This document shows positions 1 through 64,000 of a stretch of 64,000 bases of DNA, in pieces. The DNA comes from Luteibacter aegosomatissinici (GTDB lineage Bacteria; Pseudomonadota; Gammaproteobacteria; Xanthomonadales; Rhodanobacteraceae), in assembly GCF_023078495.1 (NCBI RefSeq), contig NZ_CP095742.1, forward strand, positions 124,001 to 188,000. The letters are read 5' to 3'. The notes below the pieces were generated by a model. That model searched no databases, had not been told where the DNA came from, and was given only the letters and a program-made list of their open reading frames with translations. Within the stretch, counting starts at the first letter, position 1; each line of letters starts with the position of its first letter. A program made the translations under genes and the position numbers.

Positions 1-532
1 ATTCCCCTGAGTGCAAGGGAAACAGGTACTCGAACCTCGTCGCATCAACGATACGTTCCACGCGCCTGACGTTGGCCGGGTTCTGTTCGCGACCGGGCTG
101 CACGGCCTCCACGGTAGCGTTGTCCAGCGTGCGCATGGATGCACGCAAGGCTTCGATGACCGGGTACTCGGCCGCTTTCGCCGCCTCGTCGGCCAGCAGC
201 GTGCTCAACAATACCTCGCGCGGCTTGCCTGGATCGCCAGGACCGCCCGTGTCAGGAGGTACGGGCTGCTCGTGCTTGCAGCCGGTAGGTGTCCCCTGCG
301 GTGCGCGTTCCCACGATGTATCCCACGGGTTTGCGACGGAATCGACCTCATCGGGCGAGTGGCCGGGACCGGTCCACCATTTGCTTTGGAAAACCTGCTG
401 CTTCCAGTTGACGACGCAACCAGCCGGATAGCTATAGGTCGGGTCGTAGTCGAGGGCACGCGCGGCCGTTGCATGGGACAGGGCGAGCAGTACAGCGGCA
501 GGCGTTATGGCGCTGCGTATATAACGCTTCAT
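1..532 (-). CDS. Secreted chitinase, GH19 type with chitin-binding domain (5' part only)
   Basis: The gene runs off the left edge, so only the first 177 codons are present. It starts at ATG 532-530 with AAGGAGG just upstream. Residues 1-26 form a signal peptide (MKRYIRS, hydrophobic stretch, ending ATAARA). Residues about 33-75 have the carbohydrate-binding family 5/12 pattern (YPAGCVVNWKQQVFQSKWWT, then NPWDTSWE). A proline/glycine linker follows, then a segment ending in RIVDATRFEYLFPL, which resembles the entry to bacterial GH19 chitinase domains. The catalytic residues lie outside the window, so the GH19 call rests on this entry motif and the chitin-binding module. Likely an exported enzyme degrading chitin. 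Confidence 0.7.
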   Translation of the reverse strand, partial: MKRYIRSAITPAAVLLALSHATAARALDYDPTYSYPAGCVVNWKQQVFQSKWWTGPGHSPDEVDSVANPWDTSWERAPQGTPTGCKHEQPVPPDTGGPGDPGKPREVLLSTLLADEAAKAAEYPVIEALRASMRTLDNATVEAVQPGREQNPANVRRVERIVDATRFEYLFPLHSGE

Positions 533-862
533 GGAGCCTCCTTGCGTTTCGATGGGTAGGTGCCTCACGGCACAGCGACAACGTAGTGGGGCAAAGGCAC
601 CGGGCCTATTCGGTGAAGTCCTAAAGGCCCGCGCGGCGTGCACGTAAAACGGCATAACTGCCGGAACCGGTGGTTTCGCAGGACGAACTCACCGCAAGGA
701 CGTGCAAGCAGCAAGGTCGATCATGCGAAACGATGCGATCTCGCGATGTCGGTATCCCTGCCGATGTGGCGCTCCGAATGCCTCGGATTGGCGTAAGCTC
801 TTTCCGACACGCACCCCAGCGAACGCCGCGGCCTTGCCCGCGACAGCCAGGAGGAGTCACGC
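533..862. other. Intergenic region between divergent chitinase and molybdenum hydroxylase operon
   Basis: No convincing ORF on either strand. It must hold the promoters of the chitinase (leftward) and the hydroxylase operon (rightward), but no clear -35/-10 pair stands out. An inverted repeat CGGGCCT (601-607) / AGGCCCG (625-631) is visible. ACGTGCAAG at 700-708 also occurs in the dyad upstream of the TetR gene (about 4945-4953), a weak hint that the same regulator may act here. Confidence 0.5.
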
Positions 863-1357
863 ATGATCGTGCTTCGTGTGAATGGCGAAGACCGTCAGGT
901 CGATGTGCCGCCGGAGATGCCCCTGCTTTGGGTACTTCGTGACGTCGTTGGGCTGACCGGTACGAAATTCGGTTGTGGCATCGCCCAGTGCGGCGCTTGC
1001 ACGGTGCATCTGGATGGCAAGCCGGTGCGCTCCTGCCAGCTTCCGGTGTCAGCAATTGGTGACCGCGCGATCACGACGATTGAAGGCGTCGGCACCACGC
1101 CGGAAGGAGCGAAAGTGCAGCAAGCCTGGCTGGCGCTCGATGTCGTCCAGTGTGGCTACTGCCAATCAGGCCAGATCATGTCGGCGGCGGCGCTGCTGGC
1201 ACGGACACCCAAGCCGAGCGATGCCGATATCGATGCAGCGATGTCGGGAAACATCTGCCGTTGCGGCACGTACGTGCGCATCCGCGAAGCGATCCACCAG
1301 GCGGCCACCGGCGAAGCCCATGGCCTGCAGGTCATCGTCGATGGGAGCCCGTCATGA
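863..1357 (+). CDS. iorA: (2Fe-2S)-binding subunit of molybdenum hydroxylase (isoquinoline 1-oxidoreductase/aldehyde dehydrogenase alpha)
   Basis: Small iron-sulfur subunit of the xanthine oxidase superfamily, 164 residues, the usual length. Two [2Fe-2S] clusters are visible: a plant-ferredoxin type cluster from Cys38, Cys43, Cys46 and Cys58 ([10 protein letters not shown]), and a C-terminal cluster from Cys97, Cys100, Cys132 and Cys134 (CGYCQSG and ICRCG). It passes electrons from the molybdenum subunit encoded next to the cytochrome encoded third. ATG 863 has AGGAGG about 6 bases upstream. Its TGA overlaps the next start. Substrate cannot be read from the sequence; related three-subunit complexes oxidise aldehydes or N-heterocycles. 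Confidence 0.9.
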
Positions 1358-3618
1358 GCGCCCGGGTCGAGCACGATGGCATGGATCCCGGACGGCGCGC
1401 CGCGCTCAAGGTCGCGGGCAGTGGCCTGGCGGTCGCTTTTCTCTGGACGGCGGGGATGGGGCCCGCGGTGGCCGCCATGAATGCCCGCCGCCAGGATGCC
1501 GATGCCGCAGCCAGCGCCGCGGATGGCAATCCACCGTTCGCACCGAATGCCTTCATTCGCATCGACGCCGACGGTAAGGTGCGCCTCGTGATGCCGACGG
1601 TCGAGATGGGCCAGGCTATCTACACCGGCATTTCGATGATGCTGGCCGAAGAGCTCGGCGTGGGTATGGATCAGATCACGATCGAGCACTCGCCGCCCAA
1701 TGATGCGCTGTATGGGCAGGCGTTGCTGGGCGGCGGCCAGATCACCGGTGGTTCCACCAGCACGCGCGGGCAGTGGCAGGTGTTGCGCGAAGCGGGCGCT
1801 GTCGCACGCGAGATGCTGATCGCTGCGGCGGCCGCGCAGTGGCACGCTGAACCCGCAGAGTGCAGTGTGGCGCGAGGCGTCATTACCCACGCGCCTTCCG
1901 GCCGCACGCTCGGCTTTGGTTCGGTGGCCAATGCCGCGGGCAAGTTGCCGCAACCCGCTAACGTCACGCTAAAGCAGCGCAAGGATTTCACCCTCATCGG
2001 CAAGCCACTGCGTCGCGTCGATTCGCCCGACAAGGTCAATGGCGCCACGCAGTTCGGCATCGATGTGAACGTGCCGGGCATGAAGTTCGCCGCCGTGCGC
2101 ACCAGTCCCGAACTCGCGGGTACGCTGGGCGCAGTGGATGACACGGCTGCCCGGGCCATCCCGGGCGTTATCGACATCATCAAGCTCGATAACGCCGTCG
2201 CCGTGGTGGGCAGTAACTACTGGATCGCATCGCGGGGGCTCGAGGCGCTACAGATCACGTGGAAGCCGGGTGTCAACGCGAACCTGGATACACAGGGCCT
2301 CATCGATGCCTTGAAGCGGAGCTCCCAGGATGGGCCCGTGCTGGTCGGGCGCAAACCGAAGGGCGATGCGCCCGCGGGCGGTAAGCAAGTGGACGCGGAA
2401 TTCATTACCCCGATGCTCGCGCACGCGCCCATGGAGCCACTGAACGCGACCGTGCATGTCACGCCGGGGAAATGCGAAGTGTGGACCGGCACGCAGGTGC
2501 CCACCCGCGTCGTGGCGGAAGCGGCCCGCATCTGCGGCATACCCGCCGACGCAGTCACATTGCACGGACACTATCTCGGGGGTGGCTTCGGCCGCCGCCT
2601 GGAGACCGACCAGGTGGAGCAGGCCATCGCCTTCGCCAAGCAGGTGGCTTACCCGCTGAAGGTGATCTGGAGCCGTGAGGAGGATATCCGCCACGACCGC
2701 GTGCGCCCGCTGTACTTCGATCGCATCTCGGCGACGTTGGATAGTGACGGCAAGCCGGTCGCGTGGCATCACCGTATTACCAGCGGCACCGTGCTGGGCC
2801 GTTGGCTGCCGGGTGCCATGGGCAAGGACGGCATGGACAGCGATGCGATCGAATCCGCCGCCGACCTGCCGTACGTGATGGACAACGCGCTCGTCGAGTG
2901 GGTGCGCCACGACATGCCACCTGGGCTGGTGGTCGGCTGGTGGCGCGGCGTGGGTCCGACGCACAACCTCTGGGTGGTTGAGAGTTTCATCGATGAACTG
3001 GCGCATGCGGCCGGGAAGGACCCGGTCGCATTTCGGCGGGCGATCATGGCACCGGGTTCGCGGCCGCTCGGCGTGCTGGATCGCGTCGCCAAAGAGATCG
3101 GCTGGGGCAGCCCGTTACCTGCACGTTGCGGGCGCGGCATCGCGGTGGGTTCGCCGTTCGGCAGCCATGTGTGCCTGGCGGTCGAAGTGGAGGTGACGGC
3201 GCAGGGTGTGGTGAAACTGCGGCGGGCCGTGGCCGCGATCGACAACGGCATTACGATCAATCCAAGTTCGGTCAAGGCACAGATCGAAGGCGGCGTGTTG
3301 TTCGGGCTCAGTGCGGCGCTCTACAGCGGGATCACCCTGGAGCACGGTGCGATCCAGCAGAGTAATTTCCACGATTACCGCAACCTGCGTATCAACGAGA
3401 CACCGCTCTTCGAGGTGCACCAGGTGGAGAGCGATGAGGCGCCGGGCGGCATTGGTGAGGTGGGTACCGCGATTGCCGCACCGGCCCTGGCCAATGCCAT
3501 CTTCGCGGCGACCGGGATCCGGCTGCACCAGATGCCGGTGGCACGCACGTCACTGGCGCAACCCGAAGCAATGAAACACGTGGCCGATACCGGTACGGGC
3601 GGGGAGGGCGTGGCATGA
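1354..3618 (+). CDS. iorB: Molybdopterin-binding subunit of molybdenum hydroxylase (isoquinoline 1-oxidoreductase/aldehyde dehydrogenase beta)
   Basis: Large Mo-cofactor subunit, 754 residues from ATG 1354, which overlaps the iorA stop as ATGA. The frame is open upstream to 1150, but that stretch only shadows iorA. The N-terminus ([10 protein letters not shown] followed by a hydrophobic run) looks like a Tat signal or anchor, fitting export of a folded cofactor enzyme. Xanthine oxidase family landmarks include [13 protein letters not shown] in the middle and [19 protein letters not shown] near the end, which carries the glutamate expected at the active site. With the cytochrome encoded downstream it should form a membrane complex delivering electrons to the respiratory chain. 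Substrate unknown. Confidence 0.88.
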
Positions 3619-4916
3619 AACGCGTGCTGATCATCCTGCTGGTGCTTGTCGTCATTGGGGCGGCGGTTTTCTTCTGGCGTACGCGGCCCGATACCGCCGA
3701 CGGTACCGCTCCCGTGATTGCTGGTGCTCCATCGAATGCGGACCCCGTGGCGCGCGGTGCCTACCTGGCGCGCGCAGCCGATTGCGTGGCGTGTCATACC
3801 GTGGCCGAGGGTGGCAAACCCTTCGCCGGCGGCGTGGCCTTCACGTTGCCATTCGGCACCATCTACTCATCCAACATCACCGCCGACCCGGAAACCGGCA
3901 TCGGCACGTGGACCGACGATGAGTTCGTGCGTGCGGTTCGCGAAGGCATTCGCAACGATGGAAAACACCTGTATCCCGCCTTCCCGTATACCTCGTACAC
4001 CGAGCTGAGCCGGGCCGATGTGCTGGCGATCAAGGCGTGGTTGTTCACCCAGCCGAAGGTGCACCAGGAAAACCGGCCCAATGAGCTCGGGTTCCCTTAT
4101 AACCAGCGCTGGGCCATGGCGTTCTGGAATGCCGCGTTCTTCCGTAGCCATCGCTTTGAACCGGATCCGGCGCGGCCACCGGCATGGAACTCGGGTGCCT
4201 ACCTTGCCGGCGCGCTCGGCCATTGCGGCGAATGCCATACCCCGCGCAACTTCGGATTTGGCATGAACCAGGGCGATGCCCTCGCGGGTGAAGTGCTGCA
4301 GGGCTGGCGTGCCTACAACATCACCTCCGACAACGTGCATGGCGTGGGCCAGTGGTCGGATGAGGCGCTGGCGCAGTACCTGCGTACGGGCCATGCCGAG
4401 GGGCACGCCTCGGCATCGGGCCCCATGGGCGAAGCCGTGGCGCATAGCCTGCAATTCCTTACGCCGGAGGATACGTCTGCGCTGGTGAGCTGGTTGCGCA
4501 CGGTGCCGGCACGTGAGGGCAAGGATCCGATCGTGGTGGACCCGAAGGCCCAGGCGATGCTGGCGTCCACCGAGGCTGCCCCGGGCGGAGATACCCCCGC
4601 GAATGCCATGGGCCTGCAGTTGTTCGAGGGCGCGTGTGCGAGCTGCCACCAATGGAATGGCGCCGGCCAGCAGTCCTCGTATGCCAGCCTGGCAGGTACG
4701 CGCGGCGTCAACGATCCCAAAGGCGCCAACGTCACCCAGGCCATCCTCCAGGGCGTGAAGATGCGCATCGGCGAGAACGAGGTGTACATGCCCGCCTTTG
4801 GTCATGCCTACAGCGACGCGGAAGTCGCTGCGCTGGCGAACTACGTGATCGCCCACTTCGGCGGGAAGCAAGGTGAAGTGACACCCGAAGAAGTAGCGCG
4901 CCGGCGTGCCCTATGA
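3615..4916 (+). CDS. Membrane-anchored tri-haem cytochrome c subunit
   Basis: 433 residues with one N-terminal membrane segment (residues 4-21) and three CxxCH haem sites: CVACH at 57-61, CGECH near 204, and CASCH near 341. This matches the cytochrome subunits of membrane alcohol, gluconate and aldehyde dehydrogenases, which accept electrons from a periplasmic dehydrogenase and pass them to quinone or oxidase. ATG 3615 overlaps the iorB TGA by four bases, so the three subunits are translationally coupled in one operon. Confidence 0.9.
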   Translation: MKRVLIILLVLVVIGAAVFFWRTRPDTADGTAPVIAGAPSNADPVARGAYLARAADCVACHTVAEGGKPFAGGVAFTLPFGTIYSSNITADPETGIGTWTDDEFVRAVREGIRNDGKHLYPAFPYTSYTELSRADVLAIKAWLFTQPKVHQENRPNELGFPYNQRWAMAFWNAAFFRSHRFEPDPARPPAWNSGAYLAGALGHCGECHTPRNFGFGMNQGDALAGEVLQGWRAYNITSDNVHGVGQWSDEALAQYLRTGHAEGHASASGPMGEAVAHSLQFLTPEDTSALVSWLRTVPAREGKDPIVVDPKAQAMLASTEAAPGGDTPANAMGLQLFEGACASCHQWNGAGQQSSYASLAGTRGVNDPKGANVTQAILQGVKMRIGENEVYMPAFGHAYSDAEVAALANYVIAHFGGKQGEVTPEEVARRRAL

Positions 4917-4928
4917 AAAATTCACAGG

Positions 4929-4955
4929 TCCTTGCGACATTTCAACGTGCAAGGA
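4929..4955. promoter_or_regulatory. Inverted repeat upstream of TetR gene, candidate operator
   Basis: TCCTTGC (4929-4935) and GCAAGGA (4949-4955) form a perfect 7-base dyad with a 13-base spacer, between the cytochrome stop and the TetR start. TACAAT at 4961-4966 just downstream could be a -10 box, although no well-spaced -35 is seen. Position and symmetry fit an autoregulatory site for the TetR protein. Confidence 0.4.
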
Positions 4956-5007
4956 TTAGCTACAATGTCCGGCGAGTGGGGCAAGCACTCGCGACAGGGC
5001 AACGGGC

Positions 5008-5592
5008 ATGCGTTACGAGAAGGGCCATAAGGAGCTGACACGACAGCGGATTGTCGAAGCAGCGTCGGAGCGGTTTCGCGCCGATGGCATTGATGCGGTC
5101 GGGGTCGTCAGCCTGATGGGCGACGTCGGCCTGACCCAGGGGGGCTTCTATAACCACTTCCCCTCCAAGGAGGATCTGGTACGGGAGTGCGTTGCCAGTG
5201 GCGTTGCCGAGGCCACCCAGCGCATGGCCGATCGGGTGGCCCATTCGCGCGGCGAACGCTATCGCGCGCTGGTCAACGAATACCTGTCCACGGACCATCG
5301 CGATAACCCCGCGAACGGTTGCGTCGCCGCATCGCTCGCCAGCGAGCTGGCCCGCCGGCCCGAGGAAACGCGCGCCGTGTTCACTGAAGGCGTCGGCGGC
5401 ATGCTTGAGCTCATCGCGTCCACGTTGCCGGAGACGGTACGTGGCAAGCGCCGGCGCACGCTGGCCACGGCGGTGCTGGCCTCGATGGTGGGTTCACTCG
5501 CACTGGCGCGCGCGGTAGCGGATGGCGCGATGTCCGATGACCTGCTGCACGTGGGGCGCCAGTCCGCACTGGCGTTGATCGAAGCCGGCTGA
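5008..5592 (+). CDS. TetR family transcriptional regulator
   Basis: 194 residues. The N-terminal helix-turn-helix is typical of TetR: RQRIVEAASERFRADGIDAV followed by GLTQGGFYNHFPSKEDLV. The rest is a helical ligand-binding domain without recognisable ligand residues. It lies 91 bases after the cytochrome gene in the same direction, with a dyad in the gap, so it probably controls itself and perhaps the molybdenum hydroxylase operon. The ribosome-binding site is weak. Confidence 0.85.
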   Translation: MRYEKGHKELTRQRIVEAASERFRADGIDAVGVVSLMGDVGLTQGGFYNHFPSKEDLVRECVASGVAEATQRMADRVAHSRGERYRALVNEYLSTDHRDNPANGCVAASLASELARRPEETRAVFTEGVGGMLELIASTLPETVRGKRRRTLATAVLASMVGSLALARAVADGAMSDDLLHVGRQSALALIEAG

Positions 5593-6519
5593 TTACTTCG
5601 CGGGAACAGGCGGCTTGCCCATGGCGGCCGTCTTTTCCGCGATCTTTGCCTTGATCGCGGGCATGGCCGCGAGGGCGGCGCGTTCGCCTTCCAGGATGGC
5701 CACGTTCTTCTGGTCGAAATCCGTGGGGCCGATCTGCCCGACTTTCGGGCGAATCACGATGTCCGCCCGGCCAAGCTCCTGCTCGGCGAGCTTGCGGCCC
5801 ATGATGGTGATGGACTGGCCGACGATGCCGACCATGTTGGCAGGGTTGCTGCCGTCAGGGCGGGCCGAGATATCCACCGCGATCACGATATCGGCGCCGA
5901 GCTGGCGCGCGGCATCGACCGGGACCGGGCTGACCACGCCGCCATCGACGAAATGCTTGCCGTTGATCTCCACCGGCTCGAACACGCCCGGGATGCTGCT
6001 GGAGGCACGTACCGCCTGGCCCGTGTTGCCCCTGACGAAGATGGCCCGGTCACCCGTCTCCAGGACGGTGGCGACGGCGGCGAACGGCGTACGCAGCTTT
6101 TCGATCGGCTGCTGCTTCACCAGCTCGTTCACGTAATCCTGCAGCTTCTGCCCCTGCACCATGCCGCCGGAGAAGAAGCGCACATCGCGGATGCGGCCTT
6201 CGTCGAGCGAGAAGGCCGTTTCCTGCAGCTGGAAGGCATCCATGCCGCTGGCGTAAAGCGCGCCGACCACGCTGCCGGCGCTGGTGCCCGAAACGACATC
6301 CACGTGGATGCCGCTGGCTTCCAGCATTTTGATGACCCCGATATGGGCGAAGCCCTTCGCGGCACCGCCGCCCAGCGCCAGGCCGATGCGTGGCTTGGCG
6401 GCCAGCACCGGTACCGCGTTATCGGGGCGCTGGTCGGGCTTGGTGGCGCCGCCGCCAAAGCAGCCCGTGAGCAGGCAGGCCAGCAGGAGCGGGATCAGGC
6501 TAAGGCGGCGGGACATCAT
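5593..6519 (-). CDS. Patatin-like phospholipase, lipoprotein
   Basis: About 308 residues from ATG 6519 or the adjacent ATG 6516. The frame is open further upstream, but that part overlaps fbp and lacks a signal. The start reads MMSRRLSLIPLLLACLLTGC, a lipoprotein signal with lipobox LTGC, so the protein is anchored in the envelope. The patatin fold shows as GGGAAKGFAHIGV (oxyanion hole), GTSAGS (nucleophile serine) and VDGG (catalytic aspartate), in the order of RssA/PlpD-type phospholipases. It starts 22 bases after fbp on the same strand and may be co-transcribed. No clear Shine-Dalgarno sequence is seen. Confidence 0.85.
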   Translation of the reverse strand: MMSRRLSLIPLLLACLLTGCFGGGATKPDQRPDNAVPVLAAKPRIGLALGGGAAKGFAHIGVIKMLEASGIHVDVVSGTSAGSVVGALYASGMDAFQLQETAFSLDEGRIRDVRFFSGGMVQGQKLQDYVNELVKQQPIEKLRTPFAAVATVLETGDRAIFVRGNTGQAVRASSSIPGVFEPVEINGKHFVDGGVVSPVPVDAARQLGADIVIAVDISARPDGSNPANMVGIVGQSITIMGRKLAEQELGRADIVIRPKVGQIGPTDFDQKNVAILEGERAALAAMPAIKAKIAEKTAAMGKPPVPAK

Positions 6520-6541
6520 GTCGTCGGGGTCTCGGGAGGGT

Positions 6542-7567
6542 TTAGCCGCGGGTCTGGTCGGCTTCAAGGTGGTAGCGGGTGGCGATCTCGATCTCGTGCT
6601 TCGAGCCAAGGAACACCGGGACGCGCTGGTGCAGGCCCGTGGGCTGGATCGCCATGATCCGCTCGCGGCCGGTGGTGGCCGCGCCGCCGGCCTGCTCGAT
6701 GATGAAGGCCATGGGGTTGGCTTCGTACATCAGGCGCAGCTTGCCGGTGCCACCCTTGGCCGTGATCTTGGCGTCCAGCGGATAGAAGAACACGCCGCCG
6801 CGGGTAATGATGCGGTGTACGTCGGCCACCATGGATGCCACCCAGCGCATGTTGAAGTCCCGGCCCCGCGGGCCCGTTGTGCCGGCCAGCAGTTCGCCAA
6901 TGTAGCGCTGCATCGGGGCTTCCCAATGGCGCTGGTTGGACATATTGATGGCGAACTCGCCCGTTTCGGCCGGGATGGTGATGTCTCGCTTGGTCAGCAC
7001 GAAGCTGCCGTGCTCGCGATCCAGGGTGAATTCGTGCACGCCGTGGCCGAACGTCAGCACCAGCAGGGTGCTCGGGCCATACACCACGTAGCCTGCGGCG
7101 ACCTGCGCGGTACCCGGCTGCAGGAAATCCTCGGTGGTGGGCTCGGTGACGCCATCGGGGCAGCGCAGCACCGAGAAGATGGTACCCACCGACACGTTCA
7201 CGTCGATGTTCGACGAGCCATCCAGCGGATCGAACAGCAGCAGGTGGTGGCCCTTGGGGTAAGCGTCCGGGATCGGCTGCGGGTCTTCCATTTCCTCGGA
7301 CGCGCAGGCGGCGAGGTGGCCACCCCAGGCGTTGGCTTCGAGCAGGATCTCGTTGGAGATCACGTCCAGCTTCTTCTGCGCCTCGCCCTGCACGTTGTCC
7401 GAGCCGGCGTTACCCAGTACCCCGCCCAGTGCACCCTTGCCGGTGGCCACGGAGATGCGCTTGCAGGCGCGCGCCACCACCTCGATCAGCAGGCTGAGCT
7501 CGCTGTAAACGTGGCCAGCTCGCTTCTCTTCGATCAGGAACTGGATCAATGAAATCGGTTTCGTCAT
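6542..7567 (-). CDS. fbp: Class I fructose-1,6-bisphosphatase
   Basis: 341 residues from ATG 7567 ([18 protein letters not shown]). The open frame extends upstream to 7741, but that part is not like the family. It hydrolyses fructose 1,6-bisphosphate to fructose 6-phosphate in gluconeogenesis. Family motifs include [19 protein letters not shown], the acidic SEEME segment, and the metal-binding [20 protein letters not shown]. The length is normal. It is the first gene of a leftward pair with the patatin lipoprotein. Confidence 0.95.
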
Positions 7568-7633
7568 CACAAGGGCCCGGGCACGAAAGCACGCATTGTC
7601 CGGGTGCCGGGTGAATGGCGCCAGAGGGGCCTG

Positions 7634-7651
7634 CTGACAGTACGTTGTCAG
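7634..7651. promoter_or_regulatory. Dyad CTGACA-N6-TGTCAG between divergent genes
   Basis: Perfect 6-base arms (7634-7639 and 7646-7651) with a 6-base spacer, in the 134-base gap between fbp (leftward) and the small gene at 7702 (rightward). Size and symmetry suit a dimeric repressor; which regulator binds is unknown. Confidence 0.3.
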
Positions 7652-7701
7652 TAGCCCCCGCGCACACTCTTCCCTACCGAAGCATTGGGGAATGCGCAGC
7701 C

Positions 7702-7887
7702 ATGAACCGTTTCCTGGATCGTATCGCCGATCTCTACGCACCCGTCGGCCAGCGCGGGCTGTTTATGGACGGCCAGTACCGCTTTGCAGCGGATCAGCCG
7801 CGCGGCAAGGCCAGCCCGGCTGCCCGCAAGCCTGCGGAGGAGCGCCCGGCCACCTGGCGCCCCGGTCGCTACCTGGCAGTGAAATGA
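7702..7887 (+). CDS. Small hypothetical protein (61 aa)
   Basis: Reading from ATG 7702 gives 61 residues beginning [19 protein letters not shown]. It has an amphipathic N-terminal half, then a basic, alanine- and proline-rich tail ending RPGRYLAVK, with no membrane segment and no known domain. It sits between fbp (divergent) and a GST gene 43 bases downstream in the same direction, so the two may be co-transcribed. Codon choice looks like the neighbours. Function not recognised. Confidence 0.5.
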
Positions 7888-7930
7888 GCTCCTGCACACA
7901 CATCAGGCACTTGAGAGAAGAGGGAAGGGA

Positions 7931-8569
7931 ATGAACACGAGCCGCATCGTTTTCCATCATGGCCCGCAGAGCCGCTCCACCAGCACGCTCATGTTGCTGG
8001 AGGAGCTGGGCGCCCAGTACGACATGCATGTGCTGAACCTCGCCGCCGGTGAACAACGCCAGGCGGCTTACCTCAAGGTGAATCCGATGGGGAAGGTGCC
8101 GGCCATCTCGCACCACGGCCAGCTGGTCACCGAGCGGCCGGCGATCTTCAACTACCTGGCCGATCTGTTCCCCCAGGCCGGGCTGGCACCGGGCCTGGGC
8201 GATCCATTGCGTGGGCCGTACCTGCGCTGGCTGGCGTTCTACGGGTCGTGCTTCGAACCGGCCGTGCTGGACAAGTACATGAACAACGCCGTGCCCCCGG
8301 CCGGCACATGCCCCTATGGCGACCACGACACGGTGCTGGCGCTCATCGAGGCGCAGCTGAAAACGGGGCCGTGGCTGCTCGGCGACCGGTTCACGGCGGC
8401 GGATATCCTCTGGGCCAATGCGCTGGACTACACGATGTCGTTTGGCCTGGTCATGCGGCGCCCCGTGTTCGAGAGCTACGTGGCCCGCCTGAAGGTGCGC
8501 CCGGCCATCATCCGGGCTGCCGAGCAGGACGAGGCGCTCGCCCGCGCCCAGCAGCGGGCTGCCGCCTGA
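7931..8569 (+). CDS. Glutathione S-transferase family protein
   Basis: 212 residues. The N-terminal thioredoxin-like domain holds the glutathione-binding NPMGKVPAI turn with its cis-proline and a following TERPAIFNYLADLFP segment. The C-terminal helical domain contains the conserved LLGDRFTAADILWANAL motif. It probably conjugates glutathione to electrophiles, or acts as an isomerase; the substrate cannot be read. A purine-rich ribosome-binding site (AGAGGGAAGGGA) directly precedes ATG 7931. Confidence 0.9.
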   Translation: MNTSRIVFHHGPQSRSTSTLMLLEELGAQYDMHVLNLAAGEQRQAAYLKVNPMGKVPAISHHGQLVTERPAIFNYLADLFPQAGLAPGLGDPLRGPYLRWLAFYGSCFEPAVLDKYMNNAVPPAGTCPYGDHDTVLALIEAQLKTGPWLLGDRFTAADILWANALDYTMSFGLVMRRPVFESYVARLKVRPAIIRAAEQDEALARAQQRAAA

Positions 8570-8635
8570 GGCCGTGGGCATGGTCCGGCGCCGTGACTTC
8601 CATCGCTTCCCGCGCGTCGCGCGGAAAGCGATGAT

Positions 8636-9346
8636 GTGCGAATGCGCCGCGCCGACCGCCTGTTCCTCATCATCAACGCCCTGCGTGGGCGGCGCACGGC
8701 GCTGCCTGCCCGGCAGTTGGCCGAAACCCTCGAGGTCTCGTTGCGCACGGTCTATCGCGACGTGGCGGATCTCCAGCTCTCCGGCGTGCCCATCGAGGGC
8801 GAAGCCGGCGTCGGCTACCTGCTGCGCAAGGGCTCGGATATTCCGCCGCTGATGTTCTCGGCCGACGAACTCGAAGCGCTGGTCGCCGGTACGCGTTTCG
8901 TGCGTGCCTTCGCCGGCGAGCGCCTGGCGCGGCAGGCGCAGGCGGCGCTGATCAAGATCGAAGCCGTGCTTCCGCCCGATCTTCGCGAACGCGCCGCACA
9001 GTCGAAAATCTTCGCGCCGATCTGGCGCGATCCGGAGCAGAACCGCGTTGCGCAACTGCTTGATCGCCTGCACGAGGCGGTGTTGCAGCGGCATGTGCTG
9101 TGCCTGGAGTATCGCGATGTGCAAGGCCGTCCGAGCACACGCGAAGTCGAGCCGCTCTGCCTGTCGTTCTGGGGTGGTGCATGGACGCTGACGGCGTGGT
9201 GCCGCCACCGCGACGACTTCCGCAATTTCCGGCCCGATCGCATCGAGGCGCTCCGCGAATCCGGCGAAACGTTCAAGGATGTGCCTGGCCGCGACCTGAA
9301 AACGTTCCTCGAGACCATCCGCGGCTACTACGGCGGCCTGGAATAA
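8636..9346 (+). CDS. YafY-type regulator with HTH and WYL domains
   Basis: 236 residues from GTG 8636; ATG 8642 is an alternative two codons later, and GGAAAG at 8622-8627 is better spaced from the GTG. The N-terminal HTH_11 domain (LPARQLAETLEVSLRTVYRD) is followed by a WYL-type ligand-sensing domain in which the usual WYL appears as WTLTAWC, ending in the conserved FRNFRPDRI segment. Such proteins are DNA-binding repressors or activators. It follows the GST gene by 66 bases and may regulate it. Confidence 0.87.
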   Translation: MRMRRADRLFLIINALRGRRTALPARQLAETLEVSLRTVYRDVADLQLSGVPIEGEAGVGYLLRKGSDIPPLMFSADELEALVAGTRFVRAFAGERLARQAQAALIKIEAVLPPDLRERAAQSKIFAPIWRDPEQNRVAQLLDRLHEAVLQRHVLCLEYRDVQGRPSTREVEPLCLSFWGGAWTLTAWCRHRDDFRNFRPDRIEALRESGETFKDVPGRDLKTFLETIRGYYGGLE

Positions 9347-9442
9347 CCTCCTACAGGAGCCATGCCCGACCAATGTCACGGGTCATCGCCTGGCGCCCCA
9401 TGCGATCATCGGGTCTCTCCACGTCCCCCCATTGGAAGCCGC

Positions 9443-11173
9443 ATGACCCCCTGGATCCGCGCCATTGCCTTCGCCGGCCTTTTCGCCGGTGCCGCCCACG
9501 CCAGCCAGCAGGCGGATGACGCCTTCAAGGCGATTTACGAGAAGGAGTGGTCGTGGCGCAACGGGCAGGCCGGCATCCTCACCTCGGGTGAGGCTCAGCC
9601 GGGCGATGGCCGCCTGGATACCGTGGATGCGACGAACCAGGCCAAACGGCTGGCCTACTGGAACGACGTGCTGGCGCAGCTTGACCGGATCGACAAGCGC
9701 GAGCTGGGCGACGAAGCGCGGATCGATTTCGAGGTCTACCGCGAGCAGGTGTACAACCTGGCCGCCGCGCAGCGCTTCGGCCAGTGGCAGATGCCGTTCA
9801 ACAGCGACTCGGCGTTCTGGTCCGATGTGGGCTACGTGATGCACGGCGACGACCTGCGTACGCGGGATGATTACAACGCCTATGTGGCGCGCCTGAAGCA
9901 GATCCCCAACTGGATGGACCAGGAGATCGCGAACATGCGCCTGGGCCTGGCGCGTGGCTTCACCGTGCCGCGCGCCGTGCTCGATGGCCGCGACGTGTCG
10001 ATCGCGGCAGTGGCGGAGCTGAAGAGCCCGGAAGACAGCGCACTATACGAGCCGTTCAAACACATGCCTGCGACGATGCCGGCGAAGGATGCGGAGGCGC
10101 TGCGCGCGCAGGCACGCGATGCCATCGCGAAAGGCGTGATTCCCGCTTACGGCAAGCTGCTCACCTTCTTCCGCCATGAGTACCTGCCGAAGGCGCGCGC
10201 CACGCTCGCGGCCGAAGCCATGCCCGATGGCAAGGCGTATTACCTGCAGCAGATCCGCGAATACACCACGCTGGAACTCACCCCCGACCAGATCCACGCG
10301 ATCGGCCTGCGCGAGGTGGCAAGCATCCACGCACGCATGCTCGAGGTGATGAAGGAAACCGACTTCAAGGGCGATTTCCCGGCATTCCTGCGGTTCCTGC
10401 GTACCGATCCGCAGTTCTACGCGAAGACGCCCGATGAACTGCTGATGCGCACCGCGTGGGTGGCCAAGCAGGTGGATGGCGATCTGTCGAAGTACTTCGG
10501 CCTGCTGCCGCGCCAGCGGTTCGCCATCAAGCCGGTGCCGGCGGATATCGCGCCGTACTACACCTCCGGCCGCGGTGGTGCCGATGTGTACCTGGTGAAC
10601 ACTTACGACCTGCCGTCACGTCCGCTGTTCAATATGCCGGCGCTCACGCTGCACGAATCGATGCCGGGCCATGCGTTGCAGCTGGCGCTGTCCGCCGAGC
10701 AGCAGGGCCTCCCGGCGTTCCGCCGCGATGGGTATATCTCGGCGTATGGCGAGGGCTGGGCGCTGTACTCGGAGTACCTGGGCGAAGAGATGGGCATCTA
10801 CCACACGCCCTATGAGCGCTTCGGTTATCTCACCTACCAGATGTGGCGGGCGTGCCGCCTGGTGGTTGATACCGGCATCCACCACCTGGGCTGGACCCGC
10901 CAGCAGGCGATCGATTACCTGACCGAAAACACGGCGCTGAGCCAGCGCGAGATCGCCAACGAGGTGGACCGCTACATCAGCTGGCCCGGCCAGGCGCTGT
11001 CGTATGAGCTGGGCTACCTGAAGATCCGCGAACTTCGCGAGCGCGCGGAAAAGCAGCTGGGCGAGAAATTCGACCTGCGCGCGTTCCATGACATGGTGCT
11101 GGCGATGGGCAGCGTGCCCATGCCGGTGCTGGAAGAGCGCGTGGATGCGTGGATCACCAGCCGGAAGGGCTAA
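9443..11173 (+). CDS. DUF885 family secreted peptidase-like protein
   Basis: 576 residues from ATG 9443; the frame is open to 9362, but only the later start gives a signal peptide (residues 1-19, ending AAHA). The DUF885 hallmark HESMPGHALQ, an HExxxGH-like metal-binding helix, is followed by the conserved YGEGWALYSEYLGEEMG segment. The family is thought to be zinc metallocarboxypeptidase-like, acting in the periplasm, but this member's substrate is unknown. It stands alone between the WYL regulator and the toxin-antitoxin pair. Confidence 0.85.
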   Translation: MTPWIRAIAFAGLFAGAAHASQQADDAFKAIYEKEWSWRNGQAGILTSGEAQPGDGRLDTVDATNQAKRLAYWNDVLAQLDRIDKRELGDEARIDFEVYREQVYNLAAAQRFGQWQMPFNSDSAFWSDVGYVMHGDDLRTRDDYNAYVARLKQIPNWMDQEIANMRLGLARGFTVPRAVLDGRDVSIAAVAELKSPEDSALYEPFKHMPATMPAKDAEALRAQARDAIAKGVIPAYGKLLTFFRHEYLPKARATLAAEAMPDGKAYYLQQIREYTTLELTPDQIHAIGLREVASIHARMLEVMKETDFKGDFPAFLRFLRTDPQFYAKTPDELLMRTAWVAKQVDGDLSKYFGLLPRQRFAIKPVPADIAPYYTSGRGGADVYLVNTYDLPSRPLFNMPALTLHESMPGHALQLALSAEQQGLPAFRRDGYISAYGEGWALYSEYLGEEMGIYHTPYERFGYLTYQMWRACRLVVDTGIHHLGWTRQQAIDYLTENTALSQREIANEVDRYISWPGQALSYELGYLKIRELRERAEKQLGEKFDLRAFHDMVLAMGSVPMPVLEERVDAWITSRKG

Positions 11174-11194
11174 CCGCGCGCCCCTACACCAAAG

Positions 11195-11247
11195 ACTACA
11201 CGTATGTAGTATGATGCATCACAACTCCACAGGTGAAGTTGTGATGC
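11195..11247. promoter_or_regulatory. Double palindrome at the toxin-antitoxin promoter
   Basis: Two dyads flank a good -10 box. The first is ACTACA-CGTA-TGTAGT (11195-11210). The second is an 11-base perfect repeat, GCATCACAACT (11216-11226) and AGTTGTGATGC (11237-11247), whose right arm includes the antitoxin start codon (11244) and whose loop carries AGGTGA (11231-11236), the likely ribosome-binding site. TATGAT (11210-11215) lies between them. This fits autorepression by the antitoxin or the toxin-antitoxin complex. Confidence 0.6.
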
Positions 11248-11645
11248 GTCCAGCCATCCGAACCGAACCCACCCCTGGCGGCGACCTTGGCGGGCCTGCC
11301 CTCCGGGCCTTTTTCAGCCTGGCCGACCACTGGAAGCTGAAGGGCGCGGAGCAGCGCACGTTGCTGGGCGATCCGCCCGAATCCACCTATTTCAAGTGGA
11401 AGAAGCAGCAGGAAGGTTCGCCGTCGCGCGATGTCATCGAGCGGATCAGCTATCTGCTCGGTATCTGGAAAGACCTGCAGATCCTCTTCCCCGACCCCTC
11501 CCAGGCCGATGCCTGGGTACGCAAGCCTAACGACGCCCCCCTGTTCGGCGGCCGTTCGGCGCTGGATCGCATGCTTTCCGGCAACGTCGCCGACCTTTAC
11601 GTCGTCCGCCAATACCTGGACGCCCAGCGCGGCTGGAACGGATGA
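11244..11645 (+). CDS. Xre/MbcA/ParS-type antitoxin
   Basis: 133 residues from ATG 11244 (MRPAIRTEP); the frame is open further upstream, but that region is operator and the end of the DUF885 gene. The N-terminal part is an Xre-like helix-turn-helix (FFSLADHWKLKGAEQRTLLG, then STYFKWKK), and the C-terminal part has the MbcA/ParS toxin-binding pattern: LFPDPSQADAWVRKPNDAPLF, then a helix ending DLYVVRQYLDAQRG. It should bind and neutralise the RES toxin encoded next and repress the operon. The stop overlaps the toxin start by four bases. Confidence 0.88.
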   Translation: MRPAIRTEPTPGGDLGGPALRAFFSLADHWKLKGAEQRTLLGDPPESTYFKWKKQQEGSPSRDVIERISYLLGIWKDLQILFPDPSQADAWVRKPNDAPLFGGRSALDRMLSGNVADLYVVRQYLDAQRGWNG

Positions 11646-12343
11646 GCGCCGCGCCACCGCTCCGCCGCATCCGCTGGAGCCACGCGTACCGCATCGTTTC
11701 CAGCCGTTTCCCACCCGTCGGCCTGTTCGATCGCATTGCCGATCCCAAGGACATCGACGCGGTGATGCAGATCGAATCGCTGACCAACCCGCGCCTGCGC
11801 GACGAAATCGGCGCGTTGAGCCTGGTCCCGCCCGAGCGCCGCATCGCAGGGCCAGGGTCCAGCCCGGTCATGGCGGCGTTTGCGCATATATCGCCGGATG
11901 GCAGCCGCTTCAGCGATGGGCACTGGGGTGTGTTCTACGCGGCGCACACGGTGGCCACCGCCATCGAGGAGACGGTGTTTCATCGCGAGGCGTTCATGGC
12001 CGCGACGAAAGAACCACCGACCGACGTGCAGGTGCGTTGCTATCGCACATCGATCGCCGGTCGGTTCCACGACATCCGCGGTGGCTGGCCGGCGGAACAC
12101 GATCCCGATTCCTACTCGGCAAGCGTGAAACTGGCCCGCGAACTTCGCGACAGCGGTTCCAACGGCATCGTGTACGACAGCGCCCGGCACGCGGGCGGTG
12201 AATGCGTGGCGGCGTTCTACCCGGATGTGGTCGCGCCCTGCACACAGGCAGAACACTTCATTTACCGATGGAATGGCCAGCGCATTGAAGCGGTGCTCAA
12301 GGTCACACCCGTGGAACGCCAGGGTTTGTCGCGCGGCACCTAA
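11642..12343 (+). CDS. RES domain toxin, NAD+-degrading
   Basis: 233 residues. RES-family toxins phosphorolyse NAD+ and are paired with Xre/MbcA antitoxins. The name-giving residues appear in order: Arg in AYRIVSSRFPP (near residue 17), Glu in AIEETVFHRE, and Ser in NGIVYDSAR. The central GVFYAAHTVATAIEETVFH segment is typical. ATG 11642 overlaps the antitoxin stop (ATGA), as expected for a coupled type II system. No active-site loss is seen, so the toxin is probably functional. Confidence 0.9.
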   Translation: MSAAPPLRRIRWSHAYRIVSSRFPPVGLFDRIADPKDIDAVMQIESLTNPRLRDEIGALSLVPPERRIAGPGSSPVMAAFAHISPDGSRFSDGHWGVFYAAHTVATAIEETVFHREAFMAATKEPPTDVQVRCYRTSIAGRFHDIRGGWPAEHDPDSYSASVKLARELRDSGSNGIVYDSARHAGGECVAAFYPDVVAPCTQAEHFIYRWNGQRIEAVLKVTPVERQGLSRGT

Positions 12344-12361
12344 TCGGGTTACGGTCGGGGG

Positions 12362-13069
12362 ATGAAACGCCTGACGATCGTCCTCACCCTGCTGTTCCTC
12401 GCCTTCGGCGCCGCCGCCAAGGATAACGACCACGCCAAGTGGGAGCCTGATATCCAGGCTTTCGAAGCATCGGACAAGGCTGCGCCCCCACCGCAGCACG
12501 CGGTGCTTTTCATCGGCAGTTCCTCCATCCGGTTCTGGAAGACGCTCGATACCGATTTTCCTGGCTACAAAGTGATCAACCGGGGCTTCGGCGGATCCGA
12601 TCTCGATGACAGCACGGCGTTCGCCGATCGCATCGTCAAGCCGTACCACCCGGCGGCGATCGTGGTGTATGCCGGTGATAACGACCTGCAGAACGGCGAC
12701 AGCCCGGAGCAGGTGCGCGACGATTTCACCGCTTTCGTGGCGAAGGTGCGTTCCTACGATCCGCAAGTTCCCATCGCTTTCATTTCGATCAAGCCCAGCA
12801 TCGCTCGCCTGAACCTGTTGCCGCAGATCGATCTCGCCAACCAGCTCGTGCGCGACCAGGCCATGAAGGAGAAGGGGGTGGCGTTCCTCGATGTGGCGCC
12901 CGCCATGGTCGATGCGAACGGCCAGCCCAAACCGGATCTGTTCGTCGCGGATGGCCTGCACATGAGCCCGCAGGGCTACGCCCTGTGGGTGGCGCAGGTG
13001 AAGCCGTGGCTGGCCGACCACGCGATGGCCGCCCAAGTTAAACAGAGCCCAAACGAAGCCACGAAGTAG
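12362..13069 (+). CDS. SGNH/GDSL family hydrolase, secreted
   Basis: 235 residues with a signal peptide (residues 1-19, ending GAAA). SGNH blocks are visible: FIGSSSIRFW (block I serine), NRGFGGS (block II glycine), YAGDNDL (block III asparagine) and DGLHMSPQGYALW (block V aspartate and histidine). It probably acts as an esterase or lipase in the periplasm; substrate unknown. It starts 18 bases after the RES toxin and could be read from the same promoter. A structured region and a strong terminator follow. Confidence 0.87.
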   Translation: MKRLTIVLTLLFLAFGAAAKDNDHAKWEPDIQAFEASDKAAPPPQHAVLFIGSSSIRFWKTLDTDFPGYKVINRGFGGSDLDDSTAFADRIVKPYHPAAIVVYAGDNDLQNGDSPEQVRDDFTAFVAKVRSYDPQVPIAFISIKPSIARLNLLPQIDLANQLVRDQAMKEKGVAFLDVAPAMVDANGQPKPDLFVADGLHMSPQGYALWVAQVKPWLADHAMAAQVKQSPNEATK

Positions 13070-13109
13070 TACGGGAACTTCACGGCGCCGCCCTTATCTA
13101 AGTATTCGA

Positions 13110-13241
13110 TCGCCGAGAGGCGACCTGTTGGCAAACGGTGGTTTTCGAACCGCGCGATTGTCCCGGGTCCCGCTATTTCCCCTGATAGCCTGGACCCGAC
13201 GCGACCCCGGCAGCTCCTCCCCTAGCTGCCGGGGTTTTATT
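13110..13241 (+). ncRNA. Candidate structured small RNA or processed 3' UTR
   Basis: Four successive hairpins lie downstream of the SGNH gene and end in an intrinsic terminator: TCGCC-GAGA-GGCGA (13110-13123), GGTT-TTCG-AACC (13140-13151), a two-part stem CGGGTCC/GGACCCG with inner GCTAT/ATAGC (13164-13198), then the terminator stem (13205-13234). The loops of the last two expose CCCC. C-rich loops on stable stems are known from sX13-type RNAs of Xanthomonas; similarity here is only architectural. No clear promoter is seen, so it may be a 3' UTR of the SGNH mRNA. Confidence 0.35.
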
Positions 13242-13242
13242 T
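13205..13242 (+). terminator. Rho-independent terminator
   Basis: Perfect 11-base stem CCCCGGCAGCT (13205-13215) / AGCTGCCGGGG (13224-13234), followed by TTTTATTTT. It ends rightward transcription from the SGNH region, 135 bases after that stop codon. Confidence 0.9.
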
Positions 13243-13263
13243 TGCCTGGGTTTTTTGTCTGAC

Positions 13264-13296
13264 AAAAAAATAACGGGTCGGCTTTCGCCGACCCGT
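13264..13296 (-). terminator. Rho-independent terminator for the phhA transcript
   Basis: Perfect 10-base stem ACGGGTCGGC (13273-13282) / GCCGACCCGT (13287-13296) with a 4-base loop. Read leftward, it is followed by TTATTTTTTTG. It lies 29 bases past the stop of the small gene at 13325, so it ends the phhA operon. Confidence 0.9.
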
Positions 13297-13324
13297 CGTC
13301 GCTTGCTCCGTGTACCGGATAGCG

Positions 13325-13606
13325 TCAGCTGCGCATGCGGCCCGCATAAGGGCGGATCGATGTATCGAATGCACGCCACACGCCGTCGTTGCCTTCGATG
13401 TTCAACACGATGTCGGAGAGCGCATCCCGTGCCTCGAGGCGCCTTGCCTCGGTCAGGGCGCACTCCAGTGCGTCATCGCGCGAGCAGAACTCGCCATATT
13501 CGGATTCGTTCTTCTGCAGAAGCCAGAGGCCCGGACCGACCGACTCAAACGGAATATCGAAGACAACCACGATGGACCCACCCTGTTCGACCTTGGATGG
13601 TTCCAT
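13325..13606 (-). CDS. Small conserved-type hypothetical protein downstream of phhA
   Basis: 93 residues from ATG 13606 (MEPSKVEQGG); the frame is open upstream inside phhA but that part is a shadow. A short beta-rich start (SIVVVFDIPF) precedes WLLQKNESEYGEFCSRDDAL and an amphipathic helix, then DIVLNIEGNDGVWRAFD. The layout resembles small DUF2188-like proteins, but the match is too weak to name. It lies 34 bases after phhA and before the shared terminator, so it is probably co-transcribed with it. Function unknown. Confidence 0.6.
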   Translation of the reverse strand: MEPSKVEQGGSIVVVFDIPFESVGPGLWLLQKNESEYGEFCSRDDALECALTEARRLEARDALSDIVLNIEGNDGVWRAFDTSIRPYAGRMRS

Positions 13607-13640
13607 CGTAGGGGGCCGTTCGTTAGGCCGCCGTTGAGTT

Positions 13641-14528
13641 TCAGTTGTCTTCGCCGGAAGCGAAGCCTTCGCGGGTGCCGCGCTGGAACACCTTGTCCGA
13701 TTCGAGAACCTCGGCTGCCGCGACGGCGGAACCGTGGGCGAGCTTTTCGTAGATCGGCGTGAAGTCCGGGCGCGTGGCATCGAAGAGCTGGTCAAAGCTG
13801 TCGATCACGAAGTATGTCTGCTGGTAGGTATCGATCCGGTACTTCGTGTTCATCACCCGCTCCAGGCCAAACCCGATGCGGTTGGGCGATGGCGAATCGA
13901 TGGAGTAGATGGATTCGCCCTTGGAGCTGACGATGCCGGCGCCGTAGATGCGCATGCCCTCGGGTGTGTTGATGAGGCCGAACTCCACCGTGTACCAGTA
14001 CAGGCGCGTGAGGTTCATCAGCGCTTCGGGCCCGATGGCATGGGCTTTCATGCCGCCCTTGCCGTAGGCCTGCATGTAATCGGCGAACACGGGGTTGAGC
14101 AGCAGCGGCACGTGGCCGAACAGGTCGTGGAACAGATCCGGTTCGGAGAGGTAATCCAGCTGGTCGGGACGGCGGATCCACCAGCTCACCGGGAAGCGGC
14201 GGTTGGCCAGGTGGTCGAAGAACACTTCATCAGGGAGCAGGCCTTCCACGGCCACGATCTGCCAGCCCGTGGCCTCGGCGAGCACCTTGTTCAGGTCATC
14301 AAAACGCGGGATACCACCTTCGCCAAAGCCAAAGCGTTCCACGCCTTCCAGGAATTCCTTGCAGGCATAGGACGGCAGCAGCTCGCGCTGGCGCTTGTAC
14401 AGGGTGTCCCACACCTCGTGGTCGGTCTTCGAATAGTTCGCCCACGGCTGCTCCACGATGCCGGTCGCATAGACGGGCACGTATCCGCGGTCGGTCTGCT
14501 GGTGTTCGACGCGACGGGGGGTGTCCAT
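13641..14528 (-). CDS. phhA: Phenylalanine 4-monooxygenase
   Basis: 295 residues from ATG 14528, with AAGGAGG upstream; the longer frame to 14711 crosses the promoter. It hydroxylates phenylalanine to tyrosine using pterin, oxygen and non-haem iron. The iron site is visible as HDLFGH (two histidines) and the glutamate in YWYTVEFGL; the following IYGAGIVSSKGES is also typical. The bacterial enzyme has only the catalytic domain, as here. It is divergent from an Lrp-type regulator with a dyad in the shared promoter region. Confidence 0.96.
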   Translation of the reverse strand: MDTPRRVEHQQTDRGYVPVYATGIVEQPWANYSKTDHEVWDTLYKRQRELLPSYACKEFLEGVERFGFGEGGIPRFDDLNKVLAEATGWQIVAVEGLLPDEVFFDHLANRRFPVSWWIRRPDQLDYLSEPDLFHDLFGHVPLLLNPVFADYMQAYGKGGMKAHAIGPEALMNLTRLYWYTVEFGLINTPEGMRIYGAGIVSSKGESIYSIDSPSPNRIGFGLERVMNTKYRIDTYQQTYFVIDSFDQLFDATRPDFTPIYEKLAHGSAVAAAEVLESDKVFQRGTREGFASGEDN

Positions 14529-14603
14529 GGCGGGCCTCCTTGGGGCTGCTGCGGTGGGTGATGGCAACAGCTTACGGCCAAATCCCCGCAACAGGCTTGT
14601 GTT

Positions 14604-14632
14604 ATTGCACGAATTGCCAATGATTGTGCAAT
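14604..14632. promoter_or_regulatory. ATTGCAC-N15-GTGCAAT dyad between phhA and the Lrp-type gene
   Basis: Perfect 7-base arms (14604-14610 and 14626-14632) in the 139-base divergent intergenic region, within an AT-rich patch unlike the surrounding DNA. Placement suits a binding site of the adjacent Lrp/AsnC protein acting on both genes. Confidence 0.5.
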
Positions 14633-14667
14633 GATATTGCGTACAGGATCGATCTGGCGACATTTCC

Positions 14668-15150
14668 ATGCAAGGCACCCTCGACCGTACCGATTTGCGC
14701 ATCCTGGCCACGCTTCAGGCCAATGGCCGCATCAGCAACGCCGACCTGGCCACCGAGGTGAACCTTTCACCCTCGGCCTGCCTGCGCCGCGTACAGAAAC
14801 TGGAGTCCGATGGGGTTATCGCCGGTTACGGCGCCCGGCTGGAACCGCGGGCCATCGGCCTGGGCCTGCAGGCCTTTGTCCGCGTGCAGCTATCCCGGCA
14901 CGAGAGCGAGGCGGTGGCCGCCTTTTCCGCCACGGTGGCCGACTGGGACGAGGTGGTGGCCTGCCACGCACTAACCGGCGACATGGACTATCTGCTCCAG
15001 GTTTACGTGGCCGACCTGGACGGGTTCTCGGCGTTCCTGCTCGATCGGCTGCTCAACGCGGCCGGGGTGGCGGACGTCAATACGAGCTTCGTCCTGCGCA
15101 CCGTCAAGGCCAGCACAGCCCTGCCGCTAGGCAATGCCAGGCCCCTTTGA
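14668..15150 (+). CDS. Lrp/AsnC family transcriptional regulator
   Basis: 160 residues. An N-terminal AsnC-type helix-turn-helix (LDRTDLRILATLQANGRISN, LSPSACLRRVQKLESDGVI) precedes a RAM ligand-sensing domain containing VVACHALTGDMDYLLQVYV. Such proteins sense amino acids; beside phhA the likely ligand is phenylalanine or tyrosine. Divergent to phhA, with a shared palindrome. ATG 14668 is the natural start, as the next residues begin the conserved domain. Confidence 0.92.
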   Translation: MQGTLDRTDLRILATLQANGRISNADLATEVNLSPSACLRRVQKLESDGVIAGYGARLEPRAIGLGLQAFVRVQLSRHESEAVAAFSATVADWDEVVACHALTGDMDYLLQVYVADLDGFSAFLLDRLLNAAGVADVNTSFVLRTVKASTALPLGNARPL

Positions 15151-15173
15151 GCGCGAAACCCCGGATAAATGCT

Positions 15174-15190
15174 AAAGCGCGCTCCTACAA
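15174..15190 (-). repeat. REP-like element, partial copy
   Basis: AAGCGCGCTCCTACAA is the reverse of the TGTAGGAGCGCGCTT element found at several other sites up to 30.8 kb. It lies just after the Lrp-type gene. Confidence 0.6.
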
Positions 15191-15263
15191 ATGCCGGTGG
15201 TTTAAGGAGAAATTAAGATCGCTCTAGCGGCGGAGTCGTCGCGTCGTTAATCTTGTGCGCTCC

Positions 15264-16064
15264 ATGGAAGCCGCCACCGCCAATACCGCCCCACGCGACC
15301 GCATGCGCCCGTTGCGCTACCTGTGGCGCGTGCCGCTGGTCATCGCGCACCTTGTCTTCGCGATTTTCATTTGCGCGTTCATCCTGAGCTGGTCGACGGC
15401 CGTGATGAAAAACGGCCGGGAGCCGCTGGCCCACCGGGCCATCCGCCTGTGGTCGACGTGGCTGCTGCGGATCTTCGGTTTCACCGTTTACCGCAAAGGC
15501 ACGCCGCTGCCGGATGCCGTGCTGTTCGTGGCGAACCACACCTCGTGGCTGGACATCGTGCTGCTCCATTCCCAGCGCGCCGCGTGCTTTGTCGCCAAGG
15601 CCGAGATCGCCCGCTGGCCGCTGGTCGGCTGGATGGCCGCGAAGGGCGGCACCATCTTCCACCGCCGCGGCAATAACCACTCGCTGGCCTCGGTCATGGC
15701 GGTCATGGTCGAGCGCCTTAAGGCAGGCCGTTCGGTCGCGGTGTTCCCCGAAGGCGGCACCGGCCACAACGGCGTGCTCCGGGTGTTCCACGCACGTATC
15801 TTCCAGGCGGCGCTCGATGCCGAGGTTCCGGTCCAGCCCGTCGCCCTGCGCTTCGCCAGCCATGGCCGGCGGGTGATCGACGCCGGCTTCCGCGAGCACG
15901 AGAGCTTCGTGGGCAACATCGTGCGCCTGCTCGGCGGCCCGCCGCTCGACGTGGAAGTGCACTTCCTTGAACCCGTGGCCACCTCGGCCGACGGCCGCCG
16001 GCGCATGGCCGAGACGGCCCGCGAGCGCATCGCGCTGGCGCTGGATACCGATACGCCGGCATGA
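15264..16064 (+). CDS. plsC: 1-acyl-sn-glycerol-3-phosphate acyltransferase family protein
   Basis: 266 residues from ATG 15264 (GTG 15255 is an in-frame alternative). An N-terminal membrane segment (LVIAHLVFAIFICAFIL) is followed by the acyltransferase blocks NHTSWLD (HX4D catalytic motif) and FPEGGTG. It transfers acyl chains to lysophosphatidate or a related lysolipid at the inner membrane. The stop overlaps the start of the YheT-type hydrolase, so the two are coupled. The family is clear; the exact substrate, and therefore plsC itself rather than a paralog, is less sure. Confidence 0.85.
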   Translation: MEAATANTAPRDRMRPLRYLWRVPLVIAHLVFAIFICAFILSWSTAVMKNGREPLAHRAIRLWSTWLLRIFGFTVYRKGTPLPDAVLFVANHTSWLDIVLLHSQRAACFVAKAEIARWPLVGWMAAKGGTIFHRRGNNHSLASVMAVMVERLKAGRSVAVFPEGGTGHNGVLRVFHARIFQAALDAEVPVQPVALRFASHGRRVIDAGFREHESFVGNIVRLLGGPPLDVEVHFLEPVATSADGRRRMAETARERIALALDTDTPA

Positions 16065-17062
16065 GCCTGCCAACGGGCGCCGATTTCCATCCCCCGTGGC
16101 CGCTGCGCAGCGGCCACATCCAGACCATGCTTTCCTCCAGCGGCATTCGCCGCTGGCTGTTGCCCAAGCGCGCGCACCAGGTCCAGGAAGAAGCACGTGA
16201 GGTGCTGGTCGATGTCGGCCACGGCGACCGCCTCAGCGGCCGCTACACGGCACAGACGACGGGCGGTGAATCGCGCGGCCTGGCCATCCTGTTCCATGGC
16301 TGGGAAGGTAGCGTCGATTCAACCTATGTGCTGCAGACCGGTAGCCGCCTGCTCGAAGACGGGTGGGATATCTTCCGCCTGAACTTCCGAGACCACGGCG
16401 ATAGCCACGGCCTGAACGAAGCGCTGTTTCATTCGTGCCGGATCGACGAAGTCGTCGTGGCGCTCGGGGAAATCTGCCGCATGTTCCCCGCCCGGGCGGT
16501 GGGGCTGGCCGGCTTCTCGCTGGGCGGCAATTTCGCCCTGCGCGCCGCCATGCTGGCTACGCGCGAGGCCGTGCCGCTCGATTACGTATGCGCCATCTGC
16601 CCGATCATCGATCCGGCCGAAGGCCTGTTCTCACTGGAGAGCGATGCGCCATGGATCTACCAGGCGTACTTCATGCGCAAATGGCGGCGTTCATTGCGCC
16701 AGAAGCAGCAGGCGTTCCCCCAGCAGACCTATTTCGAGCTGGACGAACTCAACCAGAACATGCGCGACCTTACGCGCTCGCTGGTATTGCGGCACACGGA
16801 TTTCGGGTCCCTTGAGAGCTACCTCGATGGGTACTCCGTTGCCGGCGATCGCCTCAAGGGCCTGCACATCCCGGCCACCATCCTTACCTCGCGCGATGAC
16901 CCCGTGATTCCCGTGGCTGCCTTCGACCAGCTCGACCTGCCGGCCAACGTGGAACTCGACATCGCCCACTACGGCGGCCACTGCGGGTTTATCCGCGACT
17001 TCGGCATGACCAGCTTTACCGACGACTACATCGCCGCCCGTTTCGACGCTATCGCGCGCTAA
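16061..17062 (+). CDS. YheT family alpha/beta hydrolase
   Basis: 333 residues. The start FHPPWPLRSGHIQTML is the signature of the YheT/EMB8 group, followed by LFHGWEGS (oxyanion region), GFSLGGN (nucleophile elbow) and the late histidine in HYGGHCGF. The charge-relay aspartate probably lies in TSRDDPVIP. An esterase or lipase-like function is likely; substrate unknown. It overlaps the acyltransferase stop (ATGA), suggesting joint work on lipids. Confidence 0.88.
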   Translation: MSLPTGADFHPPWPLRSGHIQTMLSSSGIRRWLLPKRAHQVQEEAREVLVDVGHGDRLSGRYTAQTTGGESRGLAILFHGWEGSVDSTYVLQTGSRLLEDGWDIFRLNFRDHGDSHGLNEALFHSCRIDEVVVALGEICRMFPARAVGLAGFSLGGNFALRAAMLATREAVPLDYVCAICPIIDPAEGLFSLESDAPWIYQAYFMRKWRRSLRQKQQAFPQQTYFELDELNQNMRDLTRSLVLRHTDFGSLESYLDGYSVAGDRLKGLHIPATILTSRDDPVIPVAAFDQLDLPANVELDIAHYGGHCGFIRDFGMTSFTDDYIAARFDAIAR

Positions 17063-17138
17063 CTCCGCCTTCGCGTTGGCAGTGTCACGCTGGCGCGCGA
17101 TCTACAGCCTTACCTATGAGAAGTAGAAGGAGAGCAGC

Positions 17139-17789
17139 ATGCGACTGAAGAGCGACAGCATCGAGAACGGCAAGCCGGTTCCGGAAAGGAATGCCTTCAT
17201 GGGCCCGGCGCCGGCACCGGAGCGGATCAAGCCGGGTGGCAACGCGACCCCGCACCTCGCGTGGACCGAGGTCTCTGACAAGGCGCGGTCGTTCGTCATC
17301 GCGGTGATCGATACGGATGTGCCCTCGAAGGCCGACGACGTCAATGTCGAGGGCCGCGAGGTGCCGCGCAACCTGCCGCGCGTCGAGTTCGTGCACTGGC
17401 TCATGGCCAATATCCCGCTGGAATGCCGCGAGTTGGCGGAAGGCGCCTGCGGCGAAGGCATCGTCCCGCGCGGCAAGGGCAACGGCAAGATCAAGGATGA
17501 CCTGGTCGGCCCGCCGGGTTCGGTGCAGGGCCTTAACAGCTACACCGAATGGTTCAAGGGTGATGCGGACATGGAAGGCCATTACCACGGATACGATGGC
17601 CCCTGCCCGCCGTGGAACGACTCGATCGTGCACCACTACCACTACCACGTGTACGCGCTGGACGTGCCGTCGGTGGAACTGGAAAACGGCTTCAACCTGG
17701 CCGAGCTGCGTGATGTGATCAAAGGCCATGTGGTCGACGAGGCGGTGATTACCGGCACCTATTCGCTCAACCCCAAGGTCCACGCGTGA
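17139..17789 (+). CDS. YbhB/YbcL family (PEBP-like) protein
   Basis: 216 residues, cytoplasmic. The phosphatidylethanolamine-binding fold is indicated by TPHLAWTEV, VIDTDVPS, FVHWLMANIP, YDGPCPPWNDSIVHHYHYHV and the C-terminal GTYSLNP. The bacterial family has no fixed role. ATG 17139 has AAGGAGAG upstream. It stands alone after the YheT gene, and a perfect REP-like palindrome follows 15 bases after its stop. Confidence 0.88.
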   Translation: MRLKSDSIENGKPVPERNAFMGPAPAPERIKPGGNATPHLAWTEVSDKARSFVIAVIDTDVPSKADDVNVEGREVPRNLPRVEFVHWLMANIPLECRELAEGACGEGIVPRGKGNGKIKDDLVGPPGSVQGLNSYTEWFKGDADMEGHYHGYDGPCPPWNDSIVHHYHYHVYALDVPSVELENGFNLAELRDVIKGHVVDEAVITGTYSLNPKVHA

Positions 17790-17803
17790 CGGCTGTGTGA
17801 ACC

Positions 17804-17823
17804 TGTAGGAGCGCGCTCCTACA
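17804..17823. repeat. REP-like element, perfect 20-base palindrome
   Basis: TGTAGGAGCG joined to its exact reverse complement CGCTCCTACA. Same family as the other GTAGGAGCGCGCT elements; here the two arms abut without a loop. Confidence 0.75.
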
Positions 17824-17916
17824 TGAACGGATCTAGGCTGTGCGCGCAGTGCTTCACACCCCCTGCGCGGAGAGCGCGCCTAAATGGTGGCGCAAACCCC
17901 GGAGGGAGGAACGACA

Positions 17917-18075
17917 ATGCTGCACTACGCCCTGGTATTCCTGGTCATCGCCATCATCGCGGCGATCTTCGGTTTCGGTGGCATCGCGGGTACCGCAGCC
18001 GGCATCGCCAAGATCCTGTTCATCATCTTCCTGATCCTGGCCATCATTTCGTTCTTCCGCGGTCGCAGCGTGTAG
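17917..18075 (+). CDS. DUF1328 small membrane protein
   Basis: 52 residues from ATG 17917, with GGAGGGAGG upstream; the frame opens at 17884, but the later start has the ribosome-binding site. It consists of two hydrophobic segments, beginning [20 protein letters not shown] and ending [10 protein letters not shown], as in the DUF1328/YtjA family of inner-membrane proteins. The function is unknown. It leads a series of small membrane-associated genes. Confidence 0.85.
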
Positions 18076-18135
18076 TCTCGGCAAGCCGGTCGGTTTATTC
18101 CGCCAGCTTGCCCCGGGGGTGGGTGCGCCACGGCT

Positions 18136-18164
18136 TTGTAGGAGCGCGCTTGCGCGCGATCCCC
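18136..18164 (+). repeat. REP-like element
   Basis: TTGTAGGAGCGCGCTTGCGC followed by GCGATCCCC: an imperfect hairpin (GCGCGC-TT-GCGCGC core) with a GTAG head, the full form of the repeat family in this window. Confidence 0.75.
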
Positions 18165-18239
18165 GCTGGCGACTACCTCCACATCACCTTGTGCCCCCTA
18201 AGCTCCCCCATCCCAACGCCCGAACACCCGGAGACAGCC

Positions 18240-18662
18240 ATGACCAAGCCCGAGGACCACGTCGCCAACGCCGCCACCGCCGCCGCGAACACCGTGACGG
18301 CCGCCGCGCGCATTGAGGAACGCGCCGAGCGGGTGAAGCAGGCCACCTCCGATGCCGTCGACCGCACCCGCGATGCGGTGGACCGTGCCGCCGACCGCAC
18401 CAAGGAAGCGGTGGACCGTACGGCGGATCGCGTCGAGTCGAGCTTGCACAACGCCACCGACCGCGCGGCCCACGGCGCCACGCGCGCTGCGGAAAAGGCC
18501 GAAGAGGCCAAGCTGCGCAGCAAGGAGGCGTACGACGATGCCGTGGACAAGGCAAACGACTGGCTGGATGTCGCCCGTGAGTACGTGCGCGAGAAGCCTG
18601 TCCAGTCGATTGCGCTGGCCGTGGCGGCCGGCTGGCTCGCCGGCCGCATCCTGCGCAACTGA
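18240..18662 (+). CDS. DUF883/YqjD-like membrane-anchored protein
   Basis: 140 residues from ATG 18240; the longer upstream frame runs through a REP element and is not coding-like. Residues 20-105 are a long amphipathic helix with 7- and 11-residue repeats rich in Ala, Arg, Asp and Glu (repeated AVDRTADR-type units). The C-terminus AREYVREKPVQSIALAVAAG is the DUF883 membrane anchor. E. coli ElaB/YqjD proteins of this type sit in the inner membrane and bind ribosomes in stationary phase. First gene of a four-gene set. Confidence 0.85.
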   Translation: MTKPEDHVANAATAAANTVTAAARIEERAERVKQATSDAVDRTRDAVDRAADRTKEAVDRTADRVESSLHNATDRAAHGATRAAEKAEEAKLRSKEAYDDAVDKANDWLDVAREYVREKPVQSIALAVAAGWLAGRILRN

Positions 18663-18686
18663 TTCGGTACGCCCAGGGGCTGATGC

Positions 18687-19172
18687 ATGCTTGAAGACGG
18701 ATCCTCAGGGCAGGACAGGATGGAAAACCCGCCGCCCGGCGACGATGCGCCGGCCGGTGGGCCGTCGCTGTCCATGCCGGCCTGGATAGATGATCTGCGC
18801 CGCCTGGGCAAGGGGCTCAAGAACCTTTTCGCGGCCCAGCTGAAGCTGGCGAGTGCCGAGCTCGGGCTCGCGCGCAGCGGCATCGTCCTCATGCTGTTCA
18901 TGGGCCTGGCGGCGATCACGTTCGCCGTCGGCCTGGGCTTTACCTTGCTGGCGCTGGTGGGCTGGGCGCTCGCGCAGTGGTTCGGATCCTGGGCGTGGGC
19001 GCTGGCTGCCCTGGCGGGCATCCAGGTCATTTTGCTGTTGCTGGCCATTCTGGTCTTCCGTCACGCCATGCGCTGGCTTACCCTGCCGGCCACCCGTGCC
19101 GAATTGGCCACCCTGGCAAAGCAGGCGGCGGCGCAGGGCAAGGCCGAGGGCGAACTCCGCGAGAGGGATTGA
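18687..19172 (+). CDS. DUF1469 (YqjE-like, phage holin family) membrane protein
   Basis: 161 residues. A Gly/Pro-rich start leads to WIDDLRRLGKGLKNLFAAQL and LASAELGLARSG, then two long membrane segments (IVLMLFMGLAAITFAVGLGF and IQVILLLLAILVF), as in the DUF1469/YqjE family. Despite the holin-like name this is a chromosomal inner-membrane protein that usually accompanies a YqjD-like gene, as here. No prophage genes are nearby. Confidence 0.83.
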   Translation: MLEDGSSGQDRMENPPPGDDAPAGGPSLSMPAWIDDLRRLGKGLKNLFAAQLKLASAELGLARSGIVLMLFMGLAAITFAVGLGFTLLALVGWALAQWFGSWAWALAALAGIQVILLLLAILVFRHAMRWLTLPATRAELATLAKQAAAQGKAEGELRERD

Positions 19173-19176
19173 GGCG

Positions 19177-19494
19177 ATGGGTATTTTCAGCAGCATGGCG
19201 AAAGTGACCGCGGCGCGCGCACGCGTCGTCGCCGCGCGCGCTGAAACCGTCGAACCCGCTGCTGCGCTCATTGCCCGTGGTTACGAACATCCACTGACCG
19301 TGCTCGGCCTCGCCGCCGGGTCCGGTTTCCTGCTCAGCAGTGTCAAGGTCAATCCGCTCGGCATTCCGGGCGTCAGCAACCTCGTAGCGGGTGGCACGGC
19401 CGATATCGTCGGCAAGATCGTGTCCATCGCCGCCGGCAGCTTCCTGGGCGAAATGGCCGGTGATGCGGCGGATGCCGCCGACGAGGCAACGTGA
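19177..19494 (+). CDS. Small hypothetical protein in the yqjDE-like cluster
   Basis: 105 residues from ATG 19177, four bases after the preceding stop. A basic amphipathic N-terminus (MGIFSSMAKVTAARARVVAA) is followed by a glycine-rich hydrophobic middle (PLTVLGLAAGSGFLLSSVKV) and an acidic end (GDAADAADEAT). Its position matches E. coli yqjK after yqjDE, but the sequence is not clearly related. Its TGA overlaps the GTG start of the AI-2E family gene, so the genes are coupled. Confidence 0.65.
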   Translation: MGIFSSMAKVTAARARVVAARAETVEPAAALIARGYEHPLTVLGLAAGSGFLLSSVKVNPLGIPGVSNLVAGGTADIVGKIVSIAAGSFLGEMAGDAADAADEAT

Positions 19495-20660
19495 ACGAGT
19501 CACCCAATCCTCTCCCTGCGCCCGTAACCTCGGTGGCGCCCGGTGTTGCCGTAGCCACGTTAGCCACCCCGTCGTCACGCCCCGCGCGCCGCAAGCCGGG
19601 GGGAAGCAACAACGTACGCCGTATTTCGCGCAACCTGCGCGCAATACGCATTGGACTGACCGGCCTCATCCTGCTGGCGCTGCTCTATACCGTGGCCATC
19701 AGCAAGTCGCTGCTGGTGCCGCTGGTCCTGGCCGCTTTCATCGGCCTGGCGCTAAACCCGATCGTGGCCGCGGCGGCGCGCTGGCGTATCCCGCGCTGGC
19801 TTGCGGCCATGGTGGTCATGGGTTTGCTCGGCACCGGCATCGTCACTGCCGTGGGTACGCTCTCGGAACCCGCGTTGAACTGGTTCCATGAAGCACCGGC
19901 GGCGATGCGCGCATTCGCGCCCAAGATCAAGCCGATGACCCAGCAGATCGAAGCGGCGAGCCGTGCGACGCAGACGCTGGTCGGTGGCACGGTCTCGCGC
20001 GTGGCCGCCCAGCCGAACAGCTTTTCCTTCACCGCGTGGGATATCGTCGCGACCGCGCCCAAGATCATCGCGAGCGTGCTTACCGTCGCGCTGCTCGTGT
20101 TCTTCTTCCTCGTGTATGGCGACGAGATCCTCCGGCGAGCGGTCGAGATATCGCCGACCTTTGCCTACAAGCGACACACGGTCAGCATTGTCCGCAGCAT
20201 CCAGGTCGAGGTATCGAGCTACCTGCTGCTCACGGCCGCCATCAACGTGACACTGGGCCTGGTGACCGCGGCCATGCTGTATCTGTATGGCGTGCCCGAC
20301 CCCCTGTTGTGGGGCTGCTTCGCCACGGTGGCGAACTTCATTCCCTACGTGGGCGCGATCAGCACCACCACCGTGCTCGCCGTGGTGGGCGCGCTGCATT
20401 TCCAGGAGCTTGGCCCGGCCCTGCTGCCTGCCGCCACCTTCGCGGGCATCACCGCTGTCGAAGGCAATATGATCACGCCGATGCTGCAGGGCCGCCGCTC
20501 GCGCCTGTCGCCGGTAGCCATCCTGCTATGGCTGCTGTTGTGGGGTTGGATCTGGGGCATCCCAGGCGCGATCCTCGCCGTGCCGATGCTGACCTGCGTG
20601 AAGTTGATCACGGCCCGGCTGCGCGGGTGGGAATGGTTCGCGCATATCATTTCGCGCTGA
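19491..20660 (+). CDS. AI-2E family (UPF0118) transporter
   Basis: 389 residues starting at GTG 19491, overlapping the previous stop. It has a long polar N-terminus and then about seven to eight membrane segments. The conserved C-terminal part includes NFIPYVGAIST, a helix after it, and VEGNMITPMLQGRRSRLSP, typical of the PerM/TqsA family, followed by PGAILAVPMLTCVKL. Members export signals or act as ion antiporters; substrate unknown. Last gene of the membrane-protein operon. Confidence 0.88.
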   Translation: MNESPNPLPAPVTSVAPGVAVATLATPSSRPARRKPGGSNNVRRISRNLRAIRIGLTGLILLALLYTVAISKSLLVPLVLAAFIGLALNPIVAAAARWRIPRWLAAMVVMGLLGTGIVTAVGTLSEPALNWFHEAPAAMRAFAPKIKPMTQQIEAASRATQTLVGGTVSRVAAQPNSFSFTAWDIVATAPKIIASVLTVALLVFFFLVYGDEILRRAVEISPTFAYKRHTVSIVRSIQVEVSSYLLLTAAINVTLGLVTAAMLYLYGVPDPLLWGCFATVANFIPYVGAISTTTVLAVVGALHFQELGPALLPAATFAGITAVEGNMITPMLQGRRSRLSPVAILLWLLLWGWIWGIPGAILAVPMLTCVKLITARLRGWEWFAHIISR

Positions 20661-21530
20661 CCCGAACGCCCATCGCTGGCGAGCGCGCTCCTCCAAGGGC
20701 GACGTCCCGATGGCCAGGGTGAAGGTTTGCAAGAAATGAAAATCCGCCCGGGCGAGCGCAAAGGCATCGTGCGTGGGGTCGCAGAGCTTTTTCAATGCTG
20801 CAAAGTCATTGGCTTCCATATAGGGTTTAAGCCGCTCATCCCATGAGTCGCGGAACAACGTCTCGACGATGTAACGTTCATCCGCGTGGCGCAACGGTGT
20901 AATGCGGTCTATCGCGTACGTTCGCACTTGCACGTTGCTTAGCCCTGCCGCGCGAAGAAGGCCGACGTTTGCACGCACGGCCGCGAGTCGCCGCTCATCC
21001 ACACCGTACCTGTCCCGGTAGTACGCGCGAACGGCTTCATTGACCACGCGCTCAAGCCGCGCATCCCACGCGAAGCACATGTCCGGCAGGAAGGAACTCT
21101 GCCCGAGAGCGATACGGCCGCCGGGGCGAAGCAATGCCGCCAGCGTGCGTACGCCATCCTCGGGTGAGCGGAGGTGATGGATGACATTGACCGACCAGAT
21201 GAGATCGAAGGTGCTATCGGCGAACGGTGGCAGAAGCACGTCTGCGTTCACCGTGTTACCCATCGCCCTCGCAGCCACCACGTGGGGCAGGGCGAGGTCC
21301 ATGCCGACCACCGTGCCGCCGGGCGTCACATGCCCGGCGATCCAGGCAAGCGCTTCACCCGTGCCGCACCCGGCATCCAGCACGCGCATGCCAGGTTCCA
21401 GTCCAAGGCTGGCGATGGCCTGGCGAAGTTCGGGCTCCGCGAACGCATTGAAGCGCCGCAGCTTTTCGCTGTAGTCGCGCGCCGTGGTATCGCCAAGCAA
21501 CCCACGGGCCGGGGCCGGATTCACGCTCAT
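20526..21530 (-). CDS. SAM-dependent methyltransferase with run-on C-terminus
   Basis: 334 residues from ATG 21530. A class I methyltransferase core is visible: VLDAGCGTGEALAWIAGHV (motif I), GMDLA, FDLIWSVNVIHHL and LLRPGGRIALG. The C-terminal extension, about 55 residues after TLAIGTSP, starts at a REP-like element (20673-20695) and then runs antisense through the last 135 bases of the AI-2E gene. The normal end is therefore probably near 20700 and the original stop seems lost. Substrate unknown. Confidence 0.8.
   Translation of the reverse strand: MSVNPAPARGLLGDTTARDYSEKLRRFNAFAEPELRQAIASLGLEPGMRVLDAGCGTGEALAWIAGHVTPGGTVVGMDLALPHVVAARAMGNTVNADVLLPPFADSTFDLIWSVNVIHHLRSPEDGVRTLAALLRPGGRIALGQSSFLPDMCFAWDARLERVVNEAVRAYYRDRYGVDERRLAAVRANVGLLRAAGLSNVQVRTYAIDRITPLRHADERYIVETLFRDSWDERLKPYMEANDFAALKKLCDPTHDAFALARADFHFLQTFTLAIGTSPLEERARQRWAFGSARNDMREPFPPAQPGRDQLHAGQHRHGEDRAWDAPDPTPQQQP
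20673..20695 (-). repeat. REP-like element between convergent genes
   Basis: TCGCTGGCGAGCGCGCTCCT followed by CCA, a diverged copy of the repeat family, lying inside the 3' end of the methyltransferase frame. Confidence 0.55.
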
Positions 21531-21561
21531 GCTGCGTGAGTGCCGTCACGCGCCCATGAGG

Positions 21562-21631
21562 TTGCAGGAGTGCGCTTGCGCGCGATGGGAGCATGTCGCG
21601 GGGGTGTATCGCGCGCGAGCGCGCTCCTACA
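21562..21631. repeat. Pair of inverted REP-like elements
   Basis: A rightward copy (TTGCAGGAGTGCGCTTGCGC then GCGATGGG, 21562-21589) faces a leftward copy (TATCGCGCGCGAGCGCGCTC then CTACA, 21607-21631). Head-to-head pairs are typical of REP doublets. They sit between the SDR and methyltransferase genes. Confidence 0.7.
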
Positions 21632-21650
21632 GGGGGCGGTATCGCCTGGG

Positions 21651-22424
21651 TTACCAGGCGATACGGGCGCGGTCGCGGTAGAAGTCGCCGGTGCCGGCTT
21701 CGTGTTCGCTGACCAGGGCGGCCCAGACGATGCCTTCCGCGCTCTCGGCCACGGGACGACCGCCCGCGCCGCCGAGATCGGTGGCGGTCCAGCCGGGGCA
21801 AACGGCGTTGATCAGGATGCCGCTGCCTTGCATTTCCTTCGCGATGACCTGGGTGTAGGCGTTGAGCGCGGCCTTGGAGATGCGATAGGCGGGCGCCTTT
21901 TCGCCGCACATGGCGTGCACCGCGCATTCGCTGGAGACGTTCACGACGCGGCCATAGCCGTGGCGGCGCATCAGCGGCAACGCGGCTGCCGTTAGTGACC
22001 ACGCACCAAGCAGGTTGACGTCCAGCGCACCGCGAATATTCGTGAGGTCGTTGTCCGCCGATTTACCGCTATGGTCGTAGTACCCGCCGGCGTTGTTCAC
22101 CAGGATATCGAGCCGGCCGAAACGCCCTTCGATGTGGGCGATGGCCGCCTCGATGTCACGTGCCTTGGTGACATCCAGCTTGATGGCATACGCATCACCC
22201 CCGAGCTCTCGAACCGCCTTCAGGGCCTTATCGCCCCTGGATGGCTCGCGCATGCCCATGAACACGGTGATGCCTAACGCTGCCAGCTGCTTGGCGACTT
22301 CCAGGCCGATTCCGCGGCTGGCGCCGCTCACCAGCGCGATGCGCTGGGTGAGCGGCGGGTCCATGGCGACCGTGGTTGGCCGCTTCGCCCGCACCGGCAG
22401 GCGGTGAACCTTCGCGCTGCTCAT
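21651..22424 (-). CDS. Short-chain dehydrogenase/reductase in the efflux operon
   Basis: 257 residues. Rossmann motif VSGASRGIGLEV, NNAGG, the catalytic serine in VVNVSSE and the YRISK active site are present, then PGWTATDLGG as in carbonyl-reductase-like SDRs. It starts at 22424, four bases inside the 3' end of the outer-membrane factor gene, so it is translated from the RND pump transcript. This suggests it reduces a carbonyl or quinone compound that the pump also handles (inference). Confidence 0.88.
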   Translation of the reverse strand: MSSAKVHRLPVRAKRPTTVAMDPPLTQRIALVSGASRGIGLEVAKQLAALGITVFMGMREPSRGDKALKAVRELGGDAYAIKLDVTKARDIEAAIAHIEGRFGRLDILVNNAGGYYDHSGKSADNDLTNIRGALDVNLLGAWSLTAAALPLMRRHGYGRVVNVSSECAVHAMCGEKAPAYRISKAALNAYTQVIAKEMQGSGILINAVCPGWTATDLGGAGGRPVAESAEGIVWAALVSEHEAGTGDFYRDRARIAW

Positions 22425-23854
22425 GGCACCTTTGCAACCTCGCTACACGAGGTATTGCCACAGGCCTCCCAGCCACCGCCGAGCGCCTTGTACAACTGGA
22501 CGGCACGGACGTTGATCGCGGCTTCGGCTTCCGCAAGCTGGTCTTCTGCCGAGAGCTGGGTGCGCTCGGCGTCGAGCAACTCAAGGTAGTCCGTACGGCC
22601 TGCGTCGTAGCGAAGCTTGGCAAGTTCCGCCGCACGGCGGCTTTCCTTCGCCTGCACGAGCAGCTTCTCCACGCGCTCGCGCTGCTGGTTGAAGCCGACC
22701 AGCGAATTGTCGACATCTTCCAGCGCCGTGAGCACGGTGCGGTCGTAGTTCGCATGGGCCTCCTCGGCGCGGGCTTTCGCACCCTTTACGCCGGAGGCGA
22801 CACGCTGCACGTTCAGGCCCTGCCAGGAGATACTCGGGGCCAGCGAAAACGCGCGTGAATCGGCTCCACCGAAGTCATTGCTACGGCCTGCGAGGAAGCC
22901 AATAAAGCCGCCTAGCGAGATGTGCGGGAACCAGTCCGCTTTCGCGACGCCGATGCGTGCATTTGCAGCGGCGAGCTCACGCTCGGCGATGCGGATATCC
23001 GGCCGGCGCTGCAATACGTCATCCGCGCCACCGATCGCGATGCTCACATCGATCGGTTTGAACGTGGCCGGCGAGAGATCGATATCCAGCTCACCCGGGC
23101 GCGCGCCCAGAAGCACCGCGATGCGGAACTGGTCGGCCGAGGCCTGGGTTTCCAGCACGGGCAACTGTGCTTCCACCGAGGCCAGGCGCGCCTTCGCGCT
23201 GGCCAGGTCCTGCTCGGCACCCGTGCCCACATCGACACGCGCCTGGATCACCTTCATCGAGTCCTGCTGGTTGGCGATATCGCGCTTGGCCACATCGATG
23301 CGTAGCTGGGTGCCACGCAGGTCGAAATAGTTGCGCGCCACTTCGGCGAACAACGTGACCTGCGCATCCTGCACCGACGCTTCGCCCGCGGCGGCATCGG
23401 CACGGGCGGCTTCCACCGAGCGACGAATACCGCCGAACAGATCGAGTTCCCAGGAGGCATCGAAGCCTGCCTGGTACGCCGTGGTGGTGACACGCTGGTC
23501 GGTGAAGCCCGGCTGCTGCTCGCGGCTGCGGGTGTAGGACACGCCCGTTTCCACGTCAGGGATCTGCTGCGACTTCGCCGTACCGAGTGCCGCGCGCGCC
23601 TGGTTCAGGCGGGCGAGGGCGATTTTCAGATCAGGGGCGTTCGTGGCCGCACGCTGGATCAGGCTATCCAGCGTCGGGTCACCAAACTGCTTCCACCACT
23701 GCGCCTGGAAGTTGGCCGTCGTCTGCTGCGTGGCATCGACGCCCTGCAGCGTGACCGGGTGTTCTTTCGGTGCGTGGTAATCCGGGCCCACGCTGGCACA
23801 GCCAGCGAGGACCAGGGCGGCGAACAAGGCCGTGGAACGAAGAATCGTTTTCAT
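22421..23854 (-). CDS. Outer-membrane efflux lipoprotein (NodT/OprM family)
   Basis: 477 residues with a lipoprotein signal (MKTILRSTALFAALVLAGC). The TolC-like fold has two repeats with long coiled helices. Family signatures are WWKQFGDPTLDSLI, the DLFGGIRRSVEAARAD turn, and RRPDIRIAERELAAANARIG. It forms the outer-membrane exit duct for the RND pump encoded just upstream (3-base gap). Confidence 0.93.
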   Translation of the reverse strand: MKTILRSTALFAALVLAGCASVGPDYHAPKEHPVTLQGVDATQQTTANFQAQWWKQFGDPTLDSLIQRAATNAPDLKIALARLNQARAALGTAKSQQIPDVETGVSYTRSREQQPGFTDQRVTTTAYQAGFDASWELDLFGGIRRSVEAARADAAAGEASVQDAQVTLFAEVARNYFDLRGTQLRIDVAKRDIANQQDSMKVIQARVDVGTGAEQDLASAKARLASVEAQLPVLETQASADQFRIAVLLGARPGELDIDLSPATFKPIDVSIAIGGADDVLQRRPDIRIAERELAAANARIGVAKADWFPHISLGGFIGFLAGRSNDFGGADSRAFSLAPSISWQGLNVQRVASGVKGAKARAEEAHANYDRTVLTALEDVDNSLVGFNQQRERVEKLLVQAKESRRAAELAKLRYDAGRTDYLELLDAERTQLSAEDQLAEAEAAINVRAVQLYKALGGGWEACGNTSCSEVAKVP

Positions 23855-23857
23855 GGA

Positions 23858-26800
23858 TCAGACCTCACGAGCCGCGTGTTCAAGAAGGCGACGCTCGCGG
23901 CGAGCAGCACGCTTTGCCTCGGAGCGTTCGTTCCACGCGCGGATCAGCACATAGAAGAGCGGGGTGAAGATCAGGCCGAAGAAGGTGACGCCGAGCATGC
24001 CGGCGAAAACCGCCACACCCATCGCGTGGCGCATCTCCGCACCGGCACCGTGCGAGGTCACCAGCGGCACCACGCCCATGATGAACGCGAACGAGGTCAT
24101 CAGGATCGGGCGAAGACGCAGGCGGGCCGCTTCAAGCACGGCATCCACGCGGTTCATGCCTTCGATCTCGGCTTCGCGGGCGAACTCCACGATCAGGATG
24201 GCGTTCTTGCAGGCCAGGCCTACGAGCACGATCAGGCCGATCTGGGTGAAGATGTTGTTGTCGCCACCGGTCAGGATCACACCGGTAATCGCGGACAGCA
24301 GCACCATCGGCACGATCAGGATCACGGCCAGCGGCAGGCTCAGGCTTTCATACAGCGAGGCCAGCACCAGGAACACCAGCAGCACGGACAGCGGGAACAC
24401 GAGTACCGCGGTATTGCCAGCGAGGATCTGCTGGTAGGTCAGCTCCGTCCACTCGTAGGTCATGCCGTTAGGCAGATTGGCCTGAACCAGCTTCTCCATC
24501 GCCGCCTGGGCCTGGCCGGTGCTGTACCCCGGCGCCGCGCCACCGTTGATCTCGGCGGTGGGGTAACCGTTGTAGTGCTGCACGCGATCCGGGCCGTTGC
24601 TCTGGCGGACGGTGAGGAACGAACCCAGCGGTACGAGATCGCCTGCGGCATTGCGCGTCTTCAGGTTGGCCACATCCGACGGCTCGTGGCGGAAGTCCGG
24701 CTCGGCGGAGACGTTGACCTGGTAGGTGCGGCCAAAGCGGTTGAAGTCGTTGACGTAGAGCGAACCGAGGTACGCGGCCATCGTCTGGAACACATCGCTC
24801 AGGTCGATGCCTTCCGACTTCGCCTTTTCGCGATCGATATCCGCGTCGTACTGCGGCACGCTCACCTGGTAGCTGGTGAACAGGTGGGCCAGCTCAGGTG
24901 TCTTCTGGCTCTGCGCAATGATGCCCTGGGTCTGCTTGAACAGCTCCTCGAAGCCCATGTCGCCGCGGTCTTCGATCTGCATGCGGAAACCGCCGATCGT
25001 GCCCAGGCCGTTCACCGGCGGGGGCGGGAAGATCGCGATATAGGCATCCTGGATCGACGCGAACTGACCGTTCAGGCGGGCAGCGATCGCTTCGGCCGAG
25101 AGATCCTTCGAGCGGCGCTCTTCGAACGGCTTCAGCGTGACGAACACAATGCCGGCATTGGTGCTGTTGGTGAAGCCATTGATCGACAGGCCCGGGAACT
25201 GCACGGCGCTTTCCACGCCCGGATCCTTCAGCGCGATATCGCCCATGCGACGGATCACGCCTTCGGTACGGTCGAGCGAGGCGGCATCCGGCAGCTGCGC
25301 GAACGACACCAGGTACTGCTTGTCCTGGGTCGGTACGAAGCCGGTCGGGGTCTTGGCGAAGCCGAGTACGCCCAGGCCCACCAGGCCCGCGTACAGCACC
25401 AGCACCACGGCCGAGAAACGCAGGATCTTCTTCACGCCGCCGACGTAGCCGTGCGAGGCCTTGTCAAACGTGCGGTTGAACGGGCGGAACAGCCAGCCGA
25501 GGCTGCGGTCCATCCACACCGTGAGCTTGTCCTTCGGCTCGTCGCGGCCCTTCAGCAGGATCGCGGCGAGTGCGGGGGAAAGCGTCAGCGAGTTGAAGGC
25601 CGAGATCACCGTGGAGATGGCGATCGTCAGCGCGAACTGGCGATAGAACTGGCCGGTAAGGCCGCTGATGAACGCAGCGGGCACGAACACGGCGCACAGC
25701 ACGAGGGCCGTGGCCACGATCGGCCCGGTCACTTCGGTCATGGCCTGGCGCGTGGCCATCTTCGGCTCGAGCCCATGCTCGATATGGCGTTCGACGTTTT
25801 CGACCACGACGATCGCGTCATCCACCACGATGCCGATGGCGAGCACCAGGCCGAACAGCGAAAGCGCGTTAAGCGAGAAGCCCGCGACGTACATGATCGC
25901 GAACGTACCGATAAGCGACACCGGCACGGCGACCAGCGGGATGATCGAGGCGCGCCAGGTCTGCAGGAACAGGATGACGACGAGCACGACCAGGATGATC
26001 GCTTCGAACAGCGTATGCACCACGGCCTCGATCGAACCGCGAACGAATACGGTCGGATCGTAGACGATGGAGTAATCCACGCCCTGCGGGAATTCCTTCT
26101 TCAGCGTGGCCATCTCGGCACGCACTTCATCCGAGATCGCAATCGCGTTCGATCCCGGGCGCTGGAAGATGGGGATCGCAACGGCTTCCTTGTTGTTGAG
26201 CAGGCTGCGCAGCGCGTAGTTGTTCGAACCCAGTTCGACGCGAGCCACGTCACGCAGGTGGGTGACCGAGGCGCCATCGCTGCGGATGATGATGTTGGAG
26301 AAATCATCCTCCGTGATCAGGCGGCCGCGGGTGTTGATGTTCACCTGGAAGGCGTTGCTGTTCGGGCCGGGAGGTGCGTTCAGCGCACCAGCAGCGACTT
26401 CGATGTTCTGCTCGCGGATCGCATTGACCACGTCACCCGTGGTGAGGTTGCGGATGGCCAGCTTCTCCGGGTTCATCCAGATGCGCATGCTGTACTCGCC
26501 CGCACCGAACAGCTGCACATCGCCCACGCCATCAAGACGGGCGAGCTGGTCCTTGATGTGCGTACGCGCGTAGTTCGACAGGTAGAGCATGTCGTAGCGG
26601 TTATCCGGCGACGTGAGATGCACGACCATGGTCAGGTCGGGCGAGCTCTTGGTCGTCGTCACGCCGAGGCGCTGCACTTCCTCGGGCAGGCGCGGCTGCG
26701 CCTGGGCCACGCGGTTCTGCACCTGCACCTGGGCGTTATCCAGGTCGGTGCCCAGCGCGAACGTGACGGTGAGCGTCATCGCGCCGTCGCTGGTGGACTG

Positions 26801-27046
26801 CGAGGAGGTGTACAGCATGCCTTCCACGCCGTTGATCTGCTCTTCCAGCGGCGTGGCAACGGTTTCAGCGATGGTCTTGGGGTTGGCGCCGGGGTAGGTC
26901 GCCTTCACCACGACGGTGGGCGGCACCACTTCCGGGTACTCGCTGATCGGCAGCTTGAACACGGCGATACTGCCCGCGATCAGGAACAACACCGACAGCA
27001 CGCCCGCTAAAATCGGGCGCTCTACGAAGAATTGAGCGATTTTCAT
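23858..27046 (-). CDS. RND multidrug efflux pump, inner-membrane transporter (HAE1, AcrB/MexF-like)
   Basis: 1062 residues, full length for the hydrophobe/amphiphile RND family. It has the start FFVERPILAGVLSVLFLIAG, the paired transmembrane domains (segments 2-6 and 8-12), and the proton-relay region GIVVDDAIVVVENVER in TM4, where two adjacent aspartates are visible. The second half repeats the pattern (GGDNNIFTQIGLIVLVGLAC). Two large periplasmic loops give substrate binding. It works with the adaptor (27053-28252) and duct (22421-23854) in one operon; gene order matches mexEF-oprN. Confidence 0.95.
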   Translation of the reverse strand: MKIAQFFVERPILAGVLSVLFLIAGSIAVFKLPISEYPEVVPPTVVVKATYPGANPKTIAETVATPLEEQINGVEGMLYTSSQSTSDGAMTLTVTFALGTDLDNAQVQVQNRVAQAQPRLPEEVQRLGVTTTKSSPDLTMVVHLTSPDNRYDMLYLSNYARTHIKDQLARLDGVGDVQLFGAGEYSMRIWMNPEKLAIRNLTTGDVVNAIREQNIEVAAGALNAPPGPNSNAFQVNINTRGRLITEDDFSNIIIRSDGASVTHLRDVARVELGSNNYALRSLLNNKEAVAIPIFQRPGSNAIAISDEVRAEMATLKKEFPQGVDYSIVYDPTVFVRGSIEAVVHTLFEAIILVVLVVILFLQTWRASIIPLVAVPVSLIGTFAIMYVAGFSLNALSLFGLVLAIGIVVDDAIVVVENVERHIEHGLEPKMATRQAMTEVTGPIVATALVLCAVFVPAAFISGLTGQFYRQFALTIAISTVISAFNSLTLSPALAAILLKGRDEPKDKLTVWMDRSLGWLFRPFNRTFDKASHGYVGGVKKILRFSAVVLVLYAGLVGLGVLGFAKTPTGFVPTQDKQYLVSFAQLPDAASLDRTEGVIRRMGDIALKDPGVESAVQFPGLSINGFTNSTNAGIVFVTLKPFEERRSKDLSAEAIAARLNGQFASIQDAYIAIFPPPPVNGLGTIGGFRMQIEDRGDMGFEELFKQTQGIIAQSQKTPELAHLFTSYQVSVPQYDADIDREKAKSEGIDLSDVFQTMAAYLGSLYVNDFNRFGRTYQVNVSAEPDFRHEPSDVANLKTRNAAGDLVPLGSFLTVRQSNGPDRVQHYNGYPTAEINGGAAPGYSTGQAQAAMEKLVQANLPNGMTYEWTELTYQQILAGNTAVLVFPLSVLLVFLVLASLYESLSLPLAVILIVPMVLLSAITGVILTGGDNNIFTQIGLIVLVGLACKNAILIVEFAREAEIEGMNRVDAVLEAARLRLRPILMTSFAFIMGVVPLVTSHGAGAEMRHAMGVAVFAGMLGVTFFGLIFTPLFYVLIRAWNERSEAKRAARRERRLLEHAAREV

Positions 27047-27052
27047 GGTGGA

Positions 27053-28252
27053 TCAGTCCTTCGCCTGCGCAACGCTATCGACGCCGGCGGGGCGGCTGGC
27101 GACGTTGCGCGCGCTATCGGGTACCAGGGAGGCCATGGCGACGCGCTTGGCGTTCACTTCGACGCCGGGGCGCACGTGCTGCAGGCCATTCACGATCACG
27201 ACGTCCTCGGCGTTCAGGCCGCTGTCGACAACGCGCAGGCCATCGACAAGCGCACCAGTGGACACGCGGCGGTATTCCACCTTCTTGTCCTTGCCGACCA
27301 CGTAGACGAACTTGTTGCCCAGGTCGGTGCCGACCGCCTTGTCGTCAATGAGTGCGCGCGGCTGCGTGTTGCCGCTGCGCAGTTCGACGCGGGCGAACAG
27401 GCCCGGCGTGAATGCGCCATCGGCATTCGGGAACACCGCGCGCAGGCGGATCGTGCCGGCACCGGCCTTCACCTGGTTATCGATGAAGTCGATCTTGCCG
27501 ATGTGCGGGTAGCCCTGTTCGTCGGCGAGGCCCATGTCTACTTCCGGCGCGTGGCCGTTGGCACGGCGCAGCCGATCGAGCTTGAGGAAGCTCTGCTCAT
27601 CCACGTCGAAGTACACGTACATCGGATCGGTGGTGACGACGCTGGTCAGCGTATCGGTGGGCGTGACGAGGTTGCCGGCGGTGATCTGCGCGTTGCTGAC
27701 CTTGCCATCGACCGGGGCACGCACCTCGGTGAACGAAAGATTGAGGCGCGCGTTGTCGAGCGCAGCCTGTACCGAGGCGACCTGCGCCTTGGCGCTGGCG
27801 GCCGCGGTATCCAGGCGATCGGCCTCTTCCTGTGAGACAGCGTGCTGCTGCACCAGCTTCGCGCCGCGGGCCGCGTTGGCATCGGCGTTCTTCGCCTCGG
27901 CCCTGGCCTGGGCCAGGTTAGCCGCCAGGCGGTCGCTCTCGGCGCGGTAGGGGCGCGGGTCGATGGTGAAGAGCAGGTCGCCCTTCTTCACCGTGGCGCC
28001 TTCGACGAAGTGCACCGAATCGACGTAGCCGCTGACGCGCGGGCGGATCTGGATCGTATCCACCGCCTGGATCCGGCCGGTGAAGGTGTTGCTGTCGCTG
28101 ACGGGGCGGAGCAGGACCTGGGCCACCGTCACTTCGGGCGTCGGCATGGCCGGGGCCTTGTCGGCGGCGTGGGTGCTCGGCGAGCTGAGCCAGATAGCCG
28201 AGGCGATAGCCACCGCCAGGGCGGACGAACCGAACAGGATTTTCTTCTTCAT
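27053..28252 (-). CDS. RND efflux periplasmic adaptor (membrane fusion protein)
   Basis: 399 residues from ATG 28252 (MKKKILFGSSALAVAIASAI, signal or anchor); the frame to 28321 crosses the promoter. Family parts in order: RIQAVDTIQIRPRVSGYVDS (lipoyl-like half), EGATVKKGDLLFTIDPRPY, an alpha-helical hairpin, TEVRAPVDGKVSNAQIT, and a beta-barrel and membrane-proximal domain ending near VIVNGLQHVRPGVEV. It links the inner-membrane pump to the outer-membrane duct. First gene of the operon, behind a MerR/SoxR-like promoter. Confidence 0.93.
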   Translation of the reverse strand: MKKKILFGSSALAVAIASAIWLSSPSTHAADKAPAMPTPEVTVAQVLLRPVSDSNTFTGRIQAVDTIQIRPRVSGYVDSVHFVEGATVKKGDLLFTIDPRPYRAESDRLAANLAQARAEAKNADANAARGAKLVQQHAVSQEEADRLDTAAASAKAQVASVQAALDNARLNLSFTEVRAPVDGKVSNAQITAGNLVTPTDTLTSVVTTDPMYVYFDVDEQSFLKLDRLRRANGHAPEVDMGLADEQGYPHIGKIDFIDNQVKAGAGTIRLRAVFPNADGAFTPGLFARVELRSGNTQPRALIDDKAVGTDLGNKFVYVVGKDKKVEYRRVSTGALVDGLRVVDSGLNAEDVVIVNGLQHVRPGVEVNAKRVAMASLVPDSARNVASRPAGVDSVAQAKD

Positions 28253-28306
28253 GGAGGGGAGTCCGGTGAGTGTGTGTAGGGGGAGCCGAAAGGGTTCGGG
28301 CGGCGC

Positions 28307-28337
28307 AGGATCCAACCTCAACGTTGGTTGAGGTCAA
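28307..28337 (-). promoter_or_regulatory. MerR/SoxR-type promoter of the RND operon
   Basis: A dyad ACCTCAAC-GTTG-GTTGAGGT (28315-28334) lies between a leftward -35 TTGACC (28337-28332) and -10 GATCCT (28312-28307), separated by 19 bases. The over-long 19-base spacer with a dyad inside it is the hallmark of MerR-family promoters, and the dyad is very like SoxR boxes (CCTCAA...TTGAGG with 18-base span). The start of transcription would be about 50 bases before the adaptor gene. Confidence 0.65.
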
Positions 28338-28369
28338 GCCGGTCCGTCTCAGGGGGCGTAACTTAGGTC

Positions 28370-28425
28370 TTGCGCGTCAAGCTAAAAATGGGTCTACAAT
28401 CATCGCGGCTGTGACGCTGAGTCAC
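28370..28425 (+). promoter_or_regulatory. Promoter and dyad upstream of the LysR gene
   Basis: TTGCGC (28370-28375) and TACAAT (28395-28400) are a possible -35/-10 pair with a 19-base gap. GTGAC-GCTGA-GTCAC (28411-28425) follows as a perfect 5-base dyad, placed where an autorepressor could act. Confidence 0.4.
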
Positions 28426-28450
28426 GAATACCTTCAGACCGGAGCTGGCG

Positions 28451-29434
28451 ATGGAAGACTTTTCCGCTATCAGCGTGTTTGTCCGGGTGGTGGAAGCGAA
28501 GAGCTTCTCCGCCGCCGCTACCCACCTTGAAATGACCCCTTCAGGGGTGAGCCGCGCCATCTCCCGGCTGGAAGAAAGCCTGGGTGCGCGGCTGTTCTTC
28601 CGATCGACCCGTTCGCTACGGTTGACCGACGATGGCAGCGCGTTCTACGCAAGATGCAAGGAAATCCTGGCGGACCTGACGGAGGCCACCGAGGCCCTGG
28701 GGTACGCCAAGACCAAGCCGGCGGGCAAGTTGCGCGTGGCCGCCTCGTCGGCCGTGGGCCGGGCGGCACTTATTCCCAATCTGGTGGAATTCGAGCAGCG
28801 CTACCCGGATATCCGGCTCGAGCTGACCATGTGTGACTTCCCGTTCGATCTGAACGAGGAAGGTTTCGATTGCGCCATTCGCATGGGCGAACTGGCCGAT
28901 TCCAGCCTGATCGCGCGCAAGATTGGCCACTTCAGCAACGTGCTTTGTGCGTCACCGGCGTACCTTGCCCGGCACGGCACCCCTCGTTCCATCGAGGACC
29001 TCAAGAGCCACCGGGCGGTGAACTTCGTGCACCCGGCTACCGGCAAGGCCTCGCAGTGGCAGTTCGATTCCCCGGGCGGCCGCGTCTCGGTGGACGTCGA
29101 CGCCCACATGATGATCAACGACGGCGAATCGGTGATCCAGGCGGCGATCGCCGGCCTGGGCATCATCCAGGCCCCGCACTGCCTGGCGGCCTGCGCGCTT
29201 TCCAAGGGGATGCTCGAGATCATCATGACCGATACGATCTCGACCGGCTCCAACCTGTGGATCGTGTACCCGCAGAAGCGCCACCTGTCCGCCCGCGTCC
29301 AGGCCTTCATCGAGTGGACCAGCGAGCTGTTCCAGCGCACGAGCGATCCGCAGTGTCGCCTGGTGGAACAGCAGCAGGCGGAGCTCGAGGCGGTACGCAA
29401 GAAGAAGATGCCGGCTATCGCCGCGGTGGCCTAA
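28451..29434 (+). CDS. LysR family transcriptional regulator
   Basis: 327 residues. N-terminal winged helix (FVRVVEAKSFSAAATHLEMT, PSGVSRAISRLEESLGARLF) and a substrate-binding domain from about residue 90. The charged tail (QQQAELEAVRKKKMPAIAAV) is longer than usual. Divergent to the RND operon with 198 bases between, the usual place for a regulator of the pump. Confidence 0.92.
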   Translation: MEDFSAISVFVRVVEAKSFSAAATHLEMTPSGVSRAISRLEESLGARLFFRSTRSLRLTDDGSAFYARCKEILADLTEATEALGYAKTKPAGKLRVAASSAVGRAALIPNLVEFEQRYPDIRLELTMCDFPFDLNEEGFDCAIRMGELADSSLIARKIGHFSNVLCASPAYLARHGTPRSIEDLKSHRAVNFVHPATGKASQWQFDSPGGRVSVDVDAHMMINDGESVIQAAIAGLGIIQAPHCLAACALSKGMLEIIMTDTISTGSNLWIVYPQKRHLSARVQAFIEWTSELFQRTSDPQCRLVEQQQAELEAVRKKKMPAIAAVA

Positions 29435-29523
29435 CCCGCCACCTTCATAATTCATCATTCGGTTTTCAGGCACTTCAGATGACCTGAAGGCGTACTGGGG
29501 GCTCCTCACACGGAGCCTCCTTC

Positions 29524-30639
29524 ATGCGCTATCGACTTGCCAGACTCCTGTTCGCCCTGGCCGCCTTTCCGGGCTGGGCCGCCACCTACGTACCCCCCAA
29601 ACCCAGCGCCGATGGCTGGCAGGTCGCCGATGCAGCCCGCCTCGGCTGGGACACCGCGACGCTCGAAAGCCTCGGCCCGAAGATGGCCGATGGCACCTAT
29701 AAAAAGATCACCAGCGTGGTCGTAGCCGACCACGGACGGCTGGTGTACGAGGGCTACTTCAACGATGGCTCGGCCGACGCGCTGAACGATGTGCGCTCGG
29801 CGACCAAGAGCCTGACCGCCATGCTGGTCGGTGCCGCCATCCAGCGGGGGGCCATCAAAGACGTACAGACCCCCGTCTACACGTTCTTCCCCGATGTGAA
29901 GCTCGAGAAGGCCGATGCCCGCCGGGCAAAGATCACCCTGGAAGACCTGCTCACCATGAGCTCGATCTGGGAGTGCGACGACGACAACTCATTCTCCACC
30001 GGTAACGAGGAGCGCATGTACGTTTCCGAGCGCTGGCTGGATTTCGCCCTGAATTTGCCGGTGCGCGGTTATGCGCCGTGGGTGCAGCGCCCCGCGGAGG
30101 CACCGTATGGCCGGGCGTTCTCCTATTGCACCGCGGGTGCCTTCGTGGCCGGCGCGGCGGTGGAGCGGTCCGTGAAGGAGCCATTGGCCACGTTCGCCCG
30201 CGAGGCGCTGGAAGCACCGCTCGGCATCACCCAGTCGCACTGGAACACCTCCAGCGAAGGCATTGGCATGGGCGGCGGTGGCACGCGCTACCGCTCGCGC
30301 GACCTCGCGAAATTCGGGCAGCTCGCGCTGGATGGGGGCGAGTGGCAGGGTAAGCAGGTGTTGCCGGCGGCGTGGGTGACGGCGATGCTCACGCCGCACG
30401 CGCAGGCCCGCGAGGACGCCGAGTACGGCTACCTGTGGTGGCGCTTCCACTTCACCATCGATGGCGTGGATACGCCGGTCTGGGCGATGAGTGGCAATGG
30501 CGGGAACTACGTGTTCGTCGTGCCGTCACGCGGTGTCGTCGCCGTCATCACCAGCCAGGCATTCAACGAGCGCTTCGCGCACCCGCAGTCGCAGGGGCTG
30601 TTCCGCGACATCGTGCTCAAGTCCCTGCCCAAACGCTGA
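29524..30639 (+). CDS. Serine hydrolase, beta-lactamase (class C) fold, secreted
   Basis: 371 residues with a signal peptide (ending FPGWA). Class C/esterase EstB motifs: SATKS (SxxK, nucleophile serine) near residue 93, and a YxN-like FSYCTAG in which the third residue is threonine rather than asparagine. The end motif GNGGNYVFVVPSRGVV replaces the usual KTG/HTG. This pattern is common in esterases and D-amino peptidases of this fold rather than true beta-lactamases. Two hairpins (29473-29489 and 29497-29520) precede the start, the second covering its ribosome-binding site. Confidence 0.85.
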   Translation: MRYRLARLLFALAAFPGWAATYVPPKPSADGWQVADAARLGWDTATLESLGPKMADGTYKKITSVVVADHGRLVYEGYFNDGSADALNDVRSATKSLTAMLVGAAIQRGAIKDVQTPVYTFFPDVKLEKADARRAKITLEDLLTMSSIWECDDDNSFSTGNEERMYVSERWLDFALNLPVRGYAPWVQRPAEAPYGRAFSYCTAGAFVAGAAVERSVKEPLATFAREALEAPLGITQSHWNTSSEGIGMGGGGTRYRSRDLAKFGQLALDGGEWQGKQVLPAAWVTAMLTPHAQAREDAEYGYLWWRFHFTIDGVDTPVWAMSGNGGNYVFVVPSRGVVAVITSQAFNERFAHPQSQGLFRDIVLKSLPKR

Positions 30640-30764
30640 TTGCGCGCAAGCACGGCCCTACAAAAGCCACCATTTCTGTAGGAGCGTGCTTGCACGCGAT
30701 GCATGTGCACCGCAGTGCTACTACGGCACGGTATCCTGTAGTAGCGCGCTTGCGCGCGATTCCC
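30638..30764. repeat. Cluster of three REP-like elements
   Basis: A leftward copy at 30638-30662 (ATTGCGCGCAAGCACGGCCC then TACA), and rightward copies at 30675-30702 (CTGTAGGAGCGTGCTTGCAC) and 30735-30764 (CTGTAGTAGCGCGCTTGCGC). The last one lies inside the 3' end of the regulator gene that terminates at 30721. Confidence 0.7.
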
Positions 30765-32307
30765 GATCACAGGGAAGATCGGCAGGACACCACTTCGCTT
30801 CCAGCACGCGTTCGCGCTCGGCACGCGTGCGCCGCTCAATACTGCCGATCACGTCCTGGAAACCTGGATCCGCGGCAATCGGCGCAAACAAGGGAGAAGC
30901 GCGCAAGTACCCGGCATCCCGCCAGCCCATCGCCACGGCATCATCCAGCGCCGCGATGGCCCCTCGATGATCGCCCGCGGCCTGCAGTAGCCACACCAGT
31001 TCAAAGCGGCTTGCTGGCCAGGGATCGTTGGCCAGGGCCTTGCGCGTCGCGACGACGCGTTGCTGCAGCGCTTCACCCGCGATGGGCCTGGCCGCGTAGA
31101 GCAAGCTCAGCGTCTCGGGCAGCGATGCTTCCGGGCGTAGCGCATGCGCCTCCGCGAATGCGTTCGAAGCGGCGTCCTTGTCACCGCGGCGCAATGCAAG
31201 CTCGCCCTCAAGCAGCGGGAGTTCAGGGCGCGCGGTATCCCGTTGGCGAGCGGCGGCGATGGCCGCACGCGCCTCGTCAAAGCGGCCACGTGCAAACAGG
31301 TACGCTGGCCAGCCGATGTTGCCGAAGACGTTATCGGGCGCGAGGTCGAATACCTGCTTGTAGCGCTGCCCCGCCTGCGTCGTAAAACCAAGCAGCTCGT
31401 ATTCACGTGCCAGCTGCACATCGCGATACCGCACGCGGGCCGGGTCGCCCTGCATGCTCAGGTTGGCATGCAAGGCATCGGCGAGGCGGCCCTGCTCCTG
31501 GTAGAGGTACGCTGCGGACGAGCGCGTGGCATCGTCGGCGGGATCCAGGCGAACCGCGGCCTCGTAGGCGGCAATGGCCCCGCCGATATCGCCAAGGCAA
31601 TCGCGCGCATAGCCGAGTGCGGACCATGCCACGGCGCTCTCCGAGCCCACCGATACCGCGCGGCCCGCAATTCGTAACGCATCACGCGCATCATCGATGC
31701 TGCCGTTGTACAGGCAGGTGCGTGCCGCGCGCGTACGGCTGGCCCCCGATAACGCTTCGACATCGTCGGGGGCTTCGTGCAGCGCCCGATCGTACAGGGC
31801 GAGCGCGCGCTCATTGTTATCGCGCTGGCCCATGCGCGCGTACCAGTGGGCGCGATCGAGGATCTGCTGCTCGGCGCTGGGTGCGGGCTTCTGTTCTCGT
31901 GCGAGAAAGCTGGCACCGAATGCGGCAGCCGCAAGCACACCTACGGCGGCCAGTGCCGGCCAGAGGGTGAAGCGCCGCTTGCCGTGCTCGATAAGATCGG
32001 GAACCACCGGCGCGCCAAGCTGGTAGCCACGGCTACGCACGGTACGTACATAGCGTGGCGCCCGTGCATCATCACCCAACGCCTGCCGCAGCAGGCGCAC
32101 ACGCTGGGTGATGGTCTCCTCGTTCACTACGGCAGGCGCCCATACCGCGTCGATCAGTTCATCGAACGTGACTACGCGGTCGCCGTGTTCGACGAGGCAG
32201 GCCAACAGGCGAAAGCTTAGCCCGGCGACATCGAGCCGGATGCCGTCCCGCTCAACCGTTTGCCGGTCGAGATCGATGATGAGATCGAGCAGTCGGTAGC
32301 GGCGCAC
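30721..32307 (-). CDS. CadC-like winged-helix membrane regulator with TPR repeats
   Basis: 528 residues from GTG 32307. Residues 1-98 form an OmpR-type winged helix (LACLVEHGDRVVTFDELIDA, TITQRVRLLRQALGDD, VRTVRSRGYQLG), followed by one membrane segment (LWPALAAVGVLAAAAFGASF, about 114-133) and a periplasmic TPR-rich domain. It is a one-component regulator sensing outside the membrane. Its last 15 or so residues (CDRESRASALLQDTVP) are encoded by a REP element, so the C-terminus has been rewritten. Target genes unknown. Confidence 0.85.
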   Translation of the reverse strand: MRRYRLLDLIIDLDRQTVERDGIRLDVAGLSFRLLACLVEHGDRVVTFDELIDAVWAPAVVNEETITQRVRLLRQALGDDARAPRYVRTVRSRGYQLGAPVVPDLIEHGKRRFTLWPALAAVGVLAAAAFGASFLAREQKPAPSAEQQILDRAHWYARMGQRDNNERALALYDRALHEAPDDVEALSGASRTRAARTCLYNGSIDDARDALRIAGRAVSVGSESAVAWSALGYARDCLGDIGGAIAAYEAAVRLDPADDATRSSAAYLYQEQGRLADALHANLSMQGDPARVRYRDVQLAREYELLGFTTQAGQRYKQVFDLAPDNVFGNIGWPAYLFARGRFDEARAAIAAARQRDTARPELPLLEGELALRRGDKDAASNAFAEAHALRPEASLPETLSLLYAARPIAGEALQQRVVATRKALANDPWPASRFELVWLLQAAGDHRGAIAALDDAVAMGWRDAGYLRASPLFAPIAADPGFQDVIGSIERRTRAERERVLEAKWCPADLPCDRESRASALLQDTVP

Positions 32308-32320
32308 AGGTTATGCCGGA

Positions 32321-33115
32321 TCAGACACCGGCGGGGAGGAACAGGAGCAGGGCGATGCCCAGCGCAATGCGATACACCGCGAAAGGCGTGAAGCGATGCG
32401 AACGGATATAGCCCAGCAGCCATTTCACGGCCACGAACGCAACGATCGTGGATACGACGAACGCGACACCCAGGCCGGTCCAGTCTTCGCCCGCCGCACC
32501 GCCATGCTGGAAGGTCTTGAGCAGTTCATAGCCGGTAGCGGCATACATGGTCGGGATGCCAACAAGGAACGCGAATTCGGTAGCGGCAGCCCGGTTGCTG
32601 GTGCCGGCGAGCATGGCAATGAAGATCGTGGCCGCAGAGCGCGACGTGCCCGGGAAAATGCCCGCGACCATCTGTGCGAGGCCGACAAGGATGGCGACGC
32701 GCCAGGTGATCGCGACCTGGTCAGGACGCTTCGAGGCGACCTGCTCGGCGAGGATCATCCAGAAGCCGCCGACGATCAGGGCCCACGCGATCGGCGTGAT
32801 GGTCTCGGGCAGCTTGAAGCCCATCTTCGTGGCGATAAGGCCAAGCACTGCGGTGATCAGGAACGCGACGGAAAGCTTGGCGATGTAATCGCGGGTTTCC
32901 GGGCGGCGCCAGTTCTGCACGAAGCTCCACAGCGTGCGCCAGTAGATGAACGTCACGGCGAGGATCGCACCGGCCTGGATGGCGACATTGAAAAGATCGG
33001 AGCGGGCGCCGAGCCAGCGCTCGGCGATCAGCAGGTGGCCTGTGCTCGAGATGGGCAGGAATTCGGTGATTCCTTCGATGATGCCGAGGAGGATGGCGCT
33101 GATCAGATCATTCAC
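32321..33115 (-). CDS. uppP: Undecaprenyl-diphosphatase (BacA type)
   Basis: 264 residues starting at GTG 33115; the frame upstream to 33217 lacks the family start. Eight membrane segments are expected. Signatures: GIIEGITEFLPISSTGHLLI (the two catalytic loops include Glu17/Glu21-type residues), and AGIFPGTSRSAATI. It dephosphorylates undecaprenyl diphosphate to recycle the lipid carrier for cell-wall synthesis and confers bacitracin resistance. It ends 14 bases before the TPR regulator gene starts, on the same strand. Confidence 0.95.
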   Translation of the reverse strand: MNDLISAILLGIIEGITEFLPISSTGHLLIAERWLGARSDLFNVAIQAGAILAVTFIYWRTLWSFVQNWRRPETRDYIAKLSVAFLITAVLGLIATKMGFKLPETITPIAWALIVGGFWMILAEQVASKRPDQVAITWRVAILVGLAQMVAGIFPGTSRSAATIFIAMLAGTSNRAAATEFAFLVGIPTMYAATGYELLKTFQHGGAAGEDWTGLGVAFVVSTIVAFVAVKWLLGYIRSHRFTPFAVYRIALGIALLLFLPAGV

Positions 33116-33259
33116 GTCGCGGTGCTTCCAATGGGGACGGCGGCACAGCTTAGCCTGTCCGGCATGGCAGGTGCCCGCACGACGGGCACCCTGTTCACCA
33201 TTACGTGCGCCAGGCACGCCATCGGGCGGCCTGTTCGCAAGATTTTTCCGCGCGGTCGG

Positions 33260-34933
33260 TCAGCCGAAGGTCAGGGTTTCGGTCAGGTCGCCCGGGGCCG
33301 GGCCGCCGGCCTTTACCATTGCGTCGTCGCGCATCTGCAGGCCGGGCAGCTTCTCCAGCTTGAAACGGCGTGTCAGGAAGCGCGAGATCGAGCCGGTGTC
33401 GTAGATGGTGTGCTCGACGTGCCCCTTCTTTGCGAATGGCGAGACCACCAGCGCGGGAATACGCGTGCCCGGCCCCCAGCGATCGCCCTTGGGCGGCGCC
33501 ACGTGATCCCACCAGCCGCCGTTCTCATCGAACGTGATGATGACGAGCATGTTCTTCCACTGCGGGCTCTTCTGCAGCTGGTGCACGATGCTGCCGATAT
33601 GGCGATCGCCCGCCTCCACGTCGGAATAGCCGGCGTGCATGTTCAGGTCGCCCTGTGGCTTGTAGTACGCCACGGTCGGCAGTTTGCCCGCGGCGACATC
33701 CGCCAGGAATTTATTGGTCTTCGGCGATTCGCCCGTGCCGCCATCGCGCAGGTGCTTCGCGCGCGCATCCGTGCCCGGGGCGAGCGAGACGAAGTAGTTG
33801 AGCGGCTGGTGGTGCGGCTGGAAGTTGGGGGTGGACGGGAACGTGCCGTCGTCGCTATCGCCCTTGCCATCCAGCGCGGCCTGGAAGCCGCCGCCATACC
33901 ACGCCCAGTCGACGCCCTTGGCCGATAGCACATCGCCGATCTGCTTGTGCTTCTGCGGCACCAGGGTATTCGGGCTGCTGGCATCGGCCAGCAAGGGGTT
34001 CTTGCGGTCCACGTTGAAGCCCGGCGAGTACGGCGGCCCGATGGTGTTCACCGCGTAGAAGTCGGGTGTCAGCTGATTGTGGTGCGCGAACTTGGGTTTG
34101 CCGTCCATCGCGCTCTTCGGTGATTTCTCGTCCATCTTCAGGTGGTAATCCGTGGCGCTACCGCTTTCGGTCACCGCAATGGCGAACTGGGCCGGGCTCT
34201 TGTCCGCATCCGGGTAGAACGGTGGCTGCGCGGCGACCAGGTACTGGTGATTGAGGAACGAGCCGCCGAACGCGCCCATGAAGAAGCGATCGCACAGGGT
34301 GAATTGTTCGGCCAGGCGCCACAGGCGAAGGTGCACGGGGGCGTCGGCGTAGTGGCCCATGGTGAGCGCGCCGTTATCGCCCCAGGCCACGAAACCATCG
34401 TTCTTGCCGCCGTTGATCTGCAGCTGGTTGTTGTAGAACGCGTGCACGAGGTCGCGGGTAACCACGCCGTGCGGGAGCGGCGTGCCATCGCCAGTGTGCA
34501 GCGCCCAGGGGGCGTTCGGCAGGCCGGTGATGTCGCCTTCGGCGATCTTGTACGTGCGGTGGTCCACGGTCTGTTCGTGCGGGACCATGCCGCCCCAGAT
34601 CGGCGGAAGGGTCTTCAGCGGCGTGCCATCGCGGTCGCGCTGGACAGTGCGCTCGGCAGGCACATCCTTGAGTGGCTCGAGCAGGCCGGGGAAGTTCGCG
34701 AAAAGATTGTTGAAGCTGCGGTTCTCGGCGTAGATGACGACGACGTTCTGGATGTGCTTTTCCAGGAGGGCATCGAGCGCGGCACCCGTCGGCGCGGCGG
34801 GCGCCGTCTTCGCGGCGCCTGCGGCAGCGTCCGCAGCCCCACCCAGGGCCAGCATCGCACCCGTCGTGGCCATGCCGCCAAGCAGGCGGCGCCGGCCGGC
34901 GTCAGGGGTATCGTTATCGTGCTTCTTCGTCAT
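33260..34933 (-). CDS. Tat-exported phosphoesterase (phospholipase C/acid phosphatase AcpA family)
   Basis: 557 residues. The N-terminus has a twin-arginine signal (AGRRRLLGGMATTGAMLAL). The phosphoesterase family motifs are VVVIYAENRSFNNLF (metal and nucleophile region), an FMGAFGGSFLNHQYLVAA segment, and IITFDENGGWWDHVAPP. It should hydrolyse phosphate or phospholipid esters in the periplasm. It follows the GH43 gene directly, and its start codon is buried in a hairpin (34932-34959). Confidence 0.9.
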   Translation of the reverse strand: MTKKHDNDTPDAGRRRLLGGMATTGAMLALGGAADAAAGAAKTAPAAPTGAALDALLEKHIQNVVVIYAENRSFNNLFANFPGLLEPLKDVPAERTVQRDRDGTPLKTLPPIWGGMVPHEQTVDHRTYKIAEGDITGLPNAPWALHTGDGTPLPHGVVTRDLVHAFYNNQLQINGGKNDGFVAWGDNGALTMGHYADAPVHLRLWRLAEQFTLCDRFFMGAFGGSFLNHQYLVAAQPPFYPDADKSPAQFAIAVTESGSATDYHLKMDEKSPKSAMDGKPKFAHHNQLTPDFYAVNTIGPPYSPGFNVDRKNPLLADASSPNTLVPQKHKQIGDVLSAKGVDWAWYGGGFQAALDGKGDSDDGTFPSTPNFQPHHQPLNYFVSLAPGTDARAKHLRDGGTGESPKTNKFLADVAAGKLPTVAYYKPQGDLNMHAGYSDVEAGDRHIGSIVHQLQKSPQWKNMLVIITFDENGGWWDHVAPPKGDRWGPGTRIPALVVSPFAKKGHVEHTIYDTGSISRFLTRRFKLEKLPGLQMRDDAMVKAGGPAPGDLTETLTFG

Positions 34934-34959
34934 GGCTCCACACCGTGGGGTGGAGCCAT
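34932..34959 (-). promoter_or_regulatory. Hairpin spanning the GH43 stop and phosphoesterase start
   Basis: Perfect 10-base stem ATGGCTCCAC / GTGGAGCCAT with an 8-base loop. The 3' arm in the mRNA holds GGAG and the ATG of the phosphoesterase; the 5' arm begins within the GH43 TGA. Ribosomes finishing GH43 would open it, suggesting translational coupling. Confidence 0.5.
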
Positions 34960-36779
34960 CAAGGGGGAAGCTCCACGCTTTGAGAAAGTTGGGATACGCC
35001 GTGCTCGTCGAATGATTCGACGGCCACCACGTAGCGAACGCCCCGGTTCAAGCTACGCAGGGTAAACGAAGTTGGCTGATCGGCAAAACGCTGGTAGGTC
35101 GAGTGCAGCCGATCAGCCGCCAGGCCCCAACGGACGTTGTAGCCCACGGCGCCGGGTATGGGATTCCATGAAATCGTGGCCTCGCGGGTATCCGTGCCGC
35201 GAATCGCACTCACCTTCGTGGGCGCGGATGGCGCGGGGCCGTCGGCGTTACCGAAGACACGGATATCGGAAATCGCAAGATGCTTCGCGCCCACGTGCTT
35301 GTGCACATAGCGGATGAAGCGAAGCCGTGCCGGCTTCTCCAGTTCGATGTATGCGTTCGGGCGGTCGCGATCGGAAGCGGAGAGATCCGCGAGCGTCGTC
35401 CATGCCCTGCCATCGACAGAACCTTCGAGAATGAATTGCGTGACCAGGTCCGGCGCGTCGCCATAACGGTCCGACATATAGTCAGCGTAGTTGACTTGCA
35501 CAGCACGCACCGTAGGCGTTCCGCCCAGGTCGAGCGTCACCGTTTCGCCGGCACCGTTTTTCTTCGCCACCCAGAATGTACGCGGGTCTTCATCCGTAAG
35601 CATCGACGCCGGGTGGTCGCCAAGAGCGGATGATGCGGTCGCCTTCTTGCGGTACGAAAGCAACATCCAGCCTGTGAACGTGCTTTCGCCATCGCGTAGC
35701 TTGTGGTCTGGCATGCGCTGTGGGAAATCGCCGAAGCGCGTATCCACCCACATCTGGCCATCGTCGTGCCAGCCTGCGGGGAACATGTCGACGCGCCGTT
35801 CGAACTTCCAGTTCACGCCGAGCCAGGCAGTGCCGGTGTTCCATGTGTTTCGGTACACGTCCTCGAACGTCGACCCATGGCCGGCGCCGGTCACGAAACC
35901 GCCAGGTTTGTAGCCGACGGGGTTGTAAGGCGCGTAATGGAATGGCCCCAGCGGGGATGTGCTCACGTACACGCCGGTGCCATACACGTTGTACTCGGTA
36001 CCGGGGCCTCCGTACTGAAAGTAATAGCGCCCACCGTGCTTGTTCATCCACGAGCCTTCGATATACGCCGGTTTGTCGCCCATCGTGTGGTCTGGACCGA
36101 ACCGCTCCCAGCCGTGGTTCGCCGGATCGAGGTAGATGGAAGCCTTGGGCGTCGTGACGAATGCGAGCCGCTTGCCTTCGCCTTCGTTCGATCCAAAGTT
36201 CATGTCGAGTTGGGCGCCGTAGAGCGGCAGCGTGTCCGATGATCCCCAGTACAGATAAACCTTCCCGTCGTCATCCTGGAACAGGCCAGGGTCCCACGGC
36301 CCTGGCGGCAGCGCGCCATTGAAGGGTACCTTTCCTGACTCGTCGTACTGCGTCGCACCGGGGATGAAGGGCAGGCTCCGGGTCCAGAACGACCAGCGGC
36401 CATGCGCGGGATCGGTGGACACCATCATTGGCCGCGGTCCGAAGGCCGATTGCATGAGGAAGAGCTTTCCATCGGCTACCAGCGTAGCAGGCGCGACATG
36501 ACCGTCGTACGGCCAGTGATCCGGCTGCACGAAATCCCAGTGCAACAGATCCTTCGACATCCAGTAGCCATCGGCCAGGGTCTGGAACAGATAGTAGGCG
36601 TCGCCATAACGCACGATCGCTGGATCCGCGCCGGTGCGGTACGAGATTCCCTCGTTCATCTGCTCCCAGTTGTACCGGTAGTCGATATCGAGGGGGTTCG
36701 CATAGGTATGCTGGGCGGCAATGCTCCCCAACGGGGTTGCGGCCAGCATCACGGCGAGGCTGTAGGCAAGGCGTGGCAT
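34959..36779 (-). CDS. Secreted GH43-like glycoside hydrolase with F5/8 C-type and fibronectin III modules
   Basis: 606 residues with a signal peptide (ending GSIAAQ). A five-bladed beta-propeller of the GH43 type covers about residues 27-370: RTGADPAIVRYGDAYYLFQT gives the catalytic base Asp, WDPGLFQDDDGKVYLYWG the pKa-modulating Asp, and AYIEGSWMNKHGGRYYF the acid Glu. About 380-510 is an F5/8 type C carbohydrate-binding fold (KKATASSALGDHPASMLTDE, TFWVAKK, DLGG), and the end is fibronectin III (APTKVSAIRGTDTREATISW). Probably removes arabinose or xylose residues from plant polysaccharide. Confidence 0.85.
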   Translation of the reverse strand: MPRLAYSLAVMLAATPLGSIAAQHTYANPLDIDYRYNWEQMNEGISYRTGADPAIVRYGDAYYLFQTLADGYWMSKDLLHWDFVQPDHWPYDGHVAPATLVADGKLFLMQSAFGPRPMMVSTDPAHGRWSFWTRSLPFIPGATQYDESGKVPFNGALPPGPWDPGLFQDDDGKVYLYWGSSDTLPLYGAQLDMNFGSNEGEGKRLAFVTTPKASIYLDPANHGWERFGPDHTMGDKPAYIEGSWMNKHGGRYYFQYGGPGTEYNVYGTGVYVSTSPLGPFHYAPYNPVGYKPGGFVTGAGHGSTFEDVYRNTWNTGTAWLGVNWKFERRVDMFPAGWHDDGQMWVDTRFGDFPQRMPDHKLRDGESTFTGWMLLSYRKKATASSALGDHPASMLTDEDPRTFWVAKKNGAGETVTLDLGGTPTVRAVQVNYADYMSDRYGDAPDLVTQFILEGSVDGRAWTTLADLSASDRDRPNAYIELEKPARLRFIRYVHKHVGAKHLAISDIRVFGNADGPAPSAPTKVSAIRGTDTREATISWNPIPGAVGYNVRWGLAADRLHSTYQRFADQPTSFTLRSLNRGVRYVVAVESFDEHGVSQLSQSVELPP

Positions 36780-36899
36780 GGGAGAGCCTTCTGCGACGAT
36801 CCGTCGATGGTGCCAGCGTAACCCGCGTTACGCTCGGCAACTTTCGTGGACAGAATCGCAAATACCCGCAGCCATAGGCACAGGGACGGAGCGGATCCC

Positions 36900-37014
36900 G
36901 TTACCCGGCAACACGGGACGTCTTATCGTTGACGGTCCACACGGGATCCTGCAAGCGAATCCTGGCGACGCGGCAAAACACATCCTCGCCTTCGTCGAAA
37001 TGGTCAGTACCTGA
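36900..37014 (+). pseudogene. Possible remnant of an alpha/beta hydrolase 3' end
   Basis: In the 249-base gap between GH43 and the DUF4034-like gene, one frame reads GRLIVDGPHGILQANPGDAA and then KHILAFVEMVST before TGA (37012-37014). This resembles the C-terminal histidine turn and last helix of alpha/beta hydrolases (GPHG..., then ...ILAFV). The upstream part of the frame (from 36778) does not look coding, so it would be a decayed fragment. It could be chance. Confidence 0.25.
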
Positions 37015-37028
37015 GCGCGACACGATCG

Positions 37029-38615
37029 CTAGCTGCGCGTCTTTGTCTTGGCGCTGTTCGAGGGCTCAGGGTGCCCCTGGAGGTATTGGCGCATGTTCAC
37101 CACATCGCCCCGTTCATCCGGATCCTCAGCGAAGCGATCAATGTAAGCGCGAATGGCTTTGAATCGCGCCGGGCTATCGGTGGTCATCAGCACGTTCGCC
37201 CGGAGCAGGTAGCCCGAAGCCATGTCCGGATCTACCTCGATGAGGCGGTCGGCGACTGCCGCGGCGCGGTCATAGCGCTTTGCATTGAGAAAGTAATAAT
37301 TGCCGATGACCGACAGCACCCAGGTGTCGCGGTTACCCATTTTGAATGCGGCATCGAGGAGGCCGGGGGCGTCATTCATGTTGCCGGAGTAGTACATCCA
37401 CGCGCCGACCACGCCGAGCACGTCTGGATCGGTCGGATGATTCCTCGCGGCGCGCCTGAGTATGTCAGTCGCCCATGGGTCACGGATATTGCGCGAATTG
37501 GCCTGCCCGAGCGTGTAGAGGGCCCCGTACGAGCTGTCGTCGAAGCGCAGGGATTCGAGGGCGAAGATGACGGCATCCTCGCGACGATTTGCCCGCCGGG
37601 CATCGGACGAAAGCTCGGCGAGCGCCGTGGCTGTCGCCACATCGTTGCCCGCTTCCGCAAAACGTGCCCCTGGTGCCGGGCAGATTGGCCGCTCATTGAT
37701 CTCTGCGATGTGGGCCCGGCTTGCCGCGACCCACAATAGCGGGTGCTCGGGTGCGAGCGATGTCGCATCGTCTTCGAGCTTGAGCAGCCAGCCCTGGCTG
37801 CCTCCCCACTTGCGCGAAGACATCCCGGCGGCCGTGATACGCATGGCCACGCTGATCCTGTCCAGGGCGATGCCTTTCTCCATGGCAGCGATTGAATATT
37901 CGTTGTCGGCGGTAAGGCGTCCGATTACGAACATATCCGAGTACATTGTCGGCACCGCGGGCGTCATCGTGGCCGCTCGGGCGAACTCGCGCCGGGCGAG
38001 CCCCGCCTGTTCATGCATGCCATGCCGTTGTTCGTCCGTCATATCCGCGGCGTACGCGGAGCCGCGCGCGATCGATGCGGCACCGGTGTACTGCATGGCG
38101 CTGGCTGCGACAGCAAACGCGCTATGTGGCCGCTGGTGCATCCACGCATCAATCGTCTTGCGCATGCCGGGCGTCGACCTCCTGAAGCCCGCATTGATGA
38201 CCGCGATGTCGAGCAATCCGGCTTGCGTCGGATCGGTCATCTGGCCATGCAGGTAGTCTTCGAACGCTTTGTCGACGGCCGCGCCTTTGCCCGCTGCGAT
38301 CAGTCGGCTGATCTCGGGTCCGCTCAAGGTCTTATAGTTGCGGTAGCGGCAATACGCCTCGACACCGGCGGGGTGCCAATGGGAGCCGGGTGGATCGGGC
38401 ATGGCCAGGCACCGCTGTAGCGGATCGGTCATGGTCGATGCTTTCCGTGCCTGCTCAACGAACGCCGCGTAGGTGGGCGGTGCGTTGGATGGCGAGGCAC
38501 CAGCGGCCATGCTGGCCGTTGACGCGAGCCACAGGCCTGCCGCGCCCACCTGTAAGGCGAGCCGGATCCTTGCCACCCGGGACCCAGCCCCGATATTCAC
38601 GACGAGATCGATCAT
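37029..38615 (-). CDS. DUF4034-like protein, exported, with helical repeats
   Basis: 528 residues from ATG 38615 (GGGGG upstream); the frame to 38735 overlaps the next gene. The N-terminus has a hydrophobic signal-like run (LALQVGAAGLWLASTASMAA). The middle contains ISRLIAAGKGAAVDKAFEDY, as in DUF4034 proteins, and the C-terminal half is TPR-like (ADRLIEVDPDMASGYLLRAN). The role is not known. It lies 31 bases downstream of the YcxB-like gene on the same strand. Confidence 0.65.
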   Translation of the reverse strand: MIDLVVNIGAGSRVARIRLALQVGAAGLWLASTASMAAGASPSNAPPTYAAFVEQARKASTMTDPLQRCLAMPDPPGSHWHPAGVEAYCRYRNYKTLSGPEISRLIAAGKGAAVDKAFEDYLHGQMTDPTQAGLLDIAVINAGFRRSTPGMRKTIDAWMHQRPHSAFAVAASAMQYTGAASIARGSAYAADMTDEQRHGMHEQAGLARREFARAATMTPAVPTMYSDMFVIGRLTADNEYSIAAMEKGIALDRISVAMRITAAGMSSRKWGGSQGWLLKLEDDATSLAPEHPLLWVAASRAHIAEINERPICPAPGARFAEAGNDVATATALAELSSDARRANRREDAVIFALESLRFDDSSYGALYTLGQANSRNIRDPWATDILRRAARNHPTDPDVLGVVGAWMYYSGNMNDAPGLLDAAFKMGNRDTWVLSVIGNYYFLNAKRYDRAAAVADRLIEVDPDMASGYLLRANVLMTTDSPARFKAIRAYIDRFAEDPDERGDVVNMRQYLQGHPEPSNSAKTKTRS

Positions 38616-38646
38616 CCGGTGCCCCCTATCCCTGTTTGTGCCGGCA

Positions 38647-39147
38647 CTATATCCGCCCCTTAGGGCCACGGACGCGGACGTTCGCCTTTCGGACCATGGC
38701 GAGGAAACGTTCGTCATGGGCACCCCGCGGAACAAACCATGCGCACCGTCGGTTGACGAAAATGTAGAGCGTGTGCGGGGAAACGCACACGCTATGTACC
38801 GAGTCCCATTTCAGGTCCGCACTATTGCCCGCGTTGTCGCAACGGATGCGCTCTGCCGTCACGGTGAATTCGGGCGGCCCATGTTCCCGGCTCTGCAAAT
38901 ACAGCTTTCTGGCGATCTTCAGGTAGCGTGGGACCACCAGCGCCAGCATGACGGCGATGAACACCAGCATCGGCATCCAATTGAGCAGGGGGTTGCGGCC
39001 GTGGTCGGACAGACACATCGCCGCCATCAGGATGGTCGTTGCAAGCAGCAGAACACCGTCTGGTAGCCAGCGATACATACCGAGCACACTACGCCGGAGC
39101 CCGGACAGCGTCCGATCACAGCGTATGATGAGGATATCTTGCGCCAT
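38647..39147 (-). CDS. YcxB-like membrane protein, copy 1
   Basis: 166 residues. After IIRCDRTLSGLRRSVLGMYR it has two membrane segments (LLLATTILMAAMCLS and MLVFIAVMLALVVP), then a cytoplasmic beta domain: PEFTVTAERIRCDN, WDSVHSVCVSPHTLYIFVNR and AWFVPR, the pattern of YcxB-like proteins (signal- or membrane-associated, function unknown). It is clearly paralogous to the divergent gene at 39222. Confidence 0.75.
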   Translation of the reverse strand: MAQDILIIRCDRTLSGLRRSVLGMYRWLPDGVLLLATTILMAAMCLSDHGRNPLLNWMPMLVFIAVMLALVVPRYLKIARKLYLQSREHGPPEFTVTAERIRCDNAGNSADLKWDSVHSVCVSPHTLYIFVNRRCAWFVPRGAHDERFLAMVRKANVRVRGPKGRI

Positions 39148-39221
39148 TGACCTTCCCTGGGTGACGTATTTAGGTGAGCATACTGATACGGCAGTACTGC
39201 CACAACCTAAGGAGCAGGGGC

Positions 39222-39713
39222 ATGGAAGACGTACTGGTGATCGAATCGCAGCCTACGTTGCCGACGATTCGTCGAAGCATGATCGGCATGTATCGATGGA
39301 CACCCGGAGGGAAGCTCCTGCTAGCGGGTATCGGCCTTTGGCTGTTGATTTTCTTGTGCTTCCCCCAGGGCATCCGTCACGCGCCACTCGTTCCCGCTGC
39401 CATCGGCGGCTTCGTCGTGTCCATGCTCGCGATGTCAGTGTGGATGTCATTGAAGAGCGCACGGCAGCTGTTCAACAAAACGCGCAGTGGCGGGCCGCTT
39501 CGGTTCACGGCGACTCCGTTACATATGCGCTGCGACTTTGACGGCGACAGCCTGGAAGTTACGTGGAAGAACGTGGAGCGTGTCTGCGTGTCGGCCCACA
39601 CCGTGTATGTATTCATCGGCCGCAACACCGCGTGGCTTATCCCACGCAGCGAGCATGAGGCGCGATTGTTGGAATTTGCACGCGCTGCAAACGTGCGTGT
39701 TCTCGGGGCGTAG
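39222..39713 (+). CDS. YcxB-like membrane protein, copy 2
   Basis: 163 residues from ATG 39222, with AAGGAGCAGGGG upstream; the longer frame from 39174 lacks this. Same plan as the divergent copy: IRRSMIGMYRW start, two membrane segments (LLLAGIGLWLLIFLCF, AIGGFVVSMLAMSVWM), then LRFTATPLHMRCDFDGD, WKNVERVCVSAHTVYVFIGR and AWLIPRSEHEARLLEFARAA. The 74 bases between the two start codons must carry both promoters. Confidence 0.75.
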   Translation: MEDVLVIESQPTLPTIRRSMIGMYRWTPGGKLLLAGIGLWLLIFLCFPQGIRHAPLVPAAIGGFVVSMLAMSVWMSLKSARQLFNKTRSGGPLRFTATPLHMRCDFDGDSLEVTWKNVERVCVSAHTVYVFIGRNTAWLIPRSEHEARLLEFARAANVRVLGA

Positions 39714-39806
39714 GGGCATCGTCGGCACCAGCAAGGTCGAGCATGTCCGGATCGACCCGGACGGTGGCCGTTCGCCCTTCGGGCGGAAAACGTCCTCGGC
39801 CGGATT

Positions 39807-39842
39807 GGTGCACCAGCCAAACCAATGCACCATTTAGGTGCA
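39807..39842 (+). promoter_or_regulatory. NtrC-binding sites upstream of glnA
   Basis: TGCACC-ATTTA-GGTGCA (39826-39842) matches the known NtrC consensus exactly. GGTGCACC (39807-39814) is an additional site, and TGCACA near 39847 a further half-site. The main site lies about 110 bases before the expected start of transcription, the usual enhancer distance. Confidence 0.8.
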
Positions 39843-39915
39843 ATCCTGCACATGTCACTTAGGCGTTCTATGATGCCGGGGCTTGTTCCAGGCCGGTCCG
39901 TCGCTCCGGAGCCGC

Positions 39916-39931
39916 TGGCATAGCGATTGCT
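39916..39931 (+). promoter_or_regulatory. Sigma-54 promoter of glnA
   Basis: TGGCAT-AGCGA-TTGCT: the -24 GG and -12 GC lie at the required spacing, with one mismatch to TGGCAC-N5-TTGCW. Transcription should start about 30 bases before ATG 39972. Confidence 0.85.
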
Positions 39932-39971
39932 ATAAGCCCTGCGCCCACATACCTAATTCCGAGGTTTGCCC

Positions 39972-41384
39972 ATGTCCGCCGCTTCCAAAGTGCTGAACCT
40001 GATCCAGGACGAGGAAATCGAATTCGTCGACCTGCGCTTCGCCGACATGCTCGGCAAGCACCACCACGTCACGTTCCCGGCCCACGCCATCGACGAAGGC
40101 ACCTTCGAAGACGGCAAGATGTTCGACGGTTCGTCGATCCCGGGCTGGAAGGGCATCAATGAATCCGACATGGTCCTCATGCCGGACCCGGAAACGGCCC
40201 ACCTCGATCCGTTCAGCGCCCACAAGCAGCTGATCCTGCATTGCGACGTGCTCGAGCCGAGCACCATGCAGGCCTATGGCCGCGATCCGCGCTCGATCGC
40301 CAAGCGTGGCGAAGCCTTCCTGAAGTCGACCGGCATTGCCGATACCGCCTTCTTCGGCCCGGAACCCGAGTTCTTCATCTTCGACTCGATCCGCTGGCAG
40401 AACGACATGGGCCGCGTGTTCTACGAGATCAACTCCGAAGAAGCCGCATGGTCGTCGCGGTACAAGTACGACGGCACCAACACCGGCCACCGCCCGGGCG
40501 TGAAGGGCGGCTATTTCCCGGTCAGCCCGGTGGATAGCCTGGGTGACCTGCGCGCCGACATGTGCAAGGTGCTCGAGTCGCTGGGCCAGGTGGTGGAAGT
40601 GCACCACCACGAAGTGGCCAACGCGGGCCAGTGCGAGATCGGCACCCGCTTCAACACGCTGGTGAAGAAGGCCGACGAACTGATGACGATGAAGTATGTC
40701 ATCAAGAACGTCGCCCACCAGGCCGGCAAGACCGTCACCTTCATGCCGAAGCCGATCGTCGGCGACAACGGCTCGGGCATGCATGTGCACCAGTCGCTGT
40801 CGAAGAACGGCGAGAACCTGTTCGCGGGCGACCTGTACGGCGGCCTGTCGCAGACGGCGTTGTGGTACATCGGCGGCATCTTCAAGCACGCCAAGGCCAT
40901 CAACGCCTTCGCCAACAGCACGACCAACAGCTACAAGCGCCTGGTGCCGGGCTATGAAGCCCCGGTGATGCTCGCCTACTCGGCGCGTAACCGCTCGGCC
41001 TCGTGCCGTATTCCGTACGTGGCCAGCCCGAAGGGTCGCCGCATCGAAATCCGCTTCCCGGATCCGATGCAGTCGGGCTACCTGACCTTCACCGTGCTGA
41101 TGATGGCTGGCCTGGACGGCATCCTGAACAAGATCGACCCGGGTGCACCGGCCGACAAGGATCTGTACGACCTGCCGCCGGAAGAAGAGAAGAACATCCC
41201 GCAGGTGTGCGCGAGCCTGGACGAGGCCCTGTCGGCCCTCGACAAGGATCGCGACTTCCTGAAGGCGGGCGGCGTGTTCACCGATGACTTCATCGACGGC
41301 TACATCGCGCTGAAGATGCAGGAAGTGACCCGCTACCGCGCGAGCACCCACCCGCTCGAGTTCCAGATGTACTACGCGATCTGA
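39972..41384 (+). CDS. glnA: Glutamine synthetase, type I
   Basis: 470 residues from ATG 39972 (a TTG two codons upstream is also in frame). It makes glutamine from glutamate, ammonia and ATP as a dodecamer. Motifs: [17 protein letters not shown], the metal-site FFGPEPEFF and [12 protein letters not shown], the nucleotide-binding [16 protein letters not shown], and NRSASCRIP. The adenylylation tyrosine is in [11 protein letters not shown] (residue near 399), so activity should be controlled by GlnE. NtrC sites and a sigma-54 promoter precede it; no glnK or ntrBC follows. Confidence 0.98.
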
Positions 41385-41408
41385 TCGCATTCCTCGGGGT
41401 GAGGAAGG

Positions 41409-41436
41409 AAGGGGAGCTTCGGCTCCCCTTTTTTTT
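41409..41436 (+). terminator. Rho-independent terminator of glnA
   Basis: Nine-base stem AAGGGGAGC / GCTCCCCTT with a TTCG loop (41418-41421), and eight T residues from 41429. It begins 25 bases after the glnA stop. Confidence 0.95.
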
Positions 41437-41616
41437 CTACAGAATGGATTGTTCCGCTGAGATTTCGCTCAAGTCGTGCCCCTTCCGGCCGATGCAGCAG
41501 GGCCAGATGACAGTTTTGTGACGGTCTGGGCTTTATTACTGACGTAGAAGCCTGCGTCGGCTGCTACTTTTTTGCTGAAGCCGCCACGCATCCGGCGGGT
41601 TGGAAGGGGTACTACC

Positions 41617-42804
41617 TTGAAGAAGACGATCCTCGCCGTGCTGGCGCTGGCTGGCAGCGCCTGTGCCGTGGCCGACGATGCGCCGCGCAATACCTACGAC
41701 TGGCGCAGCAACTGGCCGACCCATTATGTCTTCGCCGATGGCACGGACTTTGGCCTGGCGTTGAAATACCAGTTCGACGTGGATCGTTTCGAGAACGACA
41801 AAGGTACCTACGAGGACTCGCAGACCAACCGGCGCAAGGAGTTCGGCTTCTTCATCCGGAAAAAGGGCGTCTATGACGCCACGGCGAACTACGATTTCCA
41901 GGCAAAGACCTGGCTGGATGTCTACTTCCGCCTGCAGACCAAGGCCGTGTTAGGCGAGGATGCCGGCGCAGTACGTGTTGGCTTCATGAAGACCCCGGTG
42001 GGGTTTGAAGGCAACACCAGTACGGGTAGCACATCGTTCATGGAATCGTCGCTGCCCATGCAGGCGGTGTATGCGAACCGCCGGATCGGCGTGGATTGGG
42101 CGCTCACCCGCAAGGCTTATCTGGTCCAGCTGGGCTACTACAAGGGCGGCAACCTGCAGGGCGACCTCGATGGCCGCATGGTCGCCGCGCGTGCGGCGTG
42201 GACGCCGATGAACTCGGCGGGCAACGTGCTGCACCTGGGTGCCTCGGTATCACGTGAGAACCCCGAAGGTACGTGGGATGGCCGCGGCCACTACAACCCA
42301 CCCTCGGCGCGTTTGCGGGCGCTCCCCGAAGCCGGCCTTACCACCCAGCGCCTGATCGATTCGGGCAACCTGGCACCCGCCAGCTATATCGATCGCCGCG
42401 GTGCGGAGCAGTTGTGGATCCACGGCCCCTGGTCGGTGCAGAGCGAGTACCTGGACGCCAAGGTGAAGCTGGTCGATAAGCCCGCCTACAACGCGCACGG
42501 CTGGTACACCTTTGGCAGCTATGTGATCACGGGCGAGTCGCGCGGCTACAGCGGCGGCAATGTAACGGATGTGTTGCCGAAAGGCCCCTGGGGTGCCGTC
42601 GAAGTGCTGGTTCGCTACAGCACGCTGGATCTCGACGACGGCCCCACCAAGGGCGGTAACGAACACGACTGGACCTTCGGGGCTAACTGGTACCTGACGA
42701 AGTACCTGAAGTTCCAGGCGAACTACGTGCGTGCCTTCAGCGACCGGCGTGACCTGCGCATCGATCCGCATATTTTCGAGGTGCGCGCGCAGATCATGAT
42801 CTGA
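41617..42804 (+). CDS. OprO/OprP family phosphate-selective porin
   Basis: 395 residues from TTG 41617, chosen because GGAAGGGG precedes it by seven bases and it gives the signal peptide MKKTILAVLALAGSACAVAD. The body is beta-barrel sequence with alternating aromatic strands; family signs are GFFIRKKGVYDATANYDFQ near the start, FMKTPVGFEGN, a WTFGANWYLTKYLKFQANYV near the end, and a terminal strand ending EVRAQIMI. It forms an outer-membrane channel for phosphate, pyrophosphate or similar anions. It is convergent with the TAP-like hydrolase gene. Confidence 0.9.
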   Translation: MKKTILAVLALAGSACAVADDAPRNTYDWRSNWPTHYVFADGTDFGLALKYQFDVDRFENDKGTYEDSQTNRRKEFGFFIRKKGVYDATANYDFQAKTWLDVYFRLQTKAVLGEDAGAVRVGFMKTPVGFEGNTSTGSTSFMESSLPMQAVYANRRIGVDWALTRKAYLVQLGYYKGGNLQGDLDGRMVAARAAWTPMNSAGNVLHLGASVSRENPEGTWDGRGHYNPPSARLRALPEAGLTTQRLIDSGNLAPASYIDRRGAEQLWIHGPWSVQSEYLDAKVKLVDKPAYNAHGWYTFGSYVITGESRGYSGGNVTDVLPKGPWGAVEVLVRYSTLDLDDGPTKGGNEHDWTFGANWYLTKYLKFQANYVRAFSDRRDLRIDPHIFEVRAQIMI

Positions 42805-42809
42805 TCCGG

Positions 42810-44552
42810 CTAGCTGTCCTGAAGCGAGCGCTCGATCAGTTCATCCACATTGCCAGGCGATGCGACATCCGGATGCTGCCTGGCCTTGCGTGGCTTGCGT
42901 ACATAAGGGCACGAGCCAAGCCTGGCTTCGGGCACCTCGCCCGTAAGGAGATAGTGTCCGGCAGCCTTCTCGACGCACGGCGTGCTCGAATTTGCAACGA
43001 TACCGTGGCCCGTTACGCCTTTGGCGACCACCAGGCGAGCCGCCGGAAAGTGTTCAAGGATGCGTGCGGCGCCGTCCAGCGGTGTGCGCACGTCGTGCTC
43101 CGCATGGATGAGAAGGAAGGGCGGTGTGGCGAGTGCCGGCTCGAGCGCGGGACGGTGGGCGACTCTTCCAGGCCATTGCGAGCAGATGAGGGCAAAGAAC
43201 TCAACGCCCTGGCGACTGGCGGGAAACGCCGCGCTCCGCTCTTGCATCACTCGCTGCCAATGGCTCGCTGGTAAGTCCCATGGATTGTCGTTGCAGCGTG
43301 TGGCGAGAAAAACGGATTCGCGGGCACCAAGGGTTTGCGTGTGCCACGTCGGCGCATGGATCGTCTCCGCATCGGGCTCCCCGGCGTCCAGAGCCTCGAT
43401 GATCTTCGCATCGTTGCCGAAGTAAGCACCGATGAGTGCGTCGACGCGCTTGCGGACCTTGGCTTCGACGTCGCCGCTCATGGCAAAGCGTACCCCCGTG
43501 ATGCGTGCATGCATCTCGCTCTCTGTCATCCATGGCCGTTCGATGAGCAGGTCGGCCAGTACCAGCGCGGCTTTCAGTGACGAGGCGCTCTGTACGAGCG
43601 GCAGGAGGGTATTTCGCGCCCTCGCGGGCATGGCCCGGAGCCGACGGACGATGGCCGTCTCGTCATTGGCGACACGGTAGAGCATGTGCTTCCTAAGTAG
43701 CGGATGCAGGGCCCGGCGCTGGAACTCGCGGTGCCGCTCCTGCGAGGTTGCCAAATCGGCATCGTCGATGCTGCCGGTGAAATCGATGCTGGAATCCAGC
43801 AGTAAGCGCCCTGCAGTGGTGGGGAACATGGCGCGATACCACGCCCCGACCAGGCCGCCGTAGGAATACCCGATGAAGTTGAGCAGCGGCTCGCCCAGTG
43901 CCCTCCGCGCCTGCTCCAGATCAAACACATGCTGTTCGCTGCCGATCCACCGCGCGGCGGGATTCGCCCCGCAGTTCTCAGCAATATCGCGTGCGGTGGC
44001 CGTTGTTGCGTGCCAGTCCGACAGCGCATCGGGCGGTGCTTCGATCGCATCGATGCCCCGACACTGGAAGGTATCCCCGCCCTCAAGGCCGCGTGGTACG
44101 ACGGCGACCAGGTCGTAACGGTCCGACACCTTTCGCTGCCATCCGGCGATCGGGTCATTTGCATCGGACAGCGCCCACTTCGCGCCCACCGCTACGATAA
44201 AATCGCGGGGATTGCCGCCTGGTCCGCCGATATGGATGAAGTAGCTACCTTCACGCCTTGCAGCATCCAATGCCGTGACGCGGATGAGGCCTACGTCGAT
44301 CTTTGGGCCCTCCGGATGATAGTGGTCCAGCGGTGCGCGAAGCCGCGCGCATTGCAGCCGTTCGGCAAGTCGCGTTCTGAGTACGCTCTTTATCCTGGCT
44401 ACGTTCGCGTCGACATCGGCGAACGTGTCATCCGGGCATGCCGACCACGCGACGGACGGGACCGGGAATGAAAGAGGCCTGTCGGCACGCGCTTCAAGGG
44501 AAAACGTGAGCGTTACCAGGATAAGAAGCGTATCGAAATAGCGAGGTTTCAT
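42810..44552 (-). CDS. TAP-like alpha/beta hydrolase, secreted, copy 1
   Basis: 580 residues with a signal peptide (ending LEARA). The fold is that of tripeptidyl/prolyl aminopeptidases of the TAP group: IHIGGPGGNPRDF (oxyanion region), GYSYGG (nucleophile serine), PFLLIHAEHDVRTPLDGA (catalytic aspartate) and VTGHGI (histidine). Conserved cysteines suggest disulfides, as expected in the periplasm. It is a tandem paralog of the gene at 44601, 48 bases away, and is downstream of it. Confidence 0.85.
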   Translation of the reverse strand: MKPRYFDTLLILVTLTFSLEARADRPLSFPVPSVAWSACPDDTFADVDANVARIKSVLRTRLAERLQCARLRAPLDHYHPEGPKIDVGLIRVTALDAARREGSYFIHIGGPGGNPRDFIVAVGAKWALSDANDPIAGWQRKVSDRYDLVAVVPRGLEGGDTFQCRGIDAIEAPPDALSDWHATTATARDIAENCGANPAARWIGSEQHVFDLEQARRALGEPLLNFIGYSYGGLVGAWYRAMFPTTAGRLLLDSSIDFTGSIDDADLATSQERHREFQRRALHPLLRKHMLYRVANDETAIVRRLRAMPARARNTLLPLVQSASSLKAALVLADLLIERPWMTESEMHARITGVRFAMSGDVEAKVRKRVDALIGAYFGNDAKIIEALDAGEPDAETIHAPTWHTQTLGARESVFLATRCNDNPWDLPASHWQRVMQERSAAFPASRQGVEFFALICSQWPGRVAHRPALEPALATPPFLLIHAEHDVRTPLDGAARILEHFPAARLVVAKGVTGHGIVANSSTPCVEKAAGHYLLTGEVPEARLGSCPYVRKPRKARQHPDVASPGNVDELIERSLQDS

Positions 44553-44600
44553 GGAGCATCCTTCTATGAGGCAGCGCCGTTCCGTGGCGCCGCGAGGGGA

Positions 44601-46232
44601 TCATCGCGCGGGGACGAAGTCACACGCAGTGCGACGGGTTGGCGCGGCAGGTACCTCGCCTGTAAGCAGGAAGTGCGAGGCTGCGCCTTCGATGCAAGGC
44701 GTGTACGAGCCGTTGTACAAGCCATGGAAGTCGCTATGTTTTGCGACTATCAGGTGGGCATTGGGGAAGCGCGCAAGGATCGCTTCGCTGCCTTCCACTG
44801 GGGTGCGGGTATCGTCGTCCGCCTGCAACATCAGGAACGGAGCGGCAAGCTTTACGATATCCATGTCGGGCTTGTCGGCCGTGGAGCCTCCCCAACGCGT
44901 GCAGGTGAGGTAAGGCTTGATGATCATGCCGTTATCGCCCCAGTATGTGACGGCGTACTGGTCGGCACGGGCCCGGATCGCCGGGACCGAACCCCACCAC
45001 GCATCGTCGTTGCACAACGTGGCCAGCCACACCGAATCGCTTGCGGGGCCGAGCATCACACCGTGGAGCAAGGCGTTGCCGACAGGCGCACCACGCATGG
45101 CAGGCGAATACGCCGCGGCGTTTGCACCGGCCAGTTCAAGCGCAGCGGCGAACAGGCCGGCATCCGTATCCGGGTCGTTGGAGAACGTGCGACGCAGCAC
45201 GCTTCGCTCCATCCAATCCCAACCGTGCCAGCCGGCCTCCCTCACCCAGGCATTCATATGCAATGCGGCCGCCAGGTGGAACGGTGTCGCAAGCTGTCTG
45301 CGCCAAACTTGCCGAAGAAACCCTGGCATGGCCCACAGGGACGGCTCGATCGCCTTGCTGTCCATCGAAAGGCCATAGTTGCGCGGTGCCGCTACCACCG
45401 GCTCGAGCACATCGCGTTCGAAAATCCGTTTCTCCGCATCGAGCGTCAGCCGGATCGCCGTCTGGAAGCTCCCTGGAAAATACACCGGCGAATCGAGCAG
45501 CATGCGGCCCATGTGTGCAGGGTAGGTGCCCGCGTACCATGCCCCGACCAGACCCCCGTACGACACACCATAGAAATGGATGCGTTCATCGCCGATGGCA
45601 CGGCGTACGTAATCCATGTCGTGTACGTGCTGCTCGGTGTTTATGTAGCGTGCGCCCGGGGCGCCACGGCACGCTTTCGCGTCGCCCCATGCATCGTCGA
45701 CGAACCGTTGCCAGTTCGCGTCGTCACGGTTTGTAGGGAGGAAGGCGGCGGTGTGCCTGCGCGTGGCCAGGCACTCCAGGCGGGCCCTGGCCGCCAAGCC
45801 GCGTGGGATGACGGCAACGATGTCATAACGCCTGGCCAGCGACGCCTTGTCAGCCTGGAGTGAATCGTTTGGATCGGCCATGGACCACAGTTGGGCCAGT
45901 TTGGGCACGACGGAACCGGGGTGCCCACCGGGACCACCGATGTTGAAGAAGATGCTGCCTTCACGTTGCGCGGGATCCATCGCAGTGACCCGCACCACTT
46001 CGACCGGCAGGGTGGCACCGTTCGGCCGGCGGTGATCAAGGGGCATGTCGATATCCGCGCATTGCAGGCGATCACCGAGAGCAGGCCATGTGCCCGCTTC
46101 CGACGAGGCGGGGCAGGCTTGCCAATGAATTACCGGTGTATCGGCCATGGCAGCGAGCGGCATGACGGCGGCAAACGCCATCGCGACGGCGACGACCGCA
46201 CGGGTGGGGGTGGGGCGGGTGAGAAAACGCAC
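44601..46232 (-). CDS. TAP-like alpha/beta hydrolase, secreted, copy 2
   Basis: 543 residues with a signal peptide (FAAVMPLAAMA). Same architecture as copy 1: NIGGPGGHPGSVVPKLA, GVSYGG (nucleophile), PFLMLQADDDTRTPVEGS (aspartate) and a late HSDFHG histidine. Parallel segments (LGDRLQCADIDMPLDHRRPN against LAERLQCARLRAPLDHYHPE) show the two arose by duplication. Probable exported peptidase or esterase. Confidence 0.85.
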   Translation of the reverse strand: MRFLTRPTPTRAVVAVAMAFAAVMPLAAMADTPVIHWQACPASSEAGTWPALGDRLQCADIDMPLDHRRPNGATLPVEVVRVTAMDPAQREGSIFFNIGGPGGHPGSVVPKLAQLWSMADPNDSLQADKASLARRYDIVAVIPRGLAARARLECLATRRHTAAFLPTNRDDANWQRFVDDAWGDAKACRGAPGARYINTEQHVHDMDYVRRAIGDERIHFYGVSYGGLVGAWYAGTYPAHMGRMLLDSPVYFPGSFQTAIRLTLDAEKRIFERDVLEPVVAAPRNYGLSMDSKAIEPSLWAMPGFLRQVWRRQLATPFHLAAALHMNAWVREAGWHGWDWMERSVLRRTFSNDPDTDAGLFAAALELAGANAAAYSPAMRGAPVGNALLHGVMLGPASDSVWLATLCNDDAWWGSVPAIRARADQYAVTYWGDNGMIIKPYLTCTRWGGSTADKPDMDIVKLAAPFLMLQADDDTRTPVEGSEAILARFPNAHLIVAKHSDFHGLYNGSYTPCIEGAASHFLLTGEVPAAPTRRTACDFVPAR

Positions 46233-46252
46233 GGGGGCATCCTTGCAGGCGA

Positions 46253-46279
46253 GAAGGCCCGCATCCGGTGCGGGCCTTC
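46253..46279. terminator. GC-rich hairpin between bdhA and the TAP-like genes
   Basis: Ten-base perfect stem GAAGGCCCGC / GCGGGCCTTC with a 7-base loop. Neither side has a T run, so it may be only a weak terminator or a barrier for bdhA read-through. Confidence 0.35.
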
Positions 46280-46374
46280 GGAAACGCGCAGGTTAGGTGC
46301 TTATGCCACGGCGCCCAATCAGCGACGGCCCCACGAGTGCGTCGCCGCATGCCACGGCGGCACGTAGTCCTTCG

Positions 46375-47151
46375 CTACTGCATGTGCCAGCCATGGCTGA
46401 CAAGGAGCGACTGTCCGGTCAACGCATTCGAATCGAAACCGGCCAGGAACAGGGCGGTATCGGCGATATCTTCAAGGGTGGTGAATTCGCCATCGACCGT
46501 ATCGCGTAGCATGACGTTGCGCACGACGTCCTCCTCGCTGATCCCCAGCTCCCGCGCCTGCTCCGGTATCTGCTTCTCGACCAGCGGCGTGCGCACGAAG
46601 CCGGGGCAGATGACGTTCGCGCGAATGCCGTCAGGGGCGCCTTCCTTCGCGATGACGCGGGCGAGCCCGAGCAGGCCGTGCTTGGCTGATACGTAAGGTG
46701 CCTTGAACTTCGATGCGACATGGGAATGAGCTGATCCCATCAGGATGATCGCTCCGCCCCGTCCGGCAGCTACCATCTGGCGCATGGCGGCGCGCGAGGT
46801 GAGGAACGCGCCATCCATGTGGATCGCGAGCATGCGTTTCCAGTCCGCGTAGGCCAGGTTTACCAGGGGGGCAATGATCTGGATGCCGGCGTTGCTGACC
46901 AGGATGTCGACGGAGCCAAGCTCGCGTGCCGTCCGCGCAAAGCCCTCTTCGACCTGTGCTTCGTCGGTCACATCCATGGCCAGGCCGATGGCGTTCGGGC
47001 CCATCGCGTCAGCGGCGGCCGCCGCCTTGTCCGCCGCGATGTCGGCGACGGCGACCTTCGCGCCGGCGTTTGCGTAGGCCTCGGCGATCGCCCTGCCGAT
47101 ACCGCTGGCCGCGCCGGTCACCAGGGCGACCTTGCCGTTCAGATCCTGCAT
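46375..47151 (-). CDS. bdhA: 3-hydroxybutyrate dehydrogenase (SDR)
   Basis: 258 residues from ATG 47151; the frame to 47286 overlaps the GH3 gene. SDR motifs: [21 protein letters not shown], the serine in [12 protein letters not shown] and YVSAKHG (Tyr/Lys). The middle and end, [20 protein letters not shown] and [18 protein letters not shown], match the bacterial D-3-hydroxybutyrate dehydrogenase subgroup. It oxidises D-3-hydroxybutyrate to acetoacetate with NAD+. It may follow the GH3 gene on one transcript, with a hairpin between. Confidence 0.85.
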
Positions 47152-47187
47152 GGTGCTGCTCCGCTTGAGGGACAAGCGGCCAGTATG

Positions 47188-47209
47188 CGCCCCGCCGCGT
47201 GGCGGGGCG
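47188..47209 (-). terminator. GC-rich hairpin after the GH3 gene
   Basis: Nine-base stem CGCCCCGCC / GGCGGGGCG with GCGT loop, 17 bases past the GH3 stop; no T run follows, so termination would be incomplete. A smaller stem CCGCTT/AAGCGG lies at 47161-47179. Confidence 0.35.
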
Positions 47210-47225
47210 TTGAAGGCGTGTGCCT

Positions 47226-49403
47226 TCAGGGCTTGCCAAGGACGAACGATGCGGATTCGCCCTGTGTCGACGAACGGGTGATCCATACATCGAACGTGCC
47301 CGGCTCGGCCTCGAACGTGCGGCCGTCGCGATGGGTGAACGCGAGATCACGCCGCTCGAGTTCGAACGACACCTCTTCAGAGGCACCCGGGGCTAGCAGG
47401 ATCTTGCGGAACGCCTTCAGTTCGCGCACCGGGCGCACGCGGCTGGCGACGCGATCGTGGACGTAGAGCTGGACCACTTCTTCGCCGGTCACCGCGCCGC
47501 TGTTGGTCACCGTGGCCGTGACCACGATCGTCTCGTTCCAGCCCACCTGCGCCTTCACGACGGGCGGCGTGTAATCGAACGTGGTGTAGCTCAGGCCGTG
47601 GCCGAACGGATAAAGCGCCTCGAACGTGACCTCGCGGTAGCGGGCCTTGAAGGCCGGCGGCTGGTCGGCCAGTTCGGGGCGACCGGTGCGCGGGTGGTTG
47701 TAGAAATACGGCTCCTGGCCGCTGTCCTGCGGGAAGCTGACAGGCAGGCGGCCCGAGGGGTTGTAGTCGCCGAAGACGACATCGGCGATGGCCGGACCAG
47801 TCTGGCTACCCAGGAACCATGTGACGAGGATGGCGTTCGCCTCGCGCACCGCACCGGTCAATGCAAGTGCGCGGCCGTTCTTGAGCAACACCACGACCGG
47901 TGTGCCCGCCGCCGCGACGGCTTCGGCCAGCGCCTGCTGCGCCGGCGGGACGATGATCTGCGTGCGCGCCTGGGCTTCGCCCGAATACGTTTGTGGTTCG
48001 CCGATGGCCAGCAAGACGACGTCGGCACGTTTCGCGGCGGCAACGGCGGCTTCAATGCCGCCTTCGATCGCGTCTTCGAAGCCGGAACCCGCGACGACTT
48101 CGAGCGACGAGACATCGGCCAGCGCATCGCGCAGGCCGGTTTCGATGTTCACGTGGCGGTTCTTGTCGCCGAACAACGTCCAGCAACCTTCGAGGTTATC
48201 CACATCCGCGCCGAACGGGCCGATGAGTGCGATCTTCTGGCCCGCTTTCTTCAGGGGCAGTGCGCCGTCGTTCTTCAGCATGACGATAGAGCGCCGCGCC
48301 GCATCCCGCGCGAGCTCAGCGTGCGCGGCATCCTTCGATCTATCGGCCTCGACCGCCGCATCAAGCGAGCGATAGGGATTGTCGAAGAGGCCAATGGCAT
48401 CCTTTACCGCAAGGACGCGACGAACGCCCTCGTCAAGGACGGCCATGGGCACATCGCCCTTCTCGACCAGGTCGGGCAAGCTGGCTGCGTAAAAGCCGCT
48501 CTGCATGCTCATATCTACGCCCGCCAGGAATGCCAGGCGCGAAGCATCGCGCTCGTCTTCCGCAAAGCCGTGCGCGATGAGTTCCATGTCGGCGGTGTAA
48601 TCGGAAACGACGAAACCCTTGAACCCCCATTCGCCGCGCAGGATGTCGGTCATCAGCTCGCGGTTGGCCGATGCGGGCACGCCGTTGATATCGTTGAAGG
48701 CGCTCATGATGGTGAGCGCTCCAGCATCGATCGCCGCCTTGAAGGGCGGCAGGTGAATGTCTCGCAGCGTCTGCGGGGCGATGTCCACCTGGTTGTATTC
48801 CATGCCACCCATGACGGCGCCATAAGCGGCGAAATGCTTGGGCGTGGCCAGCAGCGAGTCGTTCGCCTTCAGGTCGTTGCCCTGGAAGCCGCGTACGCGC
48901 GCGGCGGCGAACGCCGAGCCCAGCACGACATCTTCGCCTGCACCCTCGGCGACGCGGCCCCAGCGCTGGTCGCGTGCGATATCCACCGCCGGCGCGAACG
49001 TCCAGTGGATGCCGGCCGCCGTGGCCTCAACGGCCGTAGCGCGGGCCGTGCGTTCGGCCAGGTCTGGCTCAAACGTGGAGGCTTCGCCCAGGGGAATCGG
49101 GAACACGGTGCGCATGCCATGGATGACATCCGAACCAAATATCAGGGGGATGCCAAGACGGCTCTCTTCCACGGCTACACGCTGGGCCTCGCGCCCCTCC
49201 GCCGCGCCCACGCCATTGAACAGCGAACCCACGCGGCCAGCCCGCACCTGCTCAAGCACTTCAGCGGCATCGCGCGCATTGGCTTCCGGGTTGATATCGG
49301 GAGCAAATGGGCGGACGGCATCGGCGAAGATGCCAAGCTGGCCGACCTTCTCCTCGACGGTCATGCGGGCGATGAGGGCTTCGATGCGGGAGCTGGAGGT
49401 CAT
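47226..49403 (-). CDS. bglX: Beta-glucosidase, glycoside hydrolase family 3
   Basis: 725 residues. GH3 N-domain: GRWG-like [14 protein letters not shown], the KHF segment in [10 protein letters not shown], and the nucleophile aspartate in [19 protein letters not shown]3 C-domain ([12 protein letters not shown]) and a fibronectin III-like end ([20 protein letters not shown]) follow, as in BglX. Unlike E. coli BglX it starts [20 protein letters not shown] with no signal peptide, so it may be cytoplasmic and act on imported oligosaccharides. A LacI-like palindrome lies about 100 bases upstream. Confidence 0.93.
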
Positions 49404-49496
49404 GGGTTTGCCTTGCGGGGAATGACGGCGGCGTCAGCAGACGCTACGGCGGGCAAGGATACTGGTAACCGGACCCGATGTGGGCACGTAAATGAC

Positions 49497-49509
49497 GTTA
49501 CACGTAAAC
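49497..49509. promoter_or_regulatory. LacI-type operator candidate upstream of the GH3 gene
   Basis: GTTACACGTAAAC, an imperfect dyad (GTTAC and GTAAAC) in an AT-rich patch, resembling LacI-family sites. No LacI gene is in the window. Confidence 0.3.
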
Positions 49510-49609
49510 GATTACGGCCTTGGCGCCCAAAGGCTTCACGGAGGTGAAGACGCCTGCGCCACGTCCCCCGCCGCGATCGCCGCGGGGGGTTCGCGATCGA
49601 AGTGACGGC

Positions 49610-50419
49610 CTACGTTGCGACGTGGCGTACCGCTTCGACCACGGCCGTGAGCATGTCGCAGTCGCCATCGCTGAGCACATCGACCATCAGGGCGGCGATA
49701 GCGGCAGCGGCGAAGCTCTTGCGCACCGCGCCTATGGCTGCCCCCATCGTGCCGAGTTTGCGGCCAAACAGGCGTCCGGCGCGTTCAAGGAACGAAAGCT
49801 TACCGGCGATACGGTGCACTTCGAGGGCGACCTGCGGCGAGATGCCATCGGCTTCTTCGCGGATCAGTTCGGAGAGGACATCCATGCGGCCGACGTAATA
49901 CCGGCCAATACCCGTGGTGAACATGACCCAGTCGCGTGCCTGAGCTTGCGGCAACGTCATGATCTCACTGGGATCTTCTTCGAAATCGATAAAGCCCACG
50001 CCACGGTCGCCCACGGTGATGTTGCGTGCGAACGCCTGGCCAAGATATCCGCCGTGCCGATGCAGCTCGCCGATGGCGTGCGCGGTCTGCCGCACCAGGA
50101 TATCGGCGTCGTTCGCGCTTTCCAGGCGTTTCAGCCGGTGTGCCAGGGTAGGGCCCATGTCACTGAGGATGAGGCTGCGCGGGCCTTCGCCAAGAATGCG
50201 CGGGACCGGCGCGCCGCAGGCGCGAAGGGCTTCGATTCGTCGTGATTCGACGCGCTTGGCATCTTCGCCGGCGTGACGTGGCGGGGAGCGGAGCGCATCG
50301 AGCTCCAGGCGCGCCGCAAGGCTGTTCCAGAGCCGGACAAGGGCAGGGCGCAGCCAGCCATCCGCTTCGTATCGTTTGAGCCAGGCGGTGCGGCCGCCCA
50401 GGGAAAACCGTTGGACCAT
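49610..50419 (-). CDS. Kinase-fold protein (lipopolysaccharide kinase/RIO-like)
   Basis: 269 residues from ATG 50419, which has GGAGT at a good distance; the frame reaches 50491. The protein-kinase-like fold is suggested by an early lysine (TAWLKRY), a glutamate helix (ESRRIEALRACGAPVPRIL), ILSDMG, a catalytic-loop-like HRHGGYLGQAFARNI and GFIDFEEDP, where the metal-binding DFE stands in for DFG. Related to InaA/Kdo kinase-like proteins; phosphate acceptor unknown. It lies alone, divergent from the ABC transporter operon. Confidence 0.6.
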   Translation of the reverse strand: MVQRFSLGGRTAWLKRYEADGWLRPALVRLWNSLAARLELDALRSPPRHAGEDAKRVESRRIEALRACGAPVPRILGEGPRSLILSDMGPTLAHRLKRLESANDADILVRQTAHAIGELHRHGGYLGQAFARNITVGDRGVGFIDFEEDPSEIMTLPQAQARDWVMFTTGIGRYYVGRMDVLSELIREEADGISPQVALEVHRIAGKLSFLERAGRLFGRKLGTMGAAIGAVRKSFAAAAIAALMVDVLSDGDCDMLTAVVEAVRHVAT

Positions 50420-50741
50420 GAGTGAAACTCCATGCGTGCCGGATTTCCCCGCGCCCCCGCGCTGTGGTCTGCCCGTCACGCCACGAGACATGTGGCGGCT
50501 ATGCCGCTCTCCCCCCGTAAGCTAATTGTAAGCTTTGCAGTACAGCAATTCGACCCATCCGTCGGTATGGGCTTTGCCTGCCGTAAGGAAACCGTTAAGG
50601 AAGAGCCCGTCTCCGGCATCTACTGCGCCGAATCGGCAAGAGTGCGAATTACGCCTTCGCGCACTCTTGGCGCGGCCGCGACAGATTCTATGGTGGAGGT
50701 TCCGCCGCCTACCCAGCGGCCGCGCTCCAGCGAGGTCGTGC
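50420..50741. promoter_or_regulatory. Intergenic region with 10-base inverted repeat upstream of the ABC exporter operon
   Basis: No gene is seen on either strand. It contains CAAGAGTGCG (50637-50646) and CGCACTCTTG (50660-50669), a perfect dyad with a 13-base spacer, about 75 bases before the ABC ATPase start. No T run follows, so an operator is as likely as a hairpin. The GTCCG-N4-CGGAC boxes found before the peptide gene are not present here. Confidence 0.45.
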
Positions 50742-51506
50742 ATGCGTCCGCCTAACGCTCCCCCGGTGATCGAGATGCGCGGTGTGGGCAAGGTGTTCCT
50801 GGCCGGCGCCATCGAGAATCACGTGCTCACCGATATCCATCTCGCGGTCGCCCGTGGCGAATTCGTGGCGATTGCCGGCCCGTCGGGGTGCGGGAAAACC
50901 ACCTTGCTGTCGCTCATGGGCCTGCTGGATCAGCCAACCCGGGGCGAGATGCAATTCCTTGCCCAGCCCACGGCTGGGCTCGGACGCCGGCAGCGCGCCT
51001 TCCTGCGTAACGCGCACGTGGGCTTCGTCTTCCAGGCGTTCAACCTCATCGCCGACATGACGGTGGCGGAAAACGTGGCGTTGCCGCTGACGTTTCGCCC
51101 GGGGATAGGGCGCCGCGAGCGCCTGGAGCGCGCCGCTCACGCGTTGGCGAGCGTCGGCATGGCGCATCGCATGGGGCATTACCCAGGGCAGCTCTCGGGC
51201 GGCCAACAGCAGCGCGTCGCGGTGGCGCGAGCCGTGGTGGGCGAGCCCGCGATCCTCCTGGCCGATGAACCGACGGGCAACCTCGACTTGCGCAATGGCG
51301 AAAATGTCATGGCCTTGCTCGGTCGGCTGCACGCGGCCGGTACCACGATTTGCATGGTTACCCATGACGATCGATTCAGCGCCGCCGCCGACCGGACCGT
51401 ACGCCTGCTCGATGGCCGCGTGGTGGATGAGGCGACGTTCCACCAACGGCAGCACGAAGCGGAGTGCGGTCTGGATGAGCGGCGCACGATGGAAATTTTC
51501 CCATGA
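50742..51506 (+). CDS. ABC transporter ATP-binding protein (MacB/LolD type)
   Basis: 254 residues from ATG 50742; the longer open frame to 50535 is intergenic. Walker A GPSGCGKTT, Q-loop VFQAFN, signature LSGGQQQR, Walker B ILLADEPTGNLD and switch histidine MVTHD are all intact. The order and length fit the MacB/LolD subgroup, which powers mechanotransmission permeases rather than classical channels. The stop overlaps the permease start (ATGA). First gene of the set leading to the lanthipeptide genes, so probably export or self-protection. Confidence 0.92.
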   Translation: MRPPNAPPVIEMRGVGKVFLAGAIENHVLTDIHLAVARGEFVAIAGPSGCGKTTLLSLMGLLDQPTRGEMQFLAQPTAGLGRRQRAFLRNAHVGFVFQAFNLIADMTVAENVALPLTFRPGIGRRERLERAAHALASVGMAHRMGHYPGQLSGGQQQRVAVARAVVGEPAILLADEPTGNLDLRNGENVMALLGRLHAAGTTICMVTHDDRFSAAADRTVRLLDGRVVDEATFHQRQHEAECGLDERRTMEIFP

Positions 51507-53887
51507 ATGAGCGCACGGCCAGCGTGTTGCGCGCCTGCAGGCGGCTGTTCCAGCGGCCAGGCCATGTTGTGCTGGGCGCCACCACGCTGGCCCTCGCCGT
51601 GGCCACGTTCTTTGCCACGTTTACCCTGATCGATGCATTGCTACTGACGCCGCCGGCTTTCGGCCACCACGCCGACGTGGTTCTTTACGGTGAGGTTGTC
51701 CGCCCGGCATCGCCCCGTAGCTTGTCCATGTCCCTGTACGACGCTACGGGTTCCCCGCAAGGCGTTCTCTCCCGTGGCCTGGCACGTAGCATCGAGCGCG
51801 CGAGCGTTCGCAGTGGCCCGCATGCAGGGTTGCTCACCGTCCAGCGGGTGGATCCGGGCTTCCTGCCGACCCTTGGCGTGACTCCTTCGGCTGGGACGCT
51901 GGCGCTGGAAGCAGGAGGCCGCGACGGCGTCGCACTGTCATGGCGGCTCTGGAGGGCATGGTTCGGTGGCGAGCCGAACCTGACCGGTCGCACGGTTGTC
52001 GTCGATGGGCGCACGCTTCCCATCGTAGGAGTTCTGCCACCGGCGTACCGCTTGTTCGACGAAGTGGACCTGTTGCTTCCGTTGCGGCTCGTCCCGGGCG
52101 CGTCGGCAAGCGTACCGAACTACCTGGCCCTCGCGCGGCTTGCGCCGGATGTGTCCCCGGACGGCCTTGTCGCGCATTTGCGAAGCGCCGCACCGCCTCA
52201 CGGTGGCGGCGCGAACAGGGGTCGCTTCGGTGCCACCTACATCAACGATGCCCTCACTCAGGTGAGTGCGCCTGGCCTGTGGTTCTTCCTCGCCTGTGCC
52301 GTGCTCGTGCTCGCCACGGCGGCCGGTAATCTTGCCAATCTCATGCTCGCCCGTGCGCTCGCGCGCAGCCGTGAAACCGCGCTGCGCAGGGCACTGGGGG
52401 CGGGCTCATGGGGAACGTGGGCCCCGGCGGTCATTGAGGCCGGAGTGATCGGCGCCGTGGGCCTGGGGGCGGGTATGGTGCTGGGCTACATGCTCGTCCG
52501 GTCGGGCGAGAGCTACATTCCCGATGGCTGGCGCGTCAATGCGGGGGAACTCCCCATAGGCTGGCGCGTGTATGTCGCAACGGGGATCGCCGCACTCGCC
52601 ACTACGGCGCTTGCCGCGATCGGGGGCACGCTGCACGAACATGGCGATGCCCTGCTGAGGACGCGAGGCGCGGGAGGCTACCCATACAACGAACGGGTGA
52701 CGGCGCGTGCCATCAGGGTGGCGATGGTGCAGATGCAACTGGCCCTTGCCACGGTGCTTCTGTCCTTGTGCGTCGTACGCGCCATGCAGGTCTTGCGCCT
52801 GGAGGATGTGGCACCGGGCTTCGATGCGACAGGCGCCGCGGCCGCGCGATTCCGCCTGGATTCCACTCATTTCGACGCGGTGACGCTGGTAGCGCAGGCG
52901 GCGTGGGCGATCGCCCGGCAGACGACTGAGTTGCCGGGCGTGGCCAGCGCGGGTGTGACGACCCAGCTCCCGACAGGAACCAGCTTCAACGTGGCGTTCG
53001 CCGGCACCGATGGCAAGCCGATGGAAACGCAGTTCGCCCTGGCGACGCCCGGTGCGCGTGCTGCGCAGGGGCTGCATTTGCTGGCTGGGCGCGACATCAC
53101 CAGCAGCGATTCGGCGGATGCACCCGCGGTCGCCGTAGTCAATCGCGCATTCCTCGCCGCGATGCCAGGCGCAGGCCTCGGTACAACGATCCGCAAGGTT
53201 TCCCGCAGCCTGGGAAACCGTGAACTACGCATCGTGGGCGTCGTGGCAGATACACGTGATGCTGGCCCCGCCGACGCACCGCGCCCCTGGGTCACTGTGC
53301 CGTTCGCACAGCTTCCGGGTGCGGAGTTTGCCGCCTATCGCAGCTTGCTGTCGTATTACGTCGTGGTGCGTGGAACCAGCGACGCCGCCGCGGCGAGCAT
53401 GGACCTTAATCCCGCGGTGCGGGCCGTTGCTCCCTGGCTGGTGCTTGAGCGCCCGCAATCGCTCGCGCGGGCCTGGCACGATTCGCGTGCCGGGATGGAG
53501 CGCGACACGTGGCTCGCGACGCTGTTTGCCAGCCTCGGCTTATGCCTCAGCCTGGTCGGCTTGTATTCGGCGCAACGTGTCGAGGTGGCTTCACGGCACA
53601 GGGATCTTGCCTTGTGCGCCGCGCTGGGAGCGACGCCGTCGGATTTGCTGGGTATGTGCTTTGCACGCGGTGTCGCGCGCGGAGCACAGGGTATTGGCCT
53701 GGGGCTTGCGGCGGCGTTCGCCTGGAGCCGATGGCCGCCTGCCGCGCTCGCCCCCGATGCGCATTTTGATATGGCCGCTGCGCTGGTCGTCGCCGTGGCG
53801 ATGTTGTTCATGGCGTCGGCCGTCGCCCTGTCACCTGCCTGGCGATCGGCGGCCACCGCGCCGTTGTACGTGATGCGAGACCACTGA
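51503..53887 (+). CDS. ABC permease with duplicated MacB/FtsX halves
   Basis: 794 residues. Two halves each have a membrane anchor, a periplasmic MacB core domain and an FtsX domain: anchor at about 20-45, periplasmic segment (GRTVVVDGRTLPIVGVLPPA), membrane segments near 260-400 with ALARSRETALRRALGAG, then a second set ending DLALCAALGATPSDLLG. About eight membrane segments in all. The duplicated form needs no second permease. With the ATPase it should extrude a peptide or drug, most simply the lanthipeptide or an envelope-active compound (inference). Confidence 0.87.
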   Translation: MNERTASVLRACRRLFQRPGHVVLGATTLALAVATFFATFTLIDALLLTPPAFGHHADVVLYGEVVRPASPRSLSMSLYDATGSPQGVLSRGLARSIERASVRSGPHAGLLTVQRVDPGFLPTLGVTPSAGTLALEAGGRDGVALSWRLWRAWFGGEPNLTGRTVVVDGRTLPIVGVLPPAYRLFDEVDLLLPLRLVPGASASVPNYLALARLAPDVSPDGLVAHLRSAAPPHGGGANRGRFGATYINDALTQVSAPGLWFFLACAVLVLATAAGNLANLMLARALARSRETALRRALGAGSWGTWAPAVIEAGVIGAVGLGAGMVLGYMLVRSGESYIPDGWRVNAGELPIGWRVYVATGIAALATTALAAIGGTLHEHGDALLRTRGAGGYPYNERVTARAIRVAMVQMQLALATVLLSLCVVRAMQVLRLEDVAPGFDATGAAAARFRLDSTHFDAVTLVAQAAWAIARQTTELPGVASAGVTTQLPTGTSFNVAFAGTDGKPMETQFALATPGARAAQGLHLLAGRDITSSDSADAPAVAVVNRAFLAAMPGAGLGTTIRKVSRSLGNRELRIVGVVADTRDAGPADAPRPWVTVPFAQLPGAEFAAYRSLLSYYVVVRGTSDAAAASMDLNPAVRAVAPWLVLERPQSLARAWHDSRAGMERDTWLATLFASLGLCLSLVGLYSAQRVEVASRHRDLALCAALGATPSDLLGMCFARGVARGAQGIGLGLAAAFAWSRWPPAALAPDAHFDMAAALVVAVAMLFMASAVALSPAWRSAATAPLYVMRDH

Positions 53888-53897
53888 GGTACATCCC

Positions 53898-55268
53898 GTG
53901 AACAGCCCTCCCACCCATGCTCCGATCCTCATCATCGACGATCACGCCGACATACGGCTGGCCATGAGCATGCTGTTGCGAAGCGAAGGCTTCAGCGTTG
54001 TCGAGGCCGCGTCCCCGGAGTCCGCGTGTGCGATCGCGGCGAGCCAGGCGTTCTCCTGTGCCCTGGTCGATCTGAACTACACCGCGGACACGACCTCCGG
54101 CCACGAAGGACTTGCACTGGTGGCCCGCTTGCGCGAGCTGGCGCCAGGCATGGCGCAGGTGGTGATGACCGCATGGGGAAGTATTGACCTGGCGGTGCAG
54201 GCGATGCATCGGGGTGCCGCGGATTTCATCGAGAAGCCATGGAACCGCGACCGTTTGCTGCATACGCTAAGGGCACAGCTGAACCTGCATGACGTGAGCG
54301 AGGAGAACCGCCGACTGCGCGCGGAATGCGCACTCCACCGAGCTGGAACGGATGGCGTGTGCATGACGGAATCCTCCGCCATGCGCCGCGTGCTTGAACT
54401 GGTCGATCGTATCGCCGCCGGTGATGCGAACGTGCTCGTGCTGGGTGAAAATGGTACGGGAAAGTCCATGCTGGCCCGGGACATCCACGCACACTCCCCT
54501 CGCGCCCTGTGCCCTTTCATCCGGGTCGACATGGGTAGCCTGCCCGAAGCGCGGTTCATGGACGACATGTTTGGCGACGAATCGTGGCAGCGGCCCGGTC
54601 GCTTTGAACTCGCGCACCGTGGCAGCCTGGTGCTTGAAGAGATTTCCACGATTCCCGTGTTCCAGCAGGTGAAGTTGTTGCGTGTGCTGGAGGAGGGTGA
54701 GCTCGAGCGGCACGGTTCCGGGTTGACCCGGCGGGTAGATGTGCGGGTTATTTCCACGACCAACACCGATCTGGAAGCAGCGGCGCGGGCGAGCCGCTTT
54801 CGCCTGGATCTTCTCTACCGACTCAATGCGATGCAGGTGCGGCTGCCCGCGTTGCGTGAACGTCAGGAAGACATCATCCCTCTCGCGCGCCACTTCCTGC
54901 TCCGCGAATGCCGAAGGCTCGGGCGCGATGCCGCCCGGCTGTCACCATTCGCCGAGCGCGCCATGCGCGCTTACCCTTGGCCGGGCAATATCCGCGAACT
55001 CGAGCACACGATCGAACGCGCCGTGCTGGCGACGACAGGAGGCGAGATCGACCTCGATGCGTTGGCGTTGCAGCGCCAGGACGATGCCCCGCTCCTGCTC
55101 GATCGCATCACACTGCCGGAGGCAGAGGAGTTGCTGATCCAGCAGGCACTCGAGCGGAACGACAACAACCTGCAGCGTGCGGCCGACGCCCTCGGCATTT
55201 CGCGTCAGTCGCTTTATCGCCGCCTCGACAAGCGGCGTTTGAAAGATCCTTTCGAATCGGTGGAGTAA
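53898..55268 (+). CDS. NtrC-like response regulator lacking the GAFTGA loop
   Basis: 456 residues: receiver domain (IIDDHADIRLAM, phospho-Asp in CALVDLNY, MTAWGS), AAA+ domain with Walker A GENGTGKSM, and a Fis-type helix-turn-helix at the end (NNLQRAADALGISRQSLYRR). The sigma-54-contacting GAFTGA loop is missing: LPEARFMDDMFGDESW runs straight to QRPGRFELAHRG, and the Walker B is LVLEEI. It therefore probably acts with sigma-70 RNA polymerase instead. Partner kinase gene is next. Confidence 0.88.
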   Translation: MNSPPTHAPILIIDDHADIRLAMSMLLRSEGFSVVEAASPESACAIAASQAFSCALVDLNYTADTTSGHEGLALVARLRELAPGMAQVVMTAWGSIDLAVQAMHRGAADFIEKPWNRDRLLHTLRAQLNLHDVSEENRRLRAECALHRAGTDGVCMTESSAMRRVLELVDRIAAGDANVLVLGENGTGKSMLARDIHAHSPRALCPFIRVDMGSLPEARFMDDMFGDESWQRPGRFELAHRGSLVLEEISTIPVFQQVKLLRVLEEGELERHGSGLTRRVDVRVISTTNTDLEAAARASRFRLDLLYRLNAMQVRLPALRERQEDIIPLARHFLLRECRRLGRDAARLSPFAERAMRAYPWPGNIRELEHTIERAVLATTGGEIDLDALALQRQDDAPLLLDRITLPEAEELLIQQALERNDNNLQRAADALGISRQSLYRRLDKRRLKDPFESVE

Positions 55269-55280
55269 GGAGCAGGCGTC

Positions 55281-56624
55281 GTGGCTAGCGATCCACCGCC
55301 GCTGCCGAGCTTTGGCCCCACCCCTGCACTGGGCGCCGCGCTTTGGGCGCTGGGTTTCATTGCCCCGGTGACCGCCGCCGCCTTCGCCGTCGCATGGGAT
55401 CCGGCGGCGCCACCGCTTGTGCGCGCCGTCTTGCTCGCATCAGGTGTCGGCGGCTCACTCCTGGTCGGGTGGATTGGCGGCCGGCGTATTCTTGAGTCGT
55501 TGCGAACGGTCTCGGATTTGTTGGGTGCGCTTCGGGAAGGCGACTATGGCCTGCGCGGCCACGTCCGTCCGGGTTACGACCCGTTGCAAGGGCTGATCGC
55601 GGGCGTGAACGAACTCTCCGATGAGCTACGCCATGGTCGCCTCGCACGCACGGCGGCATCGCGCTTTCTTGGCAAGACACTGGTCGCATTGCACAGCGCA
55701 GTCATCGTCGTGGATGGCGAAGGCACCATTCGCTTGATCAACCCGGCCGCCAGGCGCCTGGTGGGTGCCGAGCGCAAGGCTGTCGTCGGCATGGCTCCGG
55801 CCATGCTGGGTTTCGCCGAGGCGATGGACGCTCCTGATGGCAGTGTGTTCGCGCACCGCTTTCCCACGGCGACCGGCCGTTGGGCGGTGCGCCGTGCTAC
55901 CTGGTACAGCGAAGGTCGCCAGCACACGCTCGTTATGCTCCACGACCTCAGTTCCGTACTCAGCGAAGAGGAGCACCGCGCATGGCAGCGATTGGTGCGC
56001 GTGTTGAGCCACGAATTGAACAACTCGCTCACGCCCATCGGTTCACTCGCCGATACGCTCAGTCGGCTGGTTGAGCGGCACGGAGCGGATATACCCCAGG
56101 TCGAGTTGCATGCCGGCCTGGAAGCCATTGCGCGGCGCTCGGGTTCGCTCGCGCGTTTCGTGGGGGGATACGGCATGCTGGCTCGCCTGCCACCGTTGTC
56201 CGTGCAGCCGTTCCGACTGGACATCGCGCTTTCGCGCCTGGCGCAACTGGAGCGGCGCGTGCCGGTGGTTATCGACGGCCGGGTTGCCCTGTGCGTGCAT
56301 GGCGACGAAGACCAGCTGGGCCAGGTGTTCATCAACCTTATGCGCAACGCGGCGGAATCCGCCTTGCTAACCGGCGGTGGCGTGCATATCGACTGGCAGG
56401 CCGAGGCCGGCGAGGCCTGTATCCAGGTCGTGGATGAGGGCATAGGGCTCCCGGTCAGCGATTCCTTGTTCGTGCCGTTCTTCACGACCAAGCACGAAGG
56501 ATCCGGCATTGGACTGAGCCTGGTGCGGCTCATCATCGAAGCCCATGGGGGAACCGTCGGGCTTGCCAACCGTACCGATGCGCGTGGCGCTATTGCGACG
56601 GTGCGGTTAAAGCTGGCCACGTGA
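55281..56624 (+). CDS. Membrane histidine kinase, NtrB/NtrY-like
   Basis: 447 residues from GTG 55281, with TAAGGAG upstream. Two N-terminal membrane segments (LGAALWALGFIAPVTAAAFA and AVLLASGVGGSLLVGWIGG) with little between them, a HAMP-like linker, a PAS-like domain (GTIRLINPAARRLVGAERKA), the H-box VLSHELNNSLTPIGS, and ATPase boxes INLMRNAAESAL, VDEGIGLP and GSGIGLSLVRLIIEAHGG. The tiny periplasmic part suggests sensing within the membrane. Partner of the preceding regulator. Confidence 0.93.
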   Translation: MASDPPPLPSFGPTPALGAALWALGFIAPVTAAAFAVAWDPAAPPLVRAVLLASGVGGSLLVGWIGGRRILESLRTVSDLLGALREGDYGLRGHVRPGYDPLQGLIAGVNELSDELRHGRLARTAASRFLGKTLVALHSAVIVVDGEGTIRLINPAARRLVGAERKAVVGMAPAMLGFAEAMDAPDGSVFAHRFPTATGRWAVRRATWYSEGRQHTLVMLHDLSSVLSEEEHRAWQRLVRVLSHELNNSLTPIGSLADTLSRLVERHGADIPQVELHAGLEAIARRSGSLARFVGGYGMLARLPPLSVQPFRLDIALSRLAQLERRVPVVIDGRVALCVHGDEDQLGQVFINLMRNAAESALLTGGGVHIDWQAEAGEACIQVVDEGIGLPVSDSLFVPFFTTKHEGSGIGLSLVRLIIEAHGGTVGLANRTDARGAIATVRLKLAT

Positions 56625-56628
56625 CCAG

Positions 56629-56687
56629 GCGTCCGGAAGCGGACAGGGCTGTCCGCTTCCGGACGCGCCGCGTGACCGGAATCGGAC
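56629..56687 (+). promoter_or_regulatory. Three GTCCG-N4-CGGAC dyads upstream of the lanthipeptide gene
   Basis: Box 1 GTCCG-GAAG-CGGAC (56631-56644), box 2 GTCCG-CTTC-CGGAC (56651-56664) and box 3 GACCG-GAAT-CGGAC (56674-56687, one mismatch). Boxes 1 and 2 together make a perfect 38-base palindrome (56629-56666, two-base centre). Centres are 20 and 23 bases apart, near two helical turns. Best reading: tandem operators of the NtrC-like regulator; the palindrome might also act as a terminator of the kinase gene. Confidence 0.6.
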
Positions 56688-56747
56688 CTCGGTCGTGGAA
56701 AGGTCCCGCATGCGGCCATCCGCAGCTTTCGAGGCGTGGCAAACCGA

Positions 56748-56777
56748 TTGTGCGCGAAACGCGGAGCAACCTAGATT
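56748..56777 (+). promoter_or_regulatory. Promoter of the lanthipeptide precursor gene
   Basis: -35 TTGTGC (56748-56753) and -10 TAGATT (56772-56777), 18 bases apart, about 55 bases before the start codon. Dyads for an activator end 60 bases upstream. Confidence 0.45.
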
Positions 56778-56830
56778 CGCCCCGCACACGCACTTCCGGC
56801 GTTGCGCACGCACCGGTCAAGGAGACCTCC

Positions 56831-56962
56831 ATGCATCCGATTCTCTTGCTCCAGGGTCTCGACACGAGTGGCCGGGAAGTACCCGGCATCGAAACCAACC
56901 TGGGAAGCTCGTATAGCGGCGCGGGTTGCATCGCGGGCCCCGCCGATTCGGGCGAAGGGTAA
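56831..56962 (+). CDS. lanA: Class III lanthipeptide precursor
   Basis: 43 residues from ATG 56831, with AAGGAG six bases upstream. The leader begins MHPILLLQGLDTSG; the I-L-x-L-Q-x-L pattern is the recognition motif of class III leaders such as those of labyrinthopeptin. The core holds Ser26, Ser29 and Cys33 in SSYSGAGC, exactly the labionin motif Ser-x2-Ser-x3-Cys, and has one cysteine only. Ser27 and Ser40 are further modifiable residues. The synthetase gene follows 154 bases later. The leader cleavage site is unknown, probably just before or within GSSYS; no dedicated protease gene is adjacent. Confidence 0.85.
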   Translation: MHPILLLQGLDTSGREVPGIETNLGSSYSGAGCIAGPADSGEG

Positions 56963-56992
56963 CGGGGCACTGGCTCACGAGCGGTACGAGAG

Positions 56993-57081
56993 GCGCCCTG
57001 TGCCCGGTTCCCACCTGGCACAGGCGCTTTGTCAGTCAACGGGAGGCAGAGGCTCCCGTACCGGCGTCCGGGCCGGTACGG
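56993..57081 (+). promoter_or_regulatory. Hairpins between precursor and synthetase genes
   Basis: Stem 1 pairs GCGC-C-CTGTGCC (56993-57004) with GGCACAG-GCGC (57017-57027), 11 pairs with one bulge, followed by TTT. Stem 2 pairs CCGTACCGGC (57056-57065) with GCCGGTACGG (57072-57081). Such leaky structures after RiPP precursor genes let the peptide mRNA exceed that of the enzyme. Confidence 0.5.
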
Positions 57082-57116
57082 GGCCTGGGCCCGCTCCGGA
57101 CGAGGATAGGCACCGC

Positions 57117-59792
57117 ATGGAGCGACACAGGCAGTTGTGGGCATACACCGCGGTGGATGCCGAATTTTTTGAACCGTACGCCCGCCACCCCATCGCGCCC
57201 GACGATTTCGCAGACATGGTGGGCCGCCAGCTCCCCGCGGGATGGACGTTGCAGCGCTCAGGCCCATGGCTCCAGGCGCAGCCACCGGCGTGCCGGCTGC
57301 CCGTCCAGGGCTGGAAGATTCACGTGGCATCGGTCGCGGCGACCGCAAGGATCGTGCTTGCGATCACGACCGCGATCCTCGTGGCCAACGACGTGGCGTT
57401 CAAGTTCGCGGGTGACCTCCGCCTGCTCGGGGCGATCAATGGGAAGCGCTGGCCAAGGGGCGGGGCAGGGAAATTCGTCACGGTCTACCCCGCCGACCTG
57501 CGGATGTTTCATCGGATCCTGGACGATCTTGCCGAGGCACTGGGCGGTTATGTGGGCCCACACGTACTTACGGATCGAAGGCACCCCCACTGTCCCATCG
57601 TGTCGTACCGATATGGGGGTATGTTGAGCGACTATCGGGTGGATGGTCGCGGGCGCCGGGAGTGGCTCCTGCGTCGGCCGGATGGCGGCACGGAGCCGGA
57701 TGATCGCGAGCCACGTTACCGCGTGCCCGATTGGCTCGCCGACCCCCTGGGTAGTGAGGCAGGCGGCGATGGGGATGCCCCGTTGCTATGCCGCGGCCGG
57801 TTCCGGCCCCTTGGGGCCCTCGCATTCTCGGCGGCGGGTGGCGTCTATATCGCCGATGATCTCTACGAAGGGCGCCGCGTGGTGATCAAGGAGGCGCGTC
57901 ACTATATCGGCGCCGCCGAACCGGCGACGGCCAGCCTGCGCAAGGAGTTCAGGCTACTCCGCCGGCTGGCCCCGCACGGCGTAGCACCACGGCCCATCGC
58001 CTACTTTCGCGAATGGGAGCACAGCTTCCTTGCCGAGGAGTTGCTCGAGGGTGAGACGCTCCGCCTGTGGCTGGGGCGTCGCTATCCAGCGCTGCGCATC
58101 GAGCCATCGCGCGCCGACGTCGCCGCGTACTTCGACGACCTGTGCCGTGTGTTCGAATCGTTCGCCGCGGCACTCGATCGCGTGCACGGTGCAGGCATCT
58201 CGGTGGGTGACCTGTCATTCCACAACATCATCGTCGACGCTGCGGGTAGCGTGCGACTAATCGATCTGGAGACGGCGGTCGAACACGACTTCGACACGGT
58301 CGCCAATGCATGGACGCCAGGTTTCGCTTCACGCCATGCATCGCGTAGTACGCATGGTTCGGCCGTCGCATCCGATCGGTATGCCTTCGGTGCCAATCTG
58401 TTCGCGGCTTGCGCGCCGGTGAATGCGCTGCTCGCGCTTGACGCCGGTGCGTTGTCCCGCTTCCTGGCGCAGTTCGTGGAAGACCTGGGGTATCCGCAGG
58501 CATACGCCGACATGGTGGTTGCCCTGACTCATCCCGATCCGCTGCGCCGTCCCGACCCCGTAAAGGCCATGGCGACGTTGCGCGAAGCCGTCGTGGCCAT
58601 GCCGCGGGACACGCAGCCGGTGCCACACCGGGCCCGGCCTGGCGTGCCCGCACCAGGCACCGGTGAGCGTGTACTTGCCTACCTGGAGCATCAGGCCCTG
58701 GCGCCACGTCACGACCGCTTCGTGCCAGCAGGGCCTGAAATCTTCGAGTCGCACCCATACGGCGTAGCGCACGGGGCAGCCGGCGTGTTGCACGCGTACC
58801 AGCGGCTCGGGATGCGTGCCCCATCCAACCTGCTGCCGTGGCTTTGTTCCGGCGTGCGGGGCCAGCGTGAACTGGGTGGGGGCCTGATGGGCGGCGCAGG
58901 TGGCATCGCGTGGACATTGTTCGACGCATGCGAATCCGACCTCGCCATGACCCTGCTCCGCGGCACGCCACTGGAGGGCGCGGTACGCGAGGACCCTGGG
59001 CTCGATGACGGTATCGCGGGCTGGGGCATGGCACGGCTGAAAGCGTGGCTGGCTACCGCCGAACGGTCGTGCCTGGCGGCCGCTTGCGAGGCTGGCGCGC
59101 TGTTGCTGGCGCGCGCTGAGGTCAGTAACGGCCTGTTGCATTGGCCAGTCGGCGAACGGCAGCCTCTGGGCCTGGGCTACGGGGCAAGTGGCATCGCCCT
59201 CTTCATGCTGCATCTCCACCTGGCGACCGGTGAGGAGCGTTACCTCGACGCATCGCGCCGTGCGCTCGATTTTGACCTGGCACAGGCCGTGCCGGGGATC
59301 GATGGGACCAGCTCCTGGCCGGCGTGGGTCGGCTCGGGCACGGTATTGCCTTACCTGCGCGAAGGGACGGCCGGCGTACTCGCCGTCGCCGCCAGGCTCT
59401 ACGCATGCACGGGAGACGCGCGCTACCGCCAGGCGATCGTCGCTACCGAGCGAGATCTCTTCCGTAGGCATGCGATTCGCCCCGGTGTGTTCGATGGCCT
59501 GGCCGGCCTGGGCGAAACCCTGCTCGATCTTGCCGTGTTCGTGCCCGACCGCGCGGCGCTGTACATGGACCATGCTCGCAGCGTTGCATGCGGGATCGAA
59601 CCGTTCCTCCTGCCTCGCGATCAGGGCTTCGCCGTGCCGGGTGCCGAACTGGCACGCGTTTCGTGCGACCTCGCCACGGGCAACGCAGGCGTCGGAAGCT
59701 TCCTCCTGCGTCTCACGCAAGGCGGCGCGGCGTCGTTCATGCTTGACGAGGCCATGCCCGCCGCCACGCAATCGCGTTGCGTGGCGGCATGA
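57117..59792 (+). CDS. lanKC: Class III lanthipeptide synthetase
   Basis: 891 residues from ATG 57117 (GAGGA upstream; the open frame reaches 56802 but crosses the precursor gene). Lyase-like domain (1-200): LPVQGWKIHVASVAATA, GKFVTVYP and VSYRYGGM, all typical of LanKC. Kinase domain (215-480): VVIKEAR (lysine near 257), VGDLSFHNIIVD (catalytic Asp near 364) and RLIDLETA. LanC-like domain (540-891) has glycine-rich helices (GVAHGAAGVLHAY, GYGASGIALFML) but no WCxG or CHG zinc ligands, placing it in class III rather than IV. It phosphorylates, dehydrates and cyclises the precursor. Confidence 0.92.
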   Translation: MERHRQLWAYTAVDAEFFEPYARHPIAPDDFADMVGRQLPAGWTLQRSGPWLQAQPPACRLPVQGWKIHVASVAATARIVLAITTAILVANDVAFKFAGDLRLLGAINGKRWPRGGAGKFVTVYPADLRMFHRILDDLAEALGGYVGPHVLTDRRHPHCPIVSYRYGGMLSDYRVDGRGRREWLLRRPDGGTEPDDREPRYRVPDWLADPLGSEAGGDGDAPLLCRGRFRPLGALAFSAAGGVYIADDLYEGRRVVIKEARHYIGAAEPATASLRKEFRLLRRLAPHGVAPRPIAYFREWEHSFLAEELLEGETLRLWLGRRYPALRIEPSRADVAAYFDDLCRVFESFAAALDRVHGAGISVGDLSFHNIIVDAAGSVRLIDLETAVEHDFDTVANAWTPGFASRHASRSTHGSAVASDRYAFGANLFAACAPVNALLALDAGALSRFLAQFVEDLGYPQAYADMVVALTHPDPLRRPDPVKAMATLREAVVAMPRDTQPVPHRARPGVPAPGTGERVLAYLEHQALAPRHDRFVPAGPEIFESHPYGVAHGAAGVLHAYQRLGMRAPSNLLPWLCSGVRGQRELGGGLMGGAGGIAWTLFDACESDLAMTLLRGTPLEGAVREDPGLDDGIAGWGMARLKAWLATAERSCLAAACEAGALLLARAEVSNGLLHWPVGERQPLGLGYGASGIALFMLHLHLATGEERYLDASRRALDFDLAQAVPGIDGTSSWPAWVGSGTVLPYLREGTAGVLAVAARLYACTGDARYRQAIVATERDLFRRHAIRPGVFDGLAGLGETLLDLAVFVPDRAALYMDHARSVACGIEPFLLPRDQGFAVPGAELARVSCDLATGNAGVGSFLLRLTQGGAASFMLDEAMPAATQSRCVAA

Positions 59793-59796
59793 GCCG

Positions 59797-62094
59797 CTAC
59801 AGGCGGAACTTCGCCTCCGCCAGCCACGTGCGCGAGGGGTAAGGGTAATACACGTAGTAACGGCGGTTGGTCAGGTTATCCACACCCACGCTCAGCGCCA
59901 CATGCTCGCTCACCGTCCAGCCGACCTTCGCATCGAAGGTGAGGAAATCGCTGGCGCCACCGAACGTATCCGGATCGATATCGCTGTGGTCGAGTGTGTT
60001 GTACTGCCGGCCGGAATAGCGGCCGGCGAGCGTCAGCGCGACGCTTTCGCTTGCGTGCATCGTCGCGACCAGGTTGGCCCGCCAGCGGGGTATGCGATAG
60101 AACTGCTTGCCTTCGGACGCCGGGTTGCGGTGGTTCCGTACAGTCGTCGCCTGTGTATAGGCGGCATTGGCCGTGAGATCGAGCCAAGGCATGAAAACGC
60201 CGGTGCTGTCGTAACTCGCCTCGGCGCCGCGCGTGCGAACCAGGTCGACGTTCTGCACGCTGGTGACATTGGGAAACACCGTCGTATCGGTCTGGCTGAA
60301 AAGCGTATTGCGCGTATCGCTGCGGAAGACGGTAAACCGCGTCACGCTGTTCCGCCGGTACCATTCGGCAGAGAGCTCGCGCGAGAGATCGTTCTCTGGC
60401 TTAAGGTTCGGGTCGTTGTTGACCAGGCTTATGCCGTTGAACGTACCCTGGAACAGCTCGTTCACGGTGGGGAAGCGGTACGCGCGGGCGCCTGACAAGC
60501 GCAGCGTCAGCGCATCGCTGGCCGCATAAGCCAGCGATACCTTGGGCGACGTGTGTGTTTCCTTGCGTTCCGGGTAGCCGGTGCTGGCCGTCGCCGTCGC
60601 GCGGGTCCCGTTGAAGGCTCGCCACTGCTCGTAGCGCGCACCCGCCGTCAGGCGCCACCGTTCGGCCAACTGCCAGGCATCCTGTACGTAGAGCGCCTGC
60701 GTCTGCGTGCTCCCGCCATTGGATGTCGTCAGCGCGCCTGCATCACCGCGACGCCATGCGTCGAGTGCGTACGTTGCGTTATCCAGCCGGTAGCCGTCGT
60801 AGTGGTAACCAAAGCTCACGGTGTGCGTGTTCGGGGCCATGCTGTCGGGCGTGTGGCTCGCCCGGATATCCAGGGTGCGCCAGCGGCTGCCATCGCCCGC
60901 GGTCAGCAGGCCAGGGCCGTCATACGTCACACCACTCGCCGTGCGGTCGCGGTTCTGGTCCATGTCGAAGTACGACACGTTGCCCTCCACGTTCCAGCCC
61001 GTATCGCGGTGCGTGCCGAGGGAAAGGCCGTACAGGTAATTGCGGCTTTGTCGCGTCGACGGCGCAAAGAAGTTGGTAGGAAGCGTGTACTGGCGGCCAT
61101 CAATACTTACCGGTCCCGACCAGACAGGGTTGCCGGTCGCATCGCGCAGGAAGGTATCCGTACGGTGCGACAGGTCCTGTTTCCAGTAGCCCAGGGTGGC
61201 TGCGGCCGTGAGCTCGGGCGTCACGTCATAGGTCAACCGCGCATGGGCCTCGTCCTGGCTCGTCGCTTCCTGGCCTTCGGCATTGATGCCGAGCACTTCG
61301 CGTGGCAACCCGGTGGCCCCGGTGTCACCGATCGCGCCAGTGACGGGGCGGTTCACGCCCACGGTGGTGGAACGATTCTGCACGGCATAAACCAGCGGCT
61401 GCCCGTTGGACTGCAGGTGAGACACACCTATCAGGAAGGCGAAGCGCCCGCTGCGATCGCCGATCGTGGCGCTCTGCTTGCTGCCGCCGTAGTCCCGGTC
61501 CACGCCATAGGTATGGACATGCTGGGTGAACGCCTGGACATCGCCGGTGACTTCGAGCCTGTCGGGCATGCGCGTGGTCATCACGACCGTCGCGCCAATG
61601 CTGTTACCGGGGTACAAGGCCGAGTAGGCGCCGTAGATGACATCGATACGTGCCAGGTTCTCCGCGAAAGCCATGGACCAGCGTGGTGGGTTCGCCCAGT
61701 TATTGCCGAGCAGGTTGGAGAGCAGCAACCCATCGAGGTACACCAGCCCGCGAGCGCTTTGCTGGTTGCTCGTGCCGCGTACGGAGAAGGTGGCGTTCTC
61801 GTCGCCGACGAAACGCTTGCGGATACCGAAAGCGGGCAGGTACTTCAGCGCGTCCTCGGTATTGACGATGTTCAGCCGCTCCAGCTTCGCGGGCGTGATC
61901 GTCTCCACGGCGGCCGGCATGTCGGGATCCACCGCCGTTCCGTGGCTGGTCGCGGAAACCCGCACTTCGTGCAGATTGGTCGTGGGGGGCGGAAGATCGG
62001 GCGTGCTGGTGGCGTGCGCGGCAAACGTGCCAGCGCTTAAGGCGCAGGCGATGGCGCGCGCCAGCGCGCGTCCCTCGTTGGAAAGGAAAGGCAT
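59797..62094 (-). CDS. TonB-dependent outer-membrane receptor
   Basis: 765 residues with a signal peptide (ending FAAHA). Plug domain from about 40: PAAVETITPAKLERLNIVNT, then ENATFSVRGTSNQQSARGLV; barrel to the end, with the family's closing NLTNRRYYVYYPYPSRTWLA and a terminal phenylalanine-type strand (EAKFRL). A TonB box could be HEVRVSA near residue 42. The substrate is not clear, but DUF2946 genes next to such receptors suggest copper or another metal. It converges with lanKC, four bases apart, and is probably not part of that cluster. Confidence 0.9.
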   Translation of the reverse strand: MPFLSNEGRALARAIACALSAGTFAAHATSTPDLPPPTTNLHEVRVSATSHGTAVDPDMPAAVETITPAKLERLNIVNTEDALKYLPAFGIRKRFVGDENATFSVRGTSNQQSARGLVYLDGLLLSNLLGNNWANPPRWSMAFAENLARIDVIYGAYSALYPGNSIGATVVMTTRMPDRLEVTGDVQAFTQHVHTYGVDRDYGGSKQSATIGDRSGRFAFLIGVSHLQSNGQPLVYAVQNRSTTVGVNRPVTGAIGDTGATGLPREVLGINAEGQEATSQDEAHARLTYDVTPELTAAATLGYWKQDLSHRTDTFLRDATGNPVWSGPVSIDGRQYTLPTNFFAPSTRQSRNYLYGLSLGTHRDTGWNVEGNVSYFDMDQNRDRTASGVTYDGPGLLTAGDGSRWRTLDIRASHTPDSMAPNTHTVSFGYHYDGYRLDNATYALDAWRRGDAGALTTSNGGSTQTQALYVQDAWQLAERWRLTAGARYEQWRAFNGTRATATASTGYPERKETHTSPKVSLAYAASDALTLRLSGARAYRFPTVNELFQGTFNGISLVNNDPNLKPENDLSRELSAEWYRRNSVTRFTVFRSDTRNTLFSQTDTTVFPNVTSVQNVDLVRTRGAEASYDSTGVFMPWLDLTANAAYTQATTVRNHRNPASEGKQFYRIPRWRANLVATMHASESVALTLAGRYSGRQYNTLDHSDIDPDTFGGASDFLTFDAKVGWTVSEHVALSVGVDNLTNRRYYVYYPYPSRTWLAEAKFRL

Positions 62095-62141
62095 GGGGTC
62101 AAAGTCCGTAGGTCGGTGGCGTACAGCGGGATCGATGGCGA

Positions 62142-62513
62142 TCAGGCGTGCGCGGCGACCGGCGGACCTCGTGGGTGGGTGTGGAAGATGGTTTGCGGGC
62201 TGAACGCGCGGTTGGGGGGCGTCAGCTCAAGGCCATCGAGGGAAAGTACGGGTACCCCGCCGGCGTGAATGGCACCCGCCAGGCCCGGGTGGTGCGCGAA
62301 CAACGTGCAGTAGCCGCAGGCGGCACCGCCATCGTCGTGCGCACCTGCACCCTCGTCGCCATGATGAGGGGCATCGGCGGCTTCGCACCACGCGCCCAGG
62401 TCGGGGAAACGCCACGCGTCGATGCGCGAGAGCGTGGGGGCGAGCGCGGCGAGCCAGACGGCGACCAGCGCCATCCATCCCCACCATCGTTGCCTTGCCG
62501 CGCTACGACGCAC
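62142..62513 (-). CDS. DUF2946 family protein
   Basis: About 123 residues from GTG 62513; the frame to 62732 overlaps the exporter and is less likely. An N-terminal membrane segment (GWMALVAVWLAALAPTLS) precedes a histidine-rich part (DAPHHGDEGAGAHDDGG) and CGYCTLFAHHPG, the DUF2946 signature with its CxxC. Such proteins often accompany copper-related TonB receptors; the His and Cys residues would suit metal binding. It lies 47 bases before the receptor gene on the same strand. Confidence 0.7.
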   Translation of the reverse strand: MRRSAARQRWWGWMALVAVWLAALAPTLSRIDAWRFPDLGAWCEAADAPHHGDEGAGAHDDGGAACGYCTLFAHHPGLAGAIHAGGVPVLSLDGLELTPPNRAFSPQTIFHTHPRGPPVAAHA

Positions 62514-62617
62514 GTGGCGTCCCCTCTTGCAAACCCCGGACCCGGGTCCAGGGATGATGGCACGGACCGGGGTTAACGGAATGCGACACGGTGTCGCTCC
62601 CCGCCGACCTGCGGTGC

Positions 62618-64000
62618 TTACGTACGCCTGGCGGCCGCCGGATCGGGCAACGGCGGCACGGCCGGTGGCGTGGCGACTGCGGGCGGTTCGCGCAGGCACA
62701 GCACGATCAGGATGGCGACCGTGCCAACGCAACTGGCGAGCAGGAAACCATCCAGGATCGACAAGGTGTACGCCTGCCCGCGGATGGCGGCAGCTACCAG
62801 CCCGGCGCCGCGCGCCTCGGCCGTACCGGTGCCCTGCGAAAGGTGCCCCACCGCGGTGGCATAGGCATTGAGGCGCGCATCGGTCAGCGGGGAATCCCCC
62901 TGCACGTGCTGGCCAATCAGGTTCGAGTGGTACTGCTCGGCCTTGCGGGTGAAGGAGATGATCAGCGACGTACCCAGCTCGCCACCGAACAAGCGCGCGG
63001 TCTGGATGATCGCGCCAAAGGTAATGCCGTCGGTGGGCCCCACGTGGTGGGCAAAGAAGTAGACCACGGCCGTGAGCTCCAGCGTTTCACCCACCGCCTG
63101 CAGGAGTAGCGCCACCTTGAAGTCACCTTCGGCCCACTCGGAAGTGATGCCGGTGGCGAGGAGAAAGCCCGCCGTGGCGATGGCGAAGCCAACGCCGATG
63201 GCAAACCGGGCATCGATCCGGTTGAGCAGCCACGCGACCGTGGGCGCGATGATGAGTTGGGGCAGGGCTACCCACAGCAACGCGTTCCCCACCTCGAGCG
63301 GGCGGAGGCCGCGCACCTGGATCAGGAAGTTGGCCACCAGCGTGTTGCTGGATGTGACCAGGAAGCGTGTGCACAGTACGAGCAGGATGCACAGCATGAC
63401 GTTACGGCGGATAAGCAGGCCAAAATCGACGCTCGGCGCAGGCAGCGTCGTCTCGTGCAGCAAGAAGAGGCCGAGGGCAATGATGCCTGCAGCAAGCACG
63501 CCCACGATGAATGACGACGAGAACCAATCGAGCCGGTCGCCCTGGTCCAGCGCTATGTAAATCAGGGTAAAGCCGATGGCGCCTGTGACCATGCCGCGGA
63601 AGTCGCCACCGCGCAGGTAATCCCAATCGATGGGGATGCGGCGCAGGCCGAACCAGTAAAGGAACAGCATGGGGATGGCGACCAGCGTGTTCTGCCAGAA
63701 GATCCACGCCCACTGCACGTGCTCGACGTACCAGCCCTCGAGGGAGCTGGCGACGTTGAGGCCAAGGATGATGTTCATCGCATACGCGGCCAGGCCCCAT
63801 GGCCATAACGAACGTGGCAGGCTCAGCAGGATGAACGAGGCGGTGAGCGGAATAAACGTGCCGGAGCCTAGGCCGGCGATGCATTGCAGCACCAGCAGGC
63901 TACGCAGGTCCGGGGCGAAGGGTATGAGGAATTCGGCGACACCGTACGCGACGCAGCCGGCCAACAACACGCGCCGCGGGCTGAAGGCGCGGCCCAGGAA
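62618..64000 (-). CDS. MFS exporter of the DHA2 (EmrB/QacA) family, partial
   Basis: The gene ends at 62618 and runs off the right edge; at least 460 C-terminal residues are present. About twelve of the fourteen membrane segments are visible, with the family's GLGSGTFIPLTASFILLSLP and LNVASSLEGWYVEHVQWAWI regions and FFAHHVGPTDGITFGAII later on. DHA2 proteins export drugs by proton antiport. It is upstream of the DUF2946 gene and may share its transcript. The missing N-terminus prevents finer assignment. Confidence 0.85.
   Translation of the reverse strand, partial: FLGRAFSPRRVLLAGCVAYGVAEFLIPFAPDLRSLLVLQCIAGLGSGTFIPLTASFILLSLPRSLWPWGLAAYAMNIILGLNVASSLEGWYVEHVQWAWIFWQNTLVAIPMLFLYWFGLRRIPIDWDYLRGGDFRGMVTGAIGFTLIYIALDQGDRLDWFSSSFIVGVLAAGIIALGLFLLHETTLPAPSVDFGLLIRRNVMLCILLVLCTRFLVTSSNTLVANFLIQVRGLRPLEVGNALLWVALPQLIIAPTVAWLLNRIDARFAIGVGFAIATAGFLLATGITSEWAEGDFKVALLLQAVGETLELTAVVYFFAHHVGPTDGITFGAIIQTARLFGGELGTSLIISFTRKAEQYHSNLIGQHVQGDSPLTDARLNAYATAVGHLSQGTGTAEARGAGLVAAAIRGQAYTLSILDGFLLASCVGTVAILIVLCLREPPAVATPPAVPPLPDPAAARRT

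Follow-up and report, generated by a model that had tools for sequence, protein, structure and literature searches.

A probable single-ring class III lanthipeptide cluster with its own ABC transporter and two-component system in Luteibacter

In a 64,000-nucleotide stretch of the genome of Luteibacter aegosomatissinici (contig NZ_CP095742.1, positions 124,001 to 188,000; hereafter the window), we found what, judging from sequence, is probably a class III lanthipeptide cluster of the genus Luteibacter, complete and compact, that regulates itself and makes a single-ring product. The unit is larger than the pair of precursor gene (lanA) and synthetase gene (lanKC): it also includes an ABC ATPase, a permease, a response regulator and a histidine kinase. 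The gene order ABC ATPase, type VII permease, NtrC-family regulator, histidine kinase, lanA, lanKC is the same in all 20 Luteibacter loci that we fetched. The original prediction had placed a class III locus behind a two-component system in a Xanthomonadales-like genome, and it was right about the regulatory pair upstream of lanA-lanKC and about the host, whose genome is that of a Luteibacter.

The precursor gene lanA (56831..56962, forward strand) starts with ATG, preceded by AAGGAGA, and encodes a 43-aa peptide, MHPILLLQGLDTSGREVPGIETNLGSSYSGAGCIAGPADSGEG, with the leader motif ILLLQ, a single ring motif, S26-x-x-S29-x-x-x-C33, and one Cys in the core. A 43-residue precursor beside the synthetase is what had been predicted, and both open reading frames are indeed in place, the former with its LQ leader and ring motif. 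Type III precursors are described as having an LQ leader and an SxxSx(2-5)C motif (PMC11251773). In all 21 precursors (the 20 loci plus genome G113), there is an LQ in the leader and one [ST]xxSx(2,3)C motif, which opens with Ser in 19 precursors and with Thr in the other 2. An open reading frame with LQ and [ST]xx[ST]x(2,3)C between the kinase and LanKC genes was detected in 19/20 loci, as against 0/4000 dinucleotide shuffles; by our reading of the pattern, the one locus missed is L099, where the leader is longer. LanA matches no Pfam or NCBIfam model, and a protein search with it, which relies on shared 5-residue words, returned itself and one named relative. The predicted new product family is likely as far as sequence goes and no more than possible for the chemistry.

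The synthetase gene lanKC (57117..59792, forward strand, ATG) encodes a class III lanthionine synthetase of 891 aa. We set its start at 57117, where the orthologs begin; a 996-aa open reading frame from 56802 extends this frame back to an upstream TTG. A full LanKC with lyase, kinase and zinc-ligand-free cyclase had been proposed, and the profiles agree, with 658.3 bits against the NCBIfam class III model NF038151 (cut-off 575), a RamC_N lyase domain (E 2.7e-55) and a LANC_like domain (E 4.4e-11). The kinase domain is weak in Pfam, at 23.5 bits, below the cut-off of 31.7. WCxG and CHG are the zinc-ligand motifs of cyclase domains, and by a pattern test both are absent from the window protein and its 19 fetched orthologs (20/20). 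The class III assignment also held, since the class III cut-off is passed and the score against the class IV (LanL) model NF038150 stays below its own (502.1 bits, cut-off 650). Among 14 PDB matches, 12 are chains of 859-904 aa, five of which bear LanKC or LanKC-type names from their depositors, the rest being named as kinase-domain proteins.

From the family and the motifs, LanKC would bind the ILxLQ leader of LanA, phosphorylate and eliminate Ser26 and Ser29, and close a ring on Cys33, giving one labionin, or a lanthionine plus a dehydroalanine, two outcomes that are indistinguishable from sequence. Labyrinthopeptin, SapB and erythreapeptin are class III lanthipeptides, with which the Luteibacter system shares the LanKC architecture, the class III profile, the LQ leader and SxxSx(2-5)C. 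It differs from them in a core with one ring motif and one Cys, in its Gram-negative host, and in having a two-component system and a type VII ABC module, with neither a LanT nor a protease found in the cluster. Lipolanthine clusters have decarboxylase and fatty-acid genes, and we rejected a lipolanthine-type avionin, finding no such gene among the cluster proteins scanned. A single-Cys, labionin-type precursor is a feature shared with the lipolanthines (microvionin), which are given as the only characterised single-Cys case (PMC11251773).

The MacB/LolD/DarD-like ABC ATPase (50742..51506, forward strand; PF00005, E 1.2e-31) is syntenic in 20/20 loci and scores 229 bits against NF038007 (DarD), below the cut-off of 375; we read its ATG at 50742 from the sequence, the open reading frame listing giving a longer TTG start at 50535. 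Next to it lies a type VII (FtsX/MacB-like) duplicated permease of ADOP/YbbP-like kind (51503..53887, forward strand), with two MacB_PCD and two FtsX stretches, that is, with the FtsX domains and MacB-like periplasmic domain of a type VII ABC permease, although it stays below the cut-off of TIGR03434 (365.7 bits against 622). Foldseek with its AlphaFold model (mean pLDDT 85) ranked YbbAP, MacB and LolCDE best and BceAB and BceABS lower, all with TM-scores by query length of at most 0.44. BceB-type permeases have 10 transmembrane segments and one large extracellular domain, and with 8 hydrophobic segments, two MacB_PCD and YbbAP as best fold, the Luteibacter permease is not of that type. The ABC ATPase and permease are the sole transporter of the cluster and probably extract or export the peptide, or report on it. 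That we found no protease and no LanT-type exporter among the cluster genes counts against a firm assignment of export to this permease.

The histidine kinase (55281..56624, forward strand) has HATPase_c and PAS domains, an HELNNSL H-box and two transmembrane segments predicted by hydropathy at residues 15-39 and 44-65, the short loop between them being that of an intramembrane-sensing kinase. At least two close N-terminal segments are predicted by hydropathy in 19/20 loci, and the kinase of the twentieth (L100) may have been read from a too-late start. As the kinase itself has hardly any periplasmic sensor part, it probably reads the permease. Its partner is an NtrC-family regulator (53898..55268, forward strand) with Response_reg, Sigma54_activat and HTH_8 domains, in which the sigma-54-contacting GAFTGA loop is absent in 20/20 loci. 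NtrC proteins without GAFTGA are described as acting at sigma-70 promoters in Caulobacter and Rhodobacter (PMC10274813); the Luteibacter protein shares with them the receiver, the AAA+ domain without GAFTGA and the Fis-type HTH, but has a different operator and gene context.

Upstream of lanA there is a tandem palindromic candidate operator, GTCCG-N4-CGGAC (56631..56687), with two exact sites (56631-56644, 56651-56664) and one with 1 mismatch (56674-56687). Exact sites upstream of lanA number 30 in 19/20 loci, against 0.025 expected; in 20/20 loci the stretch between the kinase gene and lanA contains one or more sites with no more than 1 mismatch, and in 18/20 a pair of these spaced by 19-20 bp. 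This conservation indicates that the array is an operator, to which the NtrC-family regulator would bind to drive lanA-lanKC. Searched with a strict, exact tandem pattern, 9 of 23 genus genomes give matches, none of them elsewhere than 0.3-0.5 kb from lanKC; the source genome is not one of the nine, its first site being without the leading T. Single exact sites number 4-20 per genome, and their count fails as a marker of the cluster, as genomes without LanKC have as many (15 in G112, 12 in G118); a reversed control pattern is found even more often (14-40 per genome). The genome-wide count thus does not follow the cluster, and what ties operator to regulator is only their linkage. Both the palindromic array upstream of lanA and the GAFTGA-less regulator are new here.

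The locus had also been described as lying behind a promoter, a claim that stands in part. The operator array is conserved, and a candidate -10 element, TAGATT (56772..56777, forward strand, 59 bp upstream of the first letter of the lanA start codon), recurs between the kinase gene and lanA in 16/20 loci, about 41-73 bp before lanA; however, a generic sigma-70 scan of 56600-57120 found no site and no consensus promoter. A -24/-12 scan with weights of our own setting gave a best p of 0.28 against shuffles in the window and a site at p 0.05 or less in 1/20 lanA upstream regions, so we rejected a sigma-54 promoter at lanA, in agreement with the missing GAFTGA loop. Given the absence of that loop from all 20 regulators, a sigma-70-type promoter is likely. 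A literature search joining LanKC and sigma-54 found nothing. The intergenic RNA between lanA and lanKC (56963..57116, forward strand) is structured (MFE -85.1 kcal/mol, z -3.07, with 0/200 shuffles as stable); a scan found no terminator-like site in it, and it has no U-tract terminator. This structure may set the LanA:LanKC ratio.

The original prediction had treated a class III locus in Xanthomonadales as a surprise, which did not hold up, as 20 of 22 other same-genus genomes have LanKC and such clusters are in print for Luteibacter and Lysobacter. Most LanKCs are reported from Actinobacteria and Firmicutes (PMC7268733). Class III clusters are tabulated from antiSMASH for Luteibacter mycovicinus (Table 1, PMC11165876), and eight, with three precursors, are predicted by antiSMASH in Lysobacter (PMC11451712), which makes the surprise a moderate one. 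They are probably of the same or a related type, likened here by description and not by sequence, and the relevant passages of the two reports give no precursor anatomy, operator or neighbourhood. In the class at large LanKC is rare: NF038151 was over cut-off in 1/369 sampled genomes (the source itself), and in the order in 29/398, 19 of them Luteibacter. Many sub-cut-off matches are kinase-domain noise, also seen in 12/14 control genomes.

The two LanKC-less genus genomes (G112, G118) form one clade in a flanking-gene tree (100/100). The LanKC tree comprised 20 of 21 cluster-bearing genus loci (leaving out G113, split over two contigs) and 13 of 15 others (leaving out G090 and G814, with broken or split frames, and including G109b, a second copy in a Luteibacter genome); P0003-P0072 and, within P0073-P0122, the 504-aa P0076 did not enter it. 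In it, the 20 Luteibacter LanKCs are one clade (SH-aLRT 100), with groups largely the same as in the flanking-gene tree. The lanKC end adjoins a convergent TonB-dependent receptor gene (59797..62094, reverse strand; PF00593, PF07715) in 19/20 loci, at a distance of 4 bp in the window. At the other end, a small Bud32-like kinase/phosphotransferase (49610..50491, reverse strand; TIGR03724, 19.8 bits, far below the cut-off of 125) is present in 9/20 loci only; the other 11 have no Bud32-like match, though the fetched stretch reaches that far. The idea of a cassette always held between the same two genes therefore fails. Within the cluster-bearing clade, inheritance has been vertical, with the lanKC end fixed at one TonB-receptor gene and varying genes at the other end.

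The ABC ATPase, permease, kinase and regulator could instead be an independent envelope-stress or detoxification module of Bce-like logic, perhaps protecting against the lanthipeptide, with lanA-lanKC under a promoter that the module does not control. We consider this unlikely. The lower-ranked Foldseek matches to BceAB and BceABS speak for it, as does the finding of regulator and kinase relatives near lanKC in only 2/15 other Xanthomonadales-order loci; ABC modules with short-loop kinases are also described as sensing peptide antibiotics in Firmicutes (PMC3023708). Such modules likewise have an ABC transporter with an FtsX-type permease beside a short-loop kinase and regulator (PMC3023708, PMC5786555), but the Luteibacter permease is closer to YbbAP/ADOP, the regulator is of the NtrC family, and the module is linked to a lanthipeptide precursor and synthetase. 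Against independence, it lies beside lanA-lanKC in all 20 loci with operator sites between the kinase gene and lanA, and in both LanKC-less genomes permease, regulator, kinase and LanKC are all missing from 18 kb of sequence around the receptor, LanKC being the one protein for which these genomes were searched in full.

There is a similarly small chance that the peptide acts as a pheromone: in its mature form it would be sensed via permease and kinase and induce its own synthesis, in species-specific versions. This would suit an operator placed before lanA itself and a hypervariable core and permease within a fixed gene order: the fastest-diverging parts are the LanA core outside the ring motif and the permease, and over 19 loci (L094, with no receptor in its stretch, was left out) mean p-distances are largest for LanA (0.614) and the permease (0.613), against 0.189 for the flanking receptor. 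However, the kinase and regulator are less variable than the permease, and although LanA distances correlate with those of LanKC (0.75) and the permease (0.68), they also track the regulator (0.64), kinase (0.58) and flanking receptor (0.57), so that no permease-precursor co-evolution beyond shared ancestry emerges.

That the TonB-dependent receptor belongs to the system and re-imports the peptide, e.g., as a metal carrier, is improbable. It adjoins lanKC, and its best profile matches, none of which reaches cut-off, are receptors for heme, transferrin and siderophores; however, it is kept in both LanKC-less genomes (73-76% identity), directly beside the Bud32-like gene in G118, and in G122 it is about 320 kb from the cluster. 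The receptor is thus probably outside the cluster. It is very improbable that we are looking at a decayed or silent cluster whose conservation merely reflects neighbouring genes: the cited passages report no product and the ABC gene of one locus (L092, G117) is frameshifted, split over two frames by mutation or sequencing error, but that gene is a single unbroken match in the other 19 loci, as are permease, regulator, kinase and LanKC in all 20, and all six LanKC motifs tested occur in the window protein and, with the patterns taken literally, in most orthologs.

The preferred reading thus remains a self-regulated class III lanthipeptide cluster. A bolder version, which we regard as doubtful, is a Gram-negative self-inducing circuit around a single-labionin peptide. 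One type VII ABC permease would both export the peptide and read it, and the signal would pass through a kinase poor in sensor parts and an NtrC regulator independent of sigma-54 to two targets, the circuit's own tandem operator and a second gene, which codes for a large unknown protein; between species the peptide would diversify as an allele-like specificity system. What we describe is a Gram-negative class III system that most of the genus has retained in fixed gene order. Its recognisable operator and the 21 precursor variants found in nature allow the maturation of the peptide, its export and its control by a type VII ABC/two-component module to be tested directly in laboratory strains.

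The genome is a single contig of 4.99 Mb, and in the window (G000:C1:124001-188000) the genes for the 43-residue precursor (lanA, 56831..56962, + strand) and the 891-residue synthetase (lanKC, 57117..59792, + strand) lie where the original prediction had placed them. The predicted class III assignment also holds, as LanKC scores above the class III equivalog cut-off and below the class IV one. Its alignment to solved LanKC enzymes is best over the lyase and kinase parts, it retains the LanKC motifs QGWKIHV, GKFVTVYP, YRYGG, VVIKEAR, GDLSFHN and IDLE, and a motif pattern search found neither of the zinc-ligand motifs WCxG and CHG in it. Of the proteins closest to this LanKC, those that bear a name are from Luteibacter (one named locus, L031, is from Luteibacter yeojuensis SU11) with one exception, P0012, named Bacillus sp. 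NP157, which is of the same length class as the LanKC of locus L087 (genome G120) and looks like a mislabelled Luteibacter record.

The cluster is real, and it is bigger and more ordered than first stated. Upstream of lanA, on the same strand, come the genes for an ABC ATPase and a duplicated permease of the FtsX/MacB type, followed by the anticipated two-component system, which consists of a response regulator of the NtrC family and a histidine kinase. The order ABC ATPase-permease-regulator-kinase-lanA-lanKC was found in all 20 of the 18-kb regions compared (own plus 19 same-genus genomes), with permease, regulator, kinase and LanKC as unbroken matches in each. In L092 (G117), matches to the ABC ATPase fall in two different frames (about 2899-3611 on the cluster strand), reflecting either a frameshift or a sequencing error. 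A TonB receptor (59797..62094, - strand) is convergent with lanKC in 19/20 loci, and a Bud32-like kinase gene (49610..50491, - strand) lies at the opposite cluster end in nine and is missing from that end in the remaining 11. In G122 (L118, G122:C5) the receptor is ~320 kb away from the cluster, hence this flank has undergone rearrangement. In G113, an 80%-complete assembly, the cluster is split over two contigs and is flanked by the Bud32-like gene on one side and by the receptor on the opposite side.

A single precursor precedes lanKC in each of the 20 loci and in G113, and a precursor-like ORF was detected in 19/20 real regions versus 0/4000 shuffles of the same regions. Invariant across the 21 precursors are only M1, the leader LQ, and the second serine (S29) and the cysteine (C33) of the ring motif, the first position of which is Ser in 19 and Thr in two. 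The precursors of the window, G103 and G110 have SSYSG[AT]GC with one Cys. A lone Cys is likewise found in those of G124 and G120, and 12 of the remaining 16 carry an additional Cys within the motif, most of these 12 having a DGF-like tail. Apart from itself, the window precursor matched a single protein, from Luteibacter sp. 621, in a protein search. The class III loci L125 (G698) and L128 (G616) each have several similar short precursors around LanKC, with cores of the GSAASLGCDG or GSFASLGCDG types, and L032 (SKS1.bin115) has four 36-residue precursors in a row 5' of LanKC, beginning MNNILELQ, two of them identical.

The two genes had also been described as lying behind a promoter, which stands in part: conserved palindromes (GTCCG-N4-CGGAC) sit in the gap between the histidine kinase gene and lanA, and TAGATT, a candidate -10 element, lies ahead of lanA in 16/20 loci, but a general promoter scan found no site there. 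The lanA -35 element is therefore probably weak or absent, as would be expected for an activated promoter. Exact palindromes number 30 over the 20 loci (0.025 expected) and are present in 19; with up to one mismatch the palindrome is present in all 20, and 18 have two such copies 19-20 bp apart. A strict tandem pattern occurs in 9/23 genus genomes (not our own), always at a distance of 0.3-0.5 kb from lanKC and at no other position. Single exact sites, counted over the genus genomes, are not restricted to cluster-bearing ones. Our genome has four exact sites (the reversed control pattern has 38), two of them in the gap. The third is ~215 bp 5' of a second candidate target, a gene for a 766-residue protein without a Pfam match (L134:4035-6335, which is G000:C1:2244034-2246334, - strand), whose upstream region holds this exact palindrome and one with a single mismatch. 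Homologs of the protein occur in 11/23 genus genomes, and exact palindromes precede the gene in 7/16 genus homolog loci, for four of which the gene start was inferred from match coordinates. A bacterial sugar transferase gene is located near the 766-residue protein gene. The fourth site, at 2976387, is among overlapping ORFs.

The sigma-54 loop is missing from the regulator, since GAFTGA was found in none of the 20 loci, and only 1/20 lanA upstream regions has a -24/-12-like site at p 0.05. NtrC proteins without GAFTGA act at sigma-70 promoters in other systems, according to the accessible text of PMC10274813. In other genera, L130 (G644) and L131 (G840) have NtrC-type regulator and kinase relatives near LanKC, and GAFTGA was not flagged in either regulator.

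The closest fold to the permease structure model (mean pLDDT 85) is YbbAP, followed by MacB, LolCDE and, further down, BceAB; TM-scores are modest (<=0.44 by query length). Permease and LanA are the most divergent proteins, with a mean p-distance of 0.61 each over 19 loci, versus 0.19 for the flanking receptor. An ABC match lies shortly 3' of lanKC in 10/15 other Xanthomonadales-order LanKC loci (nine at 3.7-4.2 kb from the lanKC start, the tenth being L119). In 19/20 Luteibacter loci the TonB receptor occupies that position, which leaves the type VII module as the cluster's sole candidate exporter. 3' of lanKC, L124 and L133 carry an ATPase with 63-64% identity and a permease with 32-33% identity, so ABC pairs of this type are found repeatedly in the neighbourhood of class III genes. 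Two hydrophobic segments lie close together in the histidine kinase, and it lacks a sizeable periplasmic domain, a predicted build that would suit reading a membrane partner. Bce-like modules, described as Firmicutes-specific in the accessible text of PMC3023708, follow the same logic as the Luteibacter ABC/two-component module, although the permease and regulator families differ, so the latter may work by analogy like a Bce-type module without being one.

A family search gave some match in 35/233 genomes, many being kinase domains alone. Strong LanKC matches were found in 20/22 other same-genus genomes (in two pieces in G113) and, outside the genus, in G141, G206, G159 and G090; G112 and G118, drafts that are 99-100% complete, had no LanKC match in this search. 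The NF038151 cut-off was exceeded in 1/369 class genomes, our own, and in 29/398 order genomes, 19 of them from this genus. The 20 cluster LanKC in the tree form a single clade with a long stem (SH-aLRT 100, quick method). Groups in the flanking-receptor tree are largely those of the LanKC tree, except that G104 joins G105 and G116 in the latter only. The receptor tree separates G112 and G118 as one clade (100/100). In G118, the receptor and Bud32-like gene matches are 150 bp apart, a junction that looks like an empty site, and G112 has the receptor with no Bud32-like gene and no cluster in its vicinity. The cluster was therefore either gained once or lost once, in the lineage of G112 and G118, and the tree, being midpoint-rooted, fits both histories. 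GC content is 0.667 in the cluster versus 0.639 and 0.653 in the flanks, and so gives no sign of recent import. One Luteibacter genome has a second, distant LanKC (L123, G109:C1:2277535-2280174, 34% identity), which groups with that of G159 in the tree and whose precursor has a GTG start and reads MAQDIEKNDVLNLQS... LanKC frames are interrupted or split in L122 (G090) and L133 (G814).

Class III clusters predicted by antiSMASH have already been published for Luteibacter and for Lysobacter, as far as the accessible text of those reports goes, and a literature search found no paper on LanKC together with sigma-54. The Luteibacter cluster, with its putative lanthipeptide chemistry, export and signalling, is a variant form of the class III lanthipeptide cluster. 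What is new here, and was not met in the accessible portions of published accounts of class III clusters, is the operator, a regulator devoid of the sigma-54 loop, a gene order found genus-wide and the series of precursors.
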